Of a stretch of DNA of 64,000 nt, positions 1-64,000 are shown in pieces. Under the pieces are notes generated by a model. It searched no databases and was not told where the DNA came from. It worked only from the letters and a program-made list of their open reading frames with translations. A program made the translations under genes and the position numbers. The stretch's first letter is position 1. Every line of letters starts with the position of its first letter. Source of the stretch: Reyranella massiliensis 521 (GTDB taxonomy: Bacteria > Pseudomonadota > Alphaproteobacteria > Reyranellales > Reyranellaceae); the NCBI RefSeq assembly GCF_000312425.1, contig NZ_HE997181.1, positions 3,439,044-3,503,043 on the forward strand. Reading direction: 5' to 3'.

Positions 1-849
1 GACAGCGAGGACGAGGCCTTCGCCTTCGCCCGCCGCTTCCTGTCCTACATGCCCTCCTCGGTCTACGAGACGGCGGCCCGCGGGCCGCAGACCGACGATC
101 CCAAGCGTCGCGAGGAATCGCTGTTCGAGGCCATCCCGCGCGACGTCCGCAAGGTCTATCGCATCCGCCCGATCGTCGAGAAGATCGTTGACCAGGGCAG
201 CTTCTTCGAGATGGGCAAGCTCTACGGCCGCTCCGTCGTCACCGCGCTGGCGCGCATCGACGGTTGGCCGGTCGCGGTGATGGCGAGCGATCCGATGTTC
301 TACGGCGGCGGCTGGACGGCCGATGCCTGCCAGAAGGTCGCGCGCTTCGTCGATCTCGCCGAGACCTTCCATCTGCCGGTCGTCTATTTCTGCGATTGTC
401 CGGGCTTCCTGATCGGCCTCGAAGCCGAGAAGAGCGGCGTCATCCGACAGGGCGTGCGCACCATGTCGGCGATGTTCCAGTCGACCGTGCCGTGGTGCAC
501 CTTCATCATCCGCAACGCTTTCGGCGTGGCGGGCGCGGCCCATCAGAACGGCTCGCGGCTCAACTGGCGCTATGCTTGGCCGTCGGGTCGCTGGGGCTCG
601 CTGCCGCTCGAAGGCGGCATCGAGGCCGCCTATCGCGCCGATCTCGACGCGGCCCCCGACCGCAAGGCCAAGATGGAGGAAATCGAGGACCGGCTGAACA
701 AGCTGCGGTCTCCGTTCCGCAGCGCCGAGACTTTCTGGATCGAGGAGATCATCGACCCGCGCGACACCCGCCAGGTGCTGTGCGAGTTCGTCGAACTGGC
801 CGCGCCGGTACGCGGGTCGGGCCGCTCCTCCATGTGGATGCGGCCTTAG
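1..849 (+). CDS. Acyl-CoA carboxylase, carboxyltransferase (beta) subunit, C-terminal part
   Basis: The frame is open from the first base of the window, so the 5' end of the gene is missing; about 282 C-terminal residues remain of a protein that is usually 510-530 residues long. The family (propionyl-, methylcrotonyl- or geranyl-CoA carboxylase beta subunits) moves the carboxyl group from carboxybiotin to an acyl-CoA in the cytoplasm. The second crotonase-like half is visible, with the glycine/alanine-rich stretch FGVAGAAHQNG and the typical end in which a helix is followed by EEIIDPRDTR. Substrate cannot be read from this part. AcuI and MeaB elsewhere in the window make propionyl-CoA chemistry plausible, but that is inference. 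Confidence 0.85.
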   Translation, partial: DSEDEAFAFARRFLSYMPSSVYETAARGPQTDDPKRREESLFEAIPRDVRKVYRIRPIVEKIVDQGSFFEMGKLYGRSVVTALARIDGWPVAVMASDPMFYGGGWTADACQKVARFVDLAETFHLPVVYFCDCPGFLIGLEAEKSGVIRQGVRTMSAMFQSTVPWCTFIIRNAFGVAGAAHQNGSRLNWRYAWPSGRWGSLPLEGGIEAAYRADLDAAPDRKAKMEEIEDRLNKLRSPFRSAETFWIEEIIDPRDTRQVLCEFVELAAPVRGSGRSSMWMRP

Positions 850-868
850 CGCGACGCCTCAGTCGCGC
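849..868. terminator. Hairpin between convergent genes
   Basis: Arms GCGCGAC (849-855) and GTCGCGC (862-868) pair perfectly around a 6-base loop. The hairpin lies where the carboxylase gene and the convergent membrane-protein gene meet and overlaps the stop codon of the latter. There is no T-run on either side, so it may be a weak bidirectional terminator or an mRNA 3'-end stabiliser. Confidence 0.35.
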
Positions 869-2208
869 CAGACGAAGGGGCCGAGCGGATAGGGCTCGGC
901 CGGCGGGAACGGCTGCCAGCCCTCGAAATCCTTCGGCGGCGCGATGATGCCGTCGCCGCGCTTGGAGCGCAGCACGAGGCTCTGGCTGGGCAGGATCCAT
1001 GGCTCGACCAGCATCTCCAGCGGCCGTTTGGCAAGCGGCGTGTTCTCGTAGGCGATGACCCCATTCTGCTGGCGCACGATCGTCTGGACGGTCTGGAGAT
1101 AGTTGCGCCATTCCAAAGTGAGGAACATGTCGGACGGCACCATGGCCAGCACCATCAGCCAGCCGAAGGTCATCAACCGCCGCGCCGCCATCGGCTGCCG
1201 CAGCTGCCGGAACACCGCGATCCTGTCGGCCAGTGGCGACTTGTAGATCCAGATGAGCACAGCGACGGTCGCGACCACGAGGCCGGCAATGCTGCGCGCC
1301 ACGTACTGCGACTTGGCGTGTGGCCGCACCAGCGTGTCGGTCAGCGACAGCAGCGGCGAGACGACCAGCACAGCCAGGAAGAAGCCGGCGAACAGATAAG
1401 GCCTCGGCGTGGCCAGATCGGCTGGACGGACGATCGCCCAGACGACGATCACGAGCGCCGCCAGCAAGGTCAGATCGAACTGCACGTTCTGCCAGGCATT
1501 GAGGACGGTCGCCGCCGTCTTGCTGAGATGCTCCTGAGAGAACGGATGGATCAGCGAGTCGGCAGCCACCACCATGCCGCCCAGGAACAGCAAGACGGCA
1601 AGGACATGCAGCGTGGTCGCGAACCACGGCCGTTCCTGGGCGCGGTACACGCACCAGGCGATCATCAGGGCGACCAGCGGGCCGCAATAGATCATCACCT
1701 CGTAGGTCCGAAAGCTCAGGACACCGGCTGCAACGAGAAACGCGCCGTCGGTGACGGTCAGCCGTTCTGCCGTCATCAGTCTCGCCGTGACGGCAACGAC
1801 GACTGCAAACGCAGTGTTGTATTCGCCGACGATGAAGAACGACGTCGTCATGAACACGATGCCGATCACGGCCAGGACGGCGGCCAGCAGGACTGGGTCG
1901 TGCCGCACCCGCGTCAGGGCGACGTGATAGAAGGCCGTCGGCAGCGCCAGCAGGCCGAGCGACAGGAGCTTGGCTAACAAATGGAGGTCCGTGACCCCCA
2001 GAAAGAGCGCGATGATGGCGGGAAACTGCCCCAGCACCATGGCGTAAAGCCGCGGTCCGTAGAAATCGAAGAACCATTCGCGGCGGGCAATCTGCACGAG
2101 GAATGCCGATCCGTCGACGAACAGGCCCCGGCTCTCCCAGCTATGCCAGAGCACCAGGATCCAGAGCAGACCGACAGTGGTCCTGTACGCGATTGTAGTT
2201 GTTGGCAT
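859..2208 (-). CDS. Multi-pass membrane protein of unknown function
   Basis: The 449-residue protein has about ten strongly hydrophobic segments spread over residues 5-340, then a soluble tail of roughly 80 residues rich in Pro, Trp and charged residues. The layout resembles the uncharacterised integral membrane proteins found beside glycosyltransferase or O-antigen genes, but no catalytic motif of the GT39/GT83 type is recognised. The ATG at 2208 is taken because the first helix begins immediately after it; the Shine-Dalgarno sequence is weak. It is divergent from the methyltransferase gene at 2316 and converges on the carboxylase gene. Function is not assigned. Confidence 0.75.
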   Translation of the reverse strand: MPTTTIAYRTTVGLLWILVLWHSWESRGLFVDGSAFLVQIARREWFFDFYGPRLYAMVLGQFPAIIALFLGVTDLHLLAKLLSLGLLALPTAFYHVALTRVRHDPVLLAAVLAVIGIVFMTTSFFIVGEYNTAFAVVVAVTARLMTAERLTVTDGAFLVAAGVLSFRTYEVMIYCGPLVALMIAWCVYRAQERPWFATTLHVLAVLLFLGGMVVAADSLIHPFSQEHLSKTAATVLNAWQNVQFDLTLLAALVIVVWAIVRPADLATPRPYLFAGFFLAVLVVSPLLSLTDTLVRPHAKSQYVARSIAGLVVATVAVLIWIYKSPLADRIAVFRQLRQPMAARRLMTFGWLMVLAMVPSDMFLTLEWRNYLQTVQTIVRQQNGVIAYENTPLAKRPLEMLVEPWILPSQSLVLRSKRGDGIIAPPKDFEGWQPFPPAEPYPLGPFVWRD

Positions 2209-2315
2209 TTTCCGGTGTTGGCGGCTCTACCGGACGGTTGCCGCAGGTGCAAGCGCTGACGGCTTGCGGCATCGTGAGGGCGCTGTTAGCAAGGCGCCGC
2301 ACACGAGGACCGACG

Positions 2316-3128
2316 ATGCTCAATTGGGAGAAAATCGACGCGATTCCGGGCTGGTTCATGTTCCAGTCCTATTGCGTCTGGCGCGCCCTGCTCGATCAGC
2401 AGGCCGGCACGACCGGCGACCTGTTCGAAATCGGCGTGTGGCGCGGCCGTTCGGCGTCGGTCCTGGCCGCTTACCGAAAGGGCAACGAGAAGCTCTATCT
2501 CTGCGACCTCAGGCTCGACGAGCCGGCGGTGCACCGCTCGATCGAGTCGGTCGGAGCAAAGCCCGCGAACATCGTGCCGCTCTCCGGTCCCTCGGCCGAC
2601 CTGCCGGCGAAGCTCGATCTGCAGGCGATGCACCAGACGGTGCGCTGGTTCCATATCGACGGCGAGCACACCGGCACGGCGGTCTACCGCGAACTCGAAT
2701 TCGCCAACCGCATCGTCAACACCGACGGCATCGTCGTAATCGACGACTTCTTCTCGCCGCGCTATCCGGCCAACACCACGGAAGTGATCCGCTACCTCGA
2801 GAAGAACCCCTTTCACTTCCGCCTGCTCGCCGTCGGCTTCAACAAGGGCTATCTCTGCCGCCCCGAGAGCCTGCCGCGCTATATGGACTTCATGGCCTCG
2901 GGCATGTCGCGCGCCCTCTCGGGCTACGGCGCCAAGACCACGATCTTCAAAACGACCGGACCATGGGATACCGACGCGGTCGGCATCACCGACTTCGTCG
3001 ACGATGCCGGCGCCATCGCCGGCCCGGACAACGAGCCGCAACGCTGGCACATGATGCGGACCCGCCACGTCTGGGGGCCCCTGCGTCACCTGCAGAATGG
3101 CTGGCGGATGCTGCGCGCCAGGAACTAG
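2316..3128 (+). CDS. Class I SAM-dependent methyltransferase, TylF/macrocin O-methyltransferase-like
   Basis: A 270-residue cytosolic protein. The SAM-binding motif is FEIGVWRGRSA near residues 34-44, followed by a conserved acidic strand (YLCDL), a metal/substrate stretch WFHIDGEHTG and IVVIDDFF. This is the pattern of the TylF and Methyltransf_24 group, which methylates hydroxyls of sugars or small molecules. The ATG at 2316 is chosen over in-frame upstream starts because the sequence ACGAGG lies 7 bases before it and homology starts there. Its stop overlaps the convergent dehydrogenase gene by four bases. Substrate unknown; the neighbouring membrane protein may hint at cell-surface glycan work. 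Confidence 0.75.
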   Translation: MLNWEKIDAIPGWFMFQSYCVWRALLDQQAGTTGDLFEIGVWRGRSASVLAAYRKGNEKLYLCDLRLDEPAVHRSIESVGAKPANIVPLSGPSADLPAKLDLQAMHQTVRWFHIDGEHTGTAVYRELEFANRIVNTDGIVVIDDFFSPRYPANTTEVIRYLEKNPFHFRLLAVGFNKGYLCRPESLPRYMDFMASGMSRALSGYGAKTTIFKTTGPWDTDAVGITDFVDDAGAIAGPDNEPQRWHMMRTRHVWGPLRHLQNGWRMLRARN

Positions 3129-4126
3129 GCCGGCTTCGCGATCTTCATCTGCTCCTCGAGGTCGTCGGCGATGAAGTTGCGCACGACCTCGTCGAGATCC
3201 TTGTCGGTCTCGAAGCCGAGCTTGCGCGAGCGCGCCGAGTCGATGCCCTGGGGCCAGCCGTCGCAGATCTTCTGAATCGCCGGATCGTGCTGCCACGTCA
3301 CCTTGCCGACCTTGCGGTTGCCGGCATGGCGGCCGACCGCCTGTTCGAGCTCCTTGGCCGTGACGTTGATACCGTTCAGCAGCAGGGTGCGACCGGGACC
3401 AAAGGCGTCGGGCGGGAGATCGTGCAGGCGCATGAAGGCATCCACCGTCTTGCGCGGACTCAGAACCACCATGACCGTCTCGGGCGTCACCGGGCAGACC
3501 ACATCGACGCCCGTCAGGGGCTCGCGCACGACCGAGCTTGCCCAGGTCGAAGCCGCCTTGTTGGGCAGGCCGGTACGCACACAAATGGTCGGCAGCCGCA
3601 CCGAAGTGCCGCGCAGGAATCCCTTGCGGGTATAGTCGCGCACCAAAAACTCGCCGATCGACTTCTGTGCCCCGTACGAAGTCTGCGGCGTCAGCGGCGT
3701 GTCGTCGGTGACCGCGGGGGGCAGGTCACCGCCAAAGGCCGCCAGTGAACTCGTGAAGACGACGCGCGGGTTGGTTCCGAGCGCACGGCAGGCCTCGAGC
3801 ACGTTGCGCGTGCCGTCGAGATTGACCCGGTAGCCGAGGTCGAAATCGGCTTCGGCGCCGGCGCTGACGACTGCGGCAAAATGGAACACGGTTGCTGCAC
3901 CCTGCATGATCGACTGCACCGTGGCGAAATTCGAGATGTCGCCGTCCAGCGCCTTGACGCGGGGGTCGTCGAGATCGGGTCCGCTCGCCTTCGCAACGTC
4001 GAACAGCAGCAGCTCGCTCACCTTCTCGGGTCGACCCGAAGGGCCTGCCATCTCGCCCTGCTGCAGGATTCGCCGGGCCAGCTTCTTACCGAGGAAGCCT
4101 GCGCCGCCGGTGATTACCACCTTCAT
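3125..4126 (-). CDS. denD: NAD-dependent epimerase/dehydrogenase, D-erythronate dehydrogenase (DenD)-like
   Basis: An extended short-chain dehydrogenase of 333 residues. The Rossmann motif GGAGFLG is at residues 7-13, followed by DGDIS, the HFAA strand, a catalytic Ser region (VFTSSLAAFGG) and YGAQK, the Tyr-xxx-Lys pair. The combination SYGAQKSIGE with RLPTICVRTG is typical of the DenD group, which oxidises D-erythronate to 2-oxo-tetronate in four-carbon acid sugar breakdown. No partner genes (kinase, isomerase, decarboxylase) lie next to it, so the exact substrate is uncertain. It is divergent from the antiporter gene with a 76-base gap. Confidence 0.75.
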   Translation of the reverse strand: MKVVITGGAGFLGKKLARRILQQGEMAGPSGRPEKVSELLLFDVAKASGPDLDDPRVKALDGDISNFATVQSIMQGAATVFHFAAVVSAGAEADFDLGYRVNLDGTRNVLEACRALGTNPRVVFTSSLAAFGGDLPPAVTDDTPLTPQTSYGAQKSIGEFLVRDYTRKGFLRGTSVRLPTICVRTGLPNKAASTWASSVVREPLTGVDVVCPVTPETVMVVLSPRKTVDAFMRLHDLPPDAFGPGRTLLLNGINVTAKELEQAVGRHAGNRKVGKVTWQHDPAIQKICDGWPQGIDSARSRKLGFETDKDLDEVVRNFIADDLEEQMKIAKPA

Positions 4127-4202
4127 GTCGTTTCATCCCGATGTCGATCTCAGTCGAGGAAAGTGTGCACAGATCGCGACGCGCAGTCTATGTTTGCGGG
4201 CA

Positions 4203-6005
4203 ATGGCAGGGCCCAGTGAAATCTTCGCGTTCAAGGATGCGCTCATCATCCTGGGCACCGCAGCCGTCGTGGCGCCGGTCGTTCAACGTCTCAAAATCAG
4301 CCCCGTTCTCGGATTTCTGGTTGTCGGCGCGGCGCTCGGCCCTTTCGGGCTCGGCCGGCTGGCCGAACATTCCCGCGCAATTGCCTGGCTAACGGTGACC
4401 GGCGAACGGCAAATCGCCTTCATCGCCGACCTCGGCATCGTCTTCCTGCTCTTCTTCATCGGCCTCGAGCTTTCGATGCGCCGTCTGACCACCATGCGCC
4501 GACTGGTGTTCGGCCTGGGTGGTCTGCAGTGCTTCATCTCGACCCTGGCCATCAGCCTGGTCGCCCTGTGGCTCGGCCAACCGCCGGACGCCGCCCTGAT
4601 CATCGGCGCCTGCCTCGCGCTCTCCTCGACGGCGATCGTAATGGAGCTGTTGTCCGGGCAACGACGCATGATGTCGACCACCGGCCGAACGAGCTTCGCC
4701 ATCCTGCTGGCTCAGGACCTCGCGGTCGTGCCGCTCCTGTTCCTGATCAGTGCATTGGGAGGCCATTCAGAGGGCAACGTCGTCCAGGGCATCGTCATTG
4801 CGCTGTTCGAGGCGGTCGTGGCCATCGGGATCATCACTCTGGTCGGACGGGTAATTCTGAAACCCCTGTTTCGGCTTGCTGCCTCGACGGACAATCCGGA
4901 ATTCTTCATGGCGGCGACCCTGCTGATCGCCGTCGGCTCGGGCGTGATCGCGGCCTATGCCGGCCTGTCGATGGCGCTCGGTGCCTTCATCGCCGGGCTT
5001 CTCCTGGCCGAGACGGAGTATCGCCGCGCCGTCGAGGCGATGATCGACCCCTTTCGCGGCCTGCTGCTTGGCGTCTTCTTCTTCTCGGTCGGCATGCACA
5101 TCGACCTGAGCTTCATCTGGCGCGAGCCGCTTCTCGTGGTTGGTGGCTTCGTAGCCATGATGGTGGCCAAGTCGGTCCTGCTGGCGCCGCTCTGCCGTTT
5201 GTTCGGCGTCCCTTGGGCGGCGAGCGTGGAAACCAGCCTGCTGCTGGCTCCCGGCGGCGAGTTCGCCTTCATTGGCATCGGGCTCGCCACGACCTACGGA
5301 CTGATCGACAGCGGCGTGTCGGCCGGCGTCCTGGCCGTCGTGTCGCTGACCATGGGCACCCTGCCTTTCGTTTCCCTGTTCGCGCGCCGCGCCGCCCAGC
5401 GTGTCGCCGACGGAATCGCCAGCGAAGCGCCCGCGACCGCGCTACCGCCGGACGATCATGCCAAGCGTGTGATCGTCGTGGGCCATGGCCGGGTCGGACA
5501 GCTCGTCTGCGACATGCTCGACAAGCACGAGATCGCCTATGTCGCCGCCGACCGCGACGCGCCGCGGGTCGAGCGTTGGCGCAAGCTCGGCCGCCCCGTC
5601 TATTTCGGTGACGCCTCCAATCCGCTCTTCCTGCAGCGCTGCGGCATCGACGAGGCGACGGGCGTGATCGTCACCATCGATACCGCCGCCGTCGACGACG
5701 TGGTCCGTGCCGTCCGCACGCGTCGCCCCGACGTGATGATCGTAGCGCGCGCCCACGACGCCCAGCACGCCCGGCATCTCTACACGCTGGCCGTCACCGA
5801 CACGGTGCCCGAGACCATCGAAGCCAGCCTGCAGCTGGCGGAATCGGCCCTGGTCGGTCTCGGCGTGCCGATGGGCCTGGTCATCGCTTCCATCCACGAG
5901 CGCCGCGAGCTGGTGAGGCATGAGTTGCAGGCGGCGGCCGGCGGCACCGCCTCGATGACCGAACAGATCCGGCGCGCCCGGCGCGACAGGACCGCCAAGC
6001 CGTGA
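4203..6005 (+). CDS. CPA2 monovalent cation:proton antiporter with RCK domain (KefB/KefC/YbaL type)
   Basis: A 600-residue inner-membrane protein with about 12 hydrophobic segments over residues 10-400 (Na/H exchanger fold). A cytoplasmic TrkA-N/RCK domain begins near residue 420 with the nucleotide-binding motif VVGHGRVGQ. The family exchanges K+ or Na+ for protons and is gated through the RCK domain; KefC homologues respond to glutathione adducts. The ATG at 4203 gives the expected N-terminus, with the first helix about 10 residues in; the open frame further upstream lies inside the divergent neighbour. The EEP-fold gene follows after 7 bases, probably co-transcribed. Confidence 0.85.
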   Translation: MAGPSEIFAFKDALIILGTAAVVAPVVQRLKISPVLGFLVVGAALGPFGLGRLAEHSRAIAWLTVTGERQIAFIADLGIVFLLFFIGLELSMRRLTTMRRLVFGLGGLQCFISTLAISLVALWLGQPPDAALIIGACLALSSTAIVMELLSGQRRMMSTTGRTSFAILLAQDLAVVPLLFLISALGGHSEGNVVQGIVIALFEAVVAIGIITLVGRVILKPLFRLAASTDNPEFFMAATLLIAVGSGVIAAYAGLSMALGAFIAGLLLAETEYRRAVEAMIDPFRGLLLGVFFFSVGMHIDLSFIWREPLLVVGGFVAMMVAKSVLLAPLCRLFGVPWAASVETSLLLAPGGEFAFIGIGLATTYGLIDSGVSAGVLAVVSLTMGTLPFVSLFARRAAQRVADGIASEAPATALPPDDHAKRVIVVGHGRVGQLVCDMLDKHEIAYVAADRDAPRVERWRKLGRPVYFGDASNPLFLQRCGIDEATGVIVTIDTAAVDDVVRAVRTRRPDVMIVARAHDAQHARHLYTLAVTDTVPETIEASLQLAESALVGLGVPMGLVIASIHERRELVRHELQAAAGGTASMTEQIRRARRDRTAKP

Positions 6006-6012
6006 GCTGCCC

Positions 6013-6690
6013 ATGAGAGTGATCAGCTGGAACCTGCTGCGCCTGACCGGCGCGGCGGTCGAGGACGTCGCCGAACTGGCGCGCCGCGAGAAGCCCGACC
6101 TGTTCCTGATGCAGGAGGCGACCAAGCACATCGAGGAGCTGCCCAATCTGGTCGGCGGCCACTTCCACCGGCTTTCCTGGCTGGGCCGCATCCATGGGCT
6201 GGCCGTCTGGAGCCCGCATCATTTCCCGCCGCCCACGGCTTTCTCGCTGCCGGCATCGCGACTGCCCGGCCGCCTGCCGCGCCGGCGCGCGCAGATCGTT
6301 CAAGTGGGAGAAATAACCTTCGCCAATGTCCACCTGTCGCACGGTCAGCTCCTGAACCGGCGTCAGCTTGCGCGCCTTGCGACCTTCCTGCAGGGCCGAC
6401 CCTCGGCGATCATTGGCGACTACAATGCCGTCGGTCCGGTACTCATTCCGGGCTTCACCGACGTCGGTCCTCGCGAGCCCACGCACCTCGCCAGCAACGT
6501 CGTGCCGTTCCGCCTCGACCGCTGCCTGGCGCACAGCCTGGTCTGCCGCTCGGCCTATGCCTTGGATTTCGGCCCGTCCGACCACCGTCCGATCCGGCTC
6601 GAACTCGATCTCGCGGAAAGCAACACGGCCGCGATGGCGGCAGCGGCACGCAAGCCGCGCAAGGATCGGCTGCGGCGCTTCTACAGATAG
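6013..6690 (+). CDS. Endonuclease/exonuclease/phosphatase (EEP) family protein
   Basis: A 225-residue protein with the EEP metal-hydrolase motifs in order: ISWNLLR near residue 4 (Asn metal ligand), LMQEA near residue 35 (Glu ligand), HLSHGQ, the GDYNA block near residue 137 and SDHRPI near residue 195 (catalytic Asp-His). Members cleave phosphodiesters in nucleic acids, lipids or small phosphates. It starts 7 bases after the antiporter stop. Its 3' end overlaps the convergent phospholipase-D gene by 10 bases. EEP and cardiolipin synthase genes often sit together in proteobacteria (as in the E. coli ybhP-clsB arrangement), which suggests membrane-lipid work, but this is inference. Confidence 0.8.
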   Translation: MRVISWNLLRLTGAAVEDVAELARREKPDLFLMQEATKHIEELPNLVGGHFHRLSWLGRIHGLAVWSPHHFPPPTAFSLPASRLPGRLPRRRAQIVQVGEITFANVHLSHGQLLNRRQLARLATFLQGRPSAIIGDYNAVGPVLIPGFTDVGPREPTHLASNVVPFRLDRCLAHSLVCRSAYALDFGPSDHRPIRLELDLAESNTAAMAAAARKPRKDRLRRFYR

Positions 6691-8117
6691 GGCTGCAGCA
6701 GGCGCGCGGCGCTGTTGCGCAGACGAATGGGCAGGGGATCGGCGTCGATCTCGGCCACCGTCAACTGCCGCTTCGGCGTCGTCGCCTCGATGATGCGACG
6801 CGCGAAGTCGGCATCGTGCAGCTCGACGTTCAGCTCGAAATTCAGGCGAAAGCTGCGCGTATCCCAGTTGGCGCTACCGATCATCGACCAGGATTCGTCG
6901 ATGGTCATGAGCTTGGAATGGTCGAACGGTGCGGGCAGCAACCAGACGCGACAGCCCGCCTCGACCAGCGGCCTGAGCGGCACCCGCCGCGCCCAGTCGA
7001 GGATCGCGTGATTGGAGTGCTCCGGCAGCAGGATATCGACCTCGATACCGCGCATGGCGGCCAGCCCGAGGGCCATGGTGAGCGGCTCCGCCGGCAGGAA
7101 ATAAGGCGTCACGACGCGGATCGACCGGCGCGCGCACGAGATCGCATGCAGCGCCACGAACTCGATCTGCTCCATGTCCTCGTCGGGTCCGGAGTTGACC
7201 ACGCGGGCCGTGACGTCGCCCACGGCCGCCGGCTTGGGGAACCACGCCTGGGAGACGAGCTGCTCGCCTGTCGTGAACAGCCAGTCGTCGGCAAAAGTAT
7301 CGGTGAGCTGTTCGACGACGGGACCTTCGATGCGAAAGTGCGTGTCGCGCACGGGATGTGCCGGCTTGGCCGCCTCGATATTCTCGGCGCCGATGTTGAG
7401 GCCGCCGGTGAAAGCCACCTTTCCGTCGATCACCAGTACCTTGCGGTGATTGCGGAGGTTCACGAACGGCATCCGCCACGGGAAATAGGAGTGGAGGAAG
7501 CGTGCGACCGGCACGCCGGCTTTCTTGAGATGCTGGTAGGTGCCCGACCAGAAATAACCGCCGCCGACGCCGTCGATCAGCACGCGGACTTCGACTCCGC
7601 GCTGCTGGGCGCGGATCAGCGCCTGGTGAAACGGCTCCCCTGCCTCATCCGCGCGGAAGATGTAGCTGCAGAGCCCGATGCTCCTCTGCGCCAGATCAAT
7701 CTCCGCCAGCATGCGGGGATAGGCTTGATCGCCGCTGCGCAGCATCTCGATCGTATTGCCGGGGACAGAGGGAAGCCCGGTCAGGCGGCCGACGGCGTAC
7801 TCGAGCGGCGACAGGGGATCGACCGCGATGGCCGCCGCGGAACTGCTGCTCACAGGCGGCAGCCGATCGCGTCGCAGGCGCTGGGCACGTCGCTTGACCC
7901 GGTTCACGCCCATGATTGCGTAAAGCAGGCCTCCCAGGAACGGAGACAGCCAGGCGATGCCGATCCAGGAGACGGCCGCGCCGACATTGCGCTTGTACAG
8001 CAGCGCATGCACCGTGACGGAACCCGCGATGGCGACATGCGCAACTGCCGCCGCTGCACCGACAAACGCCGCTAACCCCTCGTCGAGAATCACACGCCCT
8101 GCCCTTCGGGCACGCAT
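6681..8117 (-). CDS. cls: Cardiolipin synthase (phospholipase D superfamily)
   Basis: A 478-residue protein with two hydrophobic segments at the N-terminus (about residues 10-70), then two phospholipase-D catalytic repeats. The first HKD motif is HRKVLVID at residues 224-231 and the second is HSKLMTID at 400-407; both keep His, Lys and Asp. The family condenses two phosphatidylglycerols, or PG with another lipid, to cardiolipin at the inner membrane. Length and topology match full-size Cls. It converges on the EEP gene and is followed upstream, on the same strand, by the LysE gene after a 27-base gap. Confidence 0.88.
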   Translation of the reverse strand: MRARRAGRVILDEGLAAFVGAAAAVAHVAIAGSVTVHALLYKRNVGAAVSWIGIAWLSPFLGGLLYAIMGVNRVKRRAQRLRRDRLPPVSSSSAAAIAVDPLSPLEYAVGRLTGLPSVPGNTIEMLRSGDQAYPRMLAEIDLAQRSIGLCSYIFRADEAGEPFHQALIRAQQRGVEVRVLIDGVGGGYFWSGTYQHLKKAGVPVARFLHSYFPWRMPFVNLRNHRKVLVIDGKVAFTGGLNIGAENIEAAKPAHPVRDTHFRIEGPVVEQLTDTFADDWLFTTGEQLVSQAWFPKPAAVGDVTARVVNSGPDEDMEQIEFVALHAISCARRSIRVVTPYFLPAEPLTMALGLAAMRGIEVDILLPEHSNHAILDWARRVPLRPLVEAGCRVWLLPAPFDHSKLMTIDESWSMIGSANWDTRSFRLNFELNVELHDADFARRIIEATTPKRQLTVAEIDADPLPIRLRNSAARLLQPYL

Positions 8118-8144
8118 CCCAGGCGGCGGCCCATGGGAAGGGTT

Positions 8145-8780
8145 TTAGCGACGCCCCGTGTCGAAAGCCATGCGCACGGCGAGCACGGCCAGCACCGTGC
8201 CCATCAGCCAGCGCTGCACCGCCATCCACAATGGCCGACCCGTCAGGAAAGCAGCCACTGCTCCTGCCGCCACGACGATCAAGGCGTTAACCGTCATGCT
8301 GATGACGATCTGCGCCGTGCCCAGCAGCAGGGTTTGACCGAGTATGTCGCCCTGGCTCGCATCGACGAATTGCGGCAGCAGCGACAGGTAGAGTGCGGCG
8401 ATCTTCGGGTTCAGAAGATTTGTCAGCAGCCCCATGGCGAACAGCCGGCGGGGCGAGTCGGGCGGCAGGTCGCGCACCTCGAAGGGCGAGCGGCCCCCCG
8501 GCTTCAGGGCGTTCCAGGCCAGCCAGCCGAGGTAGGCGGCGCCCGCCAGCCGAAGTGCGTCATAGGCATAGGGGACTGCAAAGACGAGCGCCGTGATGCC
8601 GAAGGCCGCCAGCAGCATGTACGTGACGAAGCCCAGCGCCACACCGGCCAGTGAAATCAGGCCGGCGGTTCGGCCCTGGCAGATCGAACGCGACACGAGA
8701 TAAGCCATGTTCGGGCCGGGTGTCAGCACCATGCCGAGCGCCACGGCACCGAAGGCCGCTAGGGCCGTCAGCGAAACCAT
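8145..8780 (-). CDS. LysE/RhtB family amino-acid exporter
   Basis: 211 residues with six predicted membrane helices. The family signature TPGPN is at residues 21-25 in the first helix, followed by GRTAGL in the first cytoplasmic loop and a conserved NPK in the fourth segment (LLNPKIAALYLS). LysE/RhtB proteins export amino acids such as lysine, homoserine or threonine driven by the proton gradient; substrate cannot be read here. It is flanked by genes on the same strand, with gaps of 24 bases (from the aminotransferase) and 27 bases (to the cardiolipin synthase), so the three could be one transcript. Confidence 0.85.
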   Translation of the reverse strand: MVSLTALAAFGAVALGMVLTPGPNMAYLVSRSICQGRTAGLISLAGVALGFVTYMLLAAFGITALVFAVPYAYDALRLAGAAYLGWLAWNALKPGGRSPFEVRDLPPDSPRRLFAMGLLTNLLNPKIAALYLSLLPQFVDASQGDILGQTLLLGTAQIVISMTVNALIVVAAGAVAAFLTGRPLWMAVQRWLMGTVLAVLAVRMAFDTGRR

Positions 8781-8804
8781 TGTCCCCTCCGGTAGGAGGC
8801 GGTC

Positions 8805-10127
8805 CTAAGCGACCGCCTTGATCGTCTTGGCTGTGATGTCGATGATCTCGTCGATCTGCGCCTTCTCGATCACCAGCGGCGGCGACATGGCGATGGCGTC
8901 GCCCGACTGGCGCACCATCAGGCCGAGCTCGAAGGCCTTGACGAAGGCATCGTAGCCACGAGCGCCGGGCGCCGAGCTCGGAGCCAGATCGATACCGGCG
9001 GCGAGGCCGAGGTTGCGGATGTCCGTGACGTTCGGCAGTCCCTTCAGCGAGTGCACGCCCTGCTCCCAGTACGGCGACAGCTCAGCCGACCGCTCGAACA
9101 GGTTCTCGTCGCGATAGATGTCGAGGACGGCCGAGGCCGCGGCGCAGGCCAGCGGATGGGCCGAATAGGTATAGCCATGGAACAGGTCGATGGCGTTCTC
9201 GGGACCGTTCATCAACTCGTCGAACACGTGCTTGCGCACGAACACGCCGCCCATCGGCACGGTGGCGTTGGAGATGCCCTTGGCCACCGTCATCAGATCG
9301 GGAATGACACCGAACTTCTCGGCGGCGAAGCCGGTGCCGAGACGGCCGAAGCCCGTGATGACTTCGTCGAAAATCAGCAGAATGCCGTGCTTGTCGCAGA
9401 TCTGGCGCAGACGCTGCAGGTAGCCCTTGGGCGGCGGCAGGTAGCCGGTGGAACCGGCGCAGGGCTCCACGATGACGGCGGCGATGTTCGAGGCATCGTG
9501 CAGACCGACGATCTTCTCGAGTTCGTCGGCAAGCTCGGCGCCGTGCTCGGGCTGGCCCTTGGCGAAGGCGTTCTGCGGCAGATGGGTATGCGGCAGGTGA
9601 TCGACGCCCGGCAGCATGGCGCCGAACCATTTGCGGTTGTTGACCATGCCGCCGACCGAGATGCCGCCGAAGCCGACGCCATGATAGCCGCGCTCGCGGC
9701 CAACGAAGCGCGTCCGGGTGCCCTGGCCACGGGCGCGCTGGAAGGCCAGCGCGATCTTGAGCGCGGAGTCCACGGCCTCGGAGCCGGAGTTGCAATAGAA
9801 GGCGTGGTTCAGGTCACCCGGCAGCAGTGCGGCGTGCCGCGCCGCCAGCTCGAAGGCCTTGGGATGGCCCATCTGGAAGGACGGCGCGTAGTCCATCTCG
9901 TCGAGCTGCTTGGCGATCGCGGCCTTGATCTCCTCGCGGCCGTGACCGGCGTTGACGCACCAGAGGCCCGCGGTGCCGTCGATAATCTTGCGGCCTTCCG
10001 GGGTCCAGTAGTGAACACCCTTCGCCTTGGCCAACATGCGCGGGTTCTTCTTGAACTGCCGGTTCGCCGTGAACGGCATGAAGAAGGCGTCGAGATTGTT
10101 GGCGGGCGCGGTGTTCGGCGGCGTCAT
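8805..10127 (-). CDS. Class III aminotransferase, omega-amino acid (beta-alanine):pyruvate type
   Basis: A 440-residue PLP enzyme of the cytosol. Visible blocks are the Gly-Ser PLP-phosphate site CNSGSEAVDSA, the YHG of the cofactor-stacking segment (RGYHGVGFGG), the Asp of IFDEVITGFGR and the Schiff-base lysine in TVAKGISNA. The opening FMPFTANRQFKKNPRM and the WTPEG block are those of omega-amino acid:pyruvate aminotransferases, which turn beta-alanine and related amines into semialdehydes. The ATG at 10127 is preferred to an in-frame start 30 bases upstream because GAAGG lies 7 bases before it. The AcuI-like gene lies upstream on the same strand, suggesting a three-carbon route to propionyl-CoA. 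Confidence 0.85.
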   Translation of the reverse strand: MTPPNTAPANNLDAFFMPFTANRQFKKNPRMLAKAKGVHYWTPEGRKIIDGTAGLWCVNAGHGREEIKAAIAKQLDEMDYAPSFQMGHPKAFELAARHAALLPGDLNHAFYCNSGSEAVDSALKIALAFQRARGQGTRTRFVGRERGYHGVGFGGISVGGMVNNRKWFGAMLPGVDHLPHTHLPQNAFAKGQPEHGAELADELEKIVGLHDASNIAAVIVEPCAGSTGYLPPPKGYLQRLRQICDKHGILLIFDEVITGFGRLGTGFAAEKFGVIPDLMTVAKGISNATVPMGGVFVRKHVFDELMNGPENAIDLFHGYTYSAHPLACAAASAVLDIYRDENLFERSAELSPYWEQGVHSLKGLPNVTDIRNLGLAAGIDLAPSSAPGARGYDAFVKAFELGLMVRQSGDAIAMSPPLVIEKAQIDEIIDITAKTIKAVA

Positions 10128-10212
10128 GGCATACCTTCGGCGTAGATTGGACGGCAAAAGTGAACGGAGACGACCCTATCACTTGTTCCGGCTCGCAACT
10201 ACGCAGCCGGCT

Positions 10213-10233
10213 AATCCTCCTTTGAGGATTTTT
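10213..10233. terminator. Hairpin between AcuI-like and aminotransferase genes
   Basis: Arms AATCCTC (10213-10219) and GAGGATT (10224-10230) enclose a 4-base loop. A run of T follows only when read on the + strand, where no gene precedes it. On the minus strand it lies about 40 bases after the AcuI-like stop, so it may end that transcript without a clear U-run or just mark the boundary before the aminotransferase promoter. Confidence 0.3.
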
Positions 10234-10266
10234 GGGGCCGCGACGAGTGCGCCGCGGCGACGCCAG

Positions 10267-11259
10267 CTACTTGCTGACGTCGACCACCACGCGGCCGCGG
10301 ACCTCGCCCTTGAGGATTTTGGGCGCCAGGGTCATCAGGTCGGAAAGTCCCGCCTCGCTGACTGTGCTGTCGAGCTTGTCGAGCGGCAGGTCGGTGCCCA
10401 GCCGCTTCCAGGCTTCCTCGCGCGGGCCCTTGGGCAGCATCACCGAGTCGATGCCATAGACGGAGACGCCGCGCAGGATGAACGGCAGGATCGAACCGGG
10501 AAACGACGGTCCGGCGGCCAGGCCACACACCGCCGCTGCGCCGCCGTACTTCACCTGGGCCAGCGCCTTGGCAAACATCACGCCCGACACCGTGTCAACG
10601 ACGCCGGCGAAGCGCTCCGACAGCAGCGGCCGGTCCGGCGCCTCGGTCAGTTCCTTGCGGTCCAGGATCGTCGTCGCGCCGAGCGACTTCAGATAGTCGC
10701 CTTCCTGCGGCCGGCCGGTCGCGGCGACCACATTGTAGCCAAGCTTGCCCAGGATCGCGACGGCGACCGAGCCGACGCCGCCGGCGGCGCCCGTCACCAG
10801 GATCTCGCCCGACGCCGGCTTGATGCCGTGCTTCTCGAGCGCCATCACGCAGAGCATGGAGGTATAGCCTGCCGTACCGATTGCCATGGCCCGCTTGGAT
10901 GAGATCGCGGCTGGCAACTTGACCAGCCAGTCGCCTTTCACCCGCGCCTTGGTCGCGTAGCCGCCCCAGTGCAGCTCGCCGACCCGCCAGCCGTTGAGGA
11001 CGACCTTATCACCAGCCTTGAAGCCGGCATTGTCCGACTTCTCGACCGTTCCCGCGAAGTCGATACCGCCGACATGCGGCCAGGTCTTCACCAATCCGCC
11101 GCCCGTCGTCAGCACCAGCCCGTCCTTGTAGTTCAAGGTCGAGTAGTCGATTGCCACCGTGACGTCGCCCGCGGGCAACTTTTCCTCGGGAAGGGTCTCG
11201 ACGGTGCCGCTCACCTTGCGGTCGGCACCCTGGCTCAGCACGAGCGCGCGGAATGTCAT
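10267..11259 (-). CDS. acuI: Acryloyl-CoA reductase (NADPH), AcuI/YhdH family oxidoreductase
   Basis: A 330-residue MDR-superfamily reductase. Diagnostic parts are the N-terminal YSTLNYKDGL, the GIDFAGTV strand, the Rossmann motif TGAAGGVGSVA near residues 153-163 and the C-terminal GRVVVDV. There are no zinc ligands of the alcohol dehydrogenase type, as expected for AcuI. The enzyme reduces acryloyl-CoA to propionyl-CoA with NADPH and protects cells from acrylate. The length matches the family. With the beta-alanine-type aminotransferase downstream, and carboxylase and MeaB elsewhere in the window, it fits a propionyl-CoA pathway; that link is inference. Confidence 0.85.
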   Translation of the reverse strand: MTFRALVLSQGADRKVSGTVETLPEEKLPAGDVTVAIDYSTLNYKDGLVLTTGGGLVKTWPHVGGIDFAGTVEKSDNAGFKAGDKVVLNGWRVGELHWGGYATKARVKGDWLVKLPAAISSKRAMAIGTAGYTSMLCVMALEKHGIKPASGEILVTGAAGGVGSVAVAILGKLGYNVVAATGRPQEGDYLKSLGATTILDRKELTEAPDRPLLSERFAGVVDTVSGVMFAKALAQVKYGGAAAVCGLAAGPSFPGSILPFILRGVSVYGIDSVMLPKGPREEAWKRLGTDLPLDKLDSTVSEAGLSDLMTLAPKILKGEVRGRVVVDVSK

Positions 11260-11516
11260 GGGAACTCCTGCATTGGATACGCAGGGCTTCTAGCAAGCTG
11301 CAGCAAGCACCGCGACCCCAGATGGTTTCGCCTCGCAAGACTTGGCTGCAATCCCGGACCATGTCGCGGGCGCAGCACAGGAACCGGAGATGCTGGTAGA
11401 CGCCAGCGCTCCTGCAACTTCCGGGTGTCTACACGGACCTGTTCGAATGGCCCTCGCTGTGCGATGTAAGGGCTTCCGCATAGAAAGCCAGCGGTAGAAT
11501 AGGGACGACAACGCTC

Positions 11517-12425
11517 TTGCCAACCTCGCGACACTCCTACCTTCAGATGCTGGAGGCCGAAGCGATCCACGCGCTCCGCGAGGCGGCGGCGGTCTTCCGC
11601 AATCCGGTCATCCTCTATTCGATTGGCAAGGATTCTTCCGTCCTGCTTCATCTCGCGATGAAGGCCTTCTATCCAGCCAAGCCGCCTTTTGCGGTACTGC
11701 ATGTAGACACCACTTGGAAGTTCCGCGAGATGATCGCCTTCCGAGATCGGCGGCTGGCCCAGCTCGGCCTCGACCTCCGCGTCCACATCAATCGAGATGG
11801 CCTCGCGCGCGGCATCAGCCCAATCACCCATGGCGCCACCGTCCATACAGACGTCATGAAGACCGAGGCGTTGAAGCAGGCGCTCGACCTTCATGGCTTC
11901 ACTGCGGCGATCGGTGGTGCGCGGCGCGACGAAGAGGCTTCACGTGCCAAGGAACGCATCTTCTCACTGCGCAGCGCCAGCCATCGCTGGGATCCACGTC
12001 GGCAGCGCCCCGAACTCTGGCATCACTACAACGGCCATCTCGGCCCGGGCGAATCCATTCGGGTTTTCCCGTTGTCGAATTGGACCGAGTTAGATGTCTG
12101 GACCTACATCGCGCAGGAAGACATTCCCATCGTCCCCCTCTACTTCGCGGCGAAGCGACCCGTCGTCGAGCGCGACGGCATGCTGATAATGGTCGACGAC
12201 GAACGTCTGAACCTGCGCGCGGGCGAGGTCGTACAGCAACGCTTCGTACGCTTCAGGACACTGGGCTGCTATCCCTTGACCGGCGCCATCGACTCCAGGG
12301 CCGACACGGTATCGGCGATCATTGCCGAACTCTCGGCGAGCAGGACCTCTGAACGCCAGGGCCGCGCCATCGACCATGGTCATGGCAGTTCGATGGAACG
12401 CAAGAAGCACGAGGGCTACTTCTGA
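11517..12425 (+). CDS. cysD: Sulfate adenylyltransferase subunit 2 (ATP-sulfurylase small subunit)
   Basis: A 302-residue PP-loop enzyme, the same length as E. coli CysD. The ATP-pyrophosphatase loop is [12 protein letters not shown] near residues 37-48, followed by HVDTTWKF and the C-terminal RKKHEGYF end. Together with CysN it makes adenosine 5'-phosphosulfate from sulfate and ATP. The start is taken as the TTG at 11517, because family N-termini begin about ten residues before LEAEAIH; the ATG at 11547 would cut into this region. AGGG lies about 12 bases upstream. The stop overlaps the start of the next gene by one base (TGATG), indicating translational coupling. Confidence 0.92.
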
Positions 12426-14293
12426 TGGCGCCCGCGCCCACCGGCGGACCGGCTAGCGCCGACATGCTGCGCTTCATCACCTGCGGCAGCGTCGATGATG
12501 GCAAGAGCACACTGATCGGCCGCCTGCTGTTCGATGCCAAGGTCATCCCCGATGATCACCTCACCGCCGCAACTCGCAATGATCATGCCTACCGTGCCCC
12601 CGGCGGCATACCCGACCTCGCCCTGTTGGTCGACGGTCTGCAGGTCGAACGCGAACAGGGCATCACGATTGACGTGGGCTATCGCTTCTTCGCGACCGCC
12701 CGACGACGCTTCATCATCGCCGACACGCCGGGCCACGAGCAGTACACGCGCAACATGGCAACGGGGGCTTCGACTGCCGATGTGGCGGTGATCCTGGTCG
12801 ACGCCCGCAAGGGTGTCCTGCGCCAGACCCGGCGGCACAGTGCCATTGTGGCGCTGATGGGCATCCGCCACGTCGTGCTCGCCGTCAACAAGATGGATCT
12901 AATAGATTACGGTGAGGCTCGCTTCGAAGAAATCGTCGCGACGTACAAGCCGATCGCAGAACAGTTGAGCGTGCAATCCGTCGCCGCCCTCCCTCTGTCG
13001 GCCCTGCTGGGCGACAACGTCATCCAGCCCAGCATTGCCATGCCGTGGTATCGTGGGCCGACGCTGCTGCACCATTTGGAAACCGTAAGTGTCGAATTAC
13101 CGAAGACGCAGCCGTTCCGACTAGCCGTGCAGTGCATCAATCGCGACGCCTCGGGGTTCCGCGGCTATGCGGGCACAGTTCTGGGCGGCGGCATCGGCCC
13201 CGGCGATGAGGTCGTGGTTCTGCCTTCAGGCATGCGCGGCCATGTCGAGCGCATCGTGACCTGGGAGGGCGATCTTGCCCAGGCAGTCGCCGGCCAGGCG
13301 GTAACCGTGACCCTGGCCGAGCCGATCGACATCGCACGCGGCGACATGATTGCGGCCGCCGACCAGCCTCCACAGATGACCGACCAGTTCGCAGCCCATC
13401 TCGTGTGGATGGACGAGGCGCCAATGCTGCCGGGCCGCCACTACCTGATGCATCTCGGCACGGCCAAGCTGACCGCGATGGTAAGCGAGCTGAAGCATGT
13501 CCTCGATATCGACAGCGGCCAGCACAAGGCCGCCAAGCAGCTCGCGATGAACGATATCGGCTTTGCCAATCTGTCGCTCGACCGTGCCGTGCCCTTCGAT
13601 GCCTATGCCGAAAACAGGGAGACCGGCAGCTTCATCCTGATAGACCGCGTCAGCAACGCGACCGTCGGCGCCGGCATGATCCGCTTTCCGCTGCGCCGAG
13701 CCACCAATCTCACCTGGCAGGATTTCACCGTCGACAAACGGGCGCGCGCGGCGATCAAAGGCCAGCAGCCGGCGGTCCTGTGGTTCACCGGTCTTTCCGG
13801 GGCCGGCAAGTCGACCATTGCCGACAGCGTCGAGAGGCGACTGCATGCGCTAGGGCGCCACACCTACACGCTCGACGGTGACAATGTCCGCCACGGACTG
13901 AACCGCGATCTCGGCTTCACCGACGCCGACCGGGTCGAGAACATCCGCCGGGTCGTCGAGACCGCCCGGCTGTTCGCCGATGCGGGCCTGATCGTCCTGG
14001 TGTCCTTCATTTCGCCATTCCGCGCCGAACGGCAACTAGCCCGCGACCGGGTGGGTGCCGAAGAATTCATCGAGATATTCGTCGACACCACGCTGGCCGA
14101 ATGCGAACGGCGCGATCCCAAGGGCCTCTATCGCAAGGCGCGCACTGGCCAGCTCCCGAACTTCACCGGCATCGATTCAGCCTACGAGCCCCCGCCCCGT
14201 CCCGAGCTGCATCTCCGCACGGCCAACCATTCGGTCGAACAGGCGACCGACCTGATCCTCGAGACCTTGCGCCAGCGCGGCATCATCGACTGA
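12425..14293 (+). CDS. cysNC: Bifunctional sulfate adenylyltransferase subunit 1 / adenylylsulfate kinase (CysN-CysC fusion)
   Basis: 622 residues with two enzymes in one chain. The N-terminal GTPase (residues 1-430) shows [26 protein letters not shown] and NKMD, the EF-Tu-like motifs of CysN. The C-terminal APS kinase starts near residue 445, with its P-loop GLSGAGKST near 457 and GLYRKARTG near the end. The product makes APS with CysD and then PAPS. Fusion of this type (NodQ-like) is common in rhizobia and other Alphaproteobacteria. Its last 11 bases overlap the convergent IclR gene. Confidence 0.93.
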
Positions 14294-15038
14294 TCCGTCC
14301 AGCGACATCGCCCGCGATGGCGCGGGCCATCTGGGTCAACGGCCGAGCATAGCGGGCCGCCACCTGGGCTTCGTCCATAACCGACCGCGGGAAGCGCATC
14401 GACACGCCGCCCAGCATGCGCTGACGATGCCGGACTGGTACGGCCATGCCGTTCAAGGAGGAACGGTTGGGTGGCGTGAAGGCATGACCCGCCTGGCGGA
14501 TACGCTGCAGGGCCTGGTCGAGCGGCGCCTGCTGGCGAGCGCCAAGTCCGCCGATGTCACGCAGAATTGTCTGTCGTTCCTCGTCGCTACAGAAGGCGAG
14601 CCAAACGCGACCGAGGGCGCTCTGAAGCACCGATCGCCGCTGGTTTACGCCTGCCGTTTCGAACGACATCGGGCTTTCGGGCGCCGTCGAATGGCGGATG
14701 GTGATGGCGCCGTAGCTCATCGTCGCGAGATAGAGCGGCCAGCCGTAGTCGGCGGTGAAACGGCTCATATGCGGAATGGCGGCATCGACGAGATGGTCGA
14801 TGAAGCGGATCGCGCCCGATAGGCCGAGCACCCTGTCGGTCAGACGGTAGCCCTGCTCGCGCGACACGCGGGCGGCATAGCCCACCGCCATCAGCGTGTG
14901 TAGCAGGCGGAGCACCGTCGGCCGCGGCAGGCCGGTCTCTTCGATCAGCACCGAGACCGTCGAGGTCCGGCGACGGCTGAGCGCCTCCAGCAATGCGAAG
15001 CTGCGCCTGACGGGCTCGATGACAGATGGAGACGCCAT
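14283..15038 (-). CDS. IclR family transcriptional regulator
   Basis: 251 residues: a winged helix-turn-helix at residues 10-75 ([28 protein letters not shown]) followed by a GAF-like effector domain over residues 80-245. IclR proteins bind palindromic sites as dimers and sense small acids. The gene is divergent from a TauD-like dioxygenase, and a 6-bp-arm inverted repeat sits in the gap. It probably represses itself and controls the dioxygenase; the effector is not readable from sequence. Confidence 0.88.
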
Positions 15039-15049
15039 AACGATACCCT

Positions 15050-15066
15050 AGTCCGTAATGCGGACT
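15050..15066. promoter_or_regulatory. Candidate IclR operator
   Basis: Perfect inverted repeat AGTCCG-N5-CGGACT, 12 bases upstream of the IclR start codon and 64 bases upstream of the divergent dioxygenase start. Its size and symmetry fit an IclR-type dimer site; assignment rests on position only. Confidence 0.5.
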
Positions 15067-15130
15067 TCGTCGACTTTGCCCGCGCCCCGCCCGCGAAGAA
15101 GCGTACCGTTACCGCCAGGAGGAAACGCGC

Positions 15131-15979
15131 ATGGCCTATCAGACGATCGAGGTACGCAAGATCACGCCGACCATCGGCGCCGAGATTCATGGCGTCGACC
15201 TCTCCCAGCCGCTCGGCAACCAGCAGTTCCAGGAGGTGCACGATGCCCTGATGGACAATCTGGTGATCTTCTTCCGCGACCAGAAGCTCAGCATCGATCA
15301 GCACAAGGACTTCGGCCGCCGCTTCGGGCCGCTGCACGTTCATCCCAACGCGCCGATCACCTTCAAGGAGCATCCCGAGATCCTGGTCATCAAGGCCGAC
15401 GAAAATTCCAGGCACGTGGCCGGCGAGGAATGGCATTCCGACGTCTCGTGCGATCCCGAGCCGCCGATGGGCTCGATCCTCTATCTCACCGAAGTGCCGC
15501 CCGACGGCGCCGGCGACACGATCTTCGCCAACATGTACCGCGCCTACGAAACGCTCTCCGAACCGATGAAGAAGATGCTGCAGGGCCTGACGGCGCTGCA
15601 CGACAGCACTAAGGCGCACTACTATCGCGCCAAGGCGACGGACCGCGAGCAGATGGCCTTCCCCAACGCCGAGCACCCGATCGTCCGCACCCATCCGGTG
15701 ACAGGGCGCCAGGGCCTCTATGTCAGCCGCGGCTTCACCCTGCGCATTCCGCAGCTCAGGAAGCACGAGAGCGACGCGCTGCTCGAAATGCTCTACCGCC
15801 ACGTCGAGACGCCGGAGTTCCATTGCCGCTTCAAGTGGCAGCCGAACTCGGTGGCGTTCTGGGACAATCGCTGCACCCAGCATCACGCCATGTTCGACTA
15901 CTTCCCCCACCGCCGGTACGGCCATCGCGTCACGGTATGTGGGGACAAGCCGTTCTATCGCCCCTCGGCGGCGGCGTAA
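15131..15979 (+). CDS. TauD/TfdA family Fe(II)/2-oxoglutarate dioxygenase
   Basis: 282 residues, the usual TauD length. The iron ligands are visible as EWHSDVS (His102, Asp104) and a distal His in NRCTQHHAMFDY; the 2-oxoglutarate-binding Arg is likely in RRYGHRVTV. The family hydroxylates taurine, alkylsulfonates, alkyl sulfates or aryloxyacetates. AGGAGG lies 9 bases before the ATG. Location next to cysD-cysNC hints at sulfonate or sulfate ester use, but genes for sulfate activation and a TauD-like enzyme are not always linked in function. Probably controlled by the divergent IclR protein. Confidence 0.85.
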   Translation: MAYQTIEVRKITPTIGAEIHGVDLSQPLGNQQFQEVHDALMDNLVIFFRDQKLSIDQHKDFGRRFGPLHVHPNAPITFKEHPEILVIKADENSRHVAGEEWHSDVSCDPEPPMGSILYLTEVPPDGAGDTIFANMYRAYETLSEPMKKMLQGLTALHDSTKAHYYRAKATDREQMAFPNAEHPIVRTHPVTGRQGLYVSRGFTLRIPQLRKHESDALLEMLYRHVETPEFHCRFKWQPNSVAFWDNRCTQHHAMFDYFPHRRYGHRVTVCGDKPFYRPSAAA

Positions 15980-15984
15980 TAGAT

Positions 15985-16012
15985 CCCTCTCCCCATATAT
16001 AAGGGGAGGGGG
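15985..16012 (+). terminator. Strong hairpin after the dioxygenase gene
   Basis: A 10-bp stem (CCCTCTCCCC at 15985-15994, GGGGAGGGGG at 16003-16012, one T-G pair) encloses the loop ATATATAA. It starts 5 bases after the dioxygenase stop. No T-run follows, so it could be an RNA-end stabiliser or a short repeat element as well as a terminator. Confidence 0.5.
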
Positions 16013-16018
16013 TCTGAT

Positions 16019-16035
16019 CCAGCTTGCCAAGCTGG
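16019..16035. repeat. 17-base palindrome
   Basis: Perfect arms CCAGCTTG and CAAGCTGG around one central C, in the gap between the dioxygenase gene and ygfZ. It shares its last two bases with the next hairpin. It may be a protein-binding site or part of a small repeat unit. Confidence 0.45.
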
Positions 16036-16066
16036 TCATGGAGCCCCACATCTTGGGCCCATGACC
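16034..16066 (+). promoter_or_regulatory. Hairpin that includes the ygfZ start codon
   Basis: GGTCATGG (16034-16041) pairs with CCATGACC (16059-16066), and after a one-base bulge GCCC (16043-16046) pairs with GGGC (16055-16058), leaving the loop CACATCTT. The ygfZ ATG (16061-16063) lies in the 3' arm, so the folded RNA would hide the start codon. The structure is read directly; a regulatory role is inference. Confidence 0.45.
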
Positions 16067-16939
16067 GGTTCAAGCTTTTGCCTCCTGCCGCACCGCAGCG
16101 TCATCGCCGTCTCCGGCGCAGACCGGGTCGAATTCCTGCAGGGGTTGATCTCCAACGACACGACCAAAGTGGCGCCCGGGCAGGCAATCTGGGCCGCCCT
16201 CCTCACGCCGCAGGGCCGCTTCCTGAACGACATGTTCGTGGCCGACGCGGGCGGCGAGACCCTGTTGCTGGAGACCGAGCGCGAGCGCGCGCCGGCGCTG
16301 GCGAAGAAACTCAAGATGTACACCTTACGCTCCAAGGTGACCGTCGAGGACCGCAGCGCCTCGTTGGAAGTGGCCGCGGCCTTTGGCAGGGAGCCGTCGA
16401 AGGCACTCGGCCTGGACGGCGCCGTCTCTTTCAACGATCCACGGCTCGAGGCGCTGGGCGTGCGCGTGATTGCGCCGGCCGGCCAGACGGCCGCGCTGCT
16501 CGGCGGGCGCGGCTTCGCCGAAGCGCCGCTCGCCGCCTACGATTCGCTGCGCCTTGCCCTCGGCGTGCCGGACGGCAGCCGCGATCTCATCGTGGAGAAG
16601 GCTCTTCTCCTGGAAAGCGGCTTCGACGAGTTGAACGGCGTCGACTGGAAGAAGGGTTGCTACATGGGCCAGGAGCTGACGGCCCGCACCAAGTATCGCG
16701 CCCTGATCCGGAAACGTCTGTTTCCGGTGAAGGTCGAGGGCACGCTGCCCGAGCCCGGCGCGCCTGTTCTCCTTGATGGTGAAGAAGTGGGTGAGCTGCG
16801 GTCCGGCAGCGGCGATCGCGCCCTGGCGCTGCTCAAGGTCGAGGCCGCGCGCGGCGGCAGTGCTTTGACGGCCGGCGATGCTCGCGTGACGCCCGAGGTC
16901 CCCGCCTGGATGCGCTTGCCGGAAGCGACCAACCCCTAG
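16061..16939 (+). CDS. ygfZ: Folate-binding iron-sulfur cluster repair/assembly protein YgfZ (GcvT-like)
   Basis: A 292-residue member of the GcvT fold. The diagnostic YgfZ motif KGCYMGQE is at residues 198-205 with its conserved Cys200, followed by RTKYR. The N-terminal SGADRVEFLQGLISND block is typical. YgfZ helps assemble or repair [4Fe-4S] clusters in a folate-dependent way, for example in MiaB. The start codon is inside a hairpin. It is followed by the gamma-glutamyltransferase gene after 57 bases. Confidence 0.88.
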   Translation: MTGSSFCLLPHRSVIAVSGADRVEFLQGLISNDTTKVAPGQAIWAALLTPQGRFLNDMFVADAGGETLLLETERERAPALAKKLKMYTLRSKVTVEDRSASLEVAAAFGREPSKALGLDGAVSFNDPRLEALGVRVIAPAGQTAALLGGRGFAEAPLAAYDSLRLALGVPDGSRDLIVEKALLLESGFDELNGVDWKKGCYMGQELTARTKYRALIRKRLFPVKVEGTLPEPGAPVLLDGEEVGELRSGSGDRALALLKVEAARGGSALTAGDARVTPEVPAWMRLPEATNP

Positions 16940-16996
16940 CGGCTCAGCCTCACGGGGCCTAAGGTCTCCTCCGCGTTTGCGTCAGGAGATCGCCCC

Positions 16997-18802
16997 GTGA
17001 AACTCATCAATCCCAATCCGTTCACCACGCGGCCGGAGATCGTCGGCACCTTCGGCGTCGTCACCTCGACGCACTGGATCGCGACCGCGGTCGGGATGGG
17101 CATTCTCGAAAAGGGCGGCAACGCTTTCGATGCAGCCGTCGCGACGGCTTTCACCCTTCAGGTCGTCGAGCCGCATCTCTGCGGACCCGGTGGCGACGCC
17201 CCGTTGATCCTGCACGATGTGCGCCGCGGCAAGACCGAGGTCGTCTGCGGCCAGGGTCCGATGCCGGCCGGCGCCACCATCGCCCACTACAAGGGCCTGG
17301 GACTCGATCTCATCCCTGGCACGGGCCTGCTGCCCGCCTGCATTCCGGGCACCTTCGACGCCTACATGCTGATCCTGCGCGACTACGGCACGATGCGCCT
17401 CGGAGACGTGCTTTCGCCCGCGATCGGCTACTGGCTGAACGGCCACCCCATCGTAGAGCGCGCCTGCGCCACCATCGCCACGGTGGCCGACCAGTTCCGT
17501 AACCACTGGAAGACGTCGGCGGCCGTCTTCCTGCCGAACGACAAGGTACCGGCGCCGGCCTCGCTCTTCCGCAACGTCACGCTGGGCAACAGCTATGCCC
17601 GCATCCTGAAGGAGGCCGAGGCAGGCGGCGGCGGTCGCGAAGCCGAGATCGAACGCGCGCGCAAGGCGTGGAGCCAGGGTTTCGTCGCCGAAGCGATCGA
17701 CAAATTCTGCCGCACCCAGGAAGTGATGGATGTCTCCGGCCAGGCGAACAAGGGCGTGCTCACCGGCCAGGACATGGCCAAGTGGCAGGCCACGGTCGAA
17801 GCGCCGCTCACCTACGACTACGGTCGGTACACGGTTTGCAAGGCGGCGTCCTGGACGCAGGGCCCGGTGGTCCTGCAGCAGCTCGCCCTGCTCAAGGGCT
17901 TCGACCTCGACGGCATGGATCCGACCAGCCCGGACTTCATTCATCTGCAAGTCGAATGCCTGAAGCTCGCCTATGCCGACCGCGAGGCATTCTACGGCGA
18001 TCCCGCATTCGTCGACGTGCCGATGCAGACGCTGCTGTCGGATGCCTACAATGAGGATCGCCGCAAGCTGGTCGATCCCGCGCATGCCTCGCTGGAGCAG
18101 CGGCCCGGCAAGGTCGATGGCTATGGCGGCGTGGTGAAGCTGCGCCGCGCCGACGGCGCCCGCGCAGGTGTGGCAGCCAGCGGCGCCGGCGAGCCCACCG
18201 TCGGCCGCGTCGGCCAGACGACCGGCGACACGGTGCATTTCGACATCATCGACAGAGACGGCAACATGATCTCGGCCACGCCATCGGGCGGCTGGCTGCA
18301 AAGCTCGCCGGTCATTCCCGAACTCGGTTTCCCATTGGGCACGCGCGGCCAGATGTTCTGGCTCGAAGAAGGCCTGCCGGGCTCGCTGGCGCCGGGCAAG
18401 CGGCCGCGCAGCACGCTCACCCCCACCCTCGCCCATCGCGACGGCAAGCCGTACATGGCCTGGGGCTCGCCGGGCGGCGACCAGCAGGACCAGTGGATCA
18501 CGCAGATGTTCCTGCGCCATGTCCATTGCGACATGAACCTGCAGGAGGCGATCGATGCGCCGGCCTGGCACAGCGAGCACTTCCCCTCCTCCTTCTGGCC
18601 GCGGACGGCGCGCCCCGGCGTGCTGGTGCTGGAAGGCCGTATCCCCAAGGACACCGTGGCCGAGCTGAAGAAGCGCGGCCACGAGGTCGAGGTGAACGAC
18701 GAATGGTCCGAAGGCCGGCTCACGGCCGCGACCCGCGAGGATCCGTGGCGCAAGGCGGCGGCCAACCCGCGCGGCATGCAGGGCTACGCGGCTGGACGCT
18801 GA
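16997..18802 (+). CDS. Gamma-glutamyltransferase family protein
   Basis: 601 residues of the Ntn-hydrolase gamma-glutamyltranspeptidase family. GGNAFDAAVA near residue 36 and the GPGGD block mark the large subunit; GDTVHFDIIDRDGNMISAT holds the threonine (Thr of GDT) that would become the nucleophile after self-cleavage. SGGWLQSS follows as in the family. No signal peptide is visible, so the protein may stay in the cytoplasm, unlike periplasmic E. coli Ggt. The GTG start is supported by AGGAG 9 bases upstream. It heads a seven-gene operon with an oligopeptide-type ABC importer, suggesting breakdown of imported gamma-glutamyl compounds. Confidence 0.85.
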   Translation: MKLINPNPFTTRPEIVGTFGVVTSTHWIATAVGMGILEKGGNAFDAAVATAFTLQVVEPHLCGPGGDAPLILHDVRRGKTEVVCGQGPMPAGATIAHYKGLGLDLIPGTGLLPACIPGTFDAYMLILRDYGTMRLGDVLSPAIGYWLNGHPIVERACATIATVADQFRNHWKTSAAVFLPNDKVPAPASLFRNVTLGNSYARILKEAEAGGGGREAEIERARKAWSQGFVAEAIDKFCRTQEVMDVSGQANKGVLTGQDMAKWQATVEAPLTYDYGRYTVCKAASWTQGPVVLQQLALLKGFDLDGMDPTSPDFIHLQVECLKLAYADREAFYGDPAFVDVPMQTLLSDAYNEDRRKLVDPAHASLEQRPGKVDGYGGVVKLRRADGARAGVAASGAGEPTVGRVGQTTGDTVHFDIIDRDGNMISATPSGGWLQSSPVIPELGFPLGTRGQMFWLEEGLPGSLAPGKRPRSTLTPTLAHRDGKPYMAWGSPGGDQQDQWITQMFLRHVHCDMNLQEAIDAPAWHSEHFPSSFWPRTARPGVLVLEGRIPKDTVAELKKRGHEVEVNDEWSEGRLTAATREDPWRKAAANPRGMQGYAAGR

Positions 18803-18808
18803 TCAGAC

Positions 18809-19518
18809 ATGACCTGGTCGATCATTTTCCACGAGAAGGACACTGGCCGCATCGCGATTGCCGTGGCCACCAAGTTCTTTGCCGTCGGTGCCCGGGTGCC
18901 GCACATCGCGCCCCTGAAAGGCGCGGTCTGTACCCAGGCGCTGACCAATCCCCTCTATGGGCCGCATGGCCTTAGGCTGATCCGCGAGAATGTCGGCGCT
19001 GCCGACATCGTGCGTATCCTCACGACTCCCGACGCCGGCCGCGACCATCGCCAGCTCCACGTCATGGGCGCCGACGGCAAGTTCGCCGCCCACACCGGCG
19101 CCGAGTGCGTGCCGTGGTGTGGACACTGGATCGGCGAGAACATGTCGGTCGCCGGCAACATGCTGGCCGGTCCGCAGGTGGTCGCCGAGACGGTGCGCAC
19201 GATGCGCGAGCGGCATGACCTGCCGCTGCCGCGTCGCCTGATTGCCGCCATGAAGGCCGGCGAAGCCGCCGGCGGCGACAAGCGCGGCAAGCAGTCGGCG
19301 GCGCTCCTCATCTACGGCAACCAGGACTATTCGGAGCTCGATCTCCGCGTCGACGACCATACCGAACCGCTGCAGGAGCTGGAGCGTCTGGAAGAGGTGA
19401 GCCGCGAACGCTGGACACACTTCCGCGCCTTCGTGCCGACGCGCGAGAACCCAGCCGGCATCTTCGACCGCGCCGAAATCGATGCCGGCATCGAAAGGAG
19501 CCTGGCGGCCGAACGCTG

Positions 19519-19519
<1 letters not shown>
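18809..19519 (+). CDS. DUF1028 family (putative Ntn-hydrolase-like) protein
   Basis: 236 residues with the typical DUF1028 N-terminus MTWSIIFHEKDTGRIAIAVA, the GAVCTQALTNPLYGPHGL block and the GNQDYSELDLRVDDH end. The biochemical role of the family is not established; its fold has been related to Ntn hydrolases. It sits between gamma-glutamyltransferase (6-base gap) and the ABC ATPase (one-base stop/start overlap), so it very likely handles an imported amide or peptide. DUF1028 genes are often found with peptide ABC transporters. Confidence 0.82.
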
Positions 19520-20498
<979 letters not shown>

Positions 20499-20502
<4 letters not shown>

Positions 20503-21575
20503 GCGCCCTGCTCGAAGTCGCGGGCCTCGCCAAGCACTTCCCGGTGAAGCGCGGCGCCTTCGGCTTCGTCTCGGGCCACGTCCAGGCCGTCGACGGTGTC
20601 GACTTCCACCTGAACGCCGGCGAGACCTTGGCCATCGTGGGAGAGTCGGGCTGTGGCAAATCGACGGTCGGACGCCTGGTCCTGCGACTGCTCGAACCGA
20701 CAGCCGGCAGCGTGCGCTTCGAGGGTGAGAACCTGTTGGCGCTTTCCGAATCGCAGATGCGGGCACGTCGCCAGCGCATGCAGGTGATCTTTCAGGACCC
20801 CTACGCCTCGCTCAATCCGCGCATGACGGTGGGCGCCATGTTGGGCGAGCCGCTGATGCTGCACGGGCTTGCCAAGTCCGAGGCGGCGCGGCGCGCACGG
20901 GTGGGCGAGCTGCTCGATCTGGTGGGCCTTCGCCCCGACCATGCGCGGCGCTATCCGCACGAATTCTCCGGCGGCCAGCGCCAGCGTCTGGCGATTGCCC
21001 GCGCTCTTGCCGTCGAACCCAAACTGATCGTGGCCGACGAGCCGGTTTCGGCGCTGGATGTCTCGATCCAGGCGCAGGTGATCAACCTGATGCGGTCGCT
21101 GCAGGATCGGTTTGGTCTCGCCTATGTCTTCATCAGCCACGATCTCGCGGTCGTGAAGCACATCGCCGACCGGATCGCCGTCATGTATCTCGGCAAGATC
21201 GTGGAGACGGCGACGACCGACGAATTGTTCCGCAGCCCGCGACACCCCTATACGCGCGCCCTGCTGGCGGCCGTGCCGCTGCCCGATCCTGCCGCGACAC
21301 GCGAGCGAACCTTGCTGGAAGGCGATATTCCCAGCGCCATGAATCCACCCACCGGCTGCCGCTTCCACACGCGTTGCCGATTCGCAAAAGAGTCCTGCCG
21401 TCGCGACGTGCCGGAATTGACCGACGACGGCAGTGGACATTCGACGGCCTGCCCCTGGTGGCCGGAGTTCCCGCCTGCGTCCTCGATCGTCGAGGCCGCG
21501 AGCCAAGACCAAGACCGCATCCGACTGGCCCGCCTGCAGGCGGCCTTCGTCACTGCTCAAACGGAGGCAACATGA
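20499..21575 (+). CDS. Peptide ABC transporter ATP-binding protein (DppF/OppF type)
   Basis: 358 residues from the GTG at 20499; upstream in-frame codons lie inside the preceding gene. Walker [11 protein letters not shown]-loop [16 protein letters not shown], signature FSGGQRQR and Walker [12 protein letters not shown] are all present. The tail with [15 protein letters not shown] is the OppF/DppF C-terminal domain. Partner of the preceding ATPase in a heterodimeric motor. The next gene overlaps by four bases (ATGA). Confidence 0.92.
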
Positions 21576-23089
21576 TCAAGACATTCCGCCGCCTGATGTT
21601 GGCGGCAGCCTTTTCGGGCCTCGCCCTTTCGGGTGCGGCCGCACAGTCCAATCTGCGTATCGGGTTGGCCGAAGACCCCGACGTGCTCGATCCGACCCTG
21701 GCGCGCACCTACGTCGGCCGCATCGTCTTTTCGTCGATCTGCGACAAGCTGTTCGACATCGACGAGAAGCTGAACGTCGTGCCGCAGCTCGCCACCAGCC
21801 ACGAGACCTCGGCCGACGGCCTTACCGTCACCATCAAGCTCCGGCCCGGCGTGAAGTTCCACGATGGCGAGGCCTTCGACGCTGCCGCCGCGAAGTACAG
21901 CCTCGAACGCCACCTCACCATGAAGGGCTCCTTCCGCAAGCCCGAGCTGGCGTCTATCGAGGCGATCGAGATCGCCGATCCCACGACCATCAAACTGAAG
22001 CTGAAGGCGCCCTTCTCGCCGCTGCTCGCGCAGCTCACCGATCGCGCCGGCATGATGGTCTCGCCCAAGGCGGCCGAAGCAGCCGGCGACAAGTTTGGCC
22101 TCAAGCCCGTCTGCGCCGGCCCCTACAAGTTCGTCGAAAGGGTCCAGCAGGACCGCATCGTCGTCGAGAAGTTCGCCGACTACTGGAACAAGGACCAGAT
22201 CTTCATCGACAAGATCACCTACCTGCCCATCGTCGATTCAACAGTACGGCTGGCGAACCTGCGCTCGGGCGGCCTCGACATGATCGAGCGCGTGCTGGCG
22301 ACCGACATCAAGACGGTGCGCGACAATCCCAAGCTCAAGCTGATCACGGCCGTCGAGCTGGGCTACCAAGGCCTCACCATCAACCTATCGAACGGCCCCA
22401 AGGCCAACACGCCGCTGGCCAAGGACGCAAGGGTACGCGAGGCCTTCGAACTCAGCATGGATCGCGAGGCGTTGAACCAGGTCGTGTTCAACGGCGAGTT
22501 CGTGGTCGGCAATCAGTGGATCAACCCGACCAACTTCTACTACCAGCAGTCCCTGCCGGTGCCGAAGCGCGACGTCGCCAAGGCCAAGGCGCTGCTCAAG
22601 GAAGCCGGCGTCGCCGGCCGCATGTCGCTCGACCTGATGGTGCCCAACAATCCGGAGACCCGCCAGGTCGCCGAGGTATTGCAGTCGATGGTGGCCGAGA
22701 CCGGCTTCGACCTGAAGCTGCGCGTCACCGAGTTCGCGACTTCGCTGAAACAGGCCGAGGACGGCGACTACCAGCTCTACCTGATCGGCTGGTCGGGCCG
22801 CAGCGATCCCGACGGCAACTCCTACATCTTCCAGACCTGCGGCGCGCCGCAGAACAACTCCGGCTATTGCGACAAGGATGTCGATGCCTGGCACAAGGAG
22901 GCGCGCATCAAGAGCGATCCGGCCGAACGCAAGAAAATCTACGAGAACATCGCCAAGAAGTACCTGGCCGAAGGCTCGATCAAGTATCTCTATCACCGTC
23001 GCGTGTTGGTCGCGCTGACCGACAAGGTCGAGGGCTACAAGCAGCTCCCCGACGGCCTGATCCGCGTCGTCGGCGTCAAGCTCAAGTAG
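21572..23089 (+). CDS. ABC transporter periplasmic substrate-binding protein (SBP family 5)
   Basis: 505 residues. A Sec signal peptide ([20 protein letters not shown], cleaved after AAA) is followed by [19 protein letters not shown], the standard family 5 opening, and the [20 protein letters not shown] block. Members bind peptides, glutathione, nickel or opines. Together with gamma-glutamyltransferase in the same operon, a gamma-glutamyl peptide or glutathione-like ligand is a reasonable guess. Good ribosome-binding site (ACGGAGGCAAC). Confidence 0.92.
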
Positions 23090-23102
23090 CCATCCGGCCG
23101 AC

Positions 23103-24044
23103 ATGCTCGCCTTCCTGACCCAGCGGCTGCTGCAGCTCATCCCGACGCTGTTCTTCGTGTCGGTGCTGATCTTCGGTCTGCAGCAGCTCCTGCCGGGTGA
23201 TCCGGCGCTGATCATGGCGGGCGAGGAGCGCGACCCCGAAGTACTGGAACAAATCCGCCAGCAGTACCGGCTGAACGAGCCGATCTGGGTCCAGTATTTC
23301 TACTGGATCCAGGGCGTGCTCTCCGGAAACCTGGGCGAGTCGATGCGGCTCAAGACCTCGGTCCTCTCGCTCGTGCAGGAGAAGCTGCCGGTCACCCTGC
23401 AACTCGCCTCCATGGCGATCGTCGTGGCGCTGGGCATCGGCATTCCGGCGGGCATCATCTCGGCCGTGAAGAAGGACACTGCGCTCGACTACGGCGCCAA
23501 CATCTTCGCCCTGTGGGGGATCAGCACGCCCAACTTCTGGCTGGGCATCCTGATGATCTTCCTGTTTTCGGTGACGCTCGGCTGGCTGCCGGCCTCGGGC
23601 TATGTGAGCCTGGCCGAGAACTGGCAGGCGAGCCTTGCCACGACGGTCATGCCGGCCTTCGTGCTGGGCAACGCCATCGCCGCCATCCTGATGCGCCACA
23701 CCCGCAGCGCCATGCTGCAGGCGATGGGCGCCGATTATGTGCGGACCGCCCGCGCCAAGGGGCTCTACGAACGCCGCGTGGTGCTGAAGCATGCGCTGCG
23801 CAATGCCATGACCCCGGTGATCACCCTGGGCGCCCTGGAGTTCGGCACCCTCCTCTCCGGCGCCGTCCTTACCGAGCAGATCTTCACCATTCCGGGGTTC
23901 GGCAAGCTGATCGTCGATGCCGTGTTCAACCGCGACTATGCCGTCGTACAGGGCGTCGTGCTGGTGACCTCCACCGCCTACATCGCGCTCAACCTGCTGG
24001 CCGACATCGCCTATGTGCTGGTCAACCCGAGGCTGCGCGGATGA
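23103..24044 (+). CDS. Peptide ABC transporter permease (DppB type)
   Basis: 313 residues, six membrane helices. N-terminal LTQRLLQLIPTLFFVSVLIF and the EAA-like cytoplasmic loop DYVRTARAKGLYERRVVLKHALRN-type segment (residues around 205-230) identify a DppB permease. The ATG lies 13 bases after the binding-protein stop. Pairs with the downstream DppC-type permease. Confidence 0.92.
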   Translation: MLAFLTQRLLQLIPTLFFVSVLIFGLQQLLPGDPALIMAGEERDPEVLEQIRQQYRLNEPIWVQYFYWIQGVLSGNLGESMRLKTSVLSLVQEKLPVTLQLASMAIVVALGIGIPAGIISAVKKDTALDYGANIFALWGISTPNFWLGILMIFLFSVTLGWLPASGYVSLAENWQASLATTVMPAFVLGNAIAAILMRHTRSAMLQAMGADYVRTARAKGLYERRVVLKHALRNAMTPVITLGALEFGTLLSGAVLTEQIFTIPGFGKLIVDAVFNRDYAVVQGVVLVTSTAYIALNLLADIAYVLVNPRLRG

Positions 24045-24928
24045 CGGCTGCCACGCTCTCCCCAGCGACCGCCGCGACCGACGCCCGCGAAGAGAATCCC
24101 TGGGCGCGCGCCTGGCGGCGTCTGCGCCGGCGCAAGGGCGCCATGGTCGGGCTGATCATCGTGCTCCTCTTCGTGGTGCTGGCCTTGGCCGCGCCACTGG
24201 TCGCGCCCTACGACCCGATCGCCACGAGCTGGAGTGCGGTGCGCAAGCCGCCGTCGTGGGCGCACTGGCTGGGCACCGACGAGGTCGGCCGCGATGTGCT
24301 TTCCCGAATCATCTGGGGCGCACGGGCGTCGCTCAGCGCCGGCCTCGTGTCCGTCGGCATCGCGCTGGCGTTCGGCGTCCCCCTGGGTCTTCTCGCGGGC
24401 TATGCCGGTGGCTGGGTCGATGCGCTGCTGTCGCGCATTGTCGACGCCATGCTCGCCATCCCGTTCCTGATCCTGGCGATCGCGCTGGCGGCCTTCCTCG
24501 GTCCCAGCCTCAGCAATGCGATGATCGCCATCGGCGTCACCGCCACGCCGGTCTTCATTCGACTGACGCGCGGGCAGACCATCGCCGCCAAGGTCGAGGA
24601 TTATGTCGAGGCGGCGCGCGCGGTCGGCAACCCGCATTGGCGAATCGCGCTCCGCCACGTATTGCCCAACATCGTGCCGCCGCTCCTGGTGCAGGCGTCG
24701 CTGGCCATCGCCGGCGCCATCATTGCCGAGGCCGCACTTTCGTTCCTGGGCCTCGGTCAGCAGCCGCCTGCCCCGTCCTGGGGCAGCATGCTCAACTCGG
24801 CGCAGCGCTTCATCGCACAGGCGCCATGGATGGCCTTTTGGCCAGGAGTCGCGATCTTCCTGGCCGTCCTTTCATTCAACCTACTGGGCGACGGCCTGCG
24901 CGACGCGCTGGACCCCCGCCACAAGTAG
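24041..24928 (+). CDS. Peptide ABC transporter permease (DppC type)
   Basis: 295 residues starting at the ATG that overlaps the DppB stop by four bases. The cytosolic N-terminus ends in WRRLRRRKGAMVGL, followed by six helices, the LGTDEVGRDVLSR motif and the loop VEAARAVGNPHW characteristic of DppC/OppC. It is the last gene of the operon; the convergent GNAT gene ends 23 bases later. Confidence 0.92.
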   Translation: MTAATLSPATAATDAREENPWARAWRRLRRRKGAMVGLIIVLLFVVLALAAPLVAPYDPIATSWSAVRKPPSWAHWLGTDEVGRDVLSRIIWGARASLSAGLVSVGIALAFGVPLGLLAGYAGGWVDALLSRIVDAMLAIPFLILAIALAAFLGPSLSNAMIAIGVTATPVFIRLTRGQTIAAKVEDYVEAARAVGNPHWRIALRHVLPNIVPPLLVQASLAIAGAIIAEAALSFLGLGQQPPAPSWGSMLNSAQRFIAQAPWMAFWPGVAIFLAVLSFNLLGDGLRDALDPRHK

Positions 24929-24951
24929 GTATCGCCACCAGATCGACGGCG

Positions 24952-25521
24952 TCAGCGGCCCGCCGACCTCATCGGCACGACCGAGCCTTCGGCCTGCTGG
25001 TCGCGACGCAGCACGACCGAGTCCGGAGCCTCGTCGGCCTCGGGCAGCGGCTTGCTGGGATCGACCGCGCGGATCATCGCGACGACCTGCTTCGGGCTCG
25101 CGCCCGCGTCCTCGGCCTCGAGGCGACGCCAGCCCTGCTTTTCCCAGTACTTGGCATCCTGCGGCAGGACCTGGACGTAGAGCTTGTCGGCGCCCCGGGT
25201 CTCGGCGAGCTTGCGGCAGCGCTCCAGCAGGAGCTGGGCGACGCCGTTGCCGCGGAACCGCTGGATGACGGCCAGACGTTCCGGCATGGCGAAGGACTTG
25301 AACCAGCGCACCCGCACCGCGCCGACCGGCTCGTCCCCGACATAGGCGATGATGTGCGTGGCGCCGAAATCGTGGCCGTCGAACTCCTCGGAGTACGGCA
25401 CGTCCAGTTCGCCGATGAAGCAGGCAGCCCGGACAGCGAAGGCCTGCAGGGAGTCCTCCATCTTCATCGCGAGCTTGGTGGTGACGGCCAGGCCGCCGAT
25501 CGATTGTGAAACTGTGCTCAT
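24952..25521 (-). CDS. GNAT family N-acetyltransferase (second of a tandem pair)
   Basis: 189 residues. The acetyl-CoA binding core is VIQRFRGNGVAQLLLERC (R/Q-x-x-G-x-G/A pattern), preceded by the ElaA-like block RAACFIGELDVPYSEEFDGHD. The same block occurs in the next upstream gene, so the two are paralogues. A 25-residue tail beyond the fold is rich in charged residues. ATG at 25521 is chosen because GGAG lies 8 bases upstream; an in-frame start at 25602 would overlap the preceding gene. Third gene of the nucleotidylyltransferase operon. Substrate unknown. Confidence 0.8.
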   Translation of the reverse strand: MSTVSQSIGGLAVTTKLAMKMEDSLQAFAVRAACFIGELDVPYSEEFDGHDFGATHIIAYVGDEPVGAVRVRWFKSFAMPERLAVIQRFRGNGVAQLLLERCRKLAETRGADKLYVQVLPQDAKYWEKQGWRRLEAEDAGASPKQVVAMIRAVDPSKPLPEADEAPDSVVLRRDQQAEGSVVPMRSAGR

Positions 25522-25534
25522 GATTCTCACTCCC

Positions 25535-26152
25535 TTAGCTCGCGCGACGCTCGGTCCATTCCGCATGCGGACAGGACGCTCCACGATCCATCGACTCTTC
25601 AAGAATGCCCTTCATGTCGAGCCGGTCCTCTGGCCGGTTCAGCACCATGGGATCCGTGAGAACCGTGGGCTGGGTCTTCTCGTCGACCTCCAGGTCGCAG
25701 ACGAAGGCGCCGTACTCATGGTCCGAGAAGTGGAAGACTTCGCCGACCCGACGGAAGCCGTCGCGCTCGAAGATCTCCCACAGCCGCTTCTGGCCATGCA
25801 GATAGGCCTTGGGATAGCCCTTCTTGCGGCAGAACTCCTTGGCCCATTGCACGAACGGAATGAACAGGCCATAGGAGCGATAGCGCTTCAGGATGACAGC
25901 GCGTTCCAGCTTAGCGAAGCCGGCGAACCAACGGACACGCATCGACGCGGCCGGTTCACCGTCGACGTAGAGCATGAGGTGGCTGGCCGAATAGTCGTTG
26001 CCGTCGTACTCTTCCCAGTATGGGCAGGCCTGCTCGCCCATGAAGACAGCAGCACGCAGCATATAGCACTGCATTAGCTCGTCGGACGTCGACGCGAGCT
26101 TGATCGTAATGGCGGGCCGGTTACTCGAGCCCGTCGTCGCTTGCACAGTCAT
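25535..26152 (-). CDS. GNAT family N-acetyltransferase (first of a tandem pair)
   Basis: 205 residues. It shares RAAVFMGEQACPYWEEYDGND and the following MRVRWFAGFAKLE stretch with its downstream paralogue. The acetyl-CoA loop is altered: LKRYRSYGLFIPF keeps R-x-x-G only in part, so acyl-CoA binding could differ from normal GNATs. A C-terminal 40-residue tail is extra. The start codon lies one base after the TAA of the membrane-nucleotidylyltransferase gene, with its ribosome-binding site (GAGGGGGA) inside that gene, so the two are tightly coupled. Confidence 0.78.
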   Translation of the reverse strand: MTVQATTGSSNRPAITIKLASTSDELMQCYMLRAAVFMGEQACPYWEEYDGNDYSASHLMLYVDGEPAASMRVRWFAGFAKLERAVILKRYRSYGLFIPFVQWAKEFCRKKGYPKAYLHGQKRLWEIFERDGFRRVGEVFHFSDHEYGAFVCDLEVDEKTQPTVLTDPMVLNRPEDRLDMKGILEESMDRGASCPHAEWTERRAS

Positions 26153-26153
26153 G

Positions 26154-27437
26154 TTAGTCCCCCTCGGTCAAAACTCCGTTGTCGTTCCGGAAGCGACGGT
26201 CCCCAACCGTCACCACCGGCAGGTTCTGCGAAAGCTGCTCGAGCACGTCGGTCACCACACCTGACGTCATGCCCTTGGCACCCTTGCGGATGGCAGTCGC
26301 GGAAACGTTGTCGCGGCGCAGGATACGCCACGGATAAATCCAGCCACACTCGTCTACGATCTGGCGCACCGTCATCCCACCAAAGTCGGTACCGTGCAGC
26401 GCATGCAAGCGCGCATTGGGATACCTTCGTTTGATCTCGGCGATGACGCCCTGGAAGCCCTTCGAATTGTAGATTTCGGGGTAGTAGGCCACCTCGATCT
26501 TGTCGCCGAGCCCGGCCTCGGCGACCGCCAGCTCGATCAGCGCCTTGCGCGTCGGCGGGGGCAGGAACTTGTTGCCGGTCGGGAAGTAGTCGACGTTGGA
26601 ATCGGCAGTGTCCGTCTTCTCGTAGATCTGGAACCCGCCTTCCAACCTGCCGACCCGGAGATGGCCGTCGCGGAAGGCATCGACATGCAGTTTGGGCACC
26701 AAGACGGGATGGATGATCACCTTTTCGAGGCCGCGCTCCCGGATGGCACGCTCCAGCATCGTGAGGTGCGTGTTGTGAAACGGGTTGAAGGTGCCAAAGA
26801 ACATTCCGATGCCGCCCTTGGGCGCCATCATGGAGCGGAGATCCGACAGCAGGCCGATACCGAAGAAGAGCCCGCCGAGCGCAAAACCCAGGATCAGGAA
26901 GGTTTCGCGGGCATAGGGCACGCCGGCCGTCCCCAGTGCAGCCAGTGTGACATTGACGAGGAGGCCGACCAGCGTATTGCGGTTGGCGTCGCCCACCCCG
27001 CGCGCAACGAAGTAGCCGCCCAGGAACTGCGTTCCCTGCGAGGCCAGCGTCGTGACCAGCGCCGCGCCGGCGAAGCCGCCGACCGAAGAAATCCCCAGTT
27101 GATTGAGCGCGCCGCCCCATAGCATCAACCAGAACATCACCAGGTTAAAAGCCAATTGCGGGAGAAACCGCCCGAGCCGGCCGGCCGTCACGAAGCCGAA
27201 CCTGTTATTGGCCCAAAGTTCGGCTTTGTTGCTGAGCTTGGCGTAGCTGGGCAGAAACACCCCGACAAAGACTGACACGCAGATCAGCGTCGGGTTAGCC
27301 CAACTGCCGTGCGCATACGCATAGCTGAGATATGTCAACAGGCCGCCAAACGCCGCCATGCGCGTCGACGGACTGCGCACGTAGCGGCGAATTTTGCCGG
27401 CAAATGCCGGTGTCGTCTTTCCATCCGAGCCGGACAC
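26154..27437 (-). CDS. Membrane-anchored nucleotidylyltransferase (six-helix domain fused to NMNAT/cytidylyltransferase-like domain)
   Basis: 427 residues. Residues 25-205 carry about six hydrophobic segments. From residue 210 there is a nucleotidylyltransferase domain: GTFNPFHNTHL at 215-225 is the HxGH motif (here H-N-T-H), and VSATAIRKG near residue 380 is the ISSTxxR motif that binds the phosphates. Such enzymes transfer AMP or CMP from ATP or CTP to a phosphate such as nicotinate mononucleotide or glycerol-3-phosphate. The domain fusion is unusual. The GTG at 27437 is supported by AAAGGG about 8 bases upstream. It leads an operon with two GNATs. Substrate is not known. Confidence 0.7.
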   Translation of the reverse strand: MSGSDGKTTPAFAGKIRRYVRSPSTRMAAFGGLLTYLSYAYAHGSWANPTLICVSVFVGVFLPSYAKLSNKAELWANNRFGFVTAGRLGRFLPQLAFNLVMFWLMLWGGALNQLGISSVGGFAGAALVTTLASQGTQFLGGYFVARGVGDANRNTLVGLLVNVTLAALGTAGVPYARETFLILGFALGGLFFGIGLLSDLRSMMAPKGGIGMFFGTFNPFHNTHLTMLERAIRERGLEKVIIHPVLVPKLHVDAFRDGHLRVGRLEGGFQIYEKTDTADSNVDYFPTGNKFLPPPTRKALIELAVAEAGLGDKIEVAYYPEIYNSKGFQGVIAEIKRRYPNARLHALHGTDFGGMTVRQIVDECGWIYPWRILRRDNVSATAIRKGAKGMTSGVVTDVLEQLSQNLPVVTVGDRRFRNDNGVLTEGD

Positions 27438-27676
27438 GGCTGCAGCCCTTTGCCTCGTTATGAAGCGTCAATCGCGAAACGCACAACCGGTAGATTGTCT
27501 AACCAATAGCACGACTAGATCGGGTATGCAGGTCCTATGCGGTTCGTGAAAGAAACCGTCTAGCCCTCTAAAAACGAGACAGAAAACGACATTTCACCAA
27601 TAATGGTGTACGATTAATCACGAGGTCCACGTCAAGTAAACTTTGGGCCAACAACCTTATTGTATCGATTGTTGCA
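27438..27676. promoter_or_regulatory. AT-rich divergent promoter region with inverted repeats
   Basis: This 239-base gap separates the nucleotidylyltransferase operon from the LysR gene and is clearly richer in A/T than its surroundings. It holds CACCA-N4-TGGTG (27595-27608) and CAACAA with TTGTTG nearer the LysR start, which could be LysR sites. No other gene is visible in it. Confidence 0.4.
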
Positions 27677-28639
27677 ATGAATACTGCTCCTACCCGCAAG
27701 ACCAAGGTGCCGAATATTCTCGGCGACTGGGACGACGTCCGCTTCTTCCTGGCGGTTGCAAAGACGGGCAGCTTCAGCGCTGCCGCGACGCAACTGAATA
27801 CGAAGCAAACGACGGTCGGCCGACGCATCCAGGCACTCGAGCGGCGGCTTGGCGCCAAGCTGTTCGACCGGCATCGCCATGGCATGGAAGTAACGCCCGC
27901 CGCCCGCGGTGTGCTGGTCCAGGCCGAGTCGATGATGTCGAACGCCACGGCGATCGAGCGGCATCTCGCCGGCCTCGACCGGGAAATGGCCGGCATCGTC
28001 CGCATCGCCGCAACCGAGGGTATTGCAGCCCACTGGCTGGTGCCGCGCCTCGGCCTGCTTCGCCGCACCCATCCGGACATCATCGTTCAGGTCATCGCGG
28101 GCGATCAGGTACTCGACCTCGCCACCCGCCAGGCCGACCTCGCCATCCGCTTCTTCCGCCCGACCTCCAACCAGCTCGTCGCGGCCCGGGTCGGCCAGGT
28201 GAACATGTCGATCTTCGCGGCACCCTCCTACGTCGAGCTGTACGGCCTGCCGCAGAAGTTCGAGGACCTGCGCGAGCATCACATCGTCGATCACACCACC
28301 CTGCACGCCCTGCCGGCCATGAAGCCGTGGAGCGAGGTGGTCGAGCGCACGCCGTCTGTGGTGCTGCGCACCAACTCCTCCTACGCGGCCATGGAAGCGG
28401 TGACGACCGGCTACGGCATCTCGGTCTTCCCCGACTACATCGCCAAGTCGTCGAATCTCATCGCGGCACCCATCGACCTCAAGATCGTGCGCGACATCTG
28501 GCTGGTCAGCCACGAGGAGACCAACAAGGGCGCGCGCATCCGCACCGTGATCGACTATGTGCGCGACCAGTTCCGCCAGGACGAGCGCGAGTGGTTCTCG
28601 ACCACGCCGCGCAGCAGCAGCTCCATGGCGGCCGCCTAG
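27677..28639 (+). CDS. LysR family transcriptional regulator
   Basis: 320 residues. The winged helix-turn-helix covers residues 18-80 (WDDVRFFLAVAKTGSFSAAA, TTVGRRIQALE), followed by a periplasmic-binding-protein-like effector domain. The 16-residue extension before the helix-turn-helix and the 'TKQTTVGRRI' recognition helix resemble the alphaproteobacterial LysR subgroup with long N-termini. It is divergent from the nucleotidylyltransferase/GNAT operon and is its likely regulator. Effector unknown. Confidence 0.88.
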   Translation: MNTAPTRKTKVPNILGDWDDVRFFLAVAKTGSFSAAATQLNTKQTTVGRRIQALERRLGAKLFDRHRHGMEVTPAARGVLVQAESMMSNATAIERHLAGLDREMAGIVRIAATEGIAAHWLVPRLGLLRRTHPDIIVQVIAGDQVLDLATRQADLAIRFFRPTSNQLVAARVGQVNMSIFAAPSYVELYGLPQKFEDLREHHIVDHTTLHALPAMKPWSEVVERTPSVVLRTNSSYAAMEAVTTGYGISVFPDYIAKSSNLIAAPIDLKIVRDIWLVSHEETNKGARIRTVIDYVRDQFRQDEREWFSTTPRSSSSMAAA

Positions 28640-28650
28640 CTCCCGAGGCG

Positions 28651-29076
28651 TTAGAGAGCGGCTTTCAGGCGCTTGTAGACGGCCTCGATCTCAGCCTTGT
28701 CGCCGGGCTTGTAATCCCAGTTGAGCGTCGCCCCGTCGTTGGGGCGGCGCGGCATGATATGGATATGCAGGTGCGGCACGCTCTGGCCGGCGCCCGCCCC
28801 ATTGGCCTGCAGCAGGTTCACGCCGACCGGCTTCAATTCGCTCACCACCGCCTTCGCCACGCGCTGCGCCGTCTTCGCGACCGCGGCCAGCACGTCGGGC
28901 GGAATGACATCGACGGTCGGCCAATGCCCTTTGGCGACGCTCAGCGCGTGGCCGGGATTGACCGGGTTGATGTCCATGAAGGCGATGGTTGTCTCATCTT
29001 CCAGCAGCTTGAAGCACGGGATCTGTCCCGCGACAATCTTGCAGAAGATGCAGCTTCCATCGGTCGGATGAGTCAT
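28651..29076 (-). CDS. HIT family protein (nucleotide hydrolase/transferase)
   Basis: 141 residues. The histidine triad is HLHIHIMP near residues 102-109; a zinc pair CIFC is at residues 9-12 with PGHALSVAK in the usual place. HIT proteins cleave nucleoside phosphoramidates and related adenylates. It is the last gene of the glyQ operon: its ATG overlaps the meaB stop by four bases. An adenylate-clearing role next to an aminoacyl-tRNA synthetase is attractive, but this is inference. Confidence 0.88.
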   Translation of the reverse strand: MTHPTDGSCIFCKIVAGQIPCFKLLEDETTIAFMDINPVNPGHALSVAKGHWPTVDVIPPDVLAAVAKTAQRVAKAVVSELKPVGVNLLQANGAGAGQSVPHLHIHIMPRRPNDGATLNWDYKPGDKAEIEAVYKRLKAAL

Positions 29077-30019
29077 CGTGAAGCCTCCAGTGCGGCGCCC
29101 AGCTCGCGCAGCCGCTGGAACGGCTGCACCCCCGGCGCGAGGGCGAGATCGAAGCCCAGCCGGCCCAGTCTGGCAATGCCGTCGCGGCCGAAGCGATCGC
29201 GCAGCGATTCGACGACCCAGCCTTCGCTCTGGCGATGGCGCGCCACGACGAGCCTGCCGTCCTCCGCCATGTAGGCACGGTGCGAATCGAGCGCATCCAG
29301 GAGCGCAGCCATGCCCACGTTGCTGCGCGAAGAGACGGCAAGTGCCTTCACCGGCCAGTCAGCTCCCTCGCCGGCCGCCGCGAGCGACAGGGCGCCCGCG
29401 ACATCGGCCCGCGCCCGCTCCGCCGCGGCACCAAGATCGGCCTTGGTCACGACGATCAGGTGCGGGATTTCGACGATGCCCGCCTTCATGAACTGAAGCG
29501 AATCCCCCGAGCCGGGCTGGACGCAAAACACCACCGTGTCGGCGACGCCCGCCACATCGGTTTCCGACTGGCCCACCCCCACCGTCTCGATCAGCACACG
29601 GTCGAACAGGGCACGCATCACGACCATGGCTGCCAAGGTCTGGTCGGCAAGCCCCCCCAGCCGGTCGCGCGCCGCCATCGAACGCACGAAGCTGCCGGCA
29701 TCGGCACTGTCGTGGACGATCCGCACGCGATCGCCCAGCAGGGCGCCGCCGCTGGTGCGCGAGGACGGATCGACGGCGATCACACCGACGGTCTTGCCGT
29801 CACGCCGCCAAGCGGCGACCAGCGCCGCGCACAAGGAGGATTTGCCGACACCTGGCGGCCCTGTGACACCCACGACGTGGGCACGCGGCTCGCGCCACGC
29901 CGCATCGAGCAGTGCCTGGGTCGCCGCGCCGTCGGGATCGCGCTCCAGGCCGGCCAGCGCGGCGGCCAGCGCCCGCTTGCCGTCCGTCGTGCCGGACGCG
30001 CTGCGGAGCGCGTCGAGCG

Positions 30020-30023
<4 letters not shown>
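29073..30023 (-). CDS. meaB: Methylmalonyl-CoA mutase-associated GTPase MeaB
   Basis: 316 residues of the MeaB/ArgK G3E GTPase family. The P-loop [12 protein letters not shown] is near residue 55, with VIAVDPSS, the switch region [10 protein letters not shown] and the NKAD-equivalent VVTKAD. MeaB protects and loads the cobalamin-dependent methylmalonyl-CoA mutase. The ATG at 30023 overlaps the ppdK stop by four bases; a longer in-frame version would run into ppdK. The mutase genes themselves are not in this window. Confidence 0.9.
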
Positions 30024-32695
<2,672 letters not shown>

Positions 32696-32697
32696 GC

Positions 32698-34749
32698 TTA
32701 GCCCTCGATCTTCGAGAAGTCGGCCACCGTGTCCATGGTGGCGCGAATCTGGTTGAGCAGTTTCAGCCTGTTCAATCGCAATTCAGGCTTATCCGTGACG
32801 TTGACTGTGACCTTGTCGAACAAAGCGTCGATCGGCGCGCGCAGGCCCGCGAACGCCTTCATGGCGCCAGCGAAGTCCTCGGCAGCCAGCGCGGGCCTGA
32901 CGATACGCTCGACTTCGGCCAAAGCCGAAGCAACGTTTTTCTCCTCCGCTTGTTCCAGCAGAGCGGCGTCGGGCGTACCGGCGATCTTCGCCGCGAGTCC
33001 CTTGTCCTTCTTTTCTTCGGCGCGAACGATGTTGGCGGCGCGACCATAAGCGGTAAGCAAATTCTTGCCGGCTTCCGTGCCCAGGAAGGATTGCAACGCC
33101 TCGACCCGGGCGAGCAGGCGGACCAGATCGTCTTCGCTGCCCAGCGCCAGCACGGCGTCCACGATGTCGTGACGTACGCCCTTCTCGCGCATCTGCACTT
33201 TCAGGCGCTCGGCGAAGAAGGCGAGCAGATCGTCCGCCTTCACGAAGGGCCGCAACGGCAGGCGCAGCTTGTTCTCGATCACGATGCGGATGACACCCAG
33301 CGCCGCGCGACGGAGCGCAAACGGATCGCGCGACCCCGTGGGCTTCTCGCCGATCGACCAGAAGGACACCAGCGCATCGAGCTTGTCGGCCAGCGCCACG
33401 GCGATCGACACCGGCGCGCTGGGGCAGCGGTCGTTCGGACCCGCCGGCGCATAGTGATCGCCGATGGCATCGGCCACCGCTGGCGACAGCTTCTCGCCCA
33501 GCGCGTAGTAGCGACCCATCACGCCCTGCAGTTCGGGGAACTCGCCCACCATGCCGCTCACCAGATCGGCCTTGCAGAGCCGCGCCGCTTTCGCGACGTC
33601 ATTGGCGTCAGTGCCCGGCACCGACCTGGCAATTTCGCCGGCCAGCTTGACGATGCGCTCGACGCGCTCGGCCTGCGTGCCGAGCTTGGCGTGGAACACG
33701 ACCTTCTCCAGCGCAGGGAGACGAGAGTCGAGTGTCTGTTTGCGGTCCTGGTCCCAGAAGAACTTGGCATCCGCCAGCCGTCCCCTAAGCACGCGCTCGT
33801 TGCCGGCGACGATCGTCTTGCCGCCATCGCGCGCCACGTTGTTGGCGACCACGACGAAGCGATTGGCCAGCGTCCCGTCGGCCTTGGCCGTCGTGAAGAA
33901 ACGCAGATGCACCTTCATCGAGACGATCAGCACTTCCGGCGGCACGTCCATGAACTGCGCATCGATGGCGCCGAGCATCGGCACCGGCCATTCGGTGAGG
34001 CCGGCCACTTCTTCGAGCAGGCTCTCGTCCTCGTTCAGCTTGACCTGCGACTCGAGGCAGAGCTTGCGCGCGCCCTCGAGAATGATCGCCTTGCGCTCGG
34101 CGGCATCCAGGACGACATGCGCGCCCCGCAGCTTGGCTGTGTAGTCGGCGAAGTTCGAGACCTCGACCGTGCCCTTGGACAGGAAGCGGTGGCCGCGCGT
34201 CGTGGCGCCGAAGACGATGGGCGCCATCTGGCCGCCGGGCGAGACTTCGCCCTTCAGCACCTTGCCGTCGAACAGGGCGACGATGGACTGCAGCGGACGC
34301 ACCCACTGCATGGTGCTGCTGCCCCACTTCATCGACTTGGGCCAGGGCAGCGCCTTCATCGCCGCATCGATCACCCCCGGCAAGGCCTCCGCGGTCGGGC
34401 CACCCTTCTTGGTGACCACGGCAAACCAGAACTCACCCTTGCCCGTGTCGCGCTTTTCGGCCTGGTCGAGCGACGCAAGACCGGCGCCCTTCAGGAAGCC
34501 CTGGACGGCCTGATCCGGCGCGCCGACGCGCGGTCCGCGCTTTTCCTCGCTGACATCGTCGCGCGAGGCCGGGATGCCGTCGATGACCAGGGTCAGGCGC
34601 CGCGGCGTCGCGAAGGCCCGCGCCTGCTCGAAGCCGATGCCTGCGCCCTTAAGCCCATCACAGACCAGACGCTTGAGGTCATCGGCAGCGCGCGTCTGCA
34701 TGCGCGCGGGAATCTCTTCGGAGAGCAGTTCGAGAAGAAGCTCGGCCAT
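32698..34749 (-). CDS. glyS: Glycyl-tRNA synthetase beta subunit
   Basis: 683 residues beginning [18 protein letters not shown], the standard GlyS N-terminus; the in-frame upstream start at 34806 would overlap glyQ and is not used. [11 protein letters not shown]-like blocks and the C-terminal anticodon-binding part with RLKLLNQIR are typical. It forms the alpha2-beta2 enzyme with GlyQ that charges tRNA-Gly. It starts two bases after the glyQ stop. Confidence 0.95.
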
Positions 34750-34751
34750 CT

Positions 34752-35675
34752 TCAGGCAGCCCCTTCGGCCGTGCTCGGAGCGGGCTTCTTCTGCGTGGCC
34801 AGCCACGCTTCGCAGCAGGCCTTAGCGAGATCGCGCACGCGCAGGATATAGCTCTGCCGCTCGGCCACGCTGATCACGCCGCGGGCATCGAGCAGGTTGA
34901 AGCTGTGCGAAGCCTTGATGCACTGCTCGTAGGCCGGCAGCGGCAGCTTCTTCTCGATCAGCCTGCCGCATTCCTTCTCGGCATCCGCGAAGTGGCGGAA
35001 CAGCATCTCTGTATCGGCGTGCTCGAAATTGTAGGCCGATTGTTCCCGCTCGTTCTGCAGGAACACGTCGCCATAGGTCAGCGGCACGTCGGAGTCGGCG
35101 CGATTGTAGGGCAGCTCGTAGACCGACTTCTTGTCGAACAGGTACATGGCCAGACGTTCGAGGCCGTAGGTGATCTCGCCGGCCACCAGATCGACCTCGA
35201 TGCCGCCGACCTGCTGGAAATAGGTGAACTGGGTGATCTCCATGCCGTCGCACCAGACTTCCCAGCCCAGGCCCCAGGCGCCCAAAGTCGGGCTCTCCCA
35301 GTCATCCTCGACGAAACGGATATCGTGCAGGGAGGTGTCGATGCCGATCGCTTCCAGCGAGCCGAGGTAGCGCTCCAGAATGTCGGGCGGCGACGGCTTC
35401 AGGATCGCCTGGAACTGATAGTAGTGCTGCAGCCGCATGGGATTCTCGCCATAGCGACCGTCGCCCGGCCGGCGCGAGGGCTGCACATAGGCCGCATACC
35501 AGGGCTTCGGCCCCAGGGCGCGCAAGGTGGTCGCCGTATGGAAGGTGCCGGCGCCCATTTCCATGTCGAAGGGCTGCAGGATCAGGCAACCTTGGCGGGC
35601 CCAATACTCCTGCAGAGTCAGGATCAGTTCCTGGAAGCACGTTGGCTTGGCACGCGCTGGTGAGGGGTCGGACAC
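34752..35675 (-). CDS. glyQ: Glycyl-tRNA synthetase alpha subunit
   Basis: 307 residues with the usual [18 protein letters not shown] opening, [20 protein letters not shown] motif 2 region and [19 protein letters not shown]. The catalytic class II subunit activates glycine. First gene of a five-gene operon (glyQ, glyS, ppdK, meaB, HIT) read from a good promoter at 35741-35769, leaving a leader of about 59 bases. Confidence 0.95.
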
Positions 35676-35740
35676 CAGTATTCCCCGAAGCTCAGAAGGC
35701 CTTGTCTTTCCGCGACTTAAGGCTGTTTTTGCGGTGCGGC

Positions 35741-35769
35741 AAAATAGGTGCGACCCCTACCCCGGTCAA
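35741..35769 (-). promoter_or_regulatory. Sigma-70-type promoter of the glyQ operon
   Basis: Read on the minus strand: -35 TTGACC (35769-35764), 17-base spacer, -10 TATTTT (35746-35741). Transcription would begin near 35734. Both boxes match the consensus well and the spacing is ideal. Confidence 0.6.
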
Positions 35770-35801
35770 GCATAGCTCCCGGATGGAGCCGTGATGCGGC
35801 C

Positions 35802-36080
35802 TTATGGCCGCGGACGACCGCAATGGCCGCATTTTTCAGCAGCGGTCGAAATATAGGCACCGCAGCCGGCACACTGGACCGTATCCTCCACCACCACTTT
35901 CCGCGCCGGGGCTGCAGGAGCCGGAGGGTTGGCGGCGGCTGGCGGCGGCGCCGGAGGCCGCTGCGGCGGCACTTCCGGCTTGCCGACGAAGCGGTCGAAC
36001 AGGCCTTTCCAGTGCCGGAACGTCTTCCACAGGCCGTACAGCGCCACGCCAAACAGGATGATCTTGAGTAGGAGACCCAT
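35802..36080 (-). CDS. Small membrane protein with zinc ribbon
   Basis: 92 residues. One N-terminal membrane helix (residues 4-20), a proline/alanine-rich linker, and a C-terminal zinc ribbon with two CxxC pairs, CAGC and CGHC. The layout of an inner-membrane anchor with a cytosolic metal knuckle is common in short alphaproteobacterial proteins of unknown function. It is divergent from glpD, with only 43 bases between them, so they must share a promoter region. Confidence 0.65.
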   Translation of the reverse strand: MGLLLKIILFGVALYGLWKTFRHWKGLFDRFVGKPEVPPQRPPAPPPAAANPPAPAAPARKVVVEDTVQCAGCGAYISTAAEKCGHCGRPRP

Positions 36081-36123
36081 GCGGCCTTTTGCGGTTCCTG
36101 CGAAATTCGGTCAAGCGGGCTAT

Positions 36124-37668
36124 ATGTATCCGATGAATGAAACGGGGGACCGCCCGCTCGACCTGTTCGTGGTCGGCGGCGGCATTAACGGCGCGGGTAT
36201 CGCCTGCGACGCGGCGGGACGGGCGCTCAAGGTCGGCCTCTGCGAAATGAACGATTTCGCAAGCGCCACCTCTTCCAAGGCGACCAAGCTCATCCATGGC
36301 GGCCTGCGCTACCTGGAACAGTACGAATTCCGCCTGGTGCGCGAGGCGCTTCAGGAGCGCGAAGTCCTGCTGGCCAAGGCGCCGCACCTCTCCTGGCCGC
36401 TGCGCTTCGTCCTTCCTCACGAACCGCATCTGCGCCCACGCTGGATGCTGCGGCTCGGCCTCTTCCTCTACGACCATCTCGACTGGCACATGACCCTGCC
36501 CAAGTCGATCGCCGTCGACCTGCCGACCTCCAAGTTCGGCGTCGGCCTGAAGCCCTCCTTCCAGAAGGGCTTCGTCTACTCCGACGCCTGGGTGGACGAT
36601 GCCCGGCTGGTCATCTGCAACCTGAAATCGGCCCGCGAGATGGGCGCCAGGATCTTTGCCCGCCACCGCTGCGTCTCGGCGCGGCGCAGTGCCGACGGCA
36701 AGCTGTGGAACATCACGCTCGAAGGGCCTGGCGGCGTCCCGGTCCACCTGCAGGCGCGCGGCCTGGTGAACGCGGCGGGCCCGTGGGTGAAGCATTTCCT
36801 CGACGAACAGACCGAGGTGAAGACGAACAAGCGCGTTCGCCTCATCAAGGGCAGCCACATCATCGTGCCGCGCCTGTACGAAGGCGATCACGCCTTCATC
36901 CTGCAGAACAGCGACAACCGCATTGTCTTCGTCATCCCCTACGAGCGTTCCTTCTCGCTGATCGGCACGACCGACATCGCCGTCGATTCGGGTGAAGCCC
37001 CCGTCTGCTCCCCCGAGGAGATCACCTATCTCTGCGACATCGCCGGCCACTACATGCAGAAGCCGGTACGGCCGGAAGACGTGGTGTGGACCTATTCCGG
37101 CGTGCGCCCGCTGTTCGACGACGGCGACGACAATCCCTCGGCGGTGACGCGCGACTACCATCTCGAAGTCGATGGCGCGGTCGGAACGGCGCCGCTGCTC
37201 TCGGTGTTCGGCGGCAAGATCACGACCTACCGGCGGCTGGCCGAGCACGCGCTCAAGGACCTGGAGCCCTACTTCCCACGGATGGGCGGGCCGTGGACCG
37301 ATTCGCGCGCGGTCTACGATGGCGAGATGGCCGATGCCCCGACCTTCGAGAAGGCTTTCGAGCTGTTCGTTGCCGGCGCCAGCGCCACCTATCCCGGCCT
37401 GCCGAAGGATCTCGTCCATGTGCTGGCCCGCCGCCACGGCTCGGGCCTGGACGACCTTCTGGAAGGCGTGAAGAGCGTCGCCGACCTCGGCCGCCACTTC
37501 GGCGGCCACCTCTACGAGGCCGAAGTCCGCCACCTGGTGCGCGACGAATGGGCGGTCGAGGCCGAGGACGTGCTGTGGCGCCGGACCAAGGAAGGCCTGC
37601 ACATGACCGAGGCCCAGCGGACGGAATTCGCACGCTGGATGGACGAGCAGCGGCCGAACTTTACATAA
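36124..37668 (+). CDS. glpD: Aerobic glycerol-3-phosphate dehydrogenase
   Basis: 514 residues from the ATG at 36124 (another ATG lies at 36133 and is equally possible). The FAD motif VVGGGINGAGIACDAAGR is at about residues 15-32, followed by ATSSKATKLIHGGLRYLEQYEF, which is diagnostic of GlpD, and the FGGKITTYR region. It oxidises sn-glycerol-3-phosphate to dihydroxyacetone phosphate at the inner membrane and passes electrons to quinone. No glycerol transporter or kinase is nearby. Confidence 0.93.
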   Translation: MYPMNETGDRPLDLFVVGGGINGAGIACDAAGRALKVGLCEMNDFASATSSKATKLIHGGLRYLEQYEFRLVREALQEREVLLAKAPHLSWPLRFVLPHEPHLRPRWMLRLGLFLYDHLDWHMTLPKSIAVDLPTSKFGVGLKPSFQKGFVYSDAWVDDARLVICNLKSAREMGARIFARHRCVSARRSADGKLWNITLEGPGGVPVHLQARGLVNAAGPWVKHFLDEQTEVKTNKRVRLIKGSHIIVPRLYEGDHAFILQNSDNRIVFVIPYERSFSLIGTTDIAVDSGEAPVCSPEEITYLCDIAGHYMQKPVRPEDVVWTYSGVRPLFDDGDDNPSAVTRDYHLEVDGAVGTAPLLSVFGGKITTYRRLAEHALKDLEPYFPRMGGPWTDSRAVYDGEMADAPTFEKAFELFVAGASATYPGLPKDLVHVLARRHGSGLDDLLEGVKSVADLGRHFGGHLYEAEVRHLVRDEWAVEAEDVLWRRTKEGLHMTEAQRTEFARWMDEQRPNFT

Positions 37669-37747
37669 ATTAACCCTGCGACCGGGGACGTCCGGCGCCG
37701 TCGGCTCGTATCATCGGAACATCCTCTTCTGCCGCATGAGGTTTCCG

Positions 37748-38323
37748 ATGACCTTCCGTCCTCTCCTTCTCGGTGCTTCGGCTGCCGTCGTCCTTGCTGC
37801 GGGCCTGGCCTTTGCCGGCCCTGCCCTGGCGCTCGACACCGACGGTTCGATGCAACTGGCGCAGGCCGCCCCGCCTGCGCCACACGCCCACGGCGCACCG
37901 GGGGCCACGCCGGGAGCGCCTGGCGCCGACCGGATGATGCGCGGCGAACGCATGGCCTCGCCGCGCGCCATGTGCCAGGACATGGTCGCCCGCCGGATCG
38001 GCGATCGCGCCTATATCAAGGCCCGGCTCGACCTGAAGCCCGAGCAGATGGCCGCCTGGAACGCTTTCGAGAAGGCAGCCGACGAGGCCAGCTCCAAGTC
38101 GATGGCGCGCTGCGCCACCCTGCCGACCGAGATGAAGGAGCGGCCGGACTACCTCCAGCGCCTGACGATGGAGGAAGAGGCGATGAAGGCCCGCATCGCC
38201 ACCATCGAGGCCGTGAAGCCTTCGCTCACGGCGCTCTACAATACCCTCACGGCCGACCAGAAGGCCGTGTTCGACCGTCCGCGCGGGATGATGGCCGGCA
38301 TGCGCGGCCATCACCGCAACTAG
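37748..38323 (+). CDS. Secreted LTxxQ-motif (Spy/CpxP-like) protein
   Basis: 191 residues. A signal peptide (residues 1-29, ending in ALA) is followed by a low-complexity Ala/Pro/Gly/His linker, then a helical domain with two LTxxQ-like turns (LDLKPEQMAAWNAF and LTADQKAVFDR). This is the pattern of Spy/CpxP envelope chaperones and the alphaproteobacterial LTXXQ family. The start at 37748 is preferred over 37736 because GAGG lies 6 bases before it. Metal or envelope-stress role is likely from the family, not shown by sequence. Confidence 0.72.
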   Translation: MTFRPLLLGASAAVVLAAGLAFAGPALALDTDGSMQLAQAAPPAPHAHGAPGATPGAPGADRMMRGERMASPRAMCQDMVARRIGDRAYIKARLDLKPEQMAAWNAFEKAADEASSKSMARCATLPTEMKERPDYLQRLTMEEEAMKARIATIEAVKPSLTALYNTLTADQKAVFDRPRGMMAGMRGHHRN

Positions 38324-38330
38324 GCGTCGC

Positions 38331-39323
38331 CTATTCCGGCTTGAGGCCGGCCGCGTCGACGATCTTCTTCCAGCGCACGGTTTCGGCGCTGATGTGCCGG
38401 GCGAGTTCTTCGGACGAGCCCGGCATCGGGATCGCGCCGACCGAACGCATCTTCGTCTGCATTTCGTCGGATTTCACGGCGCCGACGATCTCATTGCTCA
38501 GGAGCTTGACGATCTCCGGCGGCGTCTTGGCCGGCGCCGCGACATAGAGCCAGACCACCGCGTCGTAGCCCGGCACGGCCGCCTCGGCGATCGTCGGCAC
38601 GTCGGGCAGGTCGGGCGCGCGCGTCGGCGAAGTCACGCCCAGAGCCCGCACCGCGCCGCTGCGGATGTGCGGCAGATGGATCGAAATGCTGTCCATGGCG
38701 ACCGGGATACGGCCCGCCAGCAGGTCCTGCTGCAGGAGCGCACTTCCCTTGTAGGGCACGTTCTCGATCTGCATGCCGGTCTCGGTCTTGAGCAGCTCCA
38801 TGGCAAGATGCGTGGAGCTGCCGAGGCCGGCCGCACCATAGGTCATCTCGCCGGGCTTGGACTTCACCAAGGCAACCAGCTCCTGGATCGTCTTGGCCGG
38901 CACGTCCTTGTGAACCAGCAAGACGTTGGGGACGCTGGCGACCAGCGCGACGGGCACGAAGTCGTTGGCCGTGTCGAACGGCATGTTGGCATAGATGAAC
39001 TGGTTGGTGACGGCAGTTCCCAGCGCGCCGAAGAACAGCGTGTAGCCATCCGGGGTCGACCGGGCGACGGTCGCCGCGCCGATATTGCCGCCCGCGCCGG
39101 GTCGGTTGTCCACGATCACCTGGGTCTTGAGAGCCGCCTCAAGCCGGGCGGCCGTGAGCCGCGCCAGGATGTCGGTGATGCCACCGGGCGCGAAACCCAG
39201 CACCAGTTTGATGGGTCCCTTGGGGTACTTGTCCTGCGCAAAAGCAGCCGGAGCGAGGAACGGCGTGGCGAACGAGGCAGCAGCAGCGCCAAGCAGCCAG
39301 CGCCGGCGAAAAGTGTGAGTCAT
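38331..39323 (-). CDS. Tripartite tricarboxylate transporter receptor (Bug family)
   Basis: 330 residues. A signal with a twin-arginine-like FRRRWLLG is followed by YPKGPIKLVLGFAPGGITD, the typical Bug opening, the VDNRPGAGGNIG loop, PDGYTLFFG and the VPTIAEA segment near the end. Bug proteins bind carboxylates in the periplasm. No TctA/TctB permease is present, so it is an orphan. ATG at 39323 has GGAAG just upstream. It lies 21 bases after the acyl-CoA dehydrogenase gene and is probably co-transcribed. Confidence 0.88.
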   Translation of the reverse strand: MTHTFRRRWLLGAAAASFATPFLAPAAFAQDKYPKGPIKLVLGFAPGGITDILARLTAARLEAALKTQVIVDNRPGAGGNIGAATVARSTPDGYTLFFGALGTAVTNQFIYANMPFDTANDFVPVALVASVPNVLLVHKDVPAKTIQELVALVKSKPGEMTYGAAGLGSSTHLAMELLKTETGMQIENVPYKGSALLQQDLLAGRIPVAMDSISIHLPHIRSGAVRALGVTSPTRAPDLPDVPTIAEAAVPGYDAVVWLYVAAPAKTPPEIVKLLSNEIVGAVKSDEMQTKMRSVGAIPMPGSSEELARHISAETVRWKKIVDAAGLKPE

Positions 39324-39344
39324 TTCTTCCAATCCTTCCTGAAT

Positions 39345-41099
39345 TCAGCCGCCGAGGAGTTCCATGGCGCGGTCCATGGTCACGACGCGATCGTCGAGCA
39401 GCGCCGCCGTCATCGCGTCTTCGGCGCGATGGTCCGGCAGGCCGAACGGATCGGCATTGCCCAGCCGATGATCGATGACCAGGCGGGACAGCAGCAGGCG
39501 GCGGGCGTCGCCCCCCTTTTCGCCGAGCCGTGCGCCCTCCGCCGCCATCAGCGCAGCGCTGGTCGCGTGATAGAGGCCGCTCGCGGCCTTGCGGCACGAG
39601 GCCTCGGCTTCCGGCTGCTTCGACACCTTCTCCGCGAAGTCGACGGCGCGATCGACAAGCTGGGCAACGCGGCCGCGGAACTGGCCGGGAATCGGTGCAG
39701 TTCCGATATCCTTGTGCAGGGCTGCGGCCAACGCCTCGTGGGCACGGTCCTTGCCGACGGCACGGCGCACGATGTCGAGCGCGTTGACGCTCGACGTGCC
39801 CTCCCACAGGAGGCCGAGATGGGCGTCGCGCACCAGCTTGGCATTGCCCCAATCCTCGATGAAACCGTTGCCGCCGCGCATTTCCATCGCGCCGGTCGCC
39901 ACCGCGACGTTGTCGCGGCTGGCGCGATATTTCAGCATCGGCGTCAGGATGCGCAGCTCGGCTTCGTTGCCTTGCGTCATCGCCACGGCCGCGGCGAGGC
40001 CTACAGACAGCGCCTGCTCGGTCGGCAGCATCAGCTTCAGCAGCTGGCGCCGTGCCATCGGATGGTCGATCAGCGTGCGGCCGAACGTGGTGCGGTGGCG
40101 GGCGACCTGCAGGGCCTCGTTGAGGCAGCGGCGCATCATGCCGGCAGCGCGGAAGCCATGGCTGAGCCGCGACAGGTTCACCTGATCCATCATGTGCTTC
40201 AGGCCGCGGCCCTGCTCGCCCATCAGGTAGGCGACGGCGCCTTCCATGATGGTCTCGCCGGCGGCCATGGAGCGTGAGCCCATCTTGTCCTTGAGCCGCA
40301 CGACCCGGTAGCGGTTGCGGCTGCCGTCATCGAGGCGGCGCGGCATGGCGAAGATCGAGAGGCCGGCATTGCCGGCGGGTGCGCCTTCGCAGCGCGCCAG
40401 CAGCAGGATCACGTCGTGATCGACGCAGGAGCAGAACCACTTGTCGCCCCACAGCTCCCAGTGATCGCCGACCTGGCGTGCGGTGAGCGCATTGCCCGAG
40501 ACATCCGAGCCGCCGGCCTTCTCGGTCATGAACTGCGCGCCCTTGAGGAGCTGGCTCATGTCCTGCGTAATCATGCGGTCGACGAAGCGCTTCTTGGTCG
40601 CCTCGTCGCCGTACTTCTGGATCAGCATGGTCGAGGTGTCGGTGACCGAGAGCGGGCAGAGCAGCGCGAACTCCGCCTGCGCGAAGATGTACTGGAAGGC
40701 GTACTTCACCAGCGGTGTCACGGGCTCGTGCCAGCCCAGCACCGGCTTGTGCGACATGGCATGCAGGCCGAACTCGCCGAAGCCGATCTGCTCCATCTCG
40801 CGATAGGCTGGGTGATACTCGACCCAGTCCTCGTCGCGCCCGAAGCGGTCGCGGAAATGCAGGATTGGGGTGCGCTTGTCGGCCTGCAGCGCCAGCTCGT
40901 CGAGCCGATTGCCGGCCACTTCGCCCAACCGCTCGAAATGCGGCGTGAAGTGCGCCAAGGCAGCAGGATCGAGGTGCAGCGACAGCAGATCCTGCACCGA
41001 GCGATCGATCGACCAGAAGTTGAGGCCACGGCAATCCGGAGCAATGAGGTCGGAGCGCGACATCGGCCGCTCGAAGGTCATCTTTGTCAGGGTGTTCAT
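39345..41099 (-). CDS. Acyl-CoA dehydrogenase (AidB-like)
   Basis: 584 residues. ACAD middle domain GAQFMTEKAGGSDVSGN and the C-terminal helical domain with RHRTTFGRTLIDHPMARRQL and MRGGNGFIEDW are clear; a long N-terminal and C-terminal extension gives the size of the AidB/large ACAD group. The family oxidises acyl-CoA thioesters with FAD; AidB itself binds DNA and may act on alkylated compounds. ATG at 41099 has AAGGGGA in front. It is divergent from a LysR gene with a strong palindromic site between them and may be regulated by it. Confidence 0.85.
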   Translation of the reverse strand: MNTLTKMTFERPMSRSDLIAPDCRGLNFWSIDRSVQDLLSLHLDPAALAHFTPHFERLGEVAGNRLDELALQADKRTPILHFRDRFGRDEDWVEYHPAYREMEQIGFGEFGLHAMSHKPVLGWHEPVTPLVKYAFQYIFAQAEFALLCPLSVTDTSTMLIQKYGDEATKKRFVDRMITQDMSQLLKGAQFMTEKAGGSDVSGNALTARQVGDHWELWGDKWFCSCVDHDVILLLARCEGAPAGNAGLSIFAMPRRLDDGSRNRYRVVRLKDKMGSRSMAAGETIMEGAVAYLMGEQGRGLKHMMDQVNLSRLSHGFRAAGMMRRCLNEALQVARHRTTFGRTLIDHPMARRQLLKLMLPTEQALSVGLAAAVAMTQGNEAELRILTPMLKYRASRDNVAVATGAMEMRGGNGFIEDWGNAKLVRDAHLGLLWEGTSSVNALDIVRRAVGKDRAHEALAAALHKDIGTAPIPGQFRGRVAQLVDRAVDFAEKVSKQPEAEASCRKAASGLYHATSAALMAAEGARLGEKGGDARRLLLSRLVIDHRLGNADPFGLPDHRAEDAMTAALLDDRVVTMDRAMELLGG

Positions 41100-41175
41100 G
41101 CACGTCCCCTTGAGAAAATTCCGGAGGAACTTGCGCCATAAACAGTGGTTCACAAATCGAGTTATCGGTAATCTG

Positions 41176-41196
41176 GAGTTGACTATTCCTCAACTC
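41176..41196. promoter_or_regulatory. Candidate LysR operator
   Basis: Perfect inverted repeat GAGTTGA-N7-TCAACTC, 10 bases upstream of the LysR gene at 41207 and 76 bases upstream of the divergent acyl-CoA dehydrogenase. It contains a T-N11-A core, as LysR sites do. It would suit autorepression plus control of the divergent operon. Confidence 0.55.
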
Positions 41197-41206
41197 AAAC
41201 CTGCCG

Positions 41207-42100
41207 ATGATCCCCCGCCTCCCGCCCCTCAACGCCCTGCGCGCCTTCGATGCCGCGGCCCGGCGCCTGAACTTCGCCCGTGCCGCAGCCGATCTCGCGG
41301 TCACGCCCGGCGCTGTGAGCCGACAGATCCAGGCGCTGGAAGCGTCGCTCGGTGTCCGCCTGTTCACGCGCGGCAACCGCGCGGTCGAACTGACGGCGCG
41401 CGGCCAGGTCTATGCAAGGCAGGTGCAGGAGGCCTTCGACCGGCTGGGCCTCGCGACCGAGCAGTTGCGCGGCCGCGACCCGCACGGACCGCTGGCCATC
41501 TGCGCCTATCCGACTTTCGCCATGCGCTGGCTGATGCCGCGCTGGCGGCGGTTCCACGACATGCACCCGGCCATCGACCTGCAGCTCACGACCTCCCTCG
41601 CGCCGGTCGATATCGCCCGCGACGGCTTCGATGCAGCCGTCCGCATCGGCGACGGCAATTGGCCAGGCCATGGCGCGGTCTGGCTGGCGGCCGTCGAGGT
41701 CTTTCCTGTCTGCAGTCCGGCCCTTGCCGCGCGGCTGCGCGACGCCGCCGACCTTCGCCATCACGTCCTGATCCACTCCGACCCGAGGCCCGACGACTGG
41801 CCGCGCTGGCTGCAGGCTGCAGGCGCTACCGGCGTGAACGGCGCGCGCGGCCCCCGCTTCGAGACGATGAGTCTCGCCTTCCAGGCCGCCATTGAAGGCG
41901 TCGGCGTGGCGATGGGCGTGGGCTGCCTGGTAGCGGAAGACCTGGCGCTGGGGCGGCTCGTGCGGCCACTCTCCTTCACCCATCGCAGCAAGCGCGAGTT
42001 TCACCTCGTCTATCCCCAGGCGCGCGCCAGTGATCCCAGGCTTGCGGCCTTCCGCGCCTTTCTCGCCGCCGAGGCCGCGGCCGAAGCGGCGGCGACGTGA
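41207..42100 (+). CDS. LysR family regulator (GcvA-like subgroup)
   Basis: 297 residues. LPPLNALRAFDAAARRLNFARAAADL and TPGAVSRQIQALEASLGVRLF give the helix-turn-helix (residues 4-62) of the GcvA/AmpR-like subgroup; the effector domain follows with YPTFAMRWLMPRW. Divergent from the acyl-CoA dehydrogenase/Bug receptor operon. The 3' end is 9 bases from the convergent aspartate dehydrogenase gene. Confidence 0.9.
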   Translation: MIPRLPPLNALRAFDAAARRLNFARAAADLAVTPGAVSRQIQALEASLGVRLFTRGNRAVELTARGQVYARQVQEAFDRLGLATEQLRGRDPHGPLAICAYPTFAMRWLMPRWRRFHDMHPAIDLQLTTSLAPVDIARDGFDAAVRIGDGNWPGHGAVWLAAVEVFPVCSPALAARLRDAADLRHHVLIHSDPRPDDWPRWLQAAGATGVNGARGPRFETMSLAFQAAIEGVGVAMGVGCLVAEDLALGRLVRPLSFTHRSKREFHLVYPQARASDPRLAAFRAFLAAEAAAEAAAT

Positions 42101-42109
42101 CGGCGTTCG

Positions 42110-42934
42110 CTACCAGTCGCTGGAACGCACCATCTTCATCAAATCGTCGGCCATGGTCAGCGCCGTGAGCACGCCGGTCTTGGGATTGTCCGGCATGGCG
42201 CGGCCCAGACGCTCCAGCTTCAGCTCGCCGGAATCAGAGACGACCTCGAGGCGGCTTGCGTTGGTGCCGGGCGGCAGGGTGGGATCGGCCACCAGCTCGA
42301 TTTCGGTACGGTCGAGCCCGGCGCCGCAGAGCGCCACCGTGACCGCGAGATTGGCGTTCTTCGGGTAGAGGCGGCCGGCATCCGCAGGCTTGCCGCGGAA
42401 GATCACCGTCGGCTCCTTGATCGCCGGCAGATCGAACTCCTTTTCCGCGGGCGTGCCGTTCCAGGCATGCGGCGGCTTGATCGAGGTGTACTTCACACGC
42501 TCCAGCTTGCCGAGCCGCATGGCCAGCAGGCCGTCCAGGCCCGCAATGGCCCCCGACGGCAGACGCAGCCGGGCACCGCTCTTTTCCGCGGCCTTCACGT
42601 GCTTGCGCCACAGAACCGGATCGCCATAGGCGCCGGTCGCGATCACCATGAAATCGATCCCCTTCTTCAGGATCTCCTCGCCCCAGTCGCGCACCGCCTG
42701 CTGGCTGGCGGCCTCGACCACGACGTCCGGCTTCAGTTTCAGGAGCGCCTTCAGCGTATCGACGACGGCGACCTTCTTGCCGACGGCCTTCTGCGTCGCC
42801 TTGACCCGGCCCGGCCGGACCAGCACGCCGACGATGTCGATGGGCGGCTTCTTTTCGCGAAACACGTCGAACAGCATCTGGCCGATGGCGCCATAGCCGA
42901 TCAGGGCGATCTTCAACTGTTTGTTCTTTGCCAT
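42110..42934 (-). CDS. nadX: L-aspartate dehydrogenase
   Basis: 274 residues. The Rossmann motif is IGYGAIGQ near residue 12; VVVEAASQQAVRDWGE and LPSGAIAGLDGLLA are typical of NadX-type aspartate dehydrogenases, and the His of PPHAWNGTPA is near the active site. The enzyme makes iminoaspartate for NAD synthesis, or runs in other amino acid metabolism. GGGGGAGAAAG lies before the ATG. It is read alone, convergent with LysR and divergent from the tRNA. Confidence 0.85.
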   Translation of the reverse strand: MAKNKQLKIALIGYGAIGQMLFDVFREKKPPIDIVGVLVRPGRVKATQKAVGKKVAVVDTLKALLKLKPDVVVEAASQQAVRDWGEEILKKGIDFMVIATGAYGDPVLWRKHVKAAEKSGARLRLPSGAIAGLDGLLAMRLGKLERVKYTSIKPPHAWNGTPAEKEFDLPAIKEPTVIFRGKPADAGRLYPKNANLAVTVALCGAGLDRTEIELVADPTLPPGTNASRLEVVSDSGELKLERLGRAMPDNPKTGVLTALTMADDLMKMVRSSDW

Positions 42935-42988
42935 CTTTCTCCCCCAGCCGGCGTCGGCCTGCGCGACTATAGCGGCCCGGCACGGCCC

Positions 42989-43017
42989 TTGCGACCGCAG
43001 GGGGCGGCGGCTATAAA
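42989..43017 (+). promoter_or_regulatory. Promoter of tRNA-Pro
   Basis: -35 TTGCGA (42989-42994), 17-base spacer, -10 TATAAA (43012-43017). Transcription would begin near 43024, about 29 bases before the tRNA. Confidence 0.6.
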
Positions 43018-43052
43018 CCCGCCCTCGCCGCGCGGGGTGTCTCCGTTTCTGA

Positions 43053-43129
43053 CGGAGTGTAGCTCAGCCTGGTAGAGCACTAGCTTCGGGAGCTAGGGGC
43101 CGGAGGTTCGAATCCTCTCACTCCGACCA
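43053..43129 (+). tRNA. tRNA-Pro (anticodon CGG)
   Basis: Acceptor arms CGGAGTG and CACTCCG pair fully, the D-arm is GCTC/GAGC, the anticodon stem CTAGC/GCTAG closes the loop TTCGGGA with CGG at positions 34-36, and the T-loop is TTCGAAT. CCA is encoded (43127-43129). One G-T pair closes the T-stem. Reads proline CCG codons, which are common in this genome. Confidence 0.95.
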
Positions 43130-43133
43130 ATAA

Positions 43134-43153
43134 AACGCCGGGAGACCGGCGTT
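43134..43153 (+). terminator. First hairpin after the tRNA
   Basis: AACGCCGG (43134-43141) pairs with CCGGCGTT (43146-43153) around a GAGA tetraloop, four bases after the tRNA. There is no U-run; it may act in 3'-end processing or as the first of two terminators. Confidence 0.45.
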
Positions 43154-43164
43154 GTGGCGAGACG

Positions 43165-43197
43165 AACGGCGCGCAGCGATGCGCGCCGTTTTCGTTC
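43165..43197 (+). terminator. Rho-independent terminator after tRNA-Pro
   Basis: An 11-bp perfect stem AACGGCGCGCA / TGCGCGCCGTT (43165-43175, 43180-43190) with a GCGA loop, followed by TTCGTTC. With the stem's own final T residues this makes a T-rich tail. It lies between the tRNA and a convergent minus-strand gene and could serve both. Confidence 0.75.
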
Positions 43198-43241
43198 ATG
43201 CAGCCCGCGGAAAACGCCGGCCGGCGAACGGATCGTCCAGC

Positions 43242-43541
43242 CTACATGCAGTAGGCCTGGGCCGCGACGACGGCGTTGAGGCCCTGCATTTCCTGAGGCG
43301 ACAGTTGCGAGGGGTTCAGCAGGTTGCCGCTGACGCTCACCGACTGGTTCGACTTGCGCAAGCCCAGGATCGCGTTCTCCCGCTGATCTGCCGGGATGCG
43401 CGCAATGATGCACTCACAGGTTTTCTGGGAGGCCGTGACCATGCATTCGCGCATGAGATCGTCGGCGCGAGCAACGGTCGACAGGCTCATCGTCAAGCCC
43501 GCGGCGAGGGCAACACCGGATACTGAGGCGATCACGCGCAT
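43242..43541 (-). CDS. Small secreted protein of unknown function
   Basis: 99 residues. A signal peptide (MRVIASVSGVALAAGLTMSL to about ARA) is followed by a short helical domain with three cysteines (CMVTASQKTCEC) and a C-terminal AYCM. The cysteine spacing suggests disulfides in the periplasm. ATG at 43541 is supported by GGAG 7 bases upstream. Family not recognised. Confidence 0.65.
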   Translation of the reverse strand: MRVIASVSGVALAAGLTMSLSTVARADDLMRECMVTASQKTCECIIARIPADQRENAILGLRKSNQSVSVSGNLLNPSQLSPQEMQGLNAVVAAQAYCM

Positions 43542-43590
43542 GGGAGTCTCCAAAGGAAGGCCTGCATCATACACGGACTGCTCCGGTATT

Positions 43591-44355
43591 TCAGCCGACC
43601 AGCCACTGCCGCAGGAGCCCAAAGAGGCCGGTCGCGAACAAGATGGCCAGTGCCACGTTGCGGTAGAGCCGCTCGCTGGCAAGGCCATGGAATAGCCGTC
43701 CCCCTGCCCAGGCGCCCACCGCCATGACCGGGAACAGCACGACTGCCCGCACCAGCGCGTCGACGCCGGCCACCCCCGTCGCCAGTACGATGACGATCAG
43801 CAGGAACTGCGTGAGGAAATAGTAGGTGACGATATTGGCGCGATTGACCTCGGGCGGATCCTTGCCGGAGAGCAGATAGAGCAGCACCGGCGGCCCGCCG
43901 ACGCTGGTCGTGGCCATCATCGCGCCCGACAGCGAGCCCACGATCACCGTCGCCACGGTCGAGCGCTTGCCGTGATATTTCCACCCCGTCCACATCAGGA
44001 CGACGAAGGCCACGATGACCGCCGAGACCGCCGTCACGATCGTGTTCTTGTCGACGCTCGCCAGCAGCCAGACACCAAGCGGCATGGCGGCACAGGCCGC
44101 GATGCTCATGGGCGTCAGCACCTTCCAGTCGGCATGCCTGCGGACCTGCGGAAAGAGCTGCAGCGAGACCACGAGTTCGATGGCGACCACGGTCACGACC
44201 ATCTCGGCCGAGCCGAACAGGATCGCGAAGATCGGCGCCATCAGCATGGCCGAGCCGAAACCGGCAAAGCCACGCATCAGGCCGGCAACGAGGGTGACGC
44301 CGATCGCGGTCCACAGGCCGGTCTCGGCAAACAATGACTGGATATAGGGGAGCAT
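43591..44355 (-). CDS. TauE/SafE family sulfite/sulfonate exporter
   Basis: 254 residues with seven to eight membrane helices; GLMRGFAGFGSAMLMAPIFA near residue 25 and GSLSGAMMATTSVGGPPVLLYLL near 140 are the two repeated halves of the TauE/SafE fold. The family exports sulfite, sulfoacetate or related anions. It may be linked to sulfur use in the cell, but the flanking genes give no direct proof. The region 44356-44507 upstream holds no gene. Confidence 0.88.
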   Translation of the reverse strand: MLPYIQSLFAETGLWTAIGVTLVAGLMRGFAGFGSAMLMAPIFAILFGSAEMVVTVVAIELVVSLQLFPQVRRHADWKVLTPMSIAACAAMPLGVWLLASVDKNTIVTAVSAVIVAFVVLMWTGWKYHGKRSTVATVIVGSLSGAMMATTSVGGPPVLLYLLSGKDPPEVNRANIVTYYFLTQFLLIVIVLATGVAGVDALVRAVVLFPVMAVGAWAGGRLFHGLASERLYRNVALAILFATGLFGLLRQWLVG

Positions 44356-44507
44356 GAGGAACGACTTCGAGCAGGAGGCGGACGAACGACAGCGGCCCGC
44401 GGCTCGTCAGGAGCGGCGGGTCAGCACGTAAGTCGAAGCGTCGCCAGTCGTTTCATGCAGCGTGGACCTTCGACGATCTGCCGCTCGCGGTCAATGACAT
44501 TGACGCA

Positions 44508-45287
44508 TCACGCCCGCTTGCCTTGCCCTTCTCCAGTCTTGTCGCGCAGGCGGCGCATGCCGCGCAGCCAGCGGTCGCGGTCGAGCTTGCGTGCCATGTA
44601 ATCCTTCACCTCAGCGTGCGGCAGGATCAGGAAGCGTTCCTCGTCCATCGCTTCGATCACGCTCTGCGAGACAGCTTCGGTATTGAGCACGCCGTCGACC
44701 GACGCAGCCGTGGCGCCGGCCATGCGCAGCATGTTGGTGTCGACGGCCTGCGGGCACAGGACCGAGACGCGGATGCCGCGATCGCCGTACTGAATGGAAA
44801 GATGCTCGGCCAGCGCCACGCCGGCATGCTTGGTGACGCCGTAGGGCGCGGAGCCCATCGAGGCCAGCAAGCCGGCGGCACTCGCGGTATTGAGCAGGTA
44901 GCCTTCGCCGCGCTTCAGCATCTGCGGCACCAGCGCCCGCGCGGCATAGACGTGCGCCATGACGTGGATCGCCCACGAATCGGCCCAGTCCTTGTCCGTC
45001 GCATCCTCGTGACCGCCGCGGCCGATGCCGGCATTGGAGAAGAAGACATCGACCTCGCCGAACGTCTTCTCGGCTTCGGCGATCAAACGCTTCACCTCGG
45101 CTTCCTTGCCGATATCGCCCGCCACCGCCAGCGCGCCGATATCCTTCGCGACCTTATCGAGGCGGCCGGCGTCCATGTCGGCCACGACGACGCCCTTGGC
45201 GCCCTCCTGGGCAAACCGCCGCGCGATCGCCTCGCCGATGCCACCCGCAGCGCCGGTAACGACGCAGACCTTGCATTTGATTTTCAT
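44508..45287 (-). CDS. Short-chain dehydrogenase/reductase (SDR)
   Basis: 259 residues. Rossmann motif TGAAGGIGEAIA at residues 11-22, NAG at about 90 (FSNAGIG), catalytic Ser in NTASAAG and YGVTK (Tyr-xxx-Lys) near 155. The start is the ATG at 45287 with GGGGAC before it. It lies 11 bases after the iron alcohol dehydrogenase stop; the pair likely oxidises the same alcohol or aldehyde series. Substrate unknown. Confidence 0.9.
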   Translation of the reverse strand: MKIKCKVCVVTGAAGGIGEAIARRFAQEGAKGVVVADMDAGRLDKVAKDIGALAVAGDIGKEAEVKRLIAEAEKTFGEVDVFFSNAGIGRGGHEDATDKDWADSWAIHVMAHVYAARALVPQMLKRGEGYLLNTASAAGLLASMGSAPYGVTKHAGVALAEHLSIQYGDRGIRVSVLCPQAVDTNMLRMAGATAASVDGVLNTEAVSQSVIEAMDEERFLILPHAEVKDYMARKLDRDRWLRGMRRLRDKTGEGQGKRA

Positions 45288-45298
45288 GTCCGTCCCCG

Positions 45299-46447
45299 CT
45301 AGCCCCAGCTCTGCTCGATCAGCTCGACATACTGCGCCTTGGTCGGCTGGCGCGGCGTCGAGAGATGGCAGTGATCGCCCATCGCGCCGTCGGCGATCTT
45401 CTCGACCTCGCCCTGCGCCAGCCCCATGGCGCCCAGTCCCTTGGGAATGCCGAGTCGTTCGTTGAGGCCGGCGACTGCGTTCGCCACGCCCTCGGCGTTG
45501 CCCTCGCTTTCGGGCAGCCCCATGACCTGCGCCACCTTCTTGAACTTCTCGCCGACCGCGGGCTCGTTGAAGCGCAGCACGGCCGGCAGGTAGATCGCGT
45601 TCAAGGTGCCGTGGTGCAGCCGGTAGCCCTTGAGGCCGCCGGTCGGATGGCTGAGCGCGTGCACGGCGCCCAGCCCCTTCTGGAAAACCATGGCGCCTTC
45701 CATCGCGGCCATCGCCATGTTGTAACGCGCCTCGCGGTCCTGCCCGTCCTTGGTCGCACGCTCGACGTACTTCCACGCCTTCTCCAGACCATCGAGCGCG
45801 ATCGAATCGGCCGGCGGATTGAAGACGTTGGCCAGGAAGCATTCGATGTTGTGCGTGAAGGCGTCCATGCCCGTGCCCGCCGTGAGATGCGGCGGCAGGC
45901 TCAAGGTGAGTTCCGGGTCGATCAGCGCCAGCCTCGGAATGAGATAAGGGCTGCCGATGGCGAGCTTGCGGCCGGAGTCCATGATGATGACGCCGCCACG
46001 ACTCACCTCGCTGCCGGTGCCCGAAGTCGTGGGAATGGCCACGATCGGCGCCACGGCCGCGGTGATCTTGCCTGCCCCGCCTTCGACGAAGGAATAGGGC
46101 TGCAGCGAAGTGCCGGGATGGGTCGCCATCAGGGCGACCGCCTTGGCGAGATCCATCGGCGAACCGCCGCCGATGGCGATGATGCCGTCGCAGCCTTCGT
46201 CCTTGTAGATCTTGAGCGCATCGCGCATCGCCGCTTCGGTTGGGTTTTCCGGCGTGCCGTCGTAGAGGGTGAGCGGCATGTTGCCCGGAAGCTGGTCCTT
46301 CACCTTGGCCCACAGCCCCGCCGAGATGACGCCCTTGTCGGTGACGACCAGCGGCCGGCGGATGCCGAGGAGCTGCAATTCGGCGTCCAGCAGCTTCAGC
46401 GCGCCGAAGTCGAATTGAATGCGTGTCAGGTAGGTGATCAAGGCCAT
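45299..46447 (-). CDS. Iron-containing alcohol dehydrogenase
   Basis: 382 residues. The NAD-binding GGGSPMDLAK is near residue 95, and metal-ligand blocks GTGMDAFTHNIE and LSHPTGGLKGYRLHHGTLNA (His ligands) match the Fe-ADH family, which covers butanol, lactaldehyde and 4-hydroxybutyrate dehydrogenases. AGAGGG lies before the ATG. First gene of a two-gene unit with the SDR. Confidence 0.9.
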   Translation of the reverse strand: MALITYLTRIQFDFGALKLLDAELQLLGIRRPLVVTDKGVISAGLWAKVKDQLPGNMPLTLYDGTPENPTEAAMRDALKIYKDEGCDGIIAIGGGSPMDLAKAVALMATHPGTSLQPYSFVEGGAGKITAAVAPIVAIPTTSGTGSEVSRGGVIIMDSGRKLAIGSPYLIPRLALIDPELTLSLPPHLTAGTGMDAFTHNIECFLANVFNPPADSIALDGLEKAWKYVERATKDGQDREARYNMAMAAMEGAMVFQKGLGAVHALSHPTGGLKGYRLHHGTLNAIYLPAVLRFNEPAVGEKFKKVAQVMGLPESEGNAEGVANAVAGLNERLGIPKGLGAMGLAQGEVEKIADGAMGDHCHLSTPRQPTKAQYVELIEQSWG

Positions 46448-46495
46448 CCGTCATTCCCTCTCGATTTTGCCGCGAGCCTACGCGAGAAGAAGCGG

Positions 46496-46975
46496 ATGAG
46501 CGATACTCTTGTCCTGCGCGCGGCAACCCTTGCCGATGCGGCAAAGATCGCGGCCACCATCGCCGCGGCCTTCGAACAGTATCGCGGCAGGCTCGTTCCG
46601 GAGTCGGGCGCGTTCGGGGAAACCGCCGAAGCGATTGCGGCGGAGCTGGCCAGCGGCGCCGGCGCCATCGTCGCGGAGCGAAACGGCGAGATGGTGGGTT
46701 GCGTGATGATCCACGAGATGGAGAGCGACCTTTACTTTGGCCGGCTCGCCGTGCTGCCAGAGGCGCGCGGCACGGGACTCGCGCGACGGCTGATCGACGC
46801 CGTGGAAGCCGAAGCCCGGCGACGCGGCCTGTCCGGTGTGCGCCTCGGCGTGCGCGTCGTTCTCACCGACAATCAACGCCTCTTCCGGTCGCTCGGCTAC
46901 GGGGAAATCTCGCGCGAGGCGCATCCCGGCTTCGACTATCCAACTTCCATCAACATGCGCAAATCTCTGGTCTAG
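46496..46975 (+). CDS. GNAT family N-acetyltransferase
   Basis: 159 residues. The acetyl-CoA site is LAVLPEARGTGLARRLIDA (the R-G-T-G-L-A loop near residue 90), and the C-terminal NQRLFRSLGYGEI is typical. Starts 48 bases from the divergent alcohol dehydrogenase. Substrate unknown. Confidence 0.85.
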   Translation: MSDTLVLRAATLADAAKIAATIAAAFEQYRGRLVPESGAFGETAEAIAAELASGAGAIVAERNGEMVGCVMIHEMESDLYFGRLAVLPEARGTGLARRLIDAVEAEARRRGLSGVRLGVRVVLTDNQRLFRSLGYGEISREAHPGFDYPTSINMRKSLV

Positions 46976-47019
46976 ACCTCTTGCGCGAGGCCCGGCTCGG
47001 GGAGGATAAAATCGCCCCC

Positions 47020-48105
47020 ATGACCACCCCCGCTAGCCATCGCGCGCCCCTCACTGGTCCCTCCGTCTGGCACGGCAAGGACATCAAGGACTCCAAGCGT
47101 TGGATCCGCGAGCTGACCGCCGATGCCGTCGAGGAACTCGACGCCGCGCTCAAGGGGCTGCGCGGCATGGAATGGTCGGAGATCAGGGCCGAAGACGTCT
47201 GGCTGCCGACGCTCGGTGAGCTGTGGGACGACATCGCCGACGAACTTGAGAATGGATGCGGTATCGTCAAGCTGAAGGGCTTCCCGGTCGACCGCTACAG
47301 CGAAGAAGATCTGCGTCGCCTCTACTTCGCCGTCGGCACGCATATCGGCACGCCCGTCTTCCAGAACCGTTCCGGCGAGCTGATGCGCCTCATCCGCGAC
47401 GAGGGCGCCCATGTCGGCCGGACCTACGGCGAGACCAAGGACGAGAAGGGCTCGACCTTCCTCTCTTCCTACGCCCGCACCCTGACCAATGGCGGCCTGC
47501 GCTTCCATACCGACCGCACCGACGTGGTCGGCCTGCTCTGCGTCCGCCAGGCCCTTGCCGGCGGCGTCAGCAAGCTCGCCAGCACGCCAGCCATTCATAA
47601 CGCCATCCTCGAACGCCGACCGGACCTGCTCGACGTGCTGTTCCAGGATTACTGGCGCAGCCGCTTCGGCGAAGAAGGCACGACCAAGGATGGCGAAGGG
47701 ACGACCAAGGAAACGGCCTACCCGCTGCCGATCTTCGGCCTGCGCGACGGCAAGTTCACCTCGCACTATTCGTTGACCTTCATCGAAGCCGCGCAGCTGG
47801 CGCCCAACGTGCCGAAGCTCACCGACGCCCAGCGCGAGGCGATCGATATGCTGATGCAGACGGCCGAGGAGCTCTGCTTCGAGATGACCCTGGAACCGGG
47901 CGACCTGCAGCTGATCAACAGCCACGTCACCTATCACGGTCGCACGCCGTTCGAGGACAATGCGGCGAGCGGCAAGGACCGGATGCTGATGCGGCTCTGG
48001 CTGACCATGCGCAACAACCGCCCCCTGCCCAAGGGCCACGAAGTCCTGTGGCAGGAGATCGAAGCCGGCCACCCGCGCGGCGGCATCCGGCAAGTCGCCG
48101 GCTAG
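47020..48105 (+). CDS. TauD/TfdA-fold Fe(II)/2-oxoglutarate dioxygenase
   Basis: 361 residues, longer than TauD. The iron ligands are HTD in LRFHTDRTD near residue 164 and His in NSHVTYHGRTPF near 307; a 2-oxoglutarate-binding Arg follows in RMLMRLWL. The extra length includes an inserted duplicated EGTTK segment near residue 219. It resembles the TauD/TfdA 'clavaminate synthase-like' proteins found across Alphaproteobacteria, whose substrates are mostly unknown. The next gene starts immediately after its stop. Confidence 0.82.
   Translation: MTTPASHRAPLTGPSVWHGKDIKDSKRWIRELTADAVEELDAALKGLRGMEWSEIRAEDVWLPTLGELWDDIADELENGCGIVKLKGFPVDRYSEEDLRRLYFAVGTHIGTPVFQNRSGELMRLIRDEGAHVGRTYGETKDEKGSTFLSSYARTLTNGGLRFHTDRTDVVGLLCVRQALAGGVSKLASTPAIHNAILERRPDLLDVLFQDYWRSRFGEEGTTKDGEGTTKETAYPLPIFGLRDGKFTSHYSLTFIEAAQLAPNVPKLTDAQREAIDMLMQTAEELCFEMTLEPGDLQLINSHVTYHGRTPFEDNAASGKDRMLMRLWLTMRNNRPLPKGHEVLWQEIEAGHPRGGIRQVAG
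47674..47715 (+). repeat. 21-base in-frame tandem duplication in the dioxygenase gene
   Basis: Two 21-base units, 47674-47694 and 47695-47715, both coding EGTTK followed by two variable residues. They lie in a surface-like insert between the two metal-ligand regions. Confidence 0.6.
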
Positions 48106-48966
48106 GTGACTCTGGAGGAGATGCGCGCCGCGATCGTCGGCGCGTTTCCCGAGCACGAATCCGCGTCGTTCAGGCTCCTGACGCAAGGTTGGGACAGTGT
48201 CGCCGTCGATGTCGACGACCGCCTGATCTTCAAGTTCCCGCGTCATGAGGAGGCGCGCCGACGCCTGGTCGTCGAGGCGAGCGTACTCGACATCGTGCGC
48301 TCGGCCGTCTCACTGCCCGTTCCCCACCTCACCCTGCATGGCATGTCGTCGACGCTGTTCTCGCGCCACGACAAGATCGCGGGCGAGCACCTCCCAACGG
48401 TGCAGTACGAGAAGTTACCCGAGGGAGATCGCCAGCGCCTGGCCTGCGACCTCGCTCTCTTCTATGCCGAGCTGCACCGGCTGCCGGTGAATGACATGGC
48501 GTCGGCCGGCGCCACATCCATCAAGGCCTGGCTGCCGCCTGATGAGATATTGCAACGAACCTGGCCGGTGCTTGTTGGTGAGCTTCGCGTCTACGCCAAG
48601 CGAACCGTCGCTGCCTGGCAAGACCTGCCCGTCGACCCCCATGGTACGATCTACGGCTTCTTCGACGGCCATGGTTGGAACATGGCGTTCGACCATGTGC
48701 ACCGGCGCCTGAATGGCCTCTACGATTTCGGCGATTCGGGCTTCGGCCCGCTCCATCAGGAGTTCATCTATTCCAACCTGATTGCAGGCGACCTCACGAC
48801 CCGGATCGTGACCGCGTACGAAGCCCTCACCGGCCGCCCCCTTGATCGCGAGCGTGTGGCCTTGCTCAACAATGTCTGGCGGCTGTCGGAACTGGCCGAG
48901 CTTGCCCACGATCCCGTTCACGCCGCGGCGGCGCTCGAAGCCGTCGCGGCGTGTGCCCGGGGATGA
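48106..48966 (+). CDS. Aminoglycoside phosphotransferase-fold (APH) kinase
   Basis: 286 residues from the GTG directly after the dioxygenase stop; an ATG at 48121 has GGAGG only 2 bases before it and may be the true start. The kinase-like fold shows FKFPRHEEA (Lys), the catalytic loop FFDGHGWN (Asp and Asn kept, the usual His replaced by Phe) and LYDFGDSG (DFG Asp). It phosphorylates a small hydroxy compound; it is not evidence of drug resistance. Translational coupling to the dioxygenase is likely. Confidence 0.75.
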   Translation: MTLEEMRAAIVGAFPEHESASFRLLTQGWDSVAVDVDDRLIFKFPRHEEARRRLVVEASVLDIVRSAVSLPVPHLTLHGMSSTLFSRHDKIAGEHLPTVQYEKLPEGDRQRLACDLALFYAELHRLPVNDMASAGATSIKAWLPPDEILQRTWPVLVGELRVYAKRTVAAWQDLPVDPHGTIYGFFDGHGWNMAFDHVHRRLNGLYDFGDSGFGPLHQEFIYSNLIAGDLTTRIVTAYEALTGRPLDRERVALLNNVWRLSELAELAHDPVHAAAALEAVAACARG

Positions 48967-48970
48967 TCGC

Positions 48971-50194
48971 TCAGCCGGCGTCGCTGGTGATCACGTTGCC
49001 GAACAGCTTCCAGGTATCGCCCTCGAAGCGCTGCAACTGCATCGACTGGATGGGATAGAAGTCCGTCGCGCTGGTGTTGAGCTTGATGCCCGGCAGCAAC
49101 AGCGGGATCTCGACGTCCTTCATGCTGGCGACCTGCTTCATCAGGTTCTCGCGCGTCAGCTCGTTGCCGCAGCGCTTCAGCACTTCCTGCATCGTTGCCG
49201 CGACGGCATAGGCATAGGTGTAGAAGGCATCGCTCTGGTTGGCGCCCGGCATGTACTTGTCCATGAAGGCCTTCCATTGCACGAAGTCCGGCGTCTTGGC
49301 CCACTGCGGGTCCGTCGGATCCTTGTAGTAGGCCGCCGTGATGATGCCCTGGCAGTTCTCGAAGCCCGCAGGCTTCAGCACCGAATCGACCGAGATCGAA
49401 ACGTTGACGAGATAGAAGGCCGGCTTCCAGCCGATGTCCGCTGCTTTGCGAATCGCCTGCGACGCATGCTTGGGCGTGGCATGACAGAAAAAGACCGTGG
49501 CGCCGGAACTCTTAAGCTGAATGATCTGGCTTTCGACCGTGGGATCCGTCACCTCGTAGCTCACGTTGGCGACGACCAGCTTCTCGTTCTCCTTGCCGAG
49601 ACCCTTCATGAAGCCCGAGACGTAATCCTTGCCCGAATCGTCGTTGAGCCAGAGGATGCCAATCTTCTCGCCCTTGTGCTGGTCAAGGATGTGCTTGGCA
49701 TAGATAGCGCTTTCGGTGACATAGTCGGGCTGCCAGCCGATGGTCCAGGGATACTGCTTGGGATTACCCCACTTCGACGCGCCGGTGCTGACGAAGAGCT
49801 GCGGCACCTTCTTCTGGTTCATGAATTTGTGGATGGCGGTGTTGCACGCCGTGCCGAGCGTCTGGAAGGTCGCGAAAACCTTGTCGTTCTCCACGAGCCT
49901 ACGCACCATCTCGACCGTCTTGGGCGGCGAGAAGCCATCGTCGTAGGTGATGAAGTTGATCCTGCGGCCGTTGATGCCGCCCTGATCGTTGACCATCTTC
50001 CAGTAGGCTTCGATGCCCTTGCCGATGGTGCCGTAGGCCGAAGCCGGACCGCTATAGGGTCCGGTATGGCCGAGCTTGATCTCGGTGTCGGTGACACCGT
50101 CGGAATACTTCTTCTGCGCGAGGGCTGCCCTGGTGCCGGCAAATCCCGCCAACGCCGACGCACCGCCTACGAAACGACGCCTGTTTATACTCAC
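48971..50194 (-). CDS. Branched-chain amino acid-type ABC substrate-binding protein (orphan)
   Basis: 407 residues from the GTG at 50194 (AGGAG 10 bases upstream). A twin-arginine signal INRRRFVGGASALAGFAG is followed by IKLGHTGPYSGPASAYG, the opening of the Leu/Ile/Val-binding (type 1) family, and by AVIVEP-like ligand loops. No permease or ATPase is nearby. Alphaproteobacteria carry many such orphan receptors. A LysR gene lies upstream on the same strand. Confidence 0.87.
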   Translation of the reverse strand: MSINRRRFVGGASALAGFAGTRAALAQKKYSDGVTDTEIKLGHTGPYSGPASAYGTIGKGIEAYWKMVNDQGGINGRRINFITYDDGFSPPKTVEMVRRLVENDKVFATFQTLGTACNTAIHKFMNQKKVPQLFVSTGASKWGNPKQYPWTIGWQPDYVTESAIYAKHILDQHKGEKIGILWLNDDSGKDYVSGFMKGLGKENEKLVVANVSYEVTDPTVESQIIQLKSSGATVFFCHATPKHASQAIRKAADIGWKPAFYLVNVSISVDSVLKPAGFENCQGIITAAYYKDPTDPQWAKTPDFVQWKAFMDKYMPGANQSDAFYTYAYAVAATMQEVLKRCGNELTRENLMKQVASMKDVEIPLLLPGIKLNTSATDFYPIQSMQLQRFEGDTWKLFGNVITSDAG

Positions 50195-50327
50195 GGACGT
50201 TTCACTCCTATTGTTGAGATCGTCCGAAAGCTTGTCGGGTATCCGCTGCGGAATGAAGGTCGATCGCGCGCCGCCTTCCACGATACGAGCAGGTGCGTCG
50301 AGCCAGGCTCGCGCTGCGGTGCGTGTA

Positions 50328-51227
50328 CTAAGCCTTGCCTTCGAGCAGCGGCCGTTCGCGATGGAAAAGGTCGATCACGGCGTCCATGACGGCGCGCACC
50401 CGCGGCAGCGCGCGCAGATCGCGGTGCACGAGGAGCCACTGGTCGGCGAAGACATCGGCGATAATGTCGCCCACGCGTTTCAGGGCCGGGTCCGGTTCGC
50501 CGAGAAAGCACGGCAGTACGGCAAGGCCGGCGCCGGCGCGCGTCGCCTCGTGCAGCACAAGCCAGTTGTTGCCGCGCACCGCCAGCCGTCGACCGGCCAG
50601 CCGCTCGAGCAGCCATTGCTGGCCCGGCATATAGCCATGGTCGTCGTCGAAGCCCAGCCACGGATGGTCGACGAGGGCTGCCACCGGATCGACCCTGGCG
50701 GGGCGACCTACCGGGAAATCGCGGGCCGCGTAGATCGCATAGGCGACGCGGCCCAGCTTGCGCGCCACGATGTCGCCGACCTCCGGCACCTGCTCGCGAA
50801 TCAAGAGATCGGCTTCGCGGCGCGACAGGTTGGCGAGCGTATGGCTCGCCGCCACCTCGAATTCGATCTGCTCCAACTTTTCACGCAGCTCGGCGAGGTG
50901 ACGGGCGATGAAAGCCGCCATCGCCTCGCCGGCCGAGAGCCGCACCGTGCCGCTCACGGTATCGCTGAGACCCGCGCTGCGACGATGGATCGATTGGGCG
51001 GCCTTTTCCATCGCCTTGGTATCGGCCAGCAGCTCCTCGCCGGCGCTGGTCGGCACGAAGCGATCGGGCAGCCGCTCGAACAGGCGGGCACCGATCTGCC
51101 TTTCGAGCACGGCCACCCGGCGCGACACGGTGGGATGGCTGACGCCCAGCGTCCGGGCCGCCGTGGTGAGCGTGCCTTCGCGCGCCAGAGCCAGGAAAAT
51201 GCGGAGATCGTCCCAGTTGGGAGTCAT
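50328..51227 (-). CDS. LysR family transcriptional regulator
   Basis: 299 residues. The DNA-binding domain is at residues 4-62 (WDDLRIFLALAREGTLTTAA, SHPTVSRRVAVLERQ). The effector domain follows. It is divergent from the fused ABC exporter, with 71 bases between the starts. A perfect inverted repeat overlaps its ATG. Control of the exporter is likely; effector unknown. Confidence 0.9.
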   Translation of the reverse strand: MTPNWDDLRIFLALAREGTLTTAARTLGVSHPTVSRRVAVLERQIGARLFERLPDRFVPTSAGEELLADTKAMEKAAQSIHRRSAGLSDTVSGTVRLSAGEAMAAFIARHLAELREKLEQIEFEVAASHTLANLSRREADLLIREQVPEVGDIVARKLGRVAYAIYAARDFPVGRPARVDPVAALVDHPWLGFDDDHGYMPGQQWLLERLAGRRLAVRGNNWLVLHEATRAGAGLAVLPCFLGEPDPALKRVGDIIADVFADQWLLVHRDLRALPRVRAVMDAVIDLFHRERPLLEGKA

Positions 51228-51242
51228 GTACAAAATTGTACA
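51227..51242. promoter_or_regulatory. Palindrome overlapping the LysR start codon
   Basis: TGTACAA-AA-TTGTACA, perfect 7-bp arms. Its first base is the A of the LysR ATG read on the minus strand. It is probably the regulator's own operator; the position means bound protein would block transcription start or very early elongation. Confidence 0.55.
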
Positions 51243-51298
51243 GGGACTTTTCCGAATTGTGGACTGACGAATAAGGATGTTCGACCTAGCATTCCACC

Positions 51299-54200
51299 AT
51301 GCATATCGAACCGCGCCTGCTCGTGTTCACCCGGGGCGTCCGCGCCCGCATCGCGGCAACCGTCGCCGTCGGCCTGCTGGGCGTCGGCCTGGGCATTGCC
51401 CGCCTCGCCCTGCTGGGCTGGCTGATCGGCCAGGTCTTCGCCGGCAAGCCCCTGCAGGAGCTGGTGCTGCCGGTGGTGCTGATCGCCATCGTCATGGTGC
51501 TGCGCGGTGCGGCCGAGCACTGGCGCGCCGTGATGGCGCACGAAACGGCGGCGAGGGTTCAGAAGACGCTGCGCCGGACGCTCTACGACAAGGTGGCCTC
51601 GCTCGGACCCGGCACGGTCGGTCGCCAGCGGTCCGGCGGACTCACGCTTTCCATGATCGACGGCGTCGAACAGCTCGAAACCTATTTCGGCCAGTTCCTG
51701 CCGCAGTTCATGATCGCATTGCTGTCGCCTTTGCTGATCTTCGTCGTCGTCGCCTTCATCGACCTGCCGGTCGCGGCGGTGATGCTGGGCTTTGCGCTGC
51801 TGGCCCTGTTCGCCCCCGCGCTCTGGCACAAATGGGACGTGCGCGCCTCGATCGCGCGCATGACGGCGTACAAGTCCTTCGCCGCCGAATTCCTCGACTC
51901 CATCCAGGGCCTCGCGACGCTCAAGGCCTTCGGCCAGGGCAAGGCGCGCGCCGACAAGCTCGAAGTCGAGGCGCGCGATCTCTTCCGCCGCACCATGTGG
52001 GTGCTGGGCACCAACTCGCTGGCGCGCGGCATTACCGATACGTCGATAGCGGGCGGCGCAGCTGCAGCGCTGATCTACGGCGCCTCGCGCGTGGAAGCCG
52101 GCGCCATGTCGCTCACCGCCCTGCTGGTCATCCTGATGCTGGGCGTAGAAATCTTCCGGCCGATGCGCGAGCTGCGCTCCGTGCTGCACCAGGGCATGGT
52201 CGGCCTCTCCGCGGCGCAAGGCATCTATCGCATTCTCGACGACCAGGCTTCCGTGGCCGATGCGCCGCCTGCGGCGCTCAGCTCGGTGCTGGCCCCCACC
52301 ATCGCCTTCGAGAACGTGCGCTTCGCCTATCCCGGCACACGCCGCACCGTGCACGACAACCTCACCTTCACCGCGGCGGCCGGCGAGCGGCTGGGTCTGG
52401 TCGGCTCTTCGGGCGGCGGCAAATCGTCGATCGTGCGCCTGCTGCTGCGCTTCTACGATCCCGACGAGGGACGCATCCTGCTGGGCGGGCACGACCTGCG
52501 TTCGCTTTCCTTCGCACAGATCCGTTCCCTGATCTCGGTGGTGAACCAGGACACGTTCCTGTTCCACGGCACGGTCGAGGAGAACATCCGGCTCGGCAAG
52601 CCGGCCGCATCGCAGGCGGAAATGGAGGACGCGGCACGCGCCGCCAACATCCACGAATTCGTCCTGAGCCTGCCGCAGGGCTACCAGACCGTGATTGGCG
52701 AGAAAGGCATCAAGCTCTCGGGCGGCCAGCGCCAGCGTCTGGCGATCGCCCGTGCTCTCTTGCGCGACACGCCGATCCTGGTGCTCGACGAAGCGCTCTC
52801 CGCCGTCGACGCGGAGAACGAGGCCGTGATCCAGGAAGCGCTGGACCGGCTGATGCAGGGCCGCACGACGATCATCCTGGCGCACCGGCTGTCGAGCGTC
52901 ATCGATTGCGACCGCATCCTGGTGCTCGACCGCGGCCATGTCGCCGAGGAAGGCAAGCATGGGCCGCTGATGAACCAGGGCGGCGTCTATGCCCGGTTGA
53001 TGGCCGAGCAGGCGCGCGAGCAGCAGGTCGGTGCGGCCGCCGACATGATCGACGCCCCGGCCCGCGCCGAGACCGTCGCCAATACGCCGGGCGGCGCGGT
53101 GAAGCCGGTGACCGAAGGCATCATCAAGGCCGAGGGCCTCACCTGGTATCAGGTGGTCGCGGCGCTGATGAAGGTGATCATGCCGTGGAAGGGCAAGCTC
53201 ACCGCCACCTTCATCCTGGGCGTGCTGAGGGTCGTGGCCTTCATCGGCATCGGCGTGCTGTCGGCGCTGATCGTGCTCGCGCTCAAGAACCACGAGCCCT
53301 ATGGCGGGCTCGCCATTGCACTCGCAATCCTGGCGCCGCTCTCCGGCCTGCTGCACTGGCTGGAATCCTGGCTGGCGCACGACATGGCCTTCCGCCTGCT
53401 GGCCGAAATGCGCATCGACGCCTTCCGCAAGCTCGATGCGCTGGCGCCGGCCTATCTCACGCGCCGCCGCACCGGCGACCTGATGGCGCTGGCCACCCAC
53501 GATATCGAGCTGGTCGAATACTTCTTCGCCCACACCGTGGCGCCGGCCTTCGTCGCGATCCTGGTGCCGGCCGTCGTGGTCGCAGCCCTTGCCACGGCCA
53601 ATGGCTGGCTGGCGGTCGCCCTGGTGCCGTTCCTGCTGGCGGTGGGCCTCAGCCCCTTCCTGATGCGCAAGCGTGTCGACAGGCTCGGCAGCGAGGCGCG
53701 CGAGGCTGCCGGCGAACTGGGCGCCTTTGCCGTGGACTCGGTGCAAGGTCTGGGCGAGATCGTGGCCTTCCAGCAGGAGAAGCCGCGTGGCGACAAGCTC
53801 GACCAGCTTTCGCAGCGCCATATCTCGCTGCGCCTGCCCTTCTTCAGCGAACTCACGCTCCAGCACGCGATCCTCGAAGTGCTGACCGGCCTTGGCGGCC
53901 TGGCGGTCGTCGTGGTCGGTGCTGTCCTGTCGGCGCAGGGTGCGCTCGATCCTGGCCTGCTGCCGCTGATGACCATCCTGGCGATGGCGGCCTTCCTGCC
54001 GGTGTCCGAGATCGCGCAGATCGGCCGCCAGCTTGCCGACACGCTGGGCGCGACACGCCGCGTCTATGCGTTGGCCAACGAGCCGATCCCGGTGCGCGAC
54101 GGCCCGGGCGTGCCCGTCGCGCGCGGGGCCGCCGCGCTTTCGCTCGAGAAAGTGACCTTCACCTATCCGGGCCAGACGCGCCGCGCGCTGAGCGATGTCA

Positions 54201-54880
54201 GCTTCGACATTCCCGCCGGCAAGACCGTGGCCCTGGTCGGGACGTCCGGCGCCGGCAAGACGACGACGGCGCAACTGCTGATGCGCTTCTGGGATCCCGA
54301 CTCCGGCCGCATCCTGCTGAACGGCGCCGATCTCAAGGACTACAAGCTCGACGCCCTGCGCGCCCTCGTGGCCCTCGTCGCGCAGGATACCTACCTGTTC
54401 AACGACACGTTGCGCGCCAACATCCTGATCGCCCGGCCCGAGGCCACGGATTCCGAGCTGCAGGCCGCCATCGAACATGCCTCGCTCGGCGAACTCGTCG
54501 CCGCCCTGCCCGAAGGTCTCGACTCGCCGGTCGGCGAGCGCGGCACCAGCCTCAGCGGCGGCCAGCGCCAGAGAGTCGCCATCGCCCGCGCTTTCCTCAA
54601 GGATGCACCGATCCTCATCCTCGACGAGGCGACGTCGCATCTCGATGCGGTGAACGAACAGGCCGTGCGGCGCGCCCTCGACGTGCTCAAGGCCGATCGC
54701 ACCACCATCGTGATCGCCCACCGCCTTTCGACCGTGCGCGACGCCGATCTGATCGTGGTGCTGGACGAAGGCCGCGTAGCGGAAAGCGGAACACACGCTT
54801 CGCTTCTCTCGCGTGGCGGACTCTACGCTCGCCTGGTGTCCCGCCAGCTTGCCGCCGTCTACGCGCCCGCGGCACAGTGA
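51299..54880 (+). CDS. Fused double ABC exporter (CydD-CydC-like, two TMD plus two NBD)
   Basis: 1193 residues in one chain: TMD1, NBD1, a linker near residue 590-620, TMD2, NBD2. Walker A motifs are GSSGGGKSS near residue 369 and GTSGAGKTT near 981; signatures are LSGGQRQR in both; Walker B are LVLDEALSAVD and LILDEATSHLD, both with the catalytic Glu. LSPLLIFVVVAFIDL and the first TMD resemble CydD. CydDC exports glutathione/cysteine or haem and is usually two genes. The cydAB oxidase is not in the window, so the cargo is open. Divergent from a LysR gene. Confidence 0.85.
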   Translation: MHIEPRLLVFTRGVRARIAATVAVGLLGVGLGIARLALLGWLIGQVFAGKPLQELVLPVVLIAIVMVLRGAAEHWRAVMAHETAARVQKTLRRTLYDKVASLGPGTVGRQRSGGLTLSMIDGVEQLETYFGQFLPQFMIALLSPLLIFVVVAFIDLPVAAVMLGFALLALFAPALWHKWDVRASIARMTAYKSFAAEFLDSIQGLATLKAFGQGKARADKLEVEARDLFRRTMWVLGTNSLARGITDTSIAGGAAAALIYGASRVEAGAMSLTALLVILMLGVEIFRPMRELRSVLHQGMVGLSAAQGIYRILDDQASVADAPPAALSSVLAPTIAFENVRFAYPGTRRTVHDNLTFTAAAGERLGLVGSSGGGKSSIVRLLLRFYDPDEGRILLGGHDLRSLSFAQIRSLISVVNQDTFLFHGTVEENIRLGKPAASQAEMEDAARAANIHEFVLSLPQGYQTVIGEKGIKLSGGQRQRLAIARALLRDTPILVLDEALSAVDAENEAVIQEALDRLMQGRTTIILAHRLSSVIDCDRILVLDRGHVAEEGKHGPLMNQGGVYARLMAEQAREQQVGAAADMIDAPARAETVANTPGGAVKPVTEGIIKAEGLTWYQVVAALMKVIMPWKGKLTATFILGVLRVVAFIGIGVLSALIVLALKNHEPYGGLAIALAILAPLSGLLHWLESWLAHDMAFRLLAEMRIDAFRKLDALAPAYLTRRRTGDLMALATHDIELVEYFFAHTVAPAFVAILVPAVVVAALATANGWLAVALVPFLLAVGLSPFLMRKRVDRLGSEAREAAGELGAFAVDSVQGLGEIVAFQQEKPRGDKLDQLSQRHISLRLPFFSELTLQHAILEVLTGLGGLAVVVVGAVLSAQGALDPGLLPLMTILAMAAFLPVSEIAQIGRQLADTLGATRRVYALANEPIPVRDGPGVPVARGAAALSLEKVTFTYPGQTRRALSDVSFDIPAGKTVALVGTSGAGKTTTAQLLMRFWDPDSGRILLNGADLKDYKLDALRALVALVAQDTYLFNDTLRANILIARPEATDSELQAAIEHASLGELVAALPEGLDSPVGERGTSLSGGQRQRVAIARAFLKDAPILILDEATSHLDAVNEQAVRRALDVLKADRTTIVIAHRLSTVRDADLIVVLDEGRVAESGTHASLLSRGGLYARLVSRQLAAVYAPAAQ

Positions 54881-54884
54881 GGGG

Positions 54885-56204
54885 ATGAAGCGACAGCTCC
54901 ACCTCAATCTGTTCATCCAGAGCCGCGGCCATCACGAAGCCTCGTGGCGTCATCCCGACTCTTCGCCGCTGGCGTTGACCGACGTCGAGTATTTTCGCGA
55001 TCTCGCGCGTCGCGCCGAAGCCGGTCTGTTCGACTCGATCTTCCTCGCCGACACCCTGGCGTTGATGGACACGGTGGCGCACGCCGCCAGCACCTGGCTC
55101 GAACCGATCACGACGCTCGGCGCCATCGCCGGCTCGACCAGCCATATCGGCCTGATCGCGACGGCGTCGACGACCTATTCAGAGCCTTTCAACCTCGCCC
55201 GCCAGTTCGGCTCGCTCGACCATATCAGCGGCGGTCGGGTCGGCTGGAACATCGTGACGTCCTGGCTGGCCGCCGCGGCGCGCAACTATGGCGGCGAGAG
55301 CCTCGTCAGCCACGACGAACGCTACGAGCGCGGCGAGGAATTCGTCCAGGTCGTGAAGGCGCTGTGGGACAGCTGGGCCGACGATGCCGTGCTCGACGAT
55401 CGGGCGAGCGGTCAGTATGCCCATGCCGATCGCATCCGGCCGATCAATCATGAGGGCAAATACTATCGCGTCGCCGGGCCACTCAACATGCCCCGCGGCC
55501 CGCAGGGCCGTCCGGTGTTCGTGCAGGCGGGTTCCTCCGATACCGGGCGCCGCTTCGCGGCCCGCCATGCCGAGGCCGTCTTCACGGCGCAGATGGAGAA
55601 GAAGACGGCGCAGGATTTCTACGCCGACCTGAAGGCGCTTGCCGCTGCCGAGGGACGCAAGCCCGAGCACGTGTTGATCCTGCCGGGTCTCAGCCCTGTC
55701 ATCGCCTCGACCGAGGCCGAAGCCCAGCGCCTGGCACGCGATCTCAACGAACTCACCGACCCCGAGGTCGGACGCAAGCGGCTGAGCGGCCGCTTCGGCG
55801 GCCATGATTTCTCGCACCTTCCGCTCGACCGGCCGCTGACGGCCGAGGACTTTCCCGATCCCAGCGCCGTGCAGGCGGCGCGCAGCCGAACCGAAGTGAT
55901 CGTGGGTCTGGTCCGTCGCGAGAAATATACGCTACGCCAGCTTCTCGCTTATCTCGCCGGCGCGCGCGGCCACTTCACCACGGCGGGCACACCCGAGCAG
56001 ATCGCCGACCTGATCGAGGACTGGTTCAACGACGGCGCTGCCGACGGCTTCAATCTGATGCCGCCCTTGCTGCCCTCGATGCTGGACGTCTTCGTCACCG
56101 AAGTCGTGCCGCTTCTACAGAAGCGCGGACTTTTCCGCAGCGCCTATGAAGGCAAGACGTTACGCGATCATTTCGGTTTGCCGCGCCCCGGCACATGTCG
56201 TTGA
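54885..56204 (+). CDS. FMN-dependent luciferase-like monooxygenase (NtaA/SnaA/DmoA family)
   Basis: 439 residues. The TIM-barrel family block LARRAEAGLFDSIFLADTLA, WLEPITTLGAIAGST and SGGRVGWNIVTSW are diagnostic for the NtaA/DmoA/SoxA group, which uses FMNH2 from a partner reductase to cleave C-N or C-S bonds in nitrilotriacetate, dibenzothiophene or dimethylsulfide. The gene starts 4 bases after the exporter stop. No flavin reductase is adjacent. Confidence 0.87.
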   Translation: MKRQLHLNLFIQSRGHHEASWRHPDSSPLALTDVEYFRDLARRAEAGLFDSIFLADTLALMDTVAHAASTWLEPITTLGAIAGSTSHIGLIATASTTYSEPFNLARQFGSLDHISGGRVGWNIVTSWLAAAARNYGGESLVSHDERYERGEEFVQVVKALWDSWADDAVLDDRASGQYAHADRIRPINHEGKYYRVAGPLNMPRGPQGRPVFVQAGSSDTGRRFAARHAEAVFTAQMEKKTAQDFYADLKALAAAEGRKPEHVLILPGLSPVIASTEAEAQRLARDLNELTDPEVGRKRLSGRFGGHDFSHLPLDRPLTAEDFPDPSAVQAARSRTEVIVGLVRREKYTLRQLLAYLAGARGHFTTAGTPEQIADLIEDWFNDGAADGFNLMPPLLPSMLDVFVTEVVPLLQKRGLFRSAYEGKTLRDHFGLPRPGTCR

Positions 56205-56255
56205 AGCGTCTATGTCTTGCCGCGGACACATGACCTGCGGCATCCTCGGATCGTG

Positions 56256-57239
56256 GTGACATCGACGAAATCTCTTCGCCGCCGATCGATACTTGGCGCG
56301 GCACTTGTGGCTCCGGCACTCGTTCACGCGCAGACGGGCCTGCCCGATCGAGCGCTGCGCATCATCATCGGCTTCGCGGCAGGCGGTGGCTCAGACGTCA
56401 TGGCCCGTCTCATCGCCGCCGCACTCGAGCGGCGCGTCGGACGCAGGATCACCGTCGAGAATCGTCCGGGAGGTACGGGGGCTGCCGCCGGCGAAGCGCT
56501 GAAGATTGGCGGTACCGACGGCAGCATGGTCGCCTTCATGCCGAGCCCTTCGCTGATCGCGAAGCTCTTCGTGCCGACTTATCCAATCGATCCGCTAACC
56601 GACCTGGCGCCGATCACGATCGCCGGCACTTTCGTCGAAGCCTTCGCCGTCTCGCCCAAGGTCGACGTTTCGACCGTGGCGGAATATGTCGAATGGCTGA
56701 AGGCCGGCGAGCCGGGACGCAACAAGGTCGGCACCACGGCAACCGATGCCATGTTGCAGTACTACACGCGCCTGCTCAGCCGCGAGTTCGGCGTGCCGAT
56801 GGAAGGCCAGGCCTTTCGCGGAACCGCGCCGCTGGTAGCCGACATGGAGGCCGGCAAGGTGCCAGCAGGTGTCGCCGGACTCACCTCCTTCCTCGTCGCG
56901 CATCGCGGCAACCGCCTGCGCATCCTTGCCACCTCCGGTTCCAAGAGAGTTTCGGTGGCGCCCGACCTGCCGACCGCGGCGGAGGCCGGCTATCCGGGTC
57001 TGACGATGGAGGAGTGGTATGGCTTCTTCGCCGCCGCCAACACGCCGCCGCCTCTGGTCGATGCCTGGAATCAGGCCCTCACCGCCGTGCTGAAGGACAA
57101 GGAAGTCATCGAGCGGCTCTCCCAGTTGGGCCTCGAGGTGGAGACCTCCACGCCGGCCGCCTGCGGCGAGCGGCTCGCCGCCCATATGAAGAAGTGGCAG
57201 GCGACCTTGCAGGGGCTCGGTCTGAGGCCGACGCTGTAA
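56256..57239 (+). CDS. Bug-family (TctC) periplasmic receptor
   Basis: 327 residues from a GTG; the exact start is uncertain, with GTG at 56253 and TTG at 56217 also in frame. A twin-arginine-like LRRRSILGAALVAPALVHAQ signal is followed by RALRIIIGFAAGGGSDVMAR and VENRPGGTGAAAGEAL, both Bug hallmarks, and LPTAAEAGYPG. Orphan receptor. The next gene begins 29 bases later. Confidence 0.85.
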   Translation: MTSTKSLRRRSILGAALVAPALVHAQTGLPDRALRIIIGFAAGGGSDVMARLIAAALERRVGRRITVENRPGGTGAAAGEALKIGGTDGSMVAFMPSPSLIAKLFVPTYPIDPLTDLAPITIAGTFVEAFAVSPKVDVSTVAEYVEWLKAGEPGRNKVGTTATDAMLQYYTRLLSREFGVPMEGQAFRGTAPLVADMEAGKVPAGVAGLTSFLVAHRGNRLRILATSGSKRVSVAPDLPTAAEAGYPGLTMEEWYGFFAAANTPPPLVDAWNQALTAVLKDKEVIERLSQLGLEVETSTPAACGERLAAHMKKWQATLQGLGLRPTL

Positions 57240-57268
57240 GCGCATAGATGCCGGAAGGGGAATCAGGG

Positions 57269-57652
57269 ATGTTCAGCCACGTCACCATCGGCAGCAACGA
57301 TCTCGCGAAGGCGAAATCTTTCTACGACGAGCTGCTGAAGCCGCTCGGCCTGGTGCGTCATCTCGAGTTCCCGACGGCGGTCGGGTATGGCCGTCCCGGT
57401 GGCCGGCCGCAGCTCTGGGTGCTGAACCCGCTCGACGAGAAGGCGGCCACGGTCGGCAATGGCGTCACCATCGGTCTTGAAGCCGACAACCGTGGCAGCG
57501 TAGACGCGGCCTACAAGGCCGCCATGAACGCCGGGGCGAAAGACGAAGGCGCGCCGGGTCTGCGGCCGCACTATCATCCCGACTACTATGGCGCCTATGT
57601 GCGCGACCTCGACGGCAACAAGATCTGCGTCGTCTGCCACAAGAAACCCTGA
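57269..57652 (+). CDS. VOC family protein (glyoxalase/bleomycin-resistance fold)
   Basis: 127 residues from the ATG at 57269, chosen over 57248 because homology begins at MFSHVTIGSNDLAKAKSFYD and AGGGG lies upstream. His4 and a C-terminal Glu/Asp-Gly-Asn region (YVRDLDGNKI) would form the metal site. Substrate unknown. Its stop lies 14 bases before the start of the glutaredoxin-DinB gene, which has its ribosome-binding site in that gap. Confidence 0.83.
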   Translation: MFSHVTIGSNDLAKAKSFYDELLKPLGLVRHLEFPTAVGYGRPGGRPQLWVLNPLDEKAATVGNGVTIGLEADNRGSVDAAYKAAMNAGAKDEGAPGLRPHYHPDYYGAYVRDLDGNKICVVCHKKP

Positions 57653-57666
57653 GCAGGAGAGCAAGC

Positions 57667-58419
57667 ATGACGGAGCCACTGAAGGTCTTCTGGCAGCCCG
57701 GTTGAACGAGCTGTCTGAGACTCAAGGAGTTTCTATCGGTCCGTGGGATCGACTTCGTTTCAGTAAATGTACTCGAGGATCCGGCCGGCCTGGCTGAGCT
57801 GCAGGCGCTCGGCGTGCGATCCGTGCCGGTGCTGTCGCGCGGCAAGGACTTCGTGTTCGGCCAGAGCCTGCCGCAGATCGTGGCCTTCCTCGGGCTTGCC
57901 GAGAAGGCAGGCCCCGCCCTCTCGGCGGACGAACTCAGCCGGCGCCTCGACAAGTTCATGAGCGCGGCCCTCGCGCTGTTGCCGCTGATGCCGGCGGAGC
58001 GCCTGCACATCCATGTGCCCGGCCGGCCGCGCAGCTACCGCGCGCTGGCCTTCCATCTGTTCAAGGTGGTCGATGCCTTCCTCGACGCCGAGCAAGGCAT
58101 CACACTGGTCCAGGCGATGTTCCGGGAGGAGCCGGCACCCGATGCCGGGCACGGGGCGCTCGTCGACTACGGCGCGTCCATACGAGGTCGCTTCCGCGCC
58201 TGGCGTGCGGATGGCGACACCGATCCGTCCCGATCGCTTGCCACCTACTATGGCGCGCAAAGCCTGCATGAATTGCTCGAACGGACGACCTGGCACTCGG
58301 GCCAGCACGTTCGGCAATGGATGATGTTGCTGGAGCGCGAGGGCGTGTCGTTCCAGCGCCCGCTCGGCGATGCCGATTTCGCCCGTCTGCCAATGCCGGC
58401 CAACGTCTGGGACGGCTGA
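57667..58419 (+). CDS. Putative selenoprotein: glutaredoxin domain (UTSC) fused to DinB-like domain
   Basis: 250 residues if TGA at 57703-57705 is read as selenocysteine 13. The ATG at 57667 has AGGAGA 7 bases upstream. Residues 5-78 form a glutaredoxin: VFWQPG-U-TSC in place of WQPGCTSC, then LRLKEFL, and the cis-Pro segment VRSVPVLSR. Residues 95-245 form a DinB-like four-helix fold with His pairs (AFHLFKVVDAF and WHSGQHVRQW), as in thiol-dependent metalloenzymes. The frame stays open and conserved-looking after the TGA, with no further lesion. If TGA is a stop, the gene is a nonsense-mutated pseudogene and only a shorter DinB protein could start at a later GTG. The cysteine-to-Sec place and hairpin favour selenocysteine. 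Confidence 0.65.
57717..57733 (+). promoter_or_regulatory. Candidate bacterial SECIS hairpin
   Basis: GAGACTC (57717-57723) pairs with GAGTTTC (57727-57733) in seven base pairs, one of them G-U, around the loop AAG. The loop begins 19 bases after the TGA, inside the range described for bacterial SECIS elements. The stem is formed by AGA, TTT and CTA codons, which look out of place in this GC-rich gene set. The loop lacks a G in its first two positions, so it is not a textbook match. Confidence 0.5.
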
Positions 58420-58509
58420 ACGGTCCGCCCTGCGACTGCAACCTACGCCCCTGCAAAGCGTTTTGTCACCGAGATGCCCAACCCGCCCTGCAGCCTCGGA
58501 GGACCCATT

Positions 58510-58842
58510 ATGCGTGCAGCCAGCCATCACAACGGCAAGGACCTCGCCAAGGAAATCGCCCTGCTGAAGACGCAGCTCGAGGAGCTGACGGAATCGATGA
58601 GCGGTACCGGCCAGTCGATTGCGGCCCGCGGCGAAGAAGCGATCGAGGAAACGCTCAAGTCGGCGCGCGCCCTGATCGCCAAGTATGGCGACACGGCCAA
58701 GGCCGTCGCCCAGGATACGATCAACCTGAAGAACAAGGCGACCGATACCCTGATCGAGCAGACCGAAACCCGTCCGCTGACGACCGTCGCAGCGATCATC
58801 GGCATCGGCTTCCTGGCAGGTTATCTTTGTCGTCGCTCCTAG
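58510..58842 (+). CDS. DUF883 family (ElaB/YqjD-like) membrane-anchored protein
   Basis: 110 residues from ATG 58510, supported by GGAGG 7 bases upstream. A helical N-terminal region (IALLKTQLEELTESM) is followed by a single C-terminal membrane segment (TTVAAIIGIGFLAGYL) and basic tail CRRS. ElaB/YqjD proteins bind ribosomes at the membrane in stationary phase in E. coli. Likely stress-related; pairs with the next small membrane protein. Confidence 0.8.
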   Translation: MRAASHHNGKDLAKEIALLKTQLEELTESMSGTGQSIAARGEEAIEETLKSARALIAKYGDTAKAVAQDTINLKNKATDTLIEQTETRPLTTVAAIIGIGFLAGYLCRRS

Positions 58843-58885
58843 GAAGGCGGCCGGAAGTAAGGGACAACCCTCCGCGCAACCTTCC

Positions 58886-59140
58886 ATGATCAACGCTCTT
58901 CTGCGGGCCGCGGCCACTTTCTCTGCGGCCCGCTCTCTGCGTGCGGCTGCCGACCAGGCGATCAACCGCGTGCTGCTGGCGCTGGGCATCGGCGCGGCGC
59001 TGGCGGTGAGTAGCGCCTGCTTCACGTTCGCGGCCTACGTCGTGCTCGAACGCCATCTCGATGCCGCGAGCGCGCTGGCCATCGTCGGCGGCGTGTGGGG
59101 CGTGGCGGCCGCTGCCGGTTTCATCACCCTGCGTCGTTGA
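58886..59140 (+). CDS. Small two-helix membrane protein
   Basis: 84 residues with two hydrophobic segments (residues 27-52 and 62-81). Position right after an ElaB/YqjD-like gene matches the YqjE/holin-like small proteins that accompany it in proteobacteria, but the sequence is too short to name. Basic residues flank both helices. Confidence 0.65.
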   Translation: MINALLRAAATFSAARSLRAAADQAINRVLLALGIGAALAVSSACFTFAAYVVLERHLDAASALAIVGGVWGVAAAAGFITLRR

Positions 59141-59143
59141 AAC

Positions 59144-59171
59144 TCCGCCAATCGACACGCATCCTGGCGGA
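59144..59171. terminator. Inverted repeat after the small membrane protein gene
   Basis: TCCGCCA and TGGCGGA are separated by 14 bases, starting 3 bases after the stop codon. Possible terminator stem with a wide loop; no T-run. Confidence 0.3.
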
Positions 59172-59252
59172 ACACGTCCTTTCCGAAAATCCATTCCTCC
59201 CTGCGGGACCGGACGTTTGCCGAAACCGCGTCGCCGCCCCTAGGTTCGGCGC

Positions 59253-60308
59253 ATGTCGACCTACGCCAATACCGTTCCCGTCATGGAGCGCCATCGCTTC
59301 GATATCGCTTCGCTCGATCGCTATTTCACGGCTCATCTCGACGGCTATCGCGGCGGTCTGGACGTCCGGCAGTTCGACTCAGGCCATTCCAATCCGACCT
59401 TCTTCGTCTCGGCCGAGATATCGACGGGCAAGCGGCAGGACTTCGTGCTGCGCAAGAAACCGCCGGGCAAGCTCGTAGCCTCGGCGCACCAGGTCGATCG
59501 CGAATATCGCGTGATCTCGGCGCTTGCCGGTACCGACGTCCCGGTGGCGCGCGCCCGGCTGCTCTGCACCGACGACTCAGTCATCGGTCAGATGTTCTAC
59601 GTCATGGATGCCGTCGAAGGCCGCATCCTCATCGATCCCTCGATGCCCGGCCAGACTCCCGCCGACCGCGCAGCCATCTTCGACTCGATGAACGACGTGC
59701 TCGCCCGCCTGCACAAGGTCGATCCGGCGAAGGTCGGCCTCGGCGATTATGGTCGCAGCGGCCAGTACATCGCCCGCCAGGTCGGACGCTGGAGCAAGCA
59801 GTACGCCGAGCTCAAGACCGAGGATATCCCGGCGATGGACAAGCTCTCGGCCTGGTTGCCCGAGAACATTCCCGACGACGGCGACCCCACCGGCATCGTC
59901 CATGGCGACTATCGGCTGGGCAATCTCATCGTCCATCCCGCCGAGCCGCGCATCGTCGCCGTGCTCGACTGGGAGCTGTCGACGCTCGGCCACCCGCTTT
60001 GCGACATCGCCTACAACTGTCTCGGCTATCACCTGAAGGAGCCGCCGCACGGCTACGCCACGGTTGATTTCGCCAAGCTCGGCCTGCCGACGGAAGAAGA
60101 GTACGTCGCCGCCTATTGCCGGCGCACGGGCCGCGCCTCGATCCCGCACTGGAACTACTACCTCGCTTTCTCGCTGTTTCGGCTCGCAGCGATTGCCCAG
60201 GGCGTCTACCGCCGCGGGCTGGGCGGCAATGCCGCAAATCCCGAATCGATCAAGATGGGCAAGGCGGCACGCGAGCGTGCCGAACTCGCCTGGAGCCTCG
60301 TGTCCTAG
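59253..60308 (+). CDS. Phosphotransferase-family protein (APH fold, ACAD10/11 N-domain-like)
   Basis: 351 residues. LRKKPPGKLVASAHQVDREYRV, the catalytic HGDYRLGNLIVHP loop and VLDWELSTLGHPLCDIAYN are the hallmarks of the APH proteins that pair with acyl-CoA dehydrogenases and phosphorylate hydroxyacyl-CoA intermediates. The key Asp, Asn and second Asp are intact. The next gene is a Bug receptor after 12 bases. Confidence 0.87.
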   Translation: MSTYANTVPVMERHRFDIASLDRYFTAHLDGYRGGLDVRQFDSGHSNPTFFVSAEISTGKRQDFVLRKKPPGKLVASAHQVDREYRVISALAGTDVPVARARLLCTDDSVIGQMFYVMDAVEGRILIDPSMPGQTPADRAAIFDSMNDVLARLHKVDPAKVGLGDYGRSGQYIARQVGRWSKQYAELKTEDIPAMDKLSAWLPENIPDDGDPTGIVHGDYRLGNLIVHPAEPRIVAVLDWELSTLGHPLCDIAYNCLGYHLKEPPHGYATVDFAKLGLPTEEEYVAAYCRRTGRASIPHWNYYLAFSLFRLAAIAQGVYRRGLGGNAANPESIKMGKAARERAELAWSLVS

Positions 60309-60320
60309 GAGTAAACGCAC

Positions 60321-61313
60321 ATGACCAAGAGACTGATTACCCGCCGCACTTCGCTGTGGCTGGCCGGCGCCGCCGCAGCAGCCCCGCTCGCCTCGGTGCG
60401 TGCACAGCAAACCGGCCTGCCCGACAAGCCGCTCAAGATCCTGGTCGGCTTTCCGGCCGGCGGCGGCACCGACGTGATGGCGCGCTTCCTGGCCGAGCCC
60501 CTGAAGCAGCGTACCGGCCGCAATGTCCTGATCGAAAACAAGGCGGGAGCTTCCGGCACGATCGCCATCGAGACTCTGAAGAACTCTCCACCCGACGGCA
60601 CGACGATCGCCTATGTGCCGAGCGCCACGATCATCCAGAAGATCACCATGCCGGGCGTTACCTGGGATCCCGTGACCGACCTCGCGCCGGTCGCCCAGGC
60701 GGGCACGGTGCAGACGGCGTTCTGTGTCTCGCCGACCATCGGCGCAAACAATCTCAAGGAGTATATCGCCTGGCTGAAGAAGAACCCCGACCGGCACAGT
60801 TTCGGCACGACGGCACTGGGTTCTTCGACGCATTTCTTCGGCGTAATGGCGGGCAGGGAAATCGGCATCCCGCTCGAGCCGGTGCCCTATCGCGGCGCGG
60901 CGCCGCTGGTTGCCGATCTGCAGGGTGGCCATATCGCGGCCGGCTGCGGCGGCATCACCGACTTCCTGGAGCATCACCGTGCCGGCAAGGTGAAGGTGAT
61001 CTTCACTTCAGGCGTGAAGCCCACGACGTCGGCGCCGGACATCCCCACCATCAGCCAGCTCGGCTATCCGCAGCTCGCATCGCTCGGCTGGTACGTTTTC
61101 TTTGCTCCCGCCAAGACGCCCAAGCCGTTGCTCGATGCCTGGGGCAAGGAGCTGAACGCAGTGCTGGCCCAGCCCGAAGTACAGAAGAAGCTCGTCGAAC
61201 TGGGCCTCGACGTGGAACCGGCAACTCCGGCAGAATTCACCGCGCGCCTGGTGAAGGACCTCGGCGACTGGAAGAGGACCGTCGACTCGATCGGCTACAA
61301 GCCACAGGGTTGA
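60321..61313 (+). CDS. Bug-family (TctC) periplasmic receptor
   Basis: 330 residues. Twin-arginine-like signal TRRTSLWLAGAAAAAPLASVRA, then PLKILVGFPAGGGTDVMARF, ENKAGASGTIAIE and IPTISQLGYPQ, all family hallmarks. AGGAG is 10 bases before the ATG. Another orphan receptor for a carboxylate-like ligand. It is about as close to the receptor at 56256 in its motifs as to the one at 38331. The hydrolase gene follows after 19 bases. Confidence 0.9.
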   Translation: MTKRLITRRTSLWLAGAAAAAPLASVRAQQTGLPDKPLKILVGFPAGGGTDVMARFLAEPLKQRTGRNVLIENKAGASGTIAIETLKNSPPDGTTIAYVPSATIIQKITMPGVTWDPVTDLAPVAQAGTVQTAFCVSPTIGANNLKEYIAWLKKNPDRHSFGTTALGSSTHFFGVMAGREIGIPLEPVPYRGAAPLVADLQGGHIAAGCGGITDFLEHHRAGKVKVIFTSGVKPTTSAPDIPTISQLGYPQLASLGWYVFFAPAKTPKPLLDAWGKELNAVLAQPEVQKKLVELGLDVEPATPAEFTARLVKDLGDWKRTVDSIGYKPQG

Positions 61314-61332
61314 CCCCCAAGGGGAGAGTTGG

Positions 61333-62079
61333 ATGCCGATACTGAAGAGGCCCGATGCCGAGATCTATTACGAGGTCCACGGCACGGGCTTCCCGCTGCT
61401 GCTCTACGCTCCGGGCGGGCTGAAGTCTCAGCTCGGCCTCTGGAAGGAGAGCCCGGCAAATCCCGGCCAGCCGGCTGCCTGGATGAATCCCATGCAGGCG
61501 CTCTCCGACCGCTTCACCGTGATCGGCATGGACCAGCGCAATGCCGGAAAGTCCGTGGCCGACGTGAAAGCCGACCATGGCTGGCACACCTTCGCCGCCG
61601 ACCATATTGCGCTGATGGACCATCTCGGTTTCGGGAAGTTCCATGTCATGGGCGGCTGCATCGGCGGCAGCTACTGCTTCGAGGCGATCGAGCAGGCGCC
61701 CGATCGCGTGGCGGCGGCCGTGTTGCAGAATCCCATCGGCCTGCACGAGAACCGCGACACCTGGGACGCCGCCGTGAAGGGCTATGGCGAGACGGTGCGG
61801 GCGCGCGATCCCGGCATTTCCCAGGCCACCCTCGACTCCTTCGGCCACAACATGTTCGGCGGCGACTTCGTCTTCTCCGTCACGCGCGACTTCGTGAAGA
61901 ACTGCAAGACGCCCCTCCTGCTTCAACCCGGCACCGACAAGCCGCATCCGGCCAAGACCAGCGACGAGATCGCCGCACTGGCTCCCAACATCGAGGTGCA
62001 GAAGGACTGGCGCGGGCCGACCTATCTGCAGAAGTCGATCCATCGGGTTCGCTCCTTCCTGGAGAGGAACACGCCATGA
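61333..62079 (+). CDS. Alpha/beta hydrolase with cysteine at the nucleophile position
   Basis: 248 residues. The nucleophile elbow is GGCIGGS (Cys109) where most members have G-x-S-x-G, and the oxyanion area is YAPGGLKS; DQRNAGKS is the conserved strand-helix turn before it. A Cys-His-Asp triad is known from dienelactone hydrolase, so the enzyme may be active. HPAKTSDEIA near residue 205 is a possible His region. AAGGGGAGA lies before the ATG. Overlaps the next gene by four bases. Confidence 0.8.
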   Translation: MPILKRPDAEIYYEVHGTGFPLLLYAPGGLKSQLGLWKESPANPGQPAAWMNPMQALSDRFTVIGMDQRNAGKSVADVKADHGWHTFAADHIALMDHLGFGKFHVMGGCIGGSYCFEAIEQAPDRVAAAVLQNPIGLHENRDTWDAAVKGYGETVRARDPGISQATLDSFGHNMFGGDFVFSVTRDFVKNCKTPLLLQPGTDKPHPAKTSDEIAALAPNIEVQKDWRGPTYLQKSIHRVRSFLERNTP

Positions 62080-62441
62080 TCAGGAAGGTAGCGGTCCTCG
62101 TGGCGTCCCTGCTCGCGATGAGCGCGGCCGCCGAGGCTCAGGAAGTGTGGGGCGCCGTCGCCAGCGACGGCCAGAGAAATTTCGGCGTCGCGGTCGGCAT
62201 GGCGACACGCGAGGCCGCCGAGATCTCGGCCCGTGCCGAATGCGGCGGCGGTCCGACCTGCGCCATCCGTCTCGCCGCGCCTGCCCGCTGCGTGTCGTAC
62301 GCCCACAGCGGCAACGGCGAGGCCTCGGGCTACGGGGCCGGACCGACCAAGGAAGCGGCGGAGCAGTCCGCCTGGAACGAATGCAACGCCCGCGTGGTCG
62401 CCGATTCCTGCACCATTCGCAGCGGTCGCTGCTTCGACTGA
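62076..62441 (+). CDS. DUF4189-type secreted protein
   Basis: 121 residues with a signal peptide (MIRKVAVLVASLLAMSAAAEA) and the repeat-like WGAVASDG, AECGGG and EQSAWNECNA blocks of DUF4189. Six cysteines in the mature part suggest periplasmic disulfides. Role unknown. The start overlaps the hydrolase stop (ATGA). Confidence 0.78.
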   Translation: MIRKVAVLVASLLAMSAAAEAQEVWGAVASDGQRNFGVAVGMATREAAEISARAECGGGPTCAIRLAAPARCVSYAHSGNGEASGYGAGPTKEAAEQSAWNECNARVVADSCTIRSGRCFD

Positions 62442-62451
62442 CGCCTGTTCG

Positions 62452-62826
62452 CTAGAGCGGCAACTTCGATTCCAGCAACCACCTGCGGGCCTCGTGGATG
62501 CTGCGGAAGACCTCGACCGGCCGTTCGTCGGAGGTCATCGACATGAAGAGTCGCGCCAGCTCGCCGCGCTTGTGATCGGCGACAATGGCGAGCGGCCCGC
62601 GCGGCCTCAGGACCGGCGTCGTGCGAAGCCGTTCGGCAATCGCCGACAACTCGTCCTTCCCGATGCTTGACGTCGCCGAGGTGATGTCGATGATCTTGCG
62701 GTAATGCAGGACACCGGCAGAAATCATCTCCTGCACGAAGCCCACGAGGTCGGTGGCGGAGATATCGCCGCGTGCGACCCCCACGACGATCCGATCGGGC
62801 GCAAATATGTCGAGCTTGAACGGCAT
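62452..62826 (-). CDS. SpoIIAA-like (STAS-type) protein, paralogue 1
   Basis: 124 residues from ATG 62826. A beta-alpha fold with MISAGVLHYRKIIDITSATSSI and a C-terminal VEVFRSIHEARRWL. The same plan occurs in the gene at 62932-63312, so the two arose by duplication. Such SpoIIAA-like/STAS proteins bind membranes or partner proteins; function not known. The pair is convergent with the DUF4189 gene. Confidence 0.7.
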   Translation of the reverse strand: MPFKLDIFAPDRIVVGVARGDISATDLVGFVQEMISAGVLHYRKIIDITSATSSIGKDELSAIAERLRTTPVLRPRGPLAIVADHKRGELARLFMSMTSDERPVEVFRSIHEARRWLLESKLPL

Positions 62827-62931
62827 GACCCGCAACTTGATGCCAGCGAAGGATCTCGATCCCTACGCTACATCGGCGCTGCTGGATCGTGCGACGACTT
62901 ACCGTTGCAGTACCGGCGCAATTAGGTCGCC

Positions 62932-63312
62932 CTAGAGAGCTCCCACCGATTGCTGCTCCAGCCACTTCCGCGCCTCGTGCAGGCTGTGGAATACCTTCAC
63001 GGGCCGCTCGCCTTCCGTCAGCGCGGCGAACTTCACGGCGTTGTCGGCCGCTCTCCCGGGGCCGACCAAGAAGGCAACCGGACCTCGCGATGCCGCGTTG
63101 GGCTGGGATCGCATGAAAACGGCGGTTCTTTCGACATCTTCGTCGCTCATCGGCGACGACGGTGAGGAAATGTCGATGAGCTTGCGGTAGTGCATTGCAC
63201 CGCTCGTCAACATCTGGCCTATCGCCTCGGAGATATCCTCGCCGGTAACCTCGCCACGGACCACAATGATAGCCAGGCGGGCGGGGTGGAAGAAATCGAT
63301 GTGGATAGGCAT
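62932..63312 (-). CDS. SpoIIAA-like (STAS-type) protein, paralogue 2
   Basis: 126 residues; shares GAMHYRKLIDISSPSSPMS and VKVFHSLHEARKWLEQ with paralogue 1, about a third identical by eye. Upstream gene of the pair, 105 bases before paralogue 1. No partner kinase or channel is next to it. Confidence 0.7.
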   Translation of the reverse strand: MPIHIDFFHPARLAIIVVRGEVTGEDISEAIGQMLTSGAMHYRKLIDISSPSSPMSDEDVERTAVFMRSQPNAASRGPVAFLVGPGRAADNAVKFAALTEGERPVKVFHSLHEARKWLEQQSVGAL

Positions 63313-63399
63313 AGGGGCGTTCGTTCGTCTGCCTACATTCTACCGCAGCCCTGCGCAAGGATTGGTCGCCGTCGGACCGCGTGAACCTGGAGATTGTCA

Positions 63400-64000
63400 G
63401 TGGAAAAGGTCGCCATCGTCGTCGTCATCACCCTCGCGGTGGCCCTCATCGTCCATTTGTTCGGTCGCGCCCGGCCGGCAGCGCAACAACTCAAGCGCAC
63501 CACGATTGCGGCCATCGCAGCGGCCATCGCCGGCAGTGTAACCGTCTATGGTCTGGAGTACCTGACCGGCAGCGATACCGAGCTGGTCGACCAGGCAGTC
63601 AGCGAGGCCCGCGCCCTGCCGCTGGTCGGACTGGTGCTGGACGACGTGCCGGGTGCCGAGGCCCGGCTGCGCAAGTCGTTGAGCGAGGAGCTGCGCAGCC
63701 CGACGACCCAGGGGCCACCGCGGCCGCTAGCCTTGATGACCGAACTGCGCGCCACCCAGATCGTTCCCGCGCTCAAGGCCACCGATGCCGCCGATGCCCA
63801 GGCCGTCCTGACGGCGCGGCTGGCGCTGATGAGCCACCTCAAGAGCGTCGACCCGACCACCTGCCGAGAACTTGTCCTGATCGGCATCCAGCGCGGCGAG
63901 AAGCTCGACGCCACCGCGCAGAAGCTGATGCGCGACATGCTCACGGCCATGGAGAAGGCCTATCGTGCCGGCCGTGCCGCACTCAAGGCGAGCACTACCC
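63400..64000 (+). CDS. Hypothetical membrane-anchored protein, 5' part
   Basis: At least 200 residues from a GTG with GGAG 8 bases upstream; the window ends before the stop. Two hydrophobic segments (residues 4-21 and 38-53) are followed by a helical, charged region with LTARLALMSHLKSVDP and ELVLIGIQRGEKLD. No family recognised. Confidence 0.65.
   Translation, partial: MEKVAIVVVITLAVALIVHLFGRARPAAQQLKRTTIAAIAAAIAGSVTVYGLEYLTGSDTELVDQAVSEARALPLVGLVLDDVPGAEARLRKSLSEELRSPTTQGPPRPLALMTELRATQIVPALKATDAADAQAVLTARLALMSHLKSVDPTTCRELVLIGIQRGEKLDATAQKLMRDMLTAMEKAYRAGRAALKASTT

Follow-up and report, generated by a model that had tools for sequence, protein, structure and literature searches.

A conserved, apparently uncatalogued glutaredoxin-DinB fusion with an in-frame UGA is a predicted selenoprotein of Reyranella and other Alphaproteobacteria

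Introduction

Why should a gene that opens with a well-placed ribosome-binding site and an ATG carry a stop codon at position 13, precisely where a catalytic cysteine is expected, and then continue uninterrupted to an apparently normal end? This question is raised by a locus in the 64,000-nucleotide stretch of DNA analyzed here (the window), which belongs to a soil and water alphaproteobacterium, a relative of Reyranella. A sequence-only reading had proposed that the TGA, lying on the first cysteine codon of a glutaredoxin CxxC motif, encodes selenocysteine (Sec), that its placement is unlikely to be random, and that the glutaredoxin is fused to a DinB-like domain.

A review of May 2026 distinguishes 119 prokaryotic selenoprotein families and subfamilies, including Sec-glutaredoxin and UXX-star (PMC13188914). 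The bacterial SECIS model given there consists of a hairpin 3' of the UGA with a loop of 3-9 nt, a G in the first two loop positions, a spacing of 16-37 nt and a minimum free energy of -7.5 kcal/mol or lower (PMC13188914). According to earlier work, Alphaproteobacteria use Sec primarily in formate dehydrogenase (PMC8124441).

Results

The first 12 codons of the fusion gene (MTEPLKVFWQPG) are followed directly by the TGA and by codons for TSC, and 237 further sense codons lead to the terminal TGA at 58417-58419; the Shine-Dalgarno sequence, the start codon, the placement of the TGA and the length of the open frame are thus exactly as had been claimed (Table 1). A standard list of open reading frames begins the gene only at GTG 57814, and such ORF calling therefore truncates it and yields annotations from which the catalytic site is lost.

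Table 1. Positions of the features discussed in the text (window coordinates unless stated otherwise).
Feature	Position	Strand	Remarks
VOC/glyoxalase-family gene, upstream	57248..57652	+	PF00903; ends 14 nt 5' of ATG
Shine-Dalgarno AGGAG	57655..57659	+	7 nt upstream of ATG 57667 (sequence)
Predicted Sec-glutaredoxin-DinB fusion gene	57667..58419	+	250 codons + stop; codon 13 = TGA (predicted Sec)
Glutaredoxin domain, residues 5-75	57679..57891	+	PF00462; model strands/helices; PDB 3zit and 7c10
In-frame TGA, codon 13, first Cys position of CxxC (U13-T-S-C16)	57703..57705	+
H1 hairpin GAGACUC-AAG-GAGUUUC, between UGA and H2	57717..57733	+	near clade only; synonymous freeze
H2 hairpin UCGGUC-CGUGG-GAUCGA, proposed SECIS core	57736..57752	+	apical GU about 37 nt past UGA
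DinB/YfiT-type helical-bundle domain, residues 87-224	57925..58338	+	DinB_2 in 13/15 members; Foldseek 6iz2, 1rxq
His130, first residue of DinB metal triad (putative)	58054..58056	+	invariant 100/100
His210-x3-His214, remaining two triad residues (putative)	58294..58308	+	invariant 100/100
Formate dehydrogenase alpha-subunit gene fdhG	L083:15683-18787 = genome C1:3427682-3430786	minus	in-frame TGA = Sec202

Homologues were collected by scanning contigs from one genome per species, which gave 74 homologous loci, and by searching 385 genomes of Alphaproteobacteria with a profile, which found the fusion family in 32; a phylum-wide draw consisted of genomes of one class only, the same as that of the host. 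Over both sets, 101 loci span codon 13, a few of them representing the same genome reached twice. This codon is TGA in 63 loci and a cysteine codon in 38 (24 TGC and 14 TGT), and there is no other stop in any of the TGA genes, nor any stop in the Cys genes. Since one of the six search patterns required Cys at codon 13, any bias in these counts would be against TGA. Nor are the TGA genes close copies of one another, as 19 of the 63 TGA homologues fall below 72% identity, the lowest being 43%. They occur in Reyranella, Enhydrobacter, Vineibacter, Desertibaculum, an Acetobacteraceae MAG and other alphaproteobacteria, while the Cys genes come chiefly from Burkholderiales, with further alphaproteobacteria among them (some of the MAG names are doubtful). 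The gene thus shows what is expected of a bacterial selenoprotein gene, namely UGA at a redox residue for which homologues, here the more distant ones, have Cys. A tree computed with codons 13-31 left out implies no fewer than three switches between TGA and Cys, its deep forks being weak; from the hairpin common to the TGA genes (see below), the Sec form of the fusion may have arisen once.

The machinery for decoding UGA as Sec is complete in the host, whose genome is a single contig of 5.79 Mb (97% complete). On this contig, which also carries the fusion gene, we found selA (556 bits), selB (455 bits), selD (288 bits) and selC, the tRNA-Sec with anticodon TCA (75 bits); selA, selB and selC cluster together near the formate dehydrogenase gene fdhG. 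The latter has an in-frame TGA in the context ARI-U-HGPTVAS, the known Sec position, and is broken into two by ordinary ORF calling. Together, the machinery and the TGA of fdhG make it almost certain that UGA is decoded as Sec in one or more host genes besides the fusion, and imply that one machinery would serve both genes, although the two enzymes are unrelated.

The distribution of SelB across genomes points in the same direction. SelB scored above the family cut-off in all 22 TGA genomes as opposed to 13 of 27 Cys genomes (Fisher 5e-5, ignoring relatedness), and in the class-wide draw, where 54 of the 385 genomes have SelB, it was found in 18 of 19 TGA genomes versus 3 of 13 Cys-only genomes (Fisher 4e-5, again ignoring relatedness). 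The sole exception is a TGA genome represented by a 77%-complete MAG with neither selB nor selC above cut-off.

We then ask what could direct Sec insertion at this codon. A short hairpin, H2, located at +31 to +47 relative to the UGA, has all six of its pairs in 63 of 63 TGA genes and in none of the 38 Cys genes, which retain at most four. It is the sole helix that RNAalifold predicts, unprompted, from all TGA sequences; two of its pairs have changed on both sides (UA to CG and UA to GC), and in 24 diverse sequences 100% of cells are paired, compared with 8-58% in slid controls. The apex reads CGUG[GCA], its CGUG being invariant in TGA genes, and G followed by U occupies the first loop positions, in agreement with the SECIS model for bacteria given above. 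In a 7-bp form, H2 satisfies that model with a GUG loop at 37 nt and -7.5 kcal/mol, with energy and spacing both at the limit, the latter at the upper bound of 16-37 nt; in the 6-bp form common to all genes, the loop is CGUGN with G second. We therefore propose, from these sequence comparisons, that H2 is a SECIS-like element and the SECIS core of the gene. The single-sequence fold is not unusually stable (z -0.93). A scan of the fusion locus against Rfam gave no SECIS family, and the Rfam SECIS_1 model matched neither the host genome nor any control. Searching the whole genome for H2-like hairpins returned two exact pattern matches, the fusion gene and another with a broken pair. The SECIS of fdhG is built differently, with the loop AGUCUU at 18 nt instead of CGUGN at about 37 nt.

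A second hairpin, H1, has seven of seven pairs in 50 of the 63 TGA loci and gives the best fold in the near clade. It was considered as the SECIS and rejected, because it is not conserved in the distant TGA homologues, where its register is broken while H2 stays perfect. By filling the spacer in near relatives, H1 may perhaps bring H2 closer to the UGA.

In the TGA group alone, synonymous sites just 3' of the TGA hardly vary. In this group, synonymous difference is 0.11 over codons 17-24 and 0.17 over codons 25-32, against 0.2-0.5 elsewhere in the gene, whereas the Cys group reaches 0.53 and 0.36 over the same codons. Codon by codon, 45 TGA genes show little or no synonymous change at codons 15 and 17-30, bar a few codons, and 27 Cys genes vary there. 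The codons used here (AGA, TTT, CTA and CGT) are unusual in a genome rich in GC, and the Sec group retains S-x-R-x-[IV] at codons 24-28.

Profiles and a confident structure model (AlphaFold, mean pLDDT 90) bear out the two domains that had been recognized from the sequence alone. Residues 6-59 match the glutaredoxin family PF00462 (E=3e-10; 40.5 bits against a cut-off of 22.9), which together with the UxxC motif U13-T-S-C16 places the N-terminal domain among the Sec-glutaredoxins. Across the family, the motif W-Q-P-G-[UC]-[TS]-S-C and Pro54 show little or no variation. Among solved structures, the first matches of the sequence profile are the glutaredoxins 7c10/7c12, and Foldseek aligns the modeled N-terminus with glutaredoxin-like proteins (3zit and 7c10, TM 0.87-0.88 by target length). 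The C-terminal bundle resembles the DinB/YfiT proteins 6iz2 and 1rxq, the top Foldseek hits (probability 1.00); for the window protein alone the DinB_2 profile PF12867 stays below cut-off (E=0.012), but it matches 13 of 15 family members, the best at 1e-10. The invariant histidines correspond in pattern to the three-His site of BstA (H67/H160/H164), as judged from the alignment.

The gene context tells us less. A VOC/glyoxalase-family gene lies upstream in most Reyranella-group loci and is probably cotranscribed with the fusion gene, which in Reyranella is preceded by genes for a luciferase-like monooxygenase, a TctC solute receptor and the VOC protein, with an alpha/beta hydrolase also among its neighbors. 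Synteny is kept in Reyranella and lost outside it, so that the context yields no firm substrate, and synteny was dropped as a guide to one. In a TGA relative (L044) the gene adjoins a DsbA-family protein, and the Cys homologues of Roseomonas and Caballeronia are flanked by isochorismatase-family and amidase genes, a possible clue to the substrate. Taken as a whole, these contexts suggest that organic compounds are broken down or detoxified with glutathione, and a glutathione synthetase gene is present in the host genome.

Several further observations concern the surroundings. Two TctC/Bug solute receptors flank the fusion gene in the window (56262-57236 and 60321-61310); in Reyranella relatives such receptors are conserved close to the gene, and several of the Cys homologues from Burkholderiales have TctC-like genes nearby. 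On Roseomonas marmotae plasmid p1318-3 (L137:1815-4882) the homologue comes after an oligopeptide-type ABC transporter and sits between isochorismatase-family and AtzG-like/amidase genes, and the Caballeronia homologue (L061) is likewise flanked by isochorismatase and amidase genes. Further along the window, two adjacent minus-strand genes (62452-62835 and 62932-63312) encode similar proteins of 126-127 aa, of which the one scanned had no Pfam match.

Discussion

The Sec machinery, the conserved TGA, the covarying hairpin and the co-occurrence with SelB all strongly support the selenocysteine reading, and on these comparative grounds we hold with very great confidence that UGA codon 13 would be decoded as Sec. 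That the product is a 250-residue selenoprotein with glutaredoxin and DinB domains is, by the same kind of evidence, highly probable. To a standard gene caller, which starts the frame at GTG 57814, a stop at codon 13 simply means a broken gene, and the TGA could then have arisen by nonsense mutation or be a TGC misread in sequencing. However, the same TGA recurs in 62 other loci from independent assemblies, with no other stop and no frameshift among these relatives, and synonymous sites are frozen next to it beside a covarying hairpin; the homologue survey thus refutes a pseudogene or sequencing error, whose probability we consider negligible. A Sec codon so close to the start would also make expression dependent on selenium, and one can perceive the UGA chiefly as a regulatory switch, in which translation stops after 12 codons when selenium is low and it is this dependence, not Sec chemistry, that is selected. 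Yet the codon falls exactly on the catalytic cysteine, with Cys in relatives, as chemistry predicts and regulation does not, making the switch very improbable.

What the protein does is a far more tentative matter. We infer a sequence of events that runs from Sec insertion in translation through metal and thiol binding to the reaction itself. Directed by H2, which lies within the coding sequence 31-47 nt 3' of the UGA, Sec-tRNA(Sec) and SelB would insert selenocysteine at codon 13. The product would be a U-T-S-C glutaredoxin joined to a domain of DinB/YfiT type, in which three histidines form a putative metal site. The DinB domain would bind a divalent metal and activate a low-molecular-weight thiol, here glutathione, for transfer to an electrophilic substrate; the sulphur linkage or mixed disulphide so formed would then be attacked by the glutaredoxin selenolate, which together with Cys16 would release the reduced product, and glutathione would recycle the enzyme. 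To our knowledge, cooperation between a DinB protein and a fused redoxin is without precedent, and the two-step reaction is thus a proposal; such a role in both transfer and reduction is a plausible reading that may well prove wrong. It is in keeping with what is known of DinB-superfamily S-transferases, which have three conserved His and are metal-dependent (PMC5815605), and which have members in bacteria that produce glutathione, bacillithiol or mycothiol (PMC4360819).

Two other functions deserve consideration, both of which we regard as less likely but still live rivals. Mycothiol-dependent maleylpyruvate isomerase (MDMPI) is among the matches to the DinB fold (2nsf) and an MDMPI_N match occurs in one family member, so the protein could be a glutathione-dependent cis-trans isomerase of ring-cleavage products whose glutaredoxin domain presents glutathione and does not reduce; the monooxygenase, TctC receptors, VOC protein and hydrolase of Reyranella, and the isochorismatase-family and amidase genes around Cys homologues, would fit such a pathway. 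These neighbors vary by lineage, however, and isomerization has no need of the conserved UxxC/CxxC pair. That pair, set in its invariant or nearly invariant motif with Pro54, would suit a general Sec-glutaredoxin, acting in deglutathionylation or as electron donor to a partner enzyme while DinB serves only substrate binding or metal sensing, and known Sec-glutaredoxins do reduce disulphides with GSH (PMC13188914). The DinB His triad, invariant in 100 of 100 sequences, argues instead that this domain is catalytic or makes use of a metal.

How does the fusion relate to known systems? It shares Sec at the first CxxC position with Sec-glutaredoxins (PF00462, UxxC; PMC13188914 Table 1), but these are described as small oxidoreductases, whereas the fusion adds a C-terminal DinB domain, is found in Alphaproteobacteria and has its own hairpin type. 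With DinB/YfiT (S-transferase-like, STL) proteins such as B. subtilis YfiT/BstA (1rxq) and D. radiodurans DR0053 (6iz2) it shares the fold, the His...His-x3-His pattern of BstA and, in most family members, the DinB_2 profile of the superfamily; it differs in its N-terminal (seleno)glutaredoxin and in sequence (about 17% identity), and is a putative thiol transferase. The UXX-star and HUGP/GUXX-star selenoproteins (NF041212, NF041211, NF045501) also have a glutaredoxin-like domain with Sec, one of them being a fusion, but our protein scores far below their curated cut-offs (28.8 vs 66, 17.6 vs 100 and 13.2 vs 325 bits) and thus falls outside these families; no other NCBIfam model (June 2026) places it above cut-off either. 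The 119-family catalogue contains neither a DinB protein nor a DinB fusion (PMC13188914), and open-access full text, as distinct from subscription papers, preprints and supplements, held nothing relevant on DinB together with selenoprotein or selenocysteine. The fusion may have been listed before, for example among the unnamed candidates of the groundwater MAG survey that PMC13188914 cites. Apparently, then, it is a conserved, uncatalogued predicted selenium enzyme. In its fullest form our proposal, which we hold with less than even confidence, is of a new selenoprotein family in which a metal-dependent DinB glutathione transferase is coupled to a Sec-glutaredoxin that cleaves the conjugate reductively, present in about one third of sampled Sec-decoding alphaproteobacterial genomes and using a SECIS whose CGUGN apex and spacing of about 37 nt set it apart from that of their formate dehydrogenase.

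If correct, the assignment would add a further selenoprotein for 18 of the 54 SelB-bearing alphaproteobacterial genomes sampled. It would also show clearly how a single SelB reads two SECIS hairpins of different build, and how a SECIS constrains the sequence of the protein (codons 24-28 in the Sec group). Cultured hosts of the family, such as Reyranella and Vineibacter, make it testable. One genome of the class-wide draw (G306) carries both a TGA copy and a stop-free copy of the gene (L104; G306:C25:5259-6002), a natural Sec/Cys pair.
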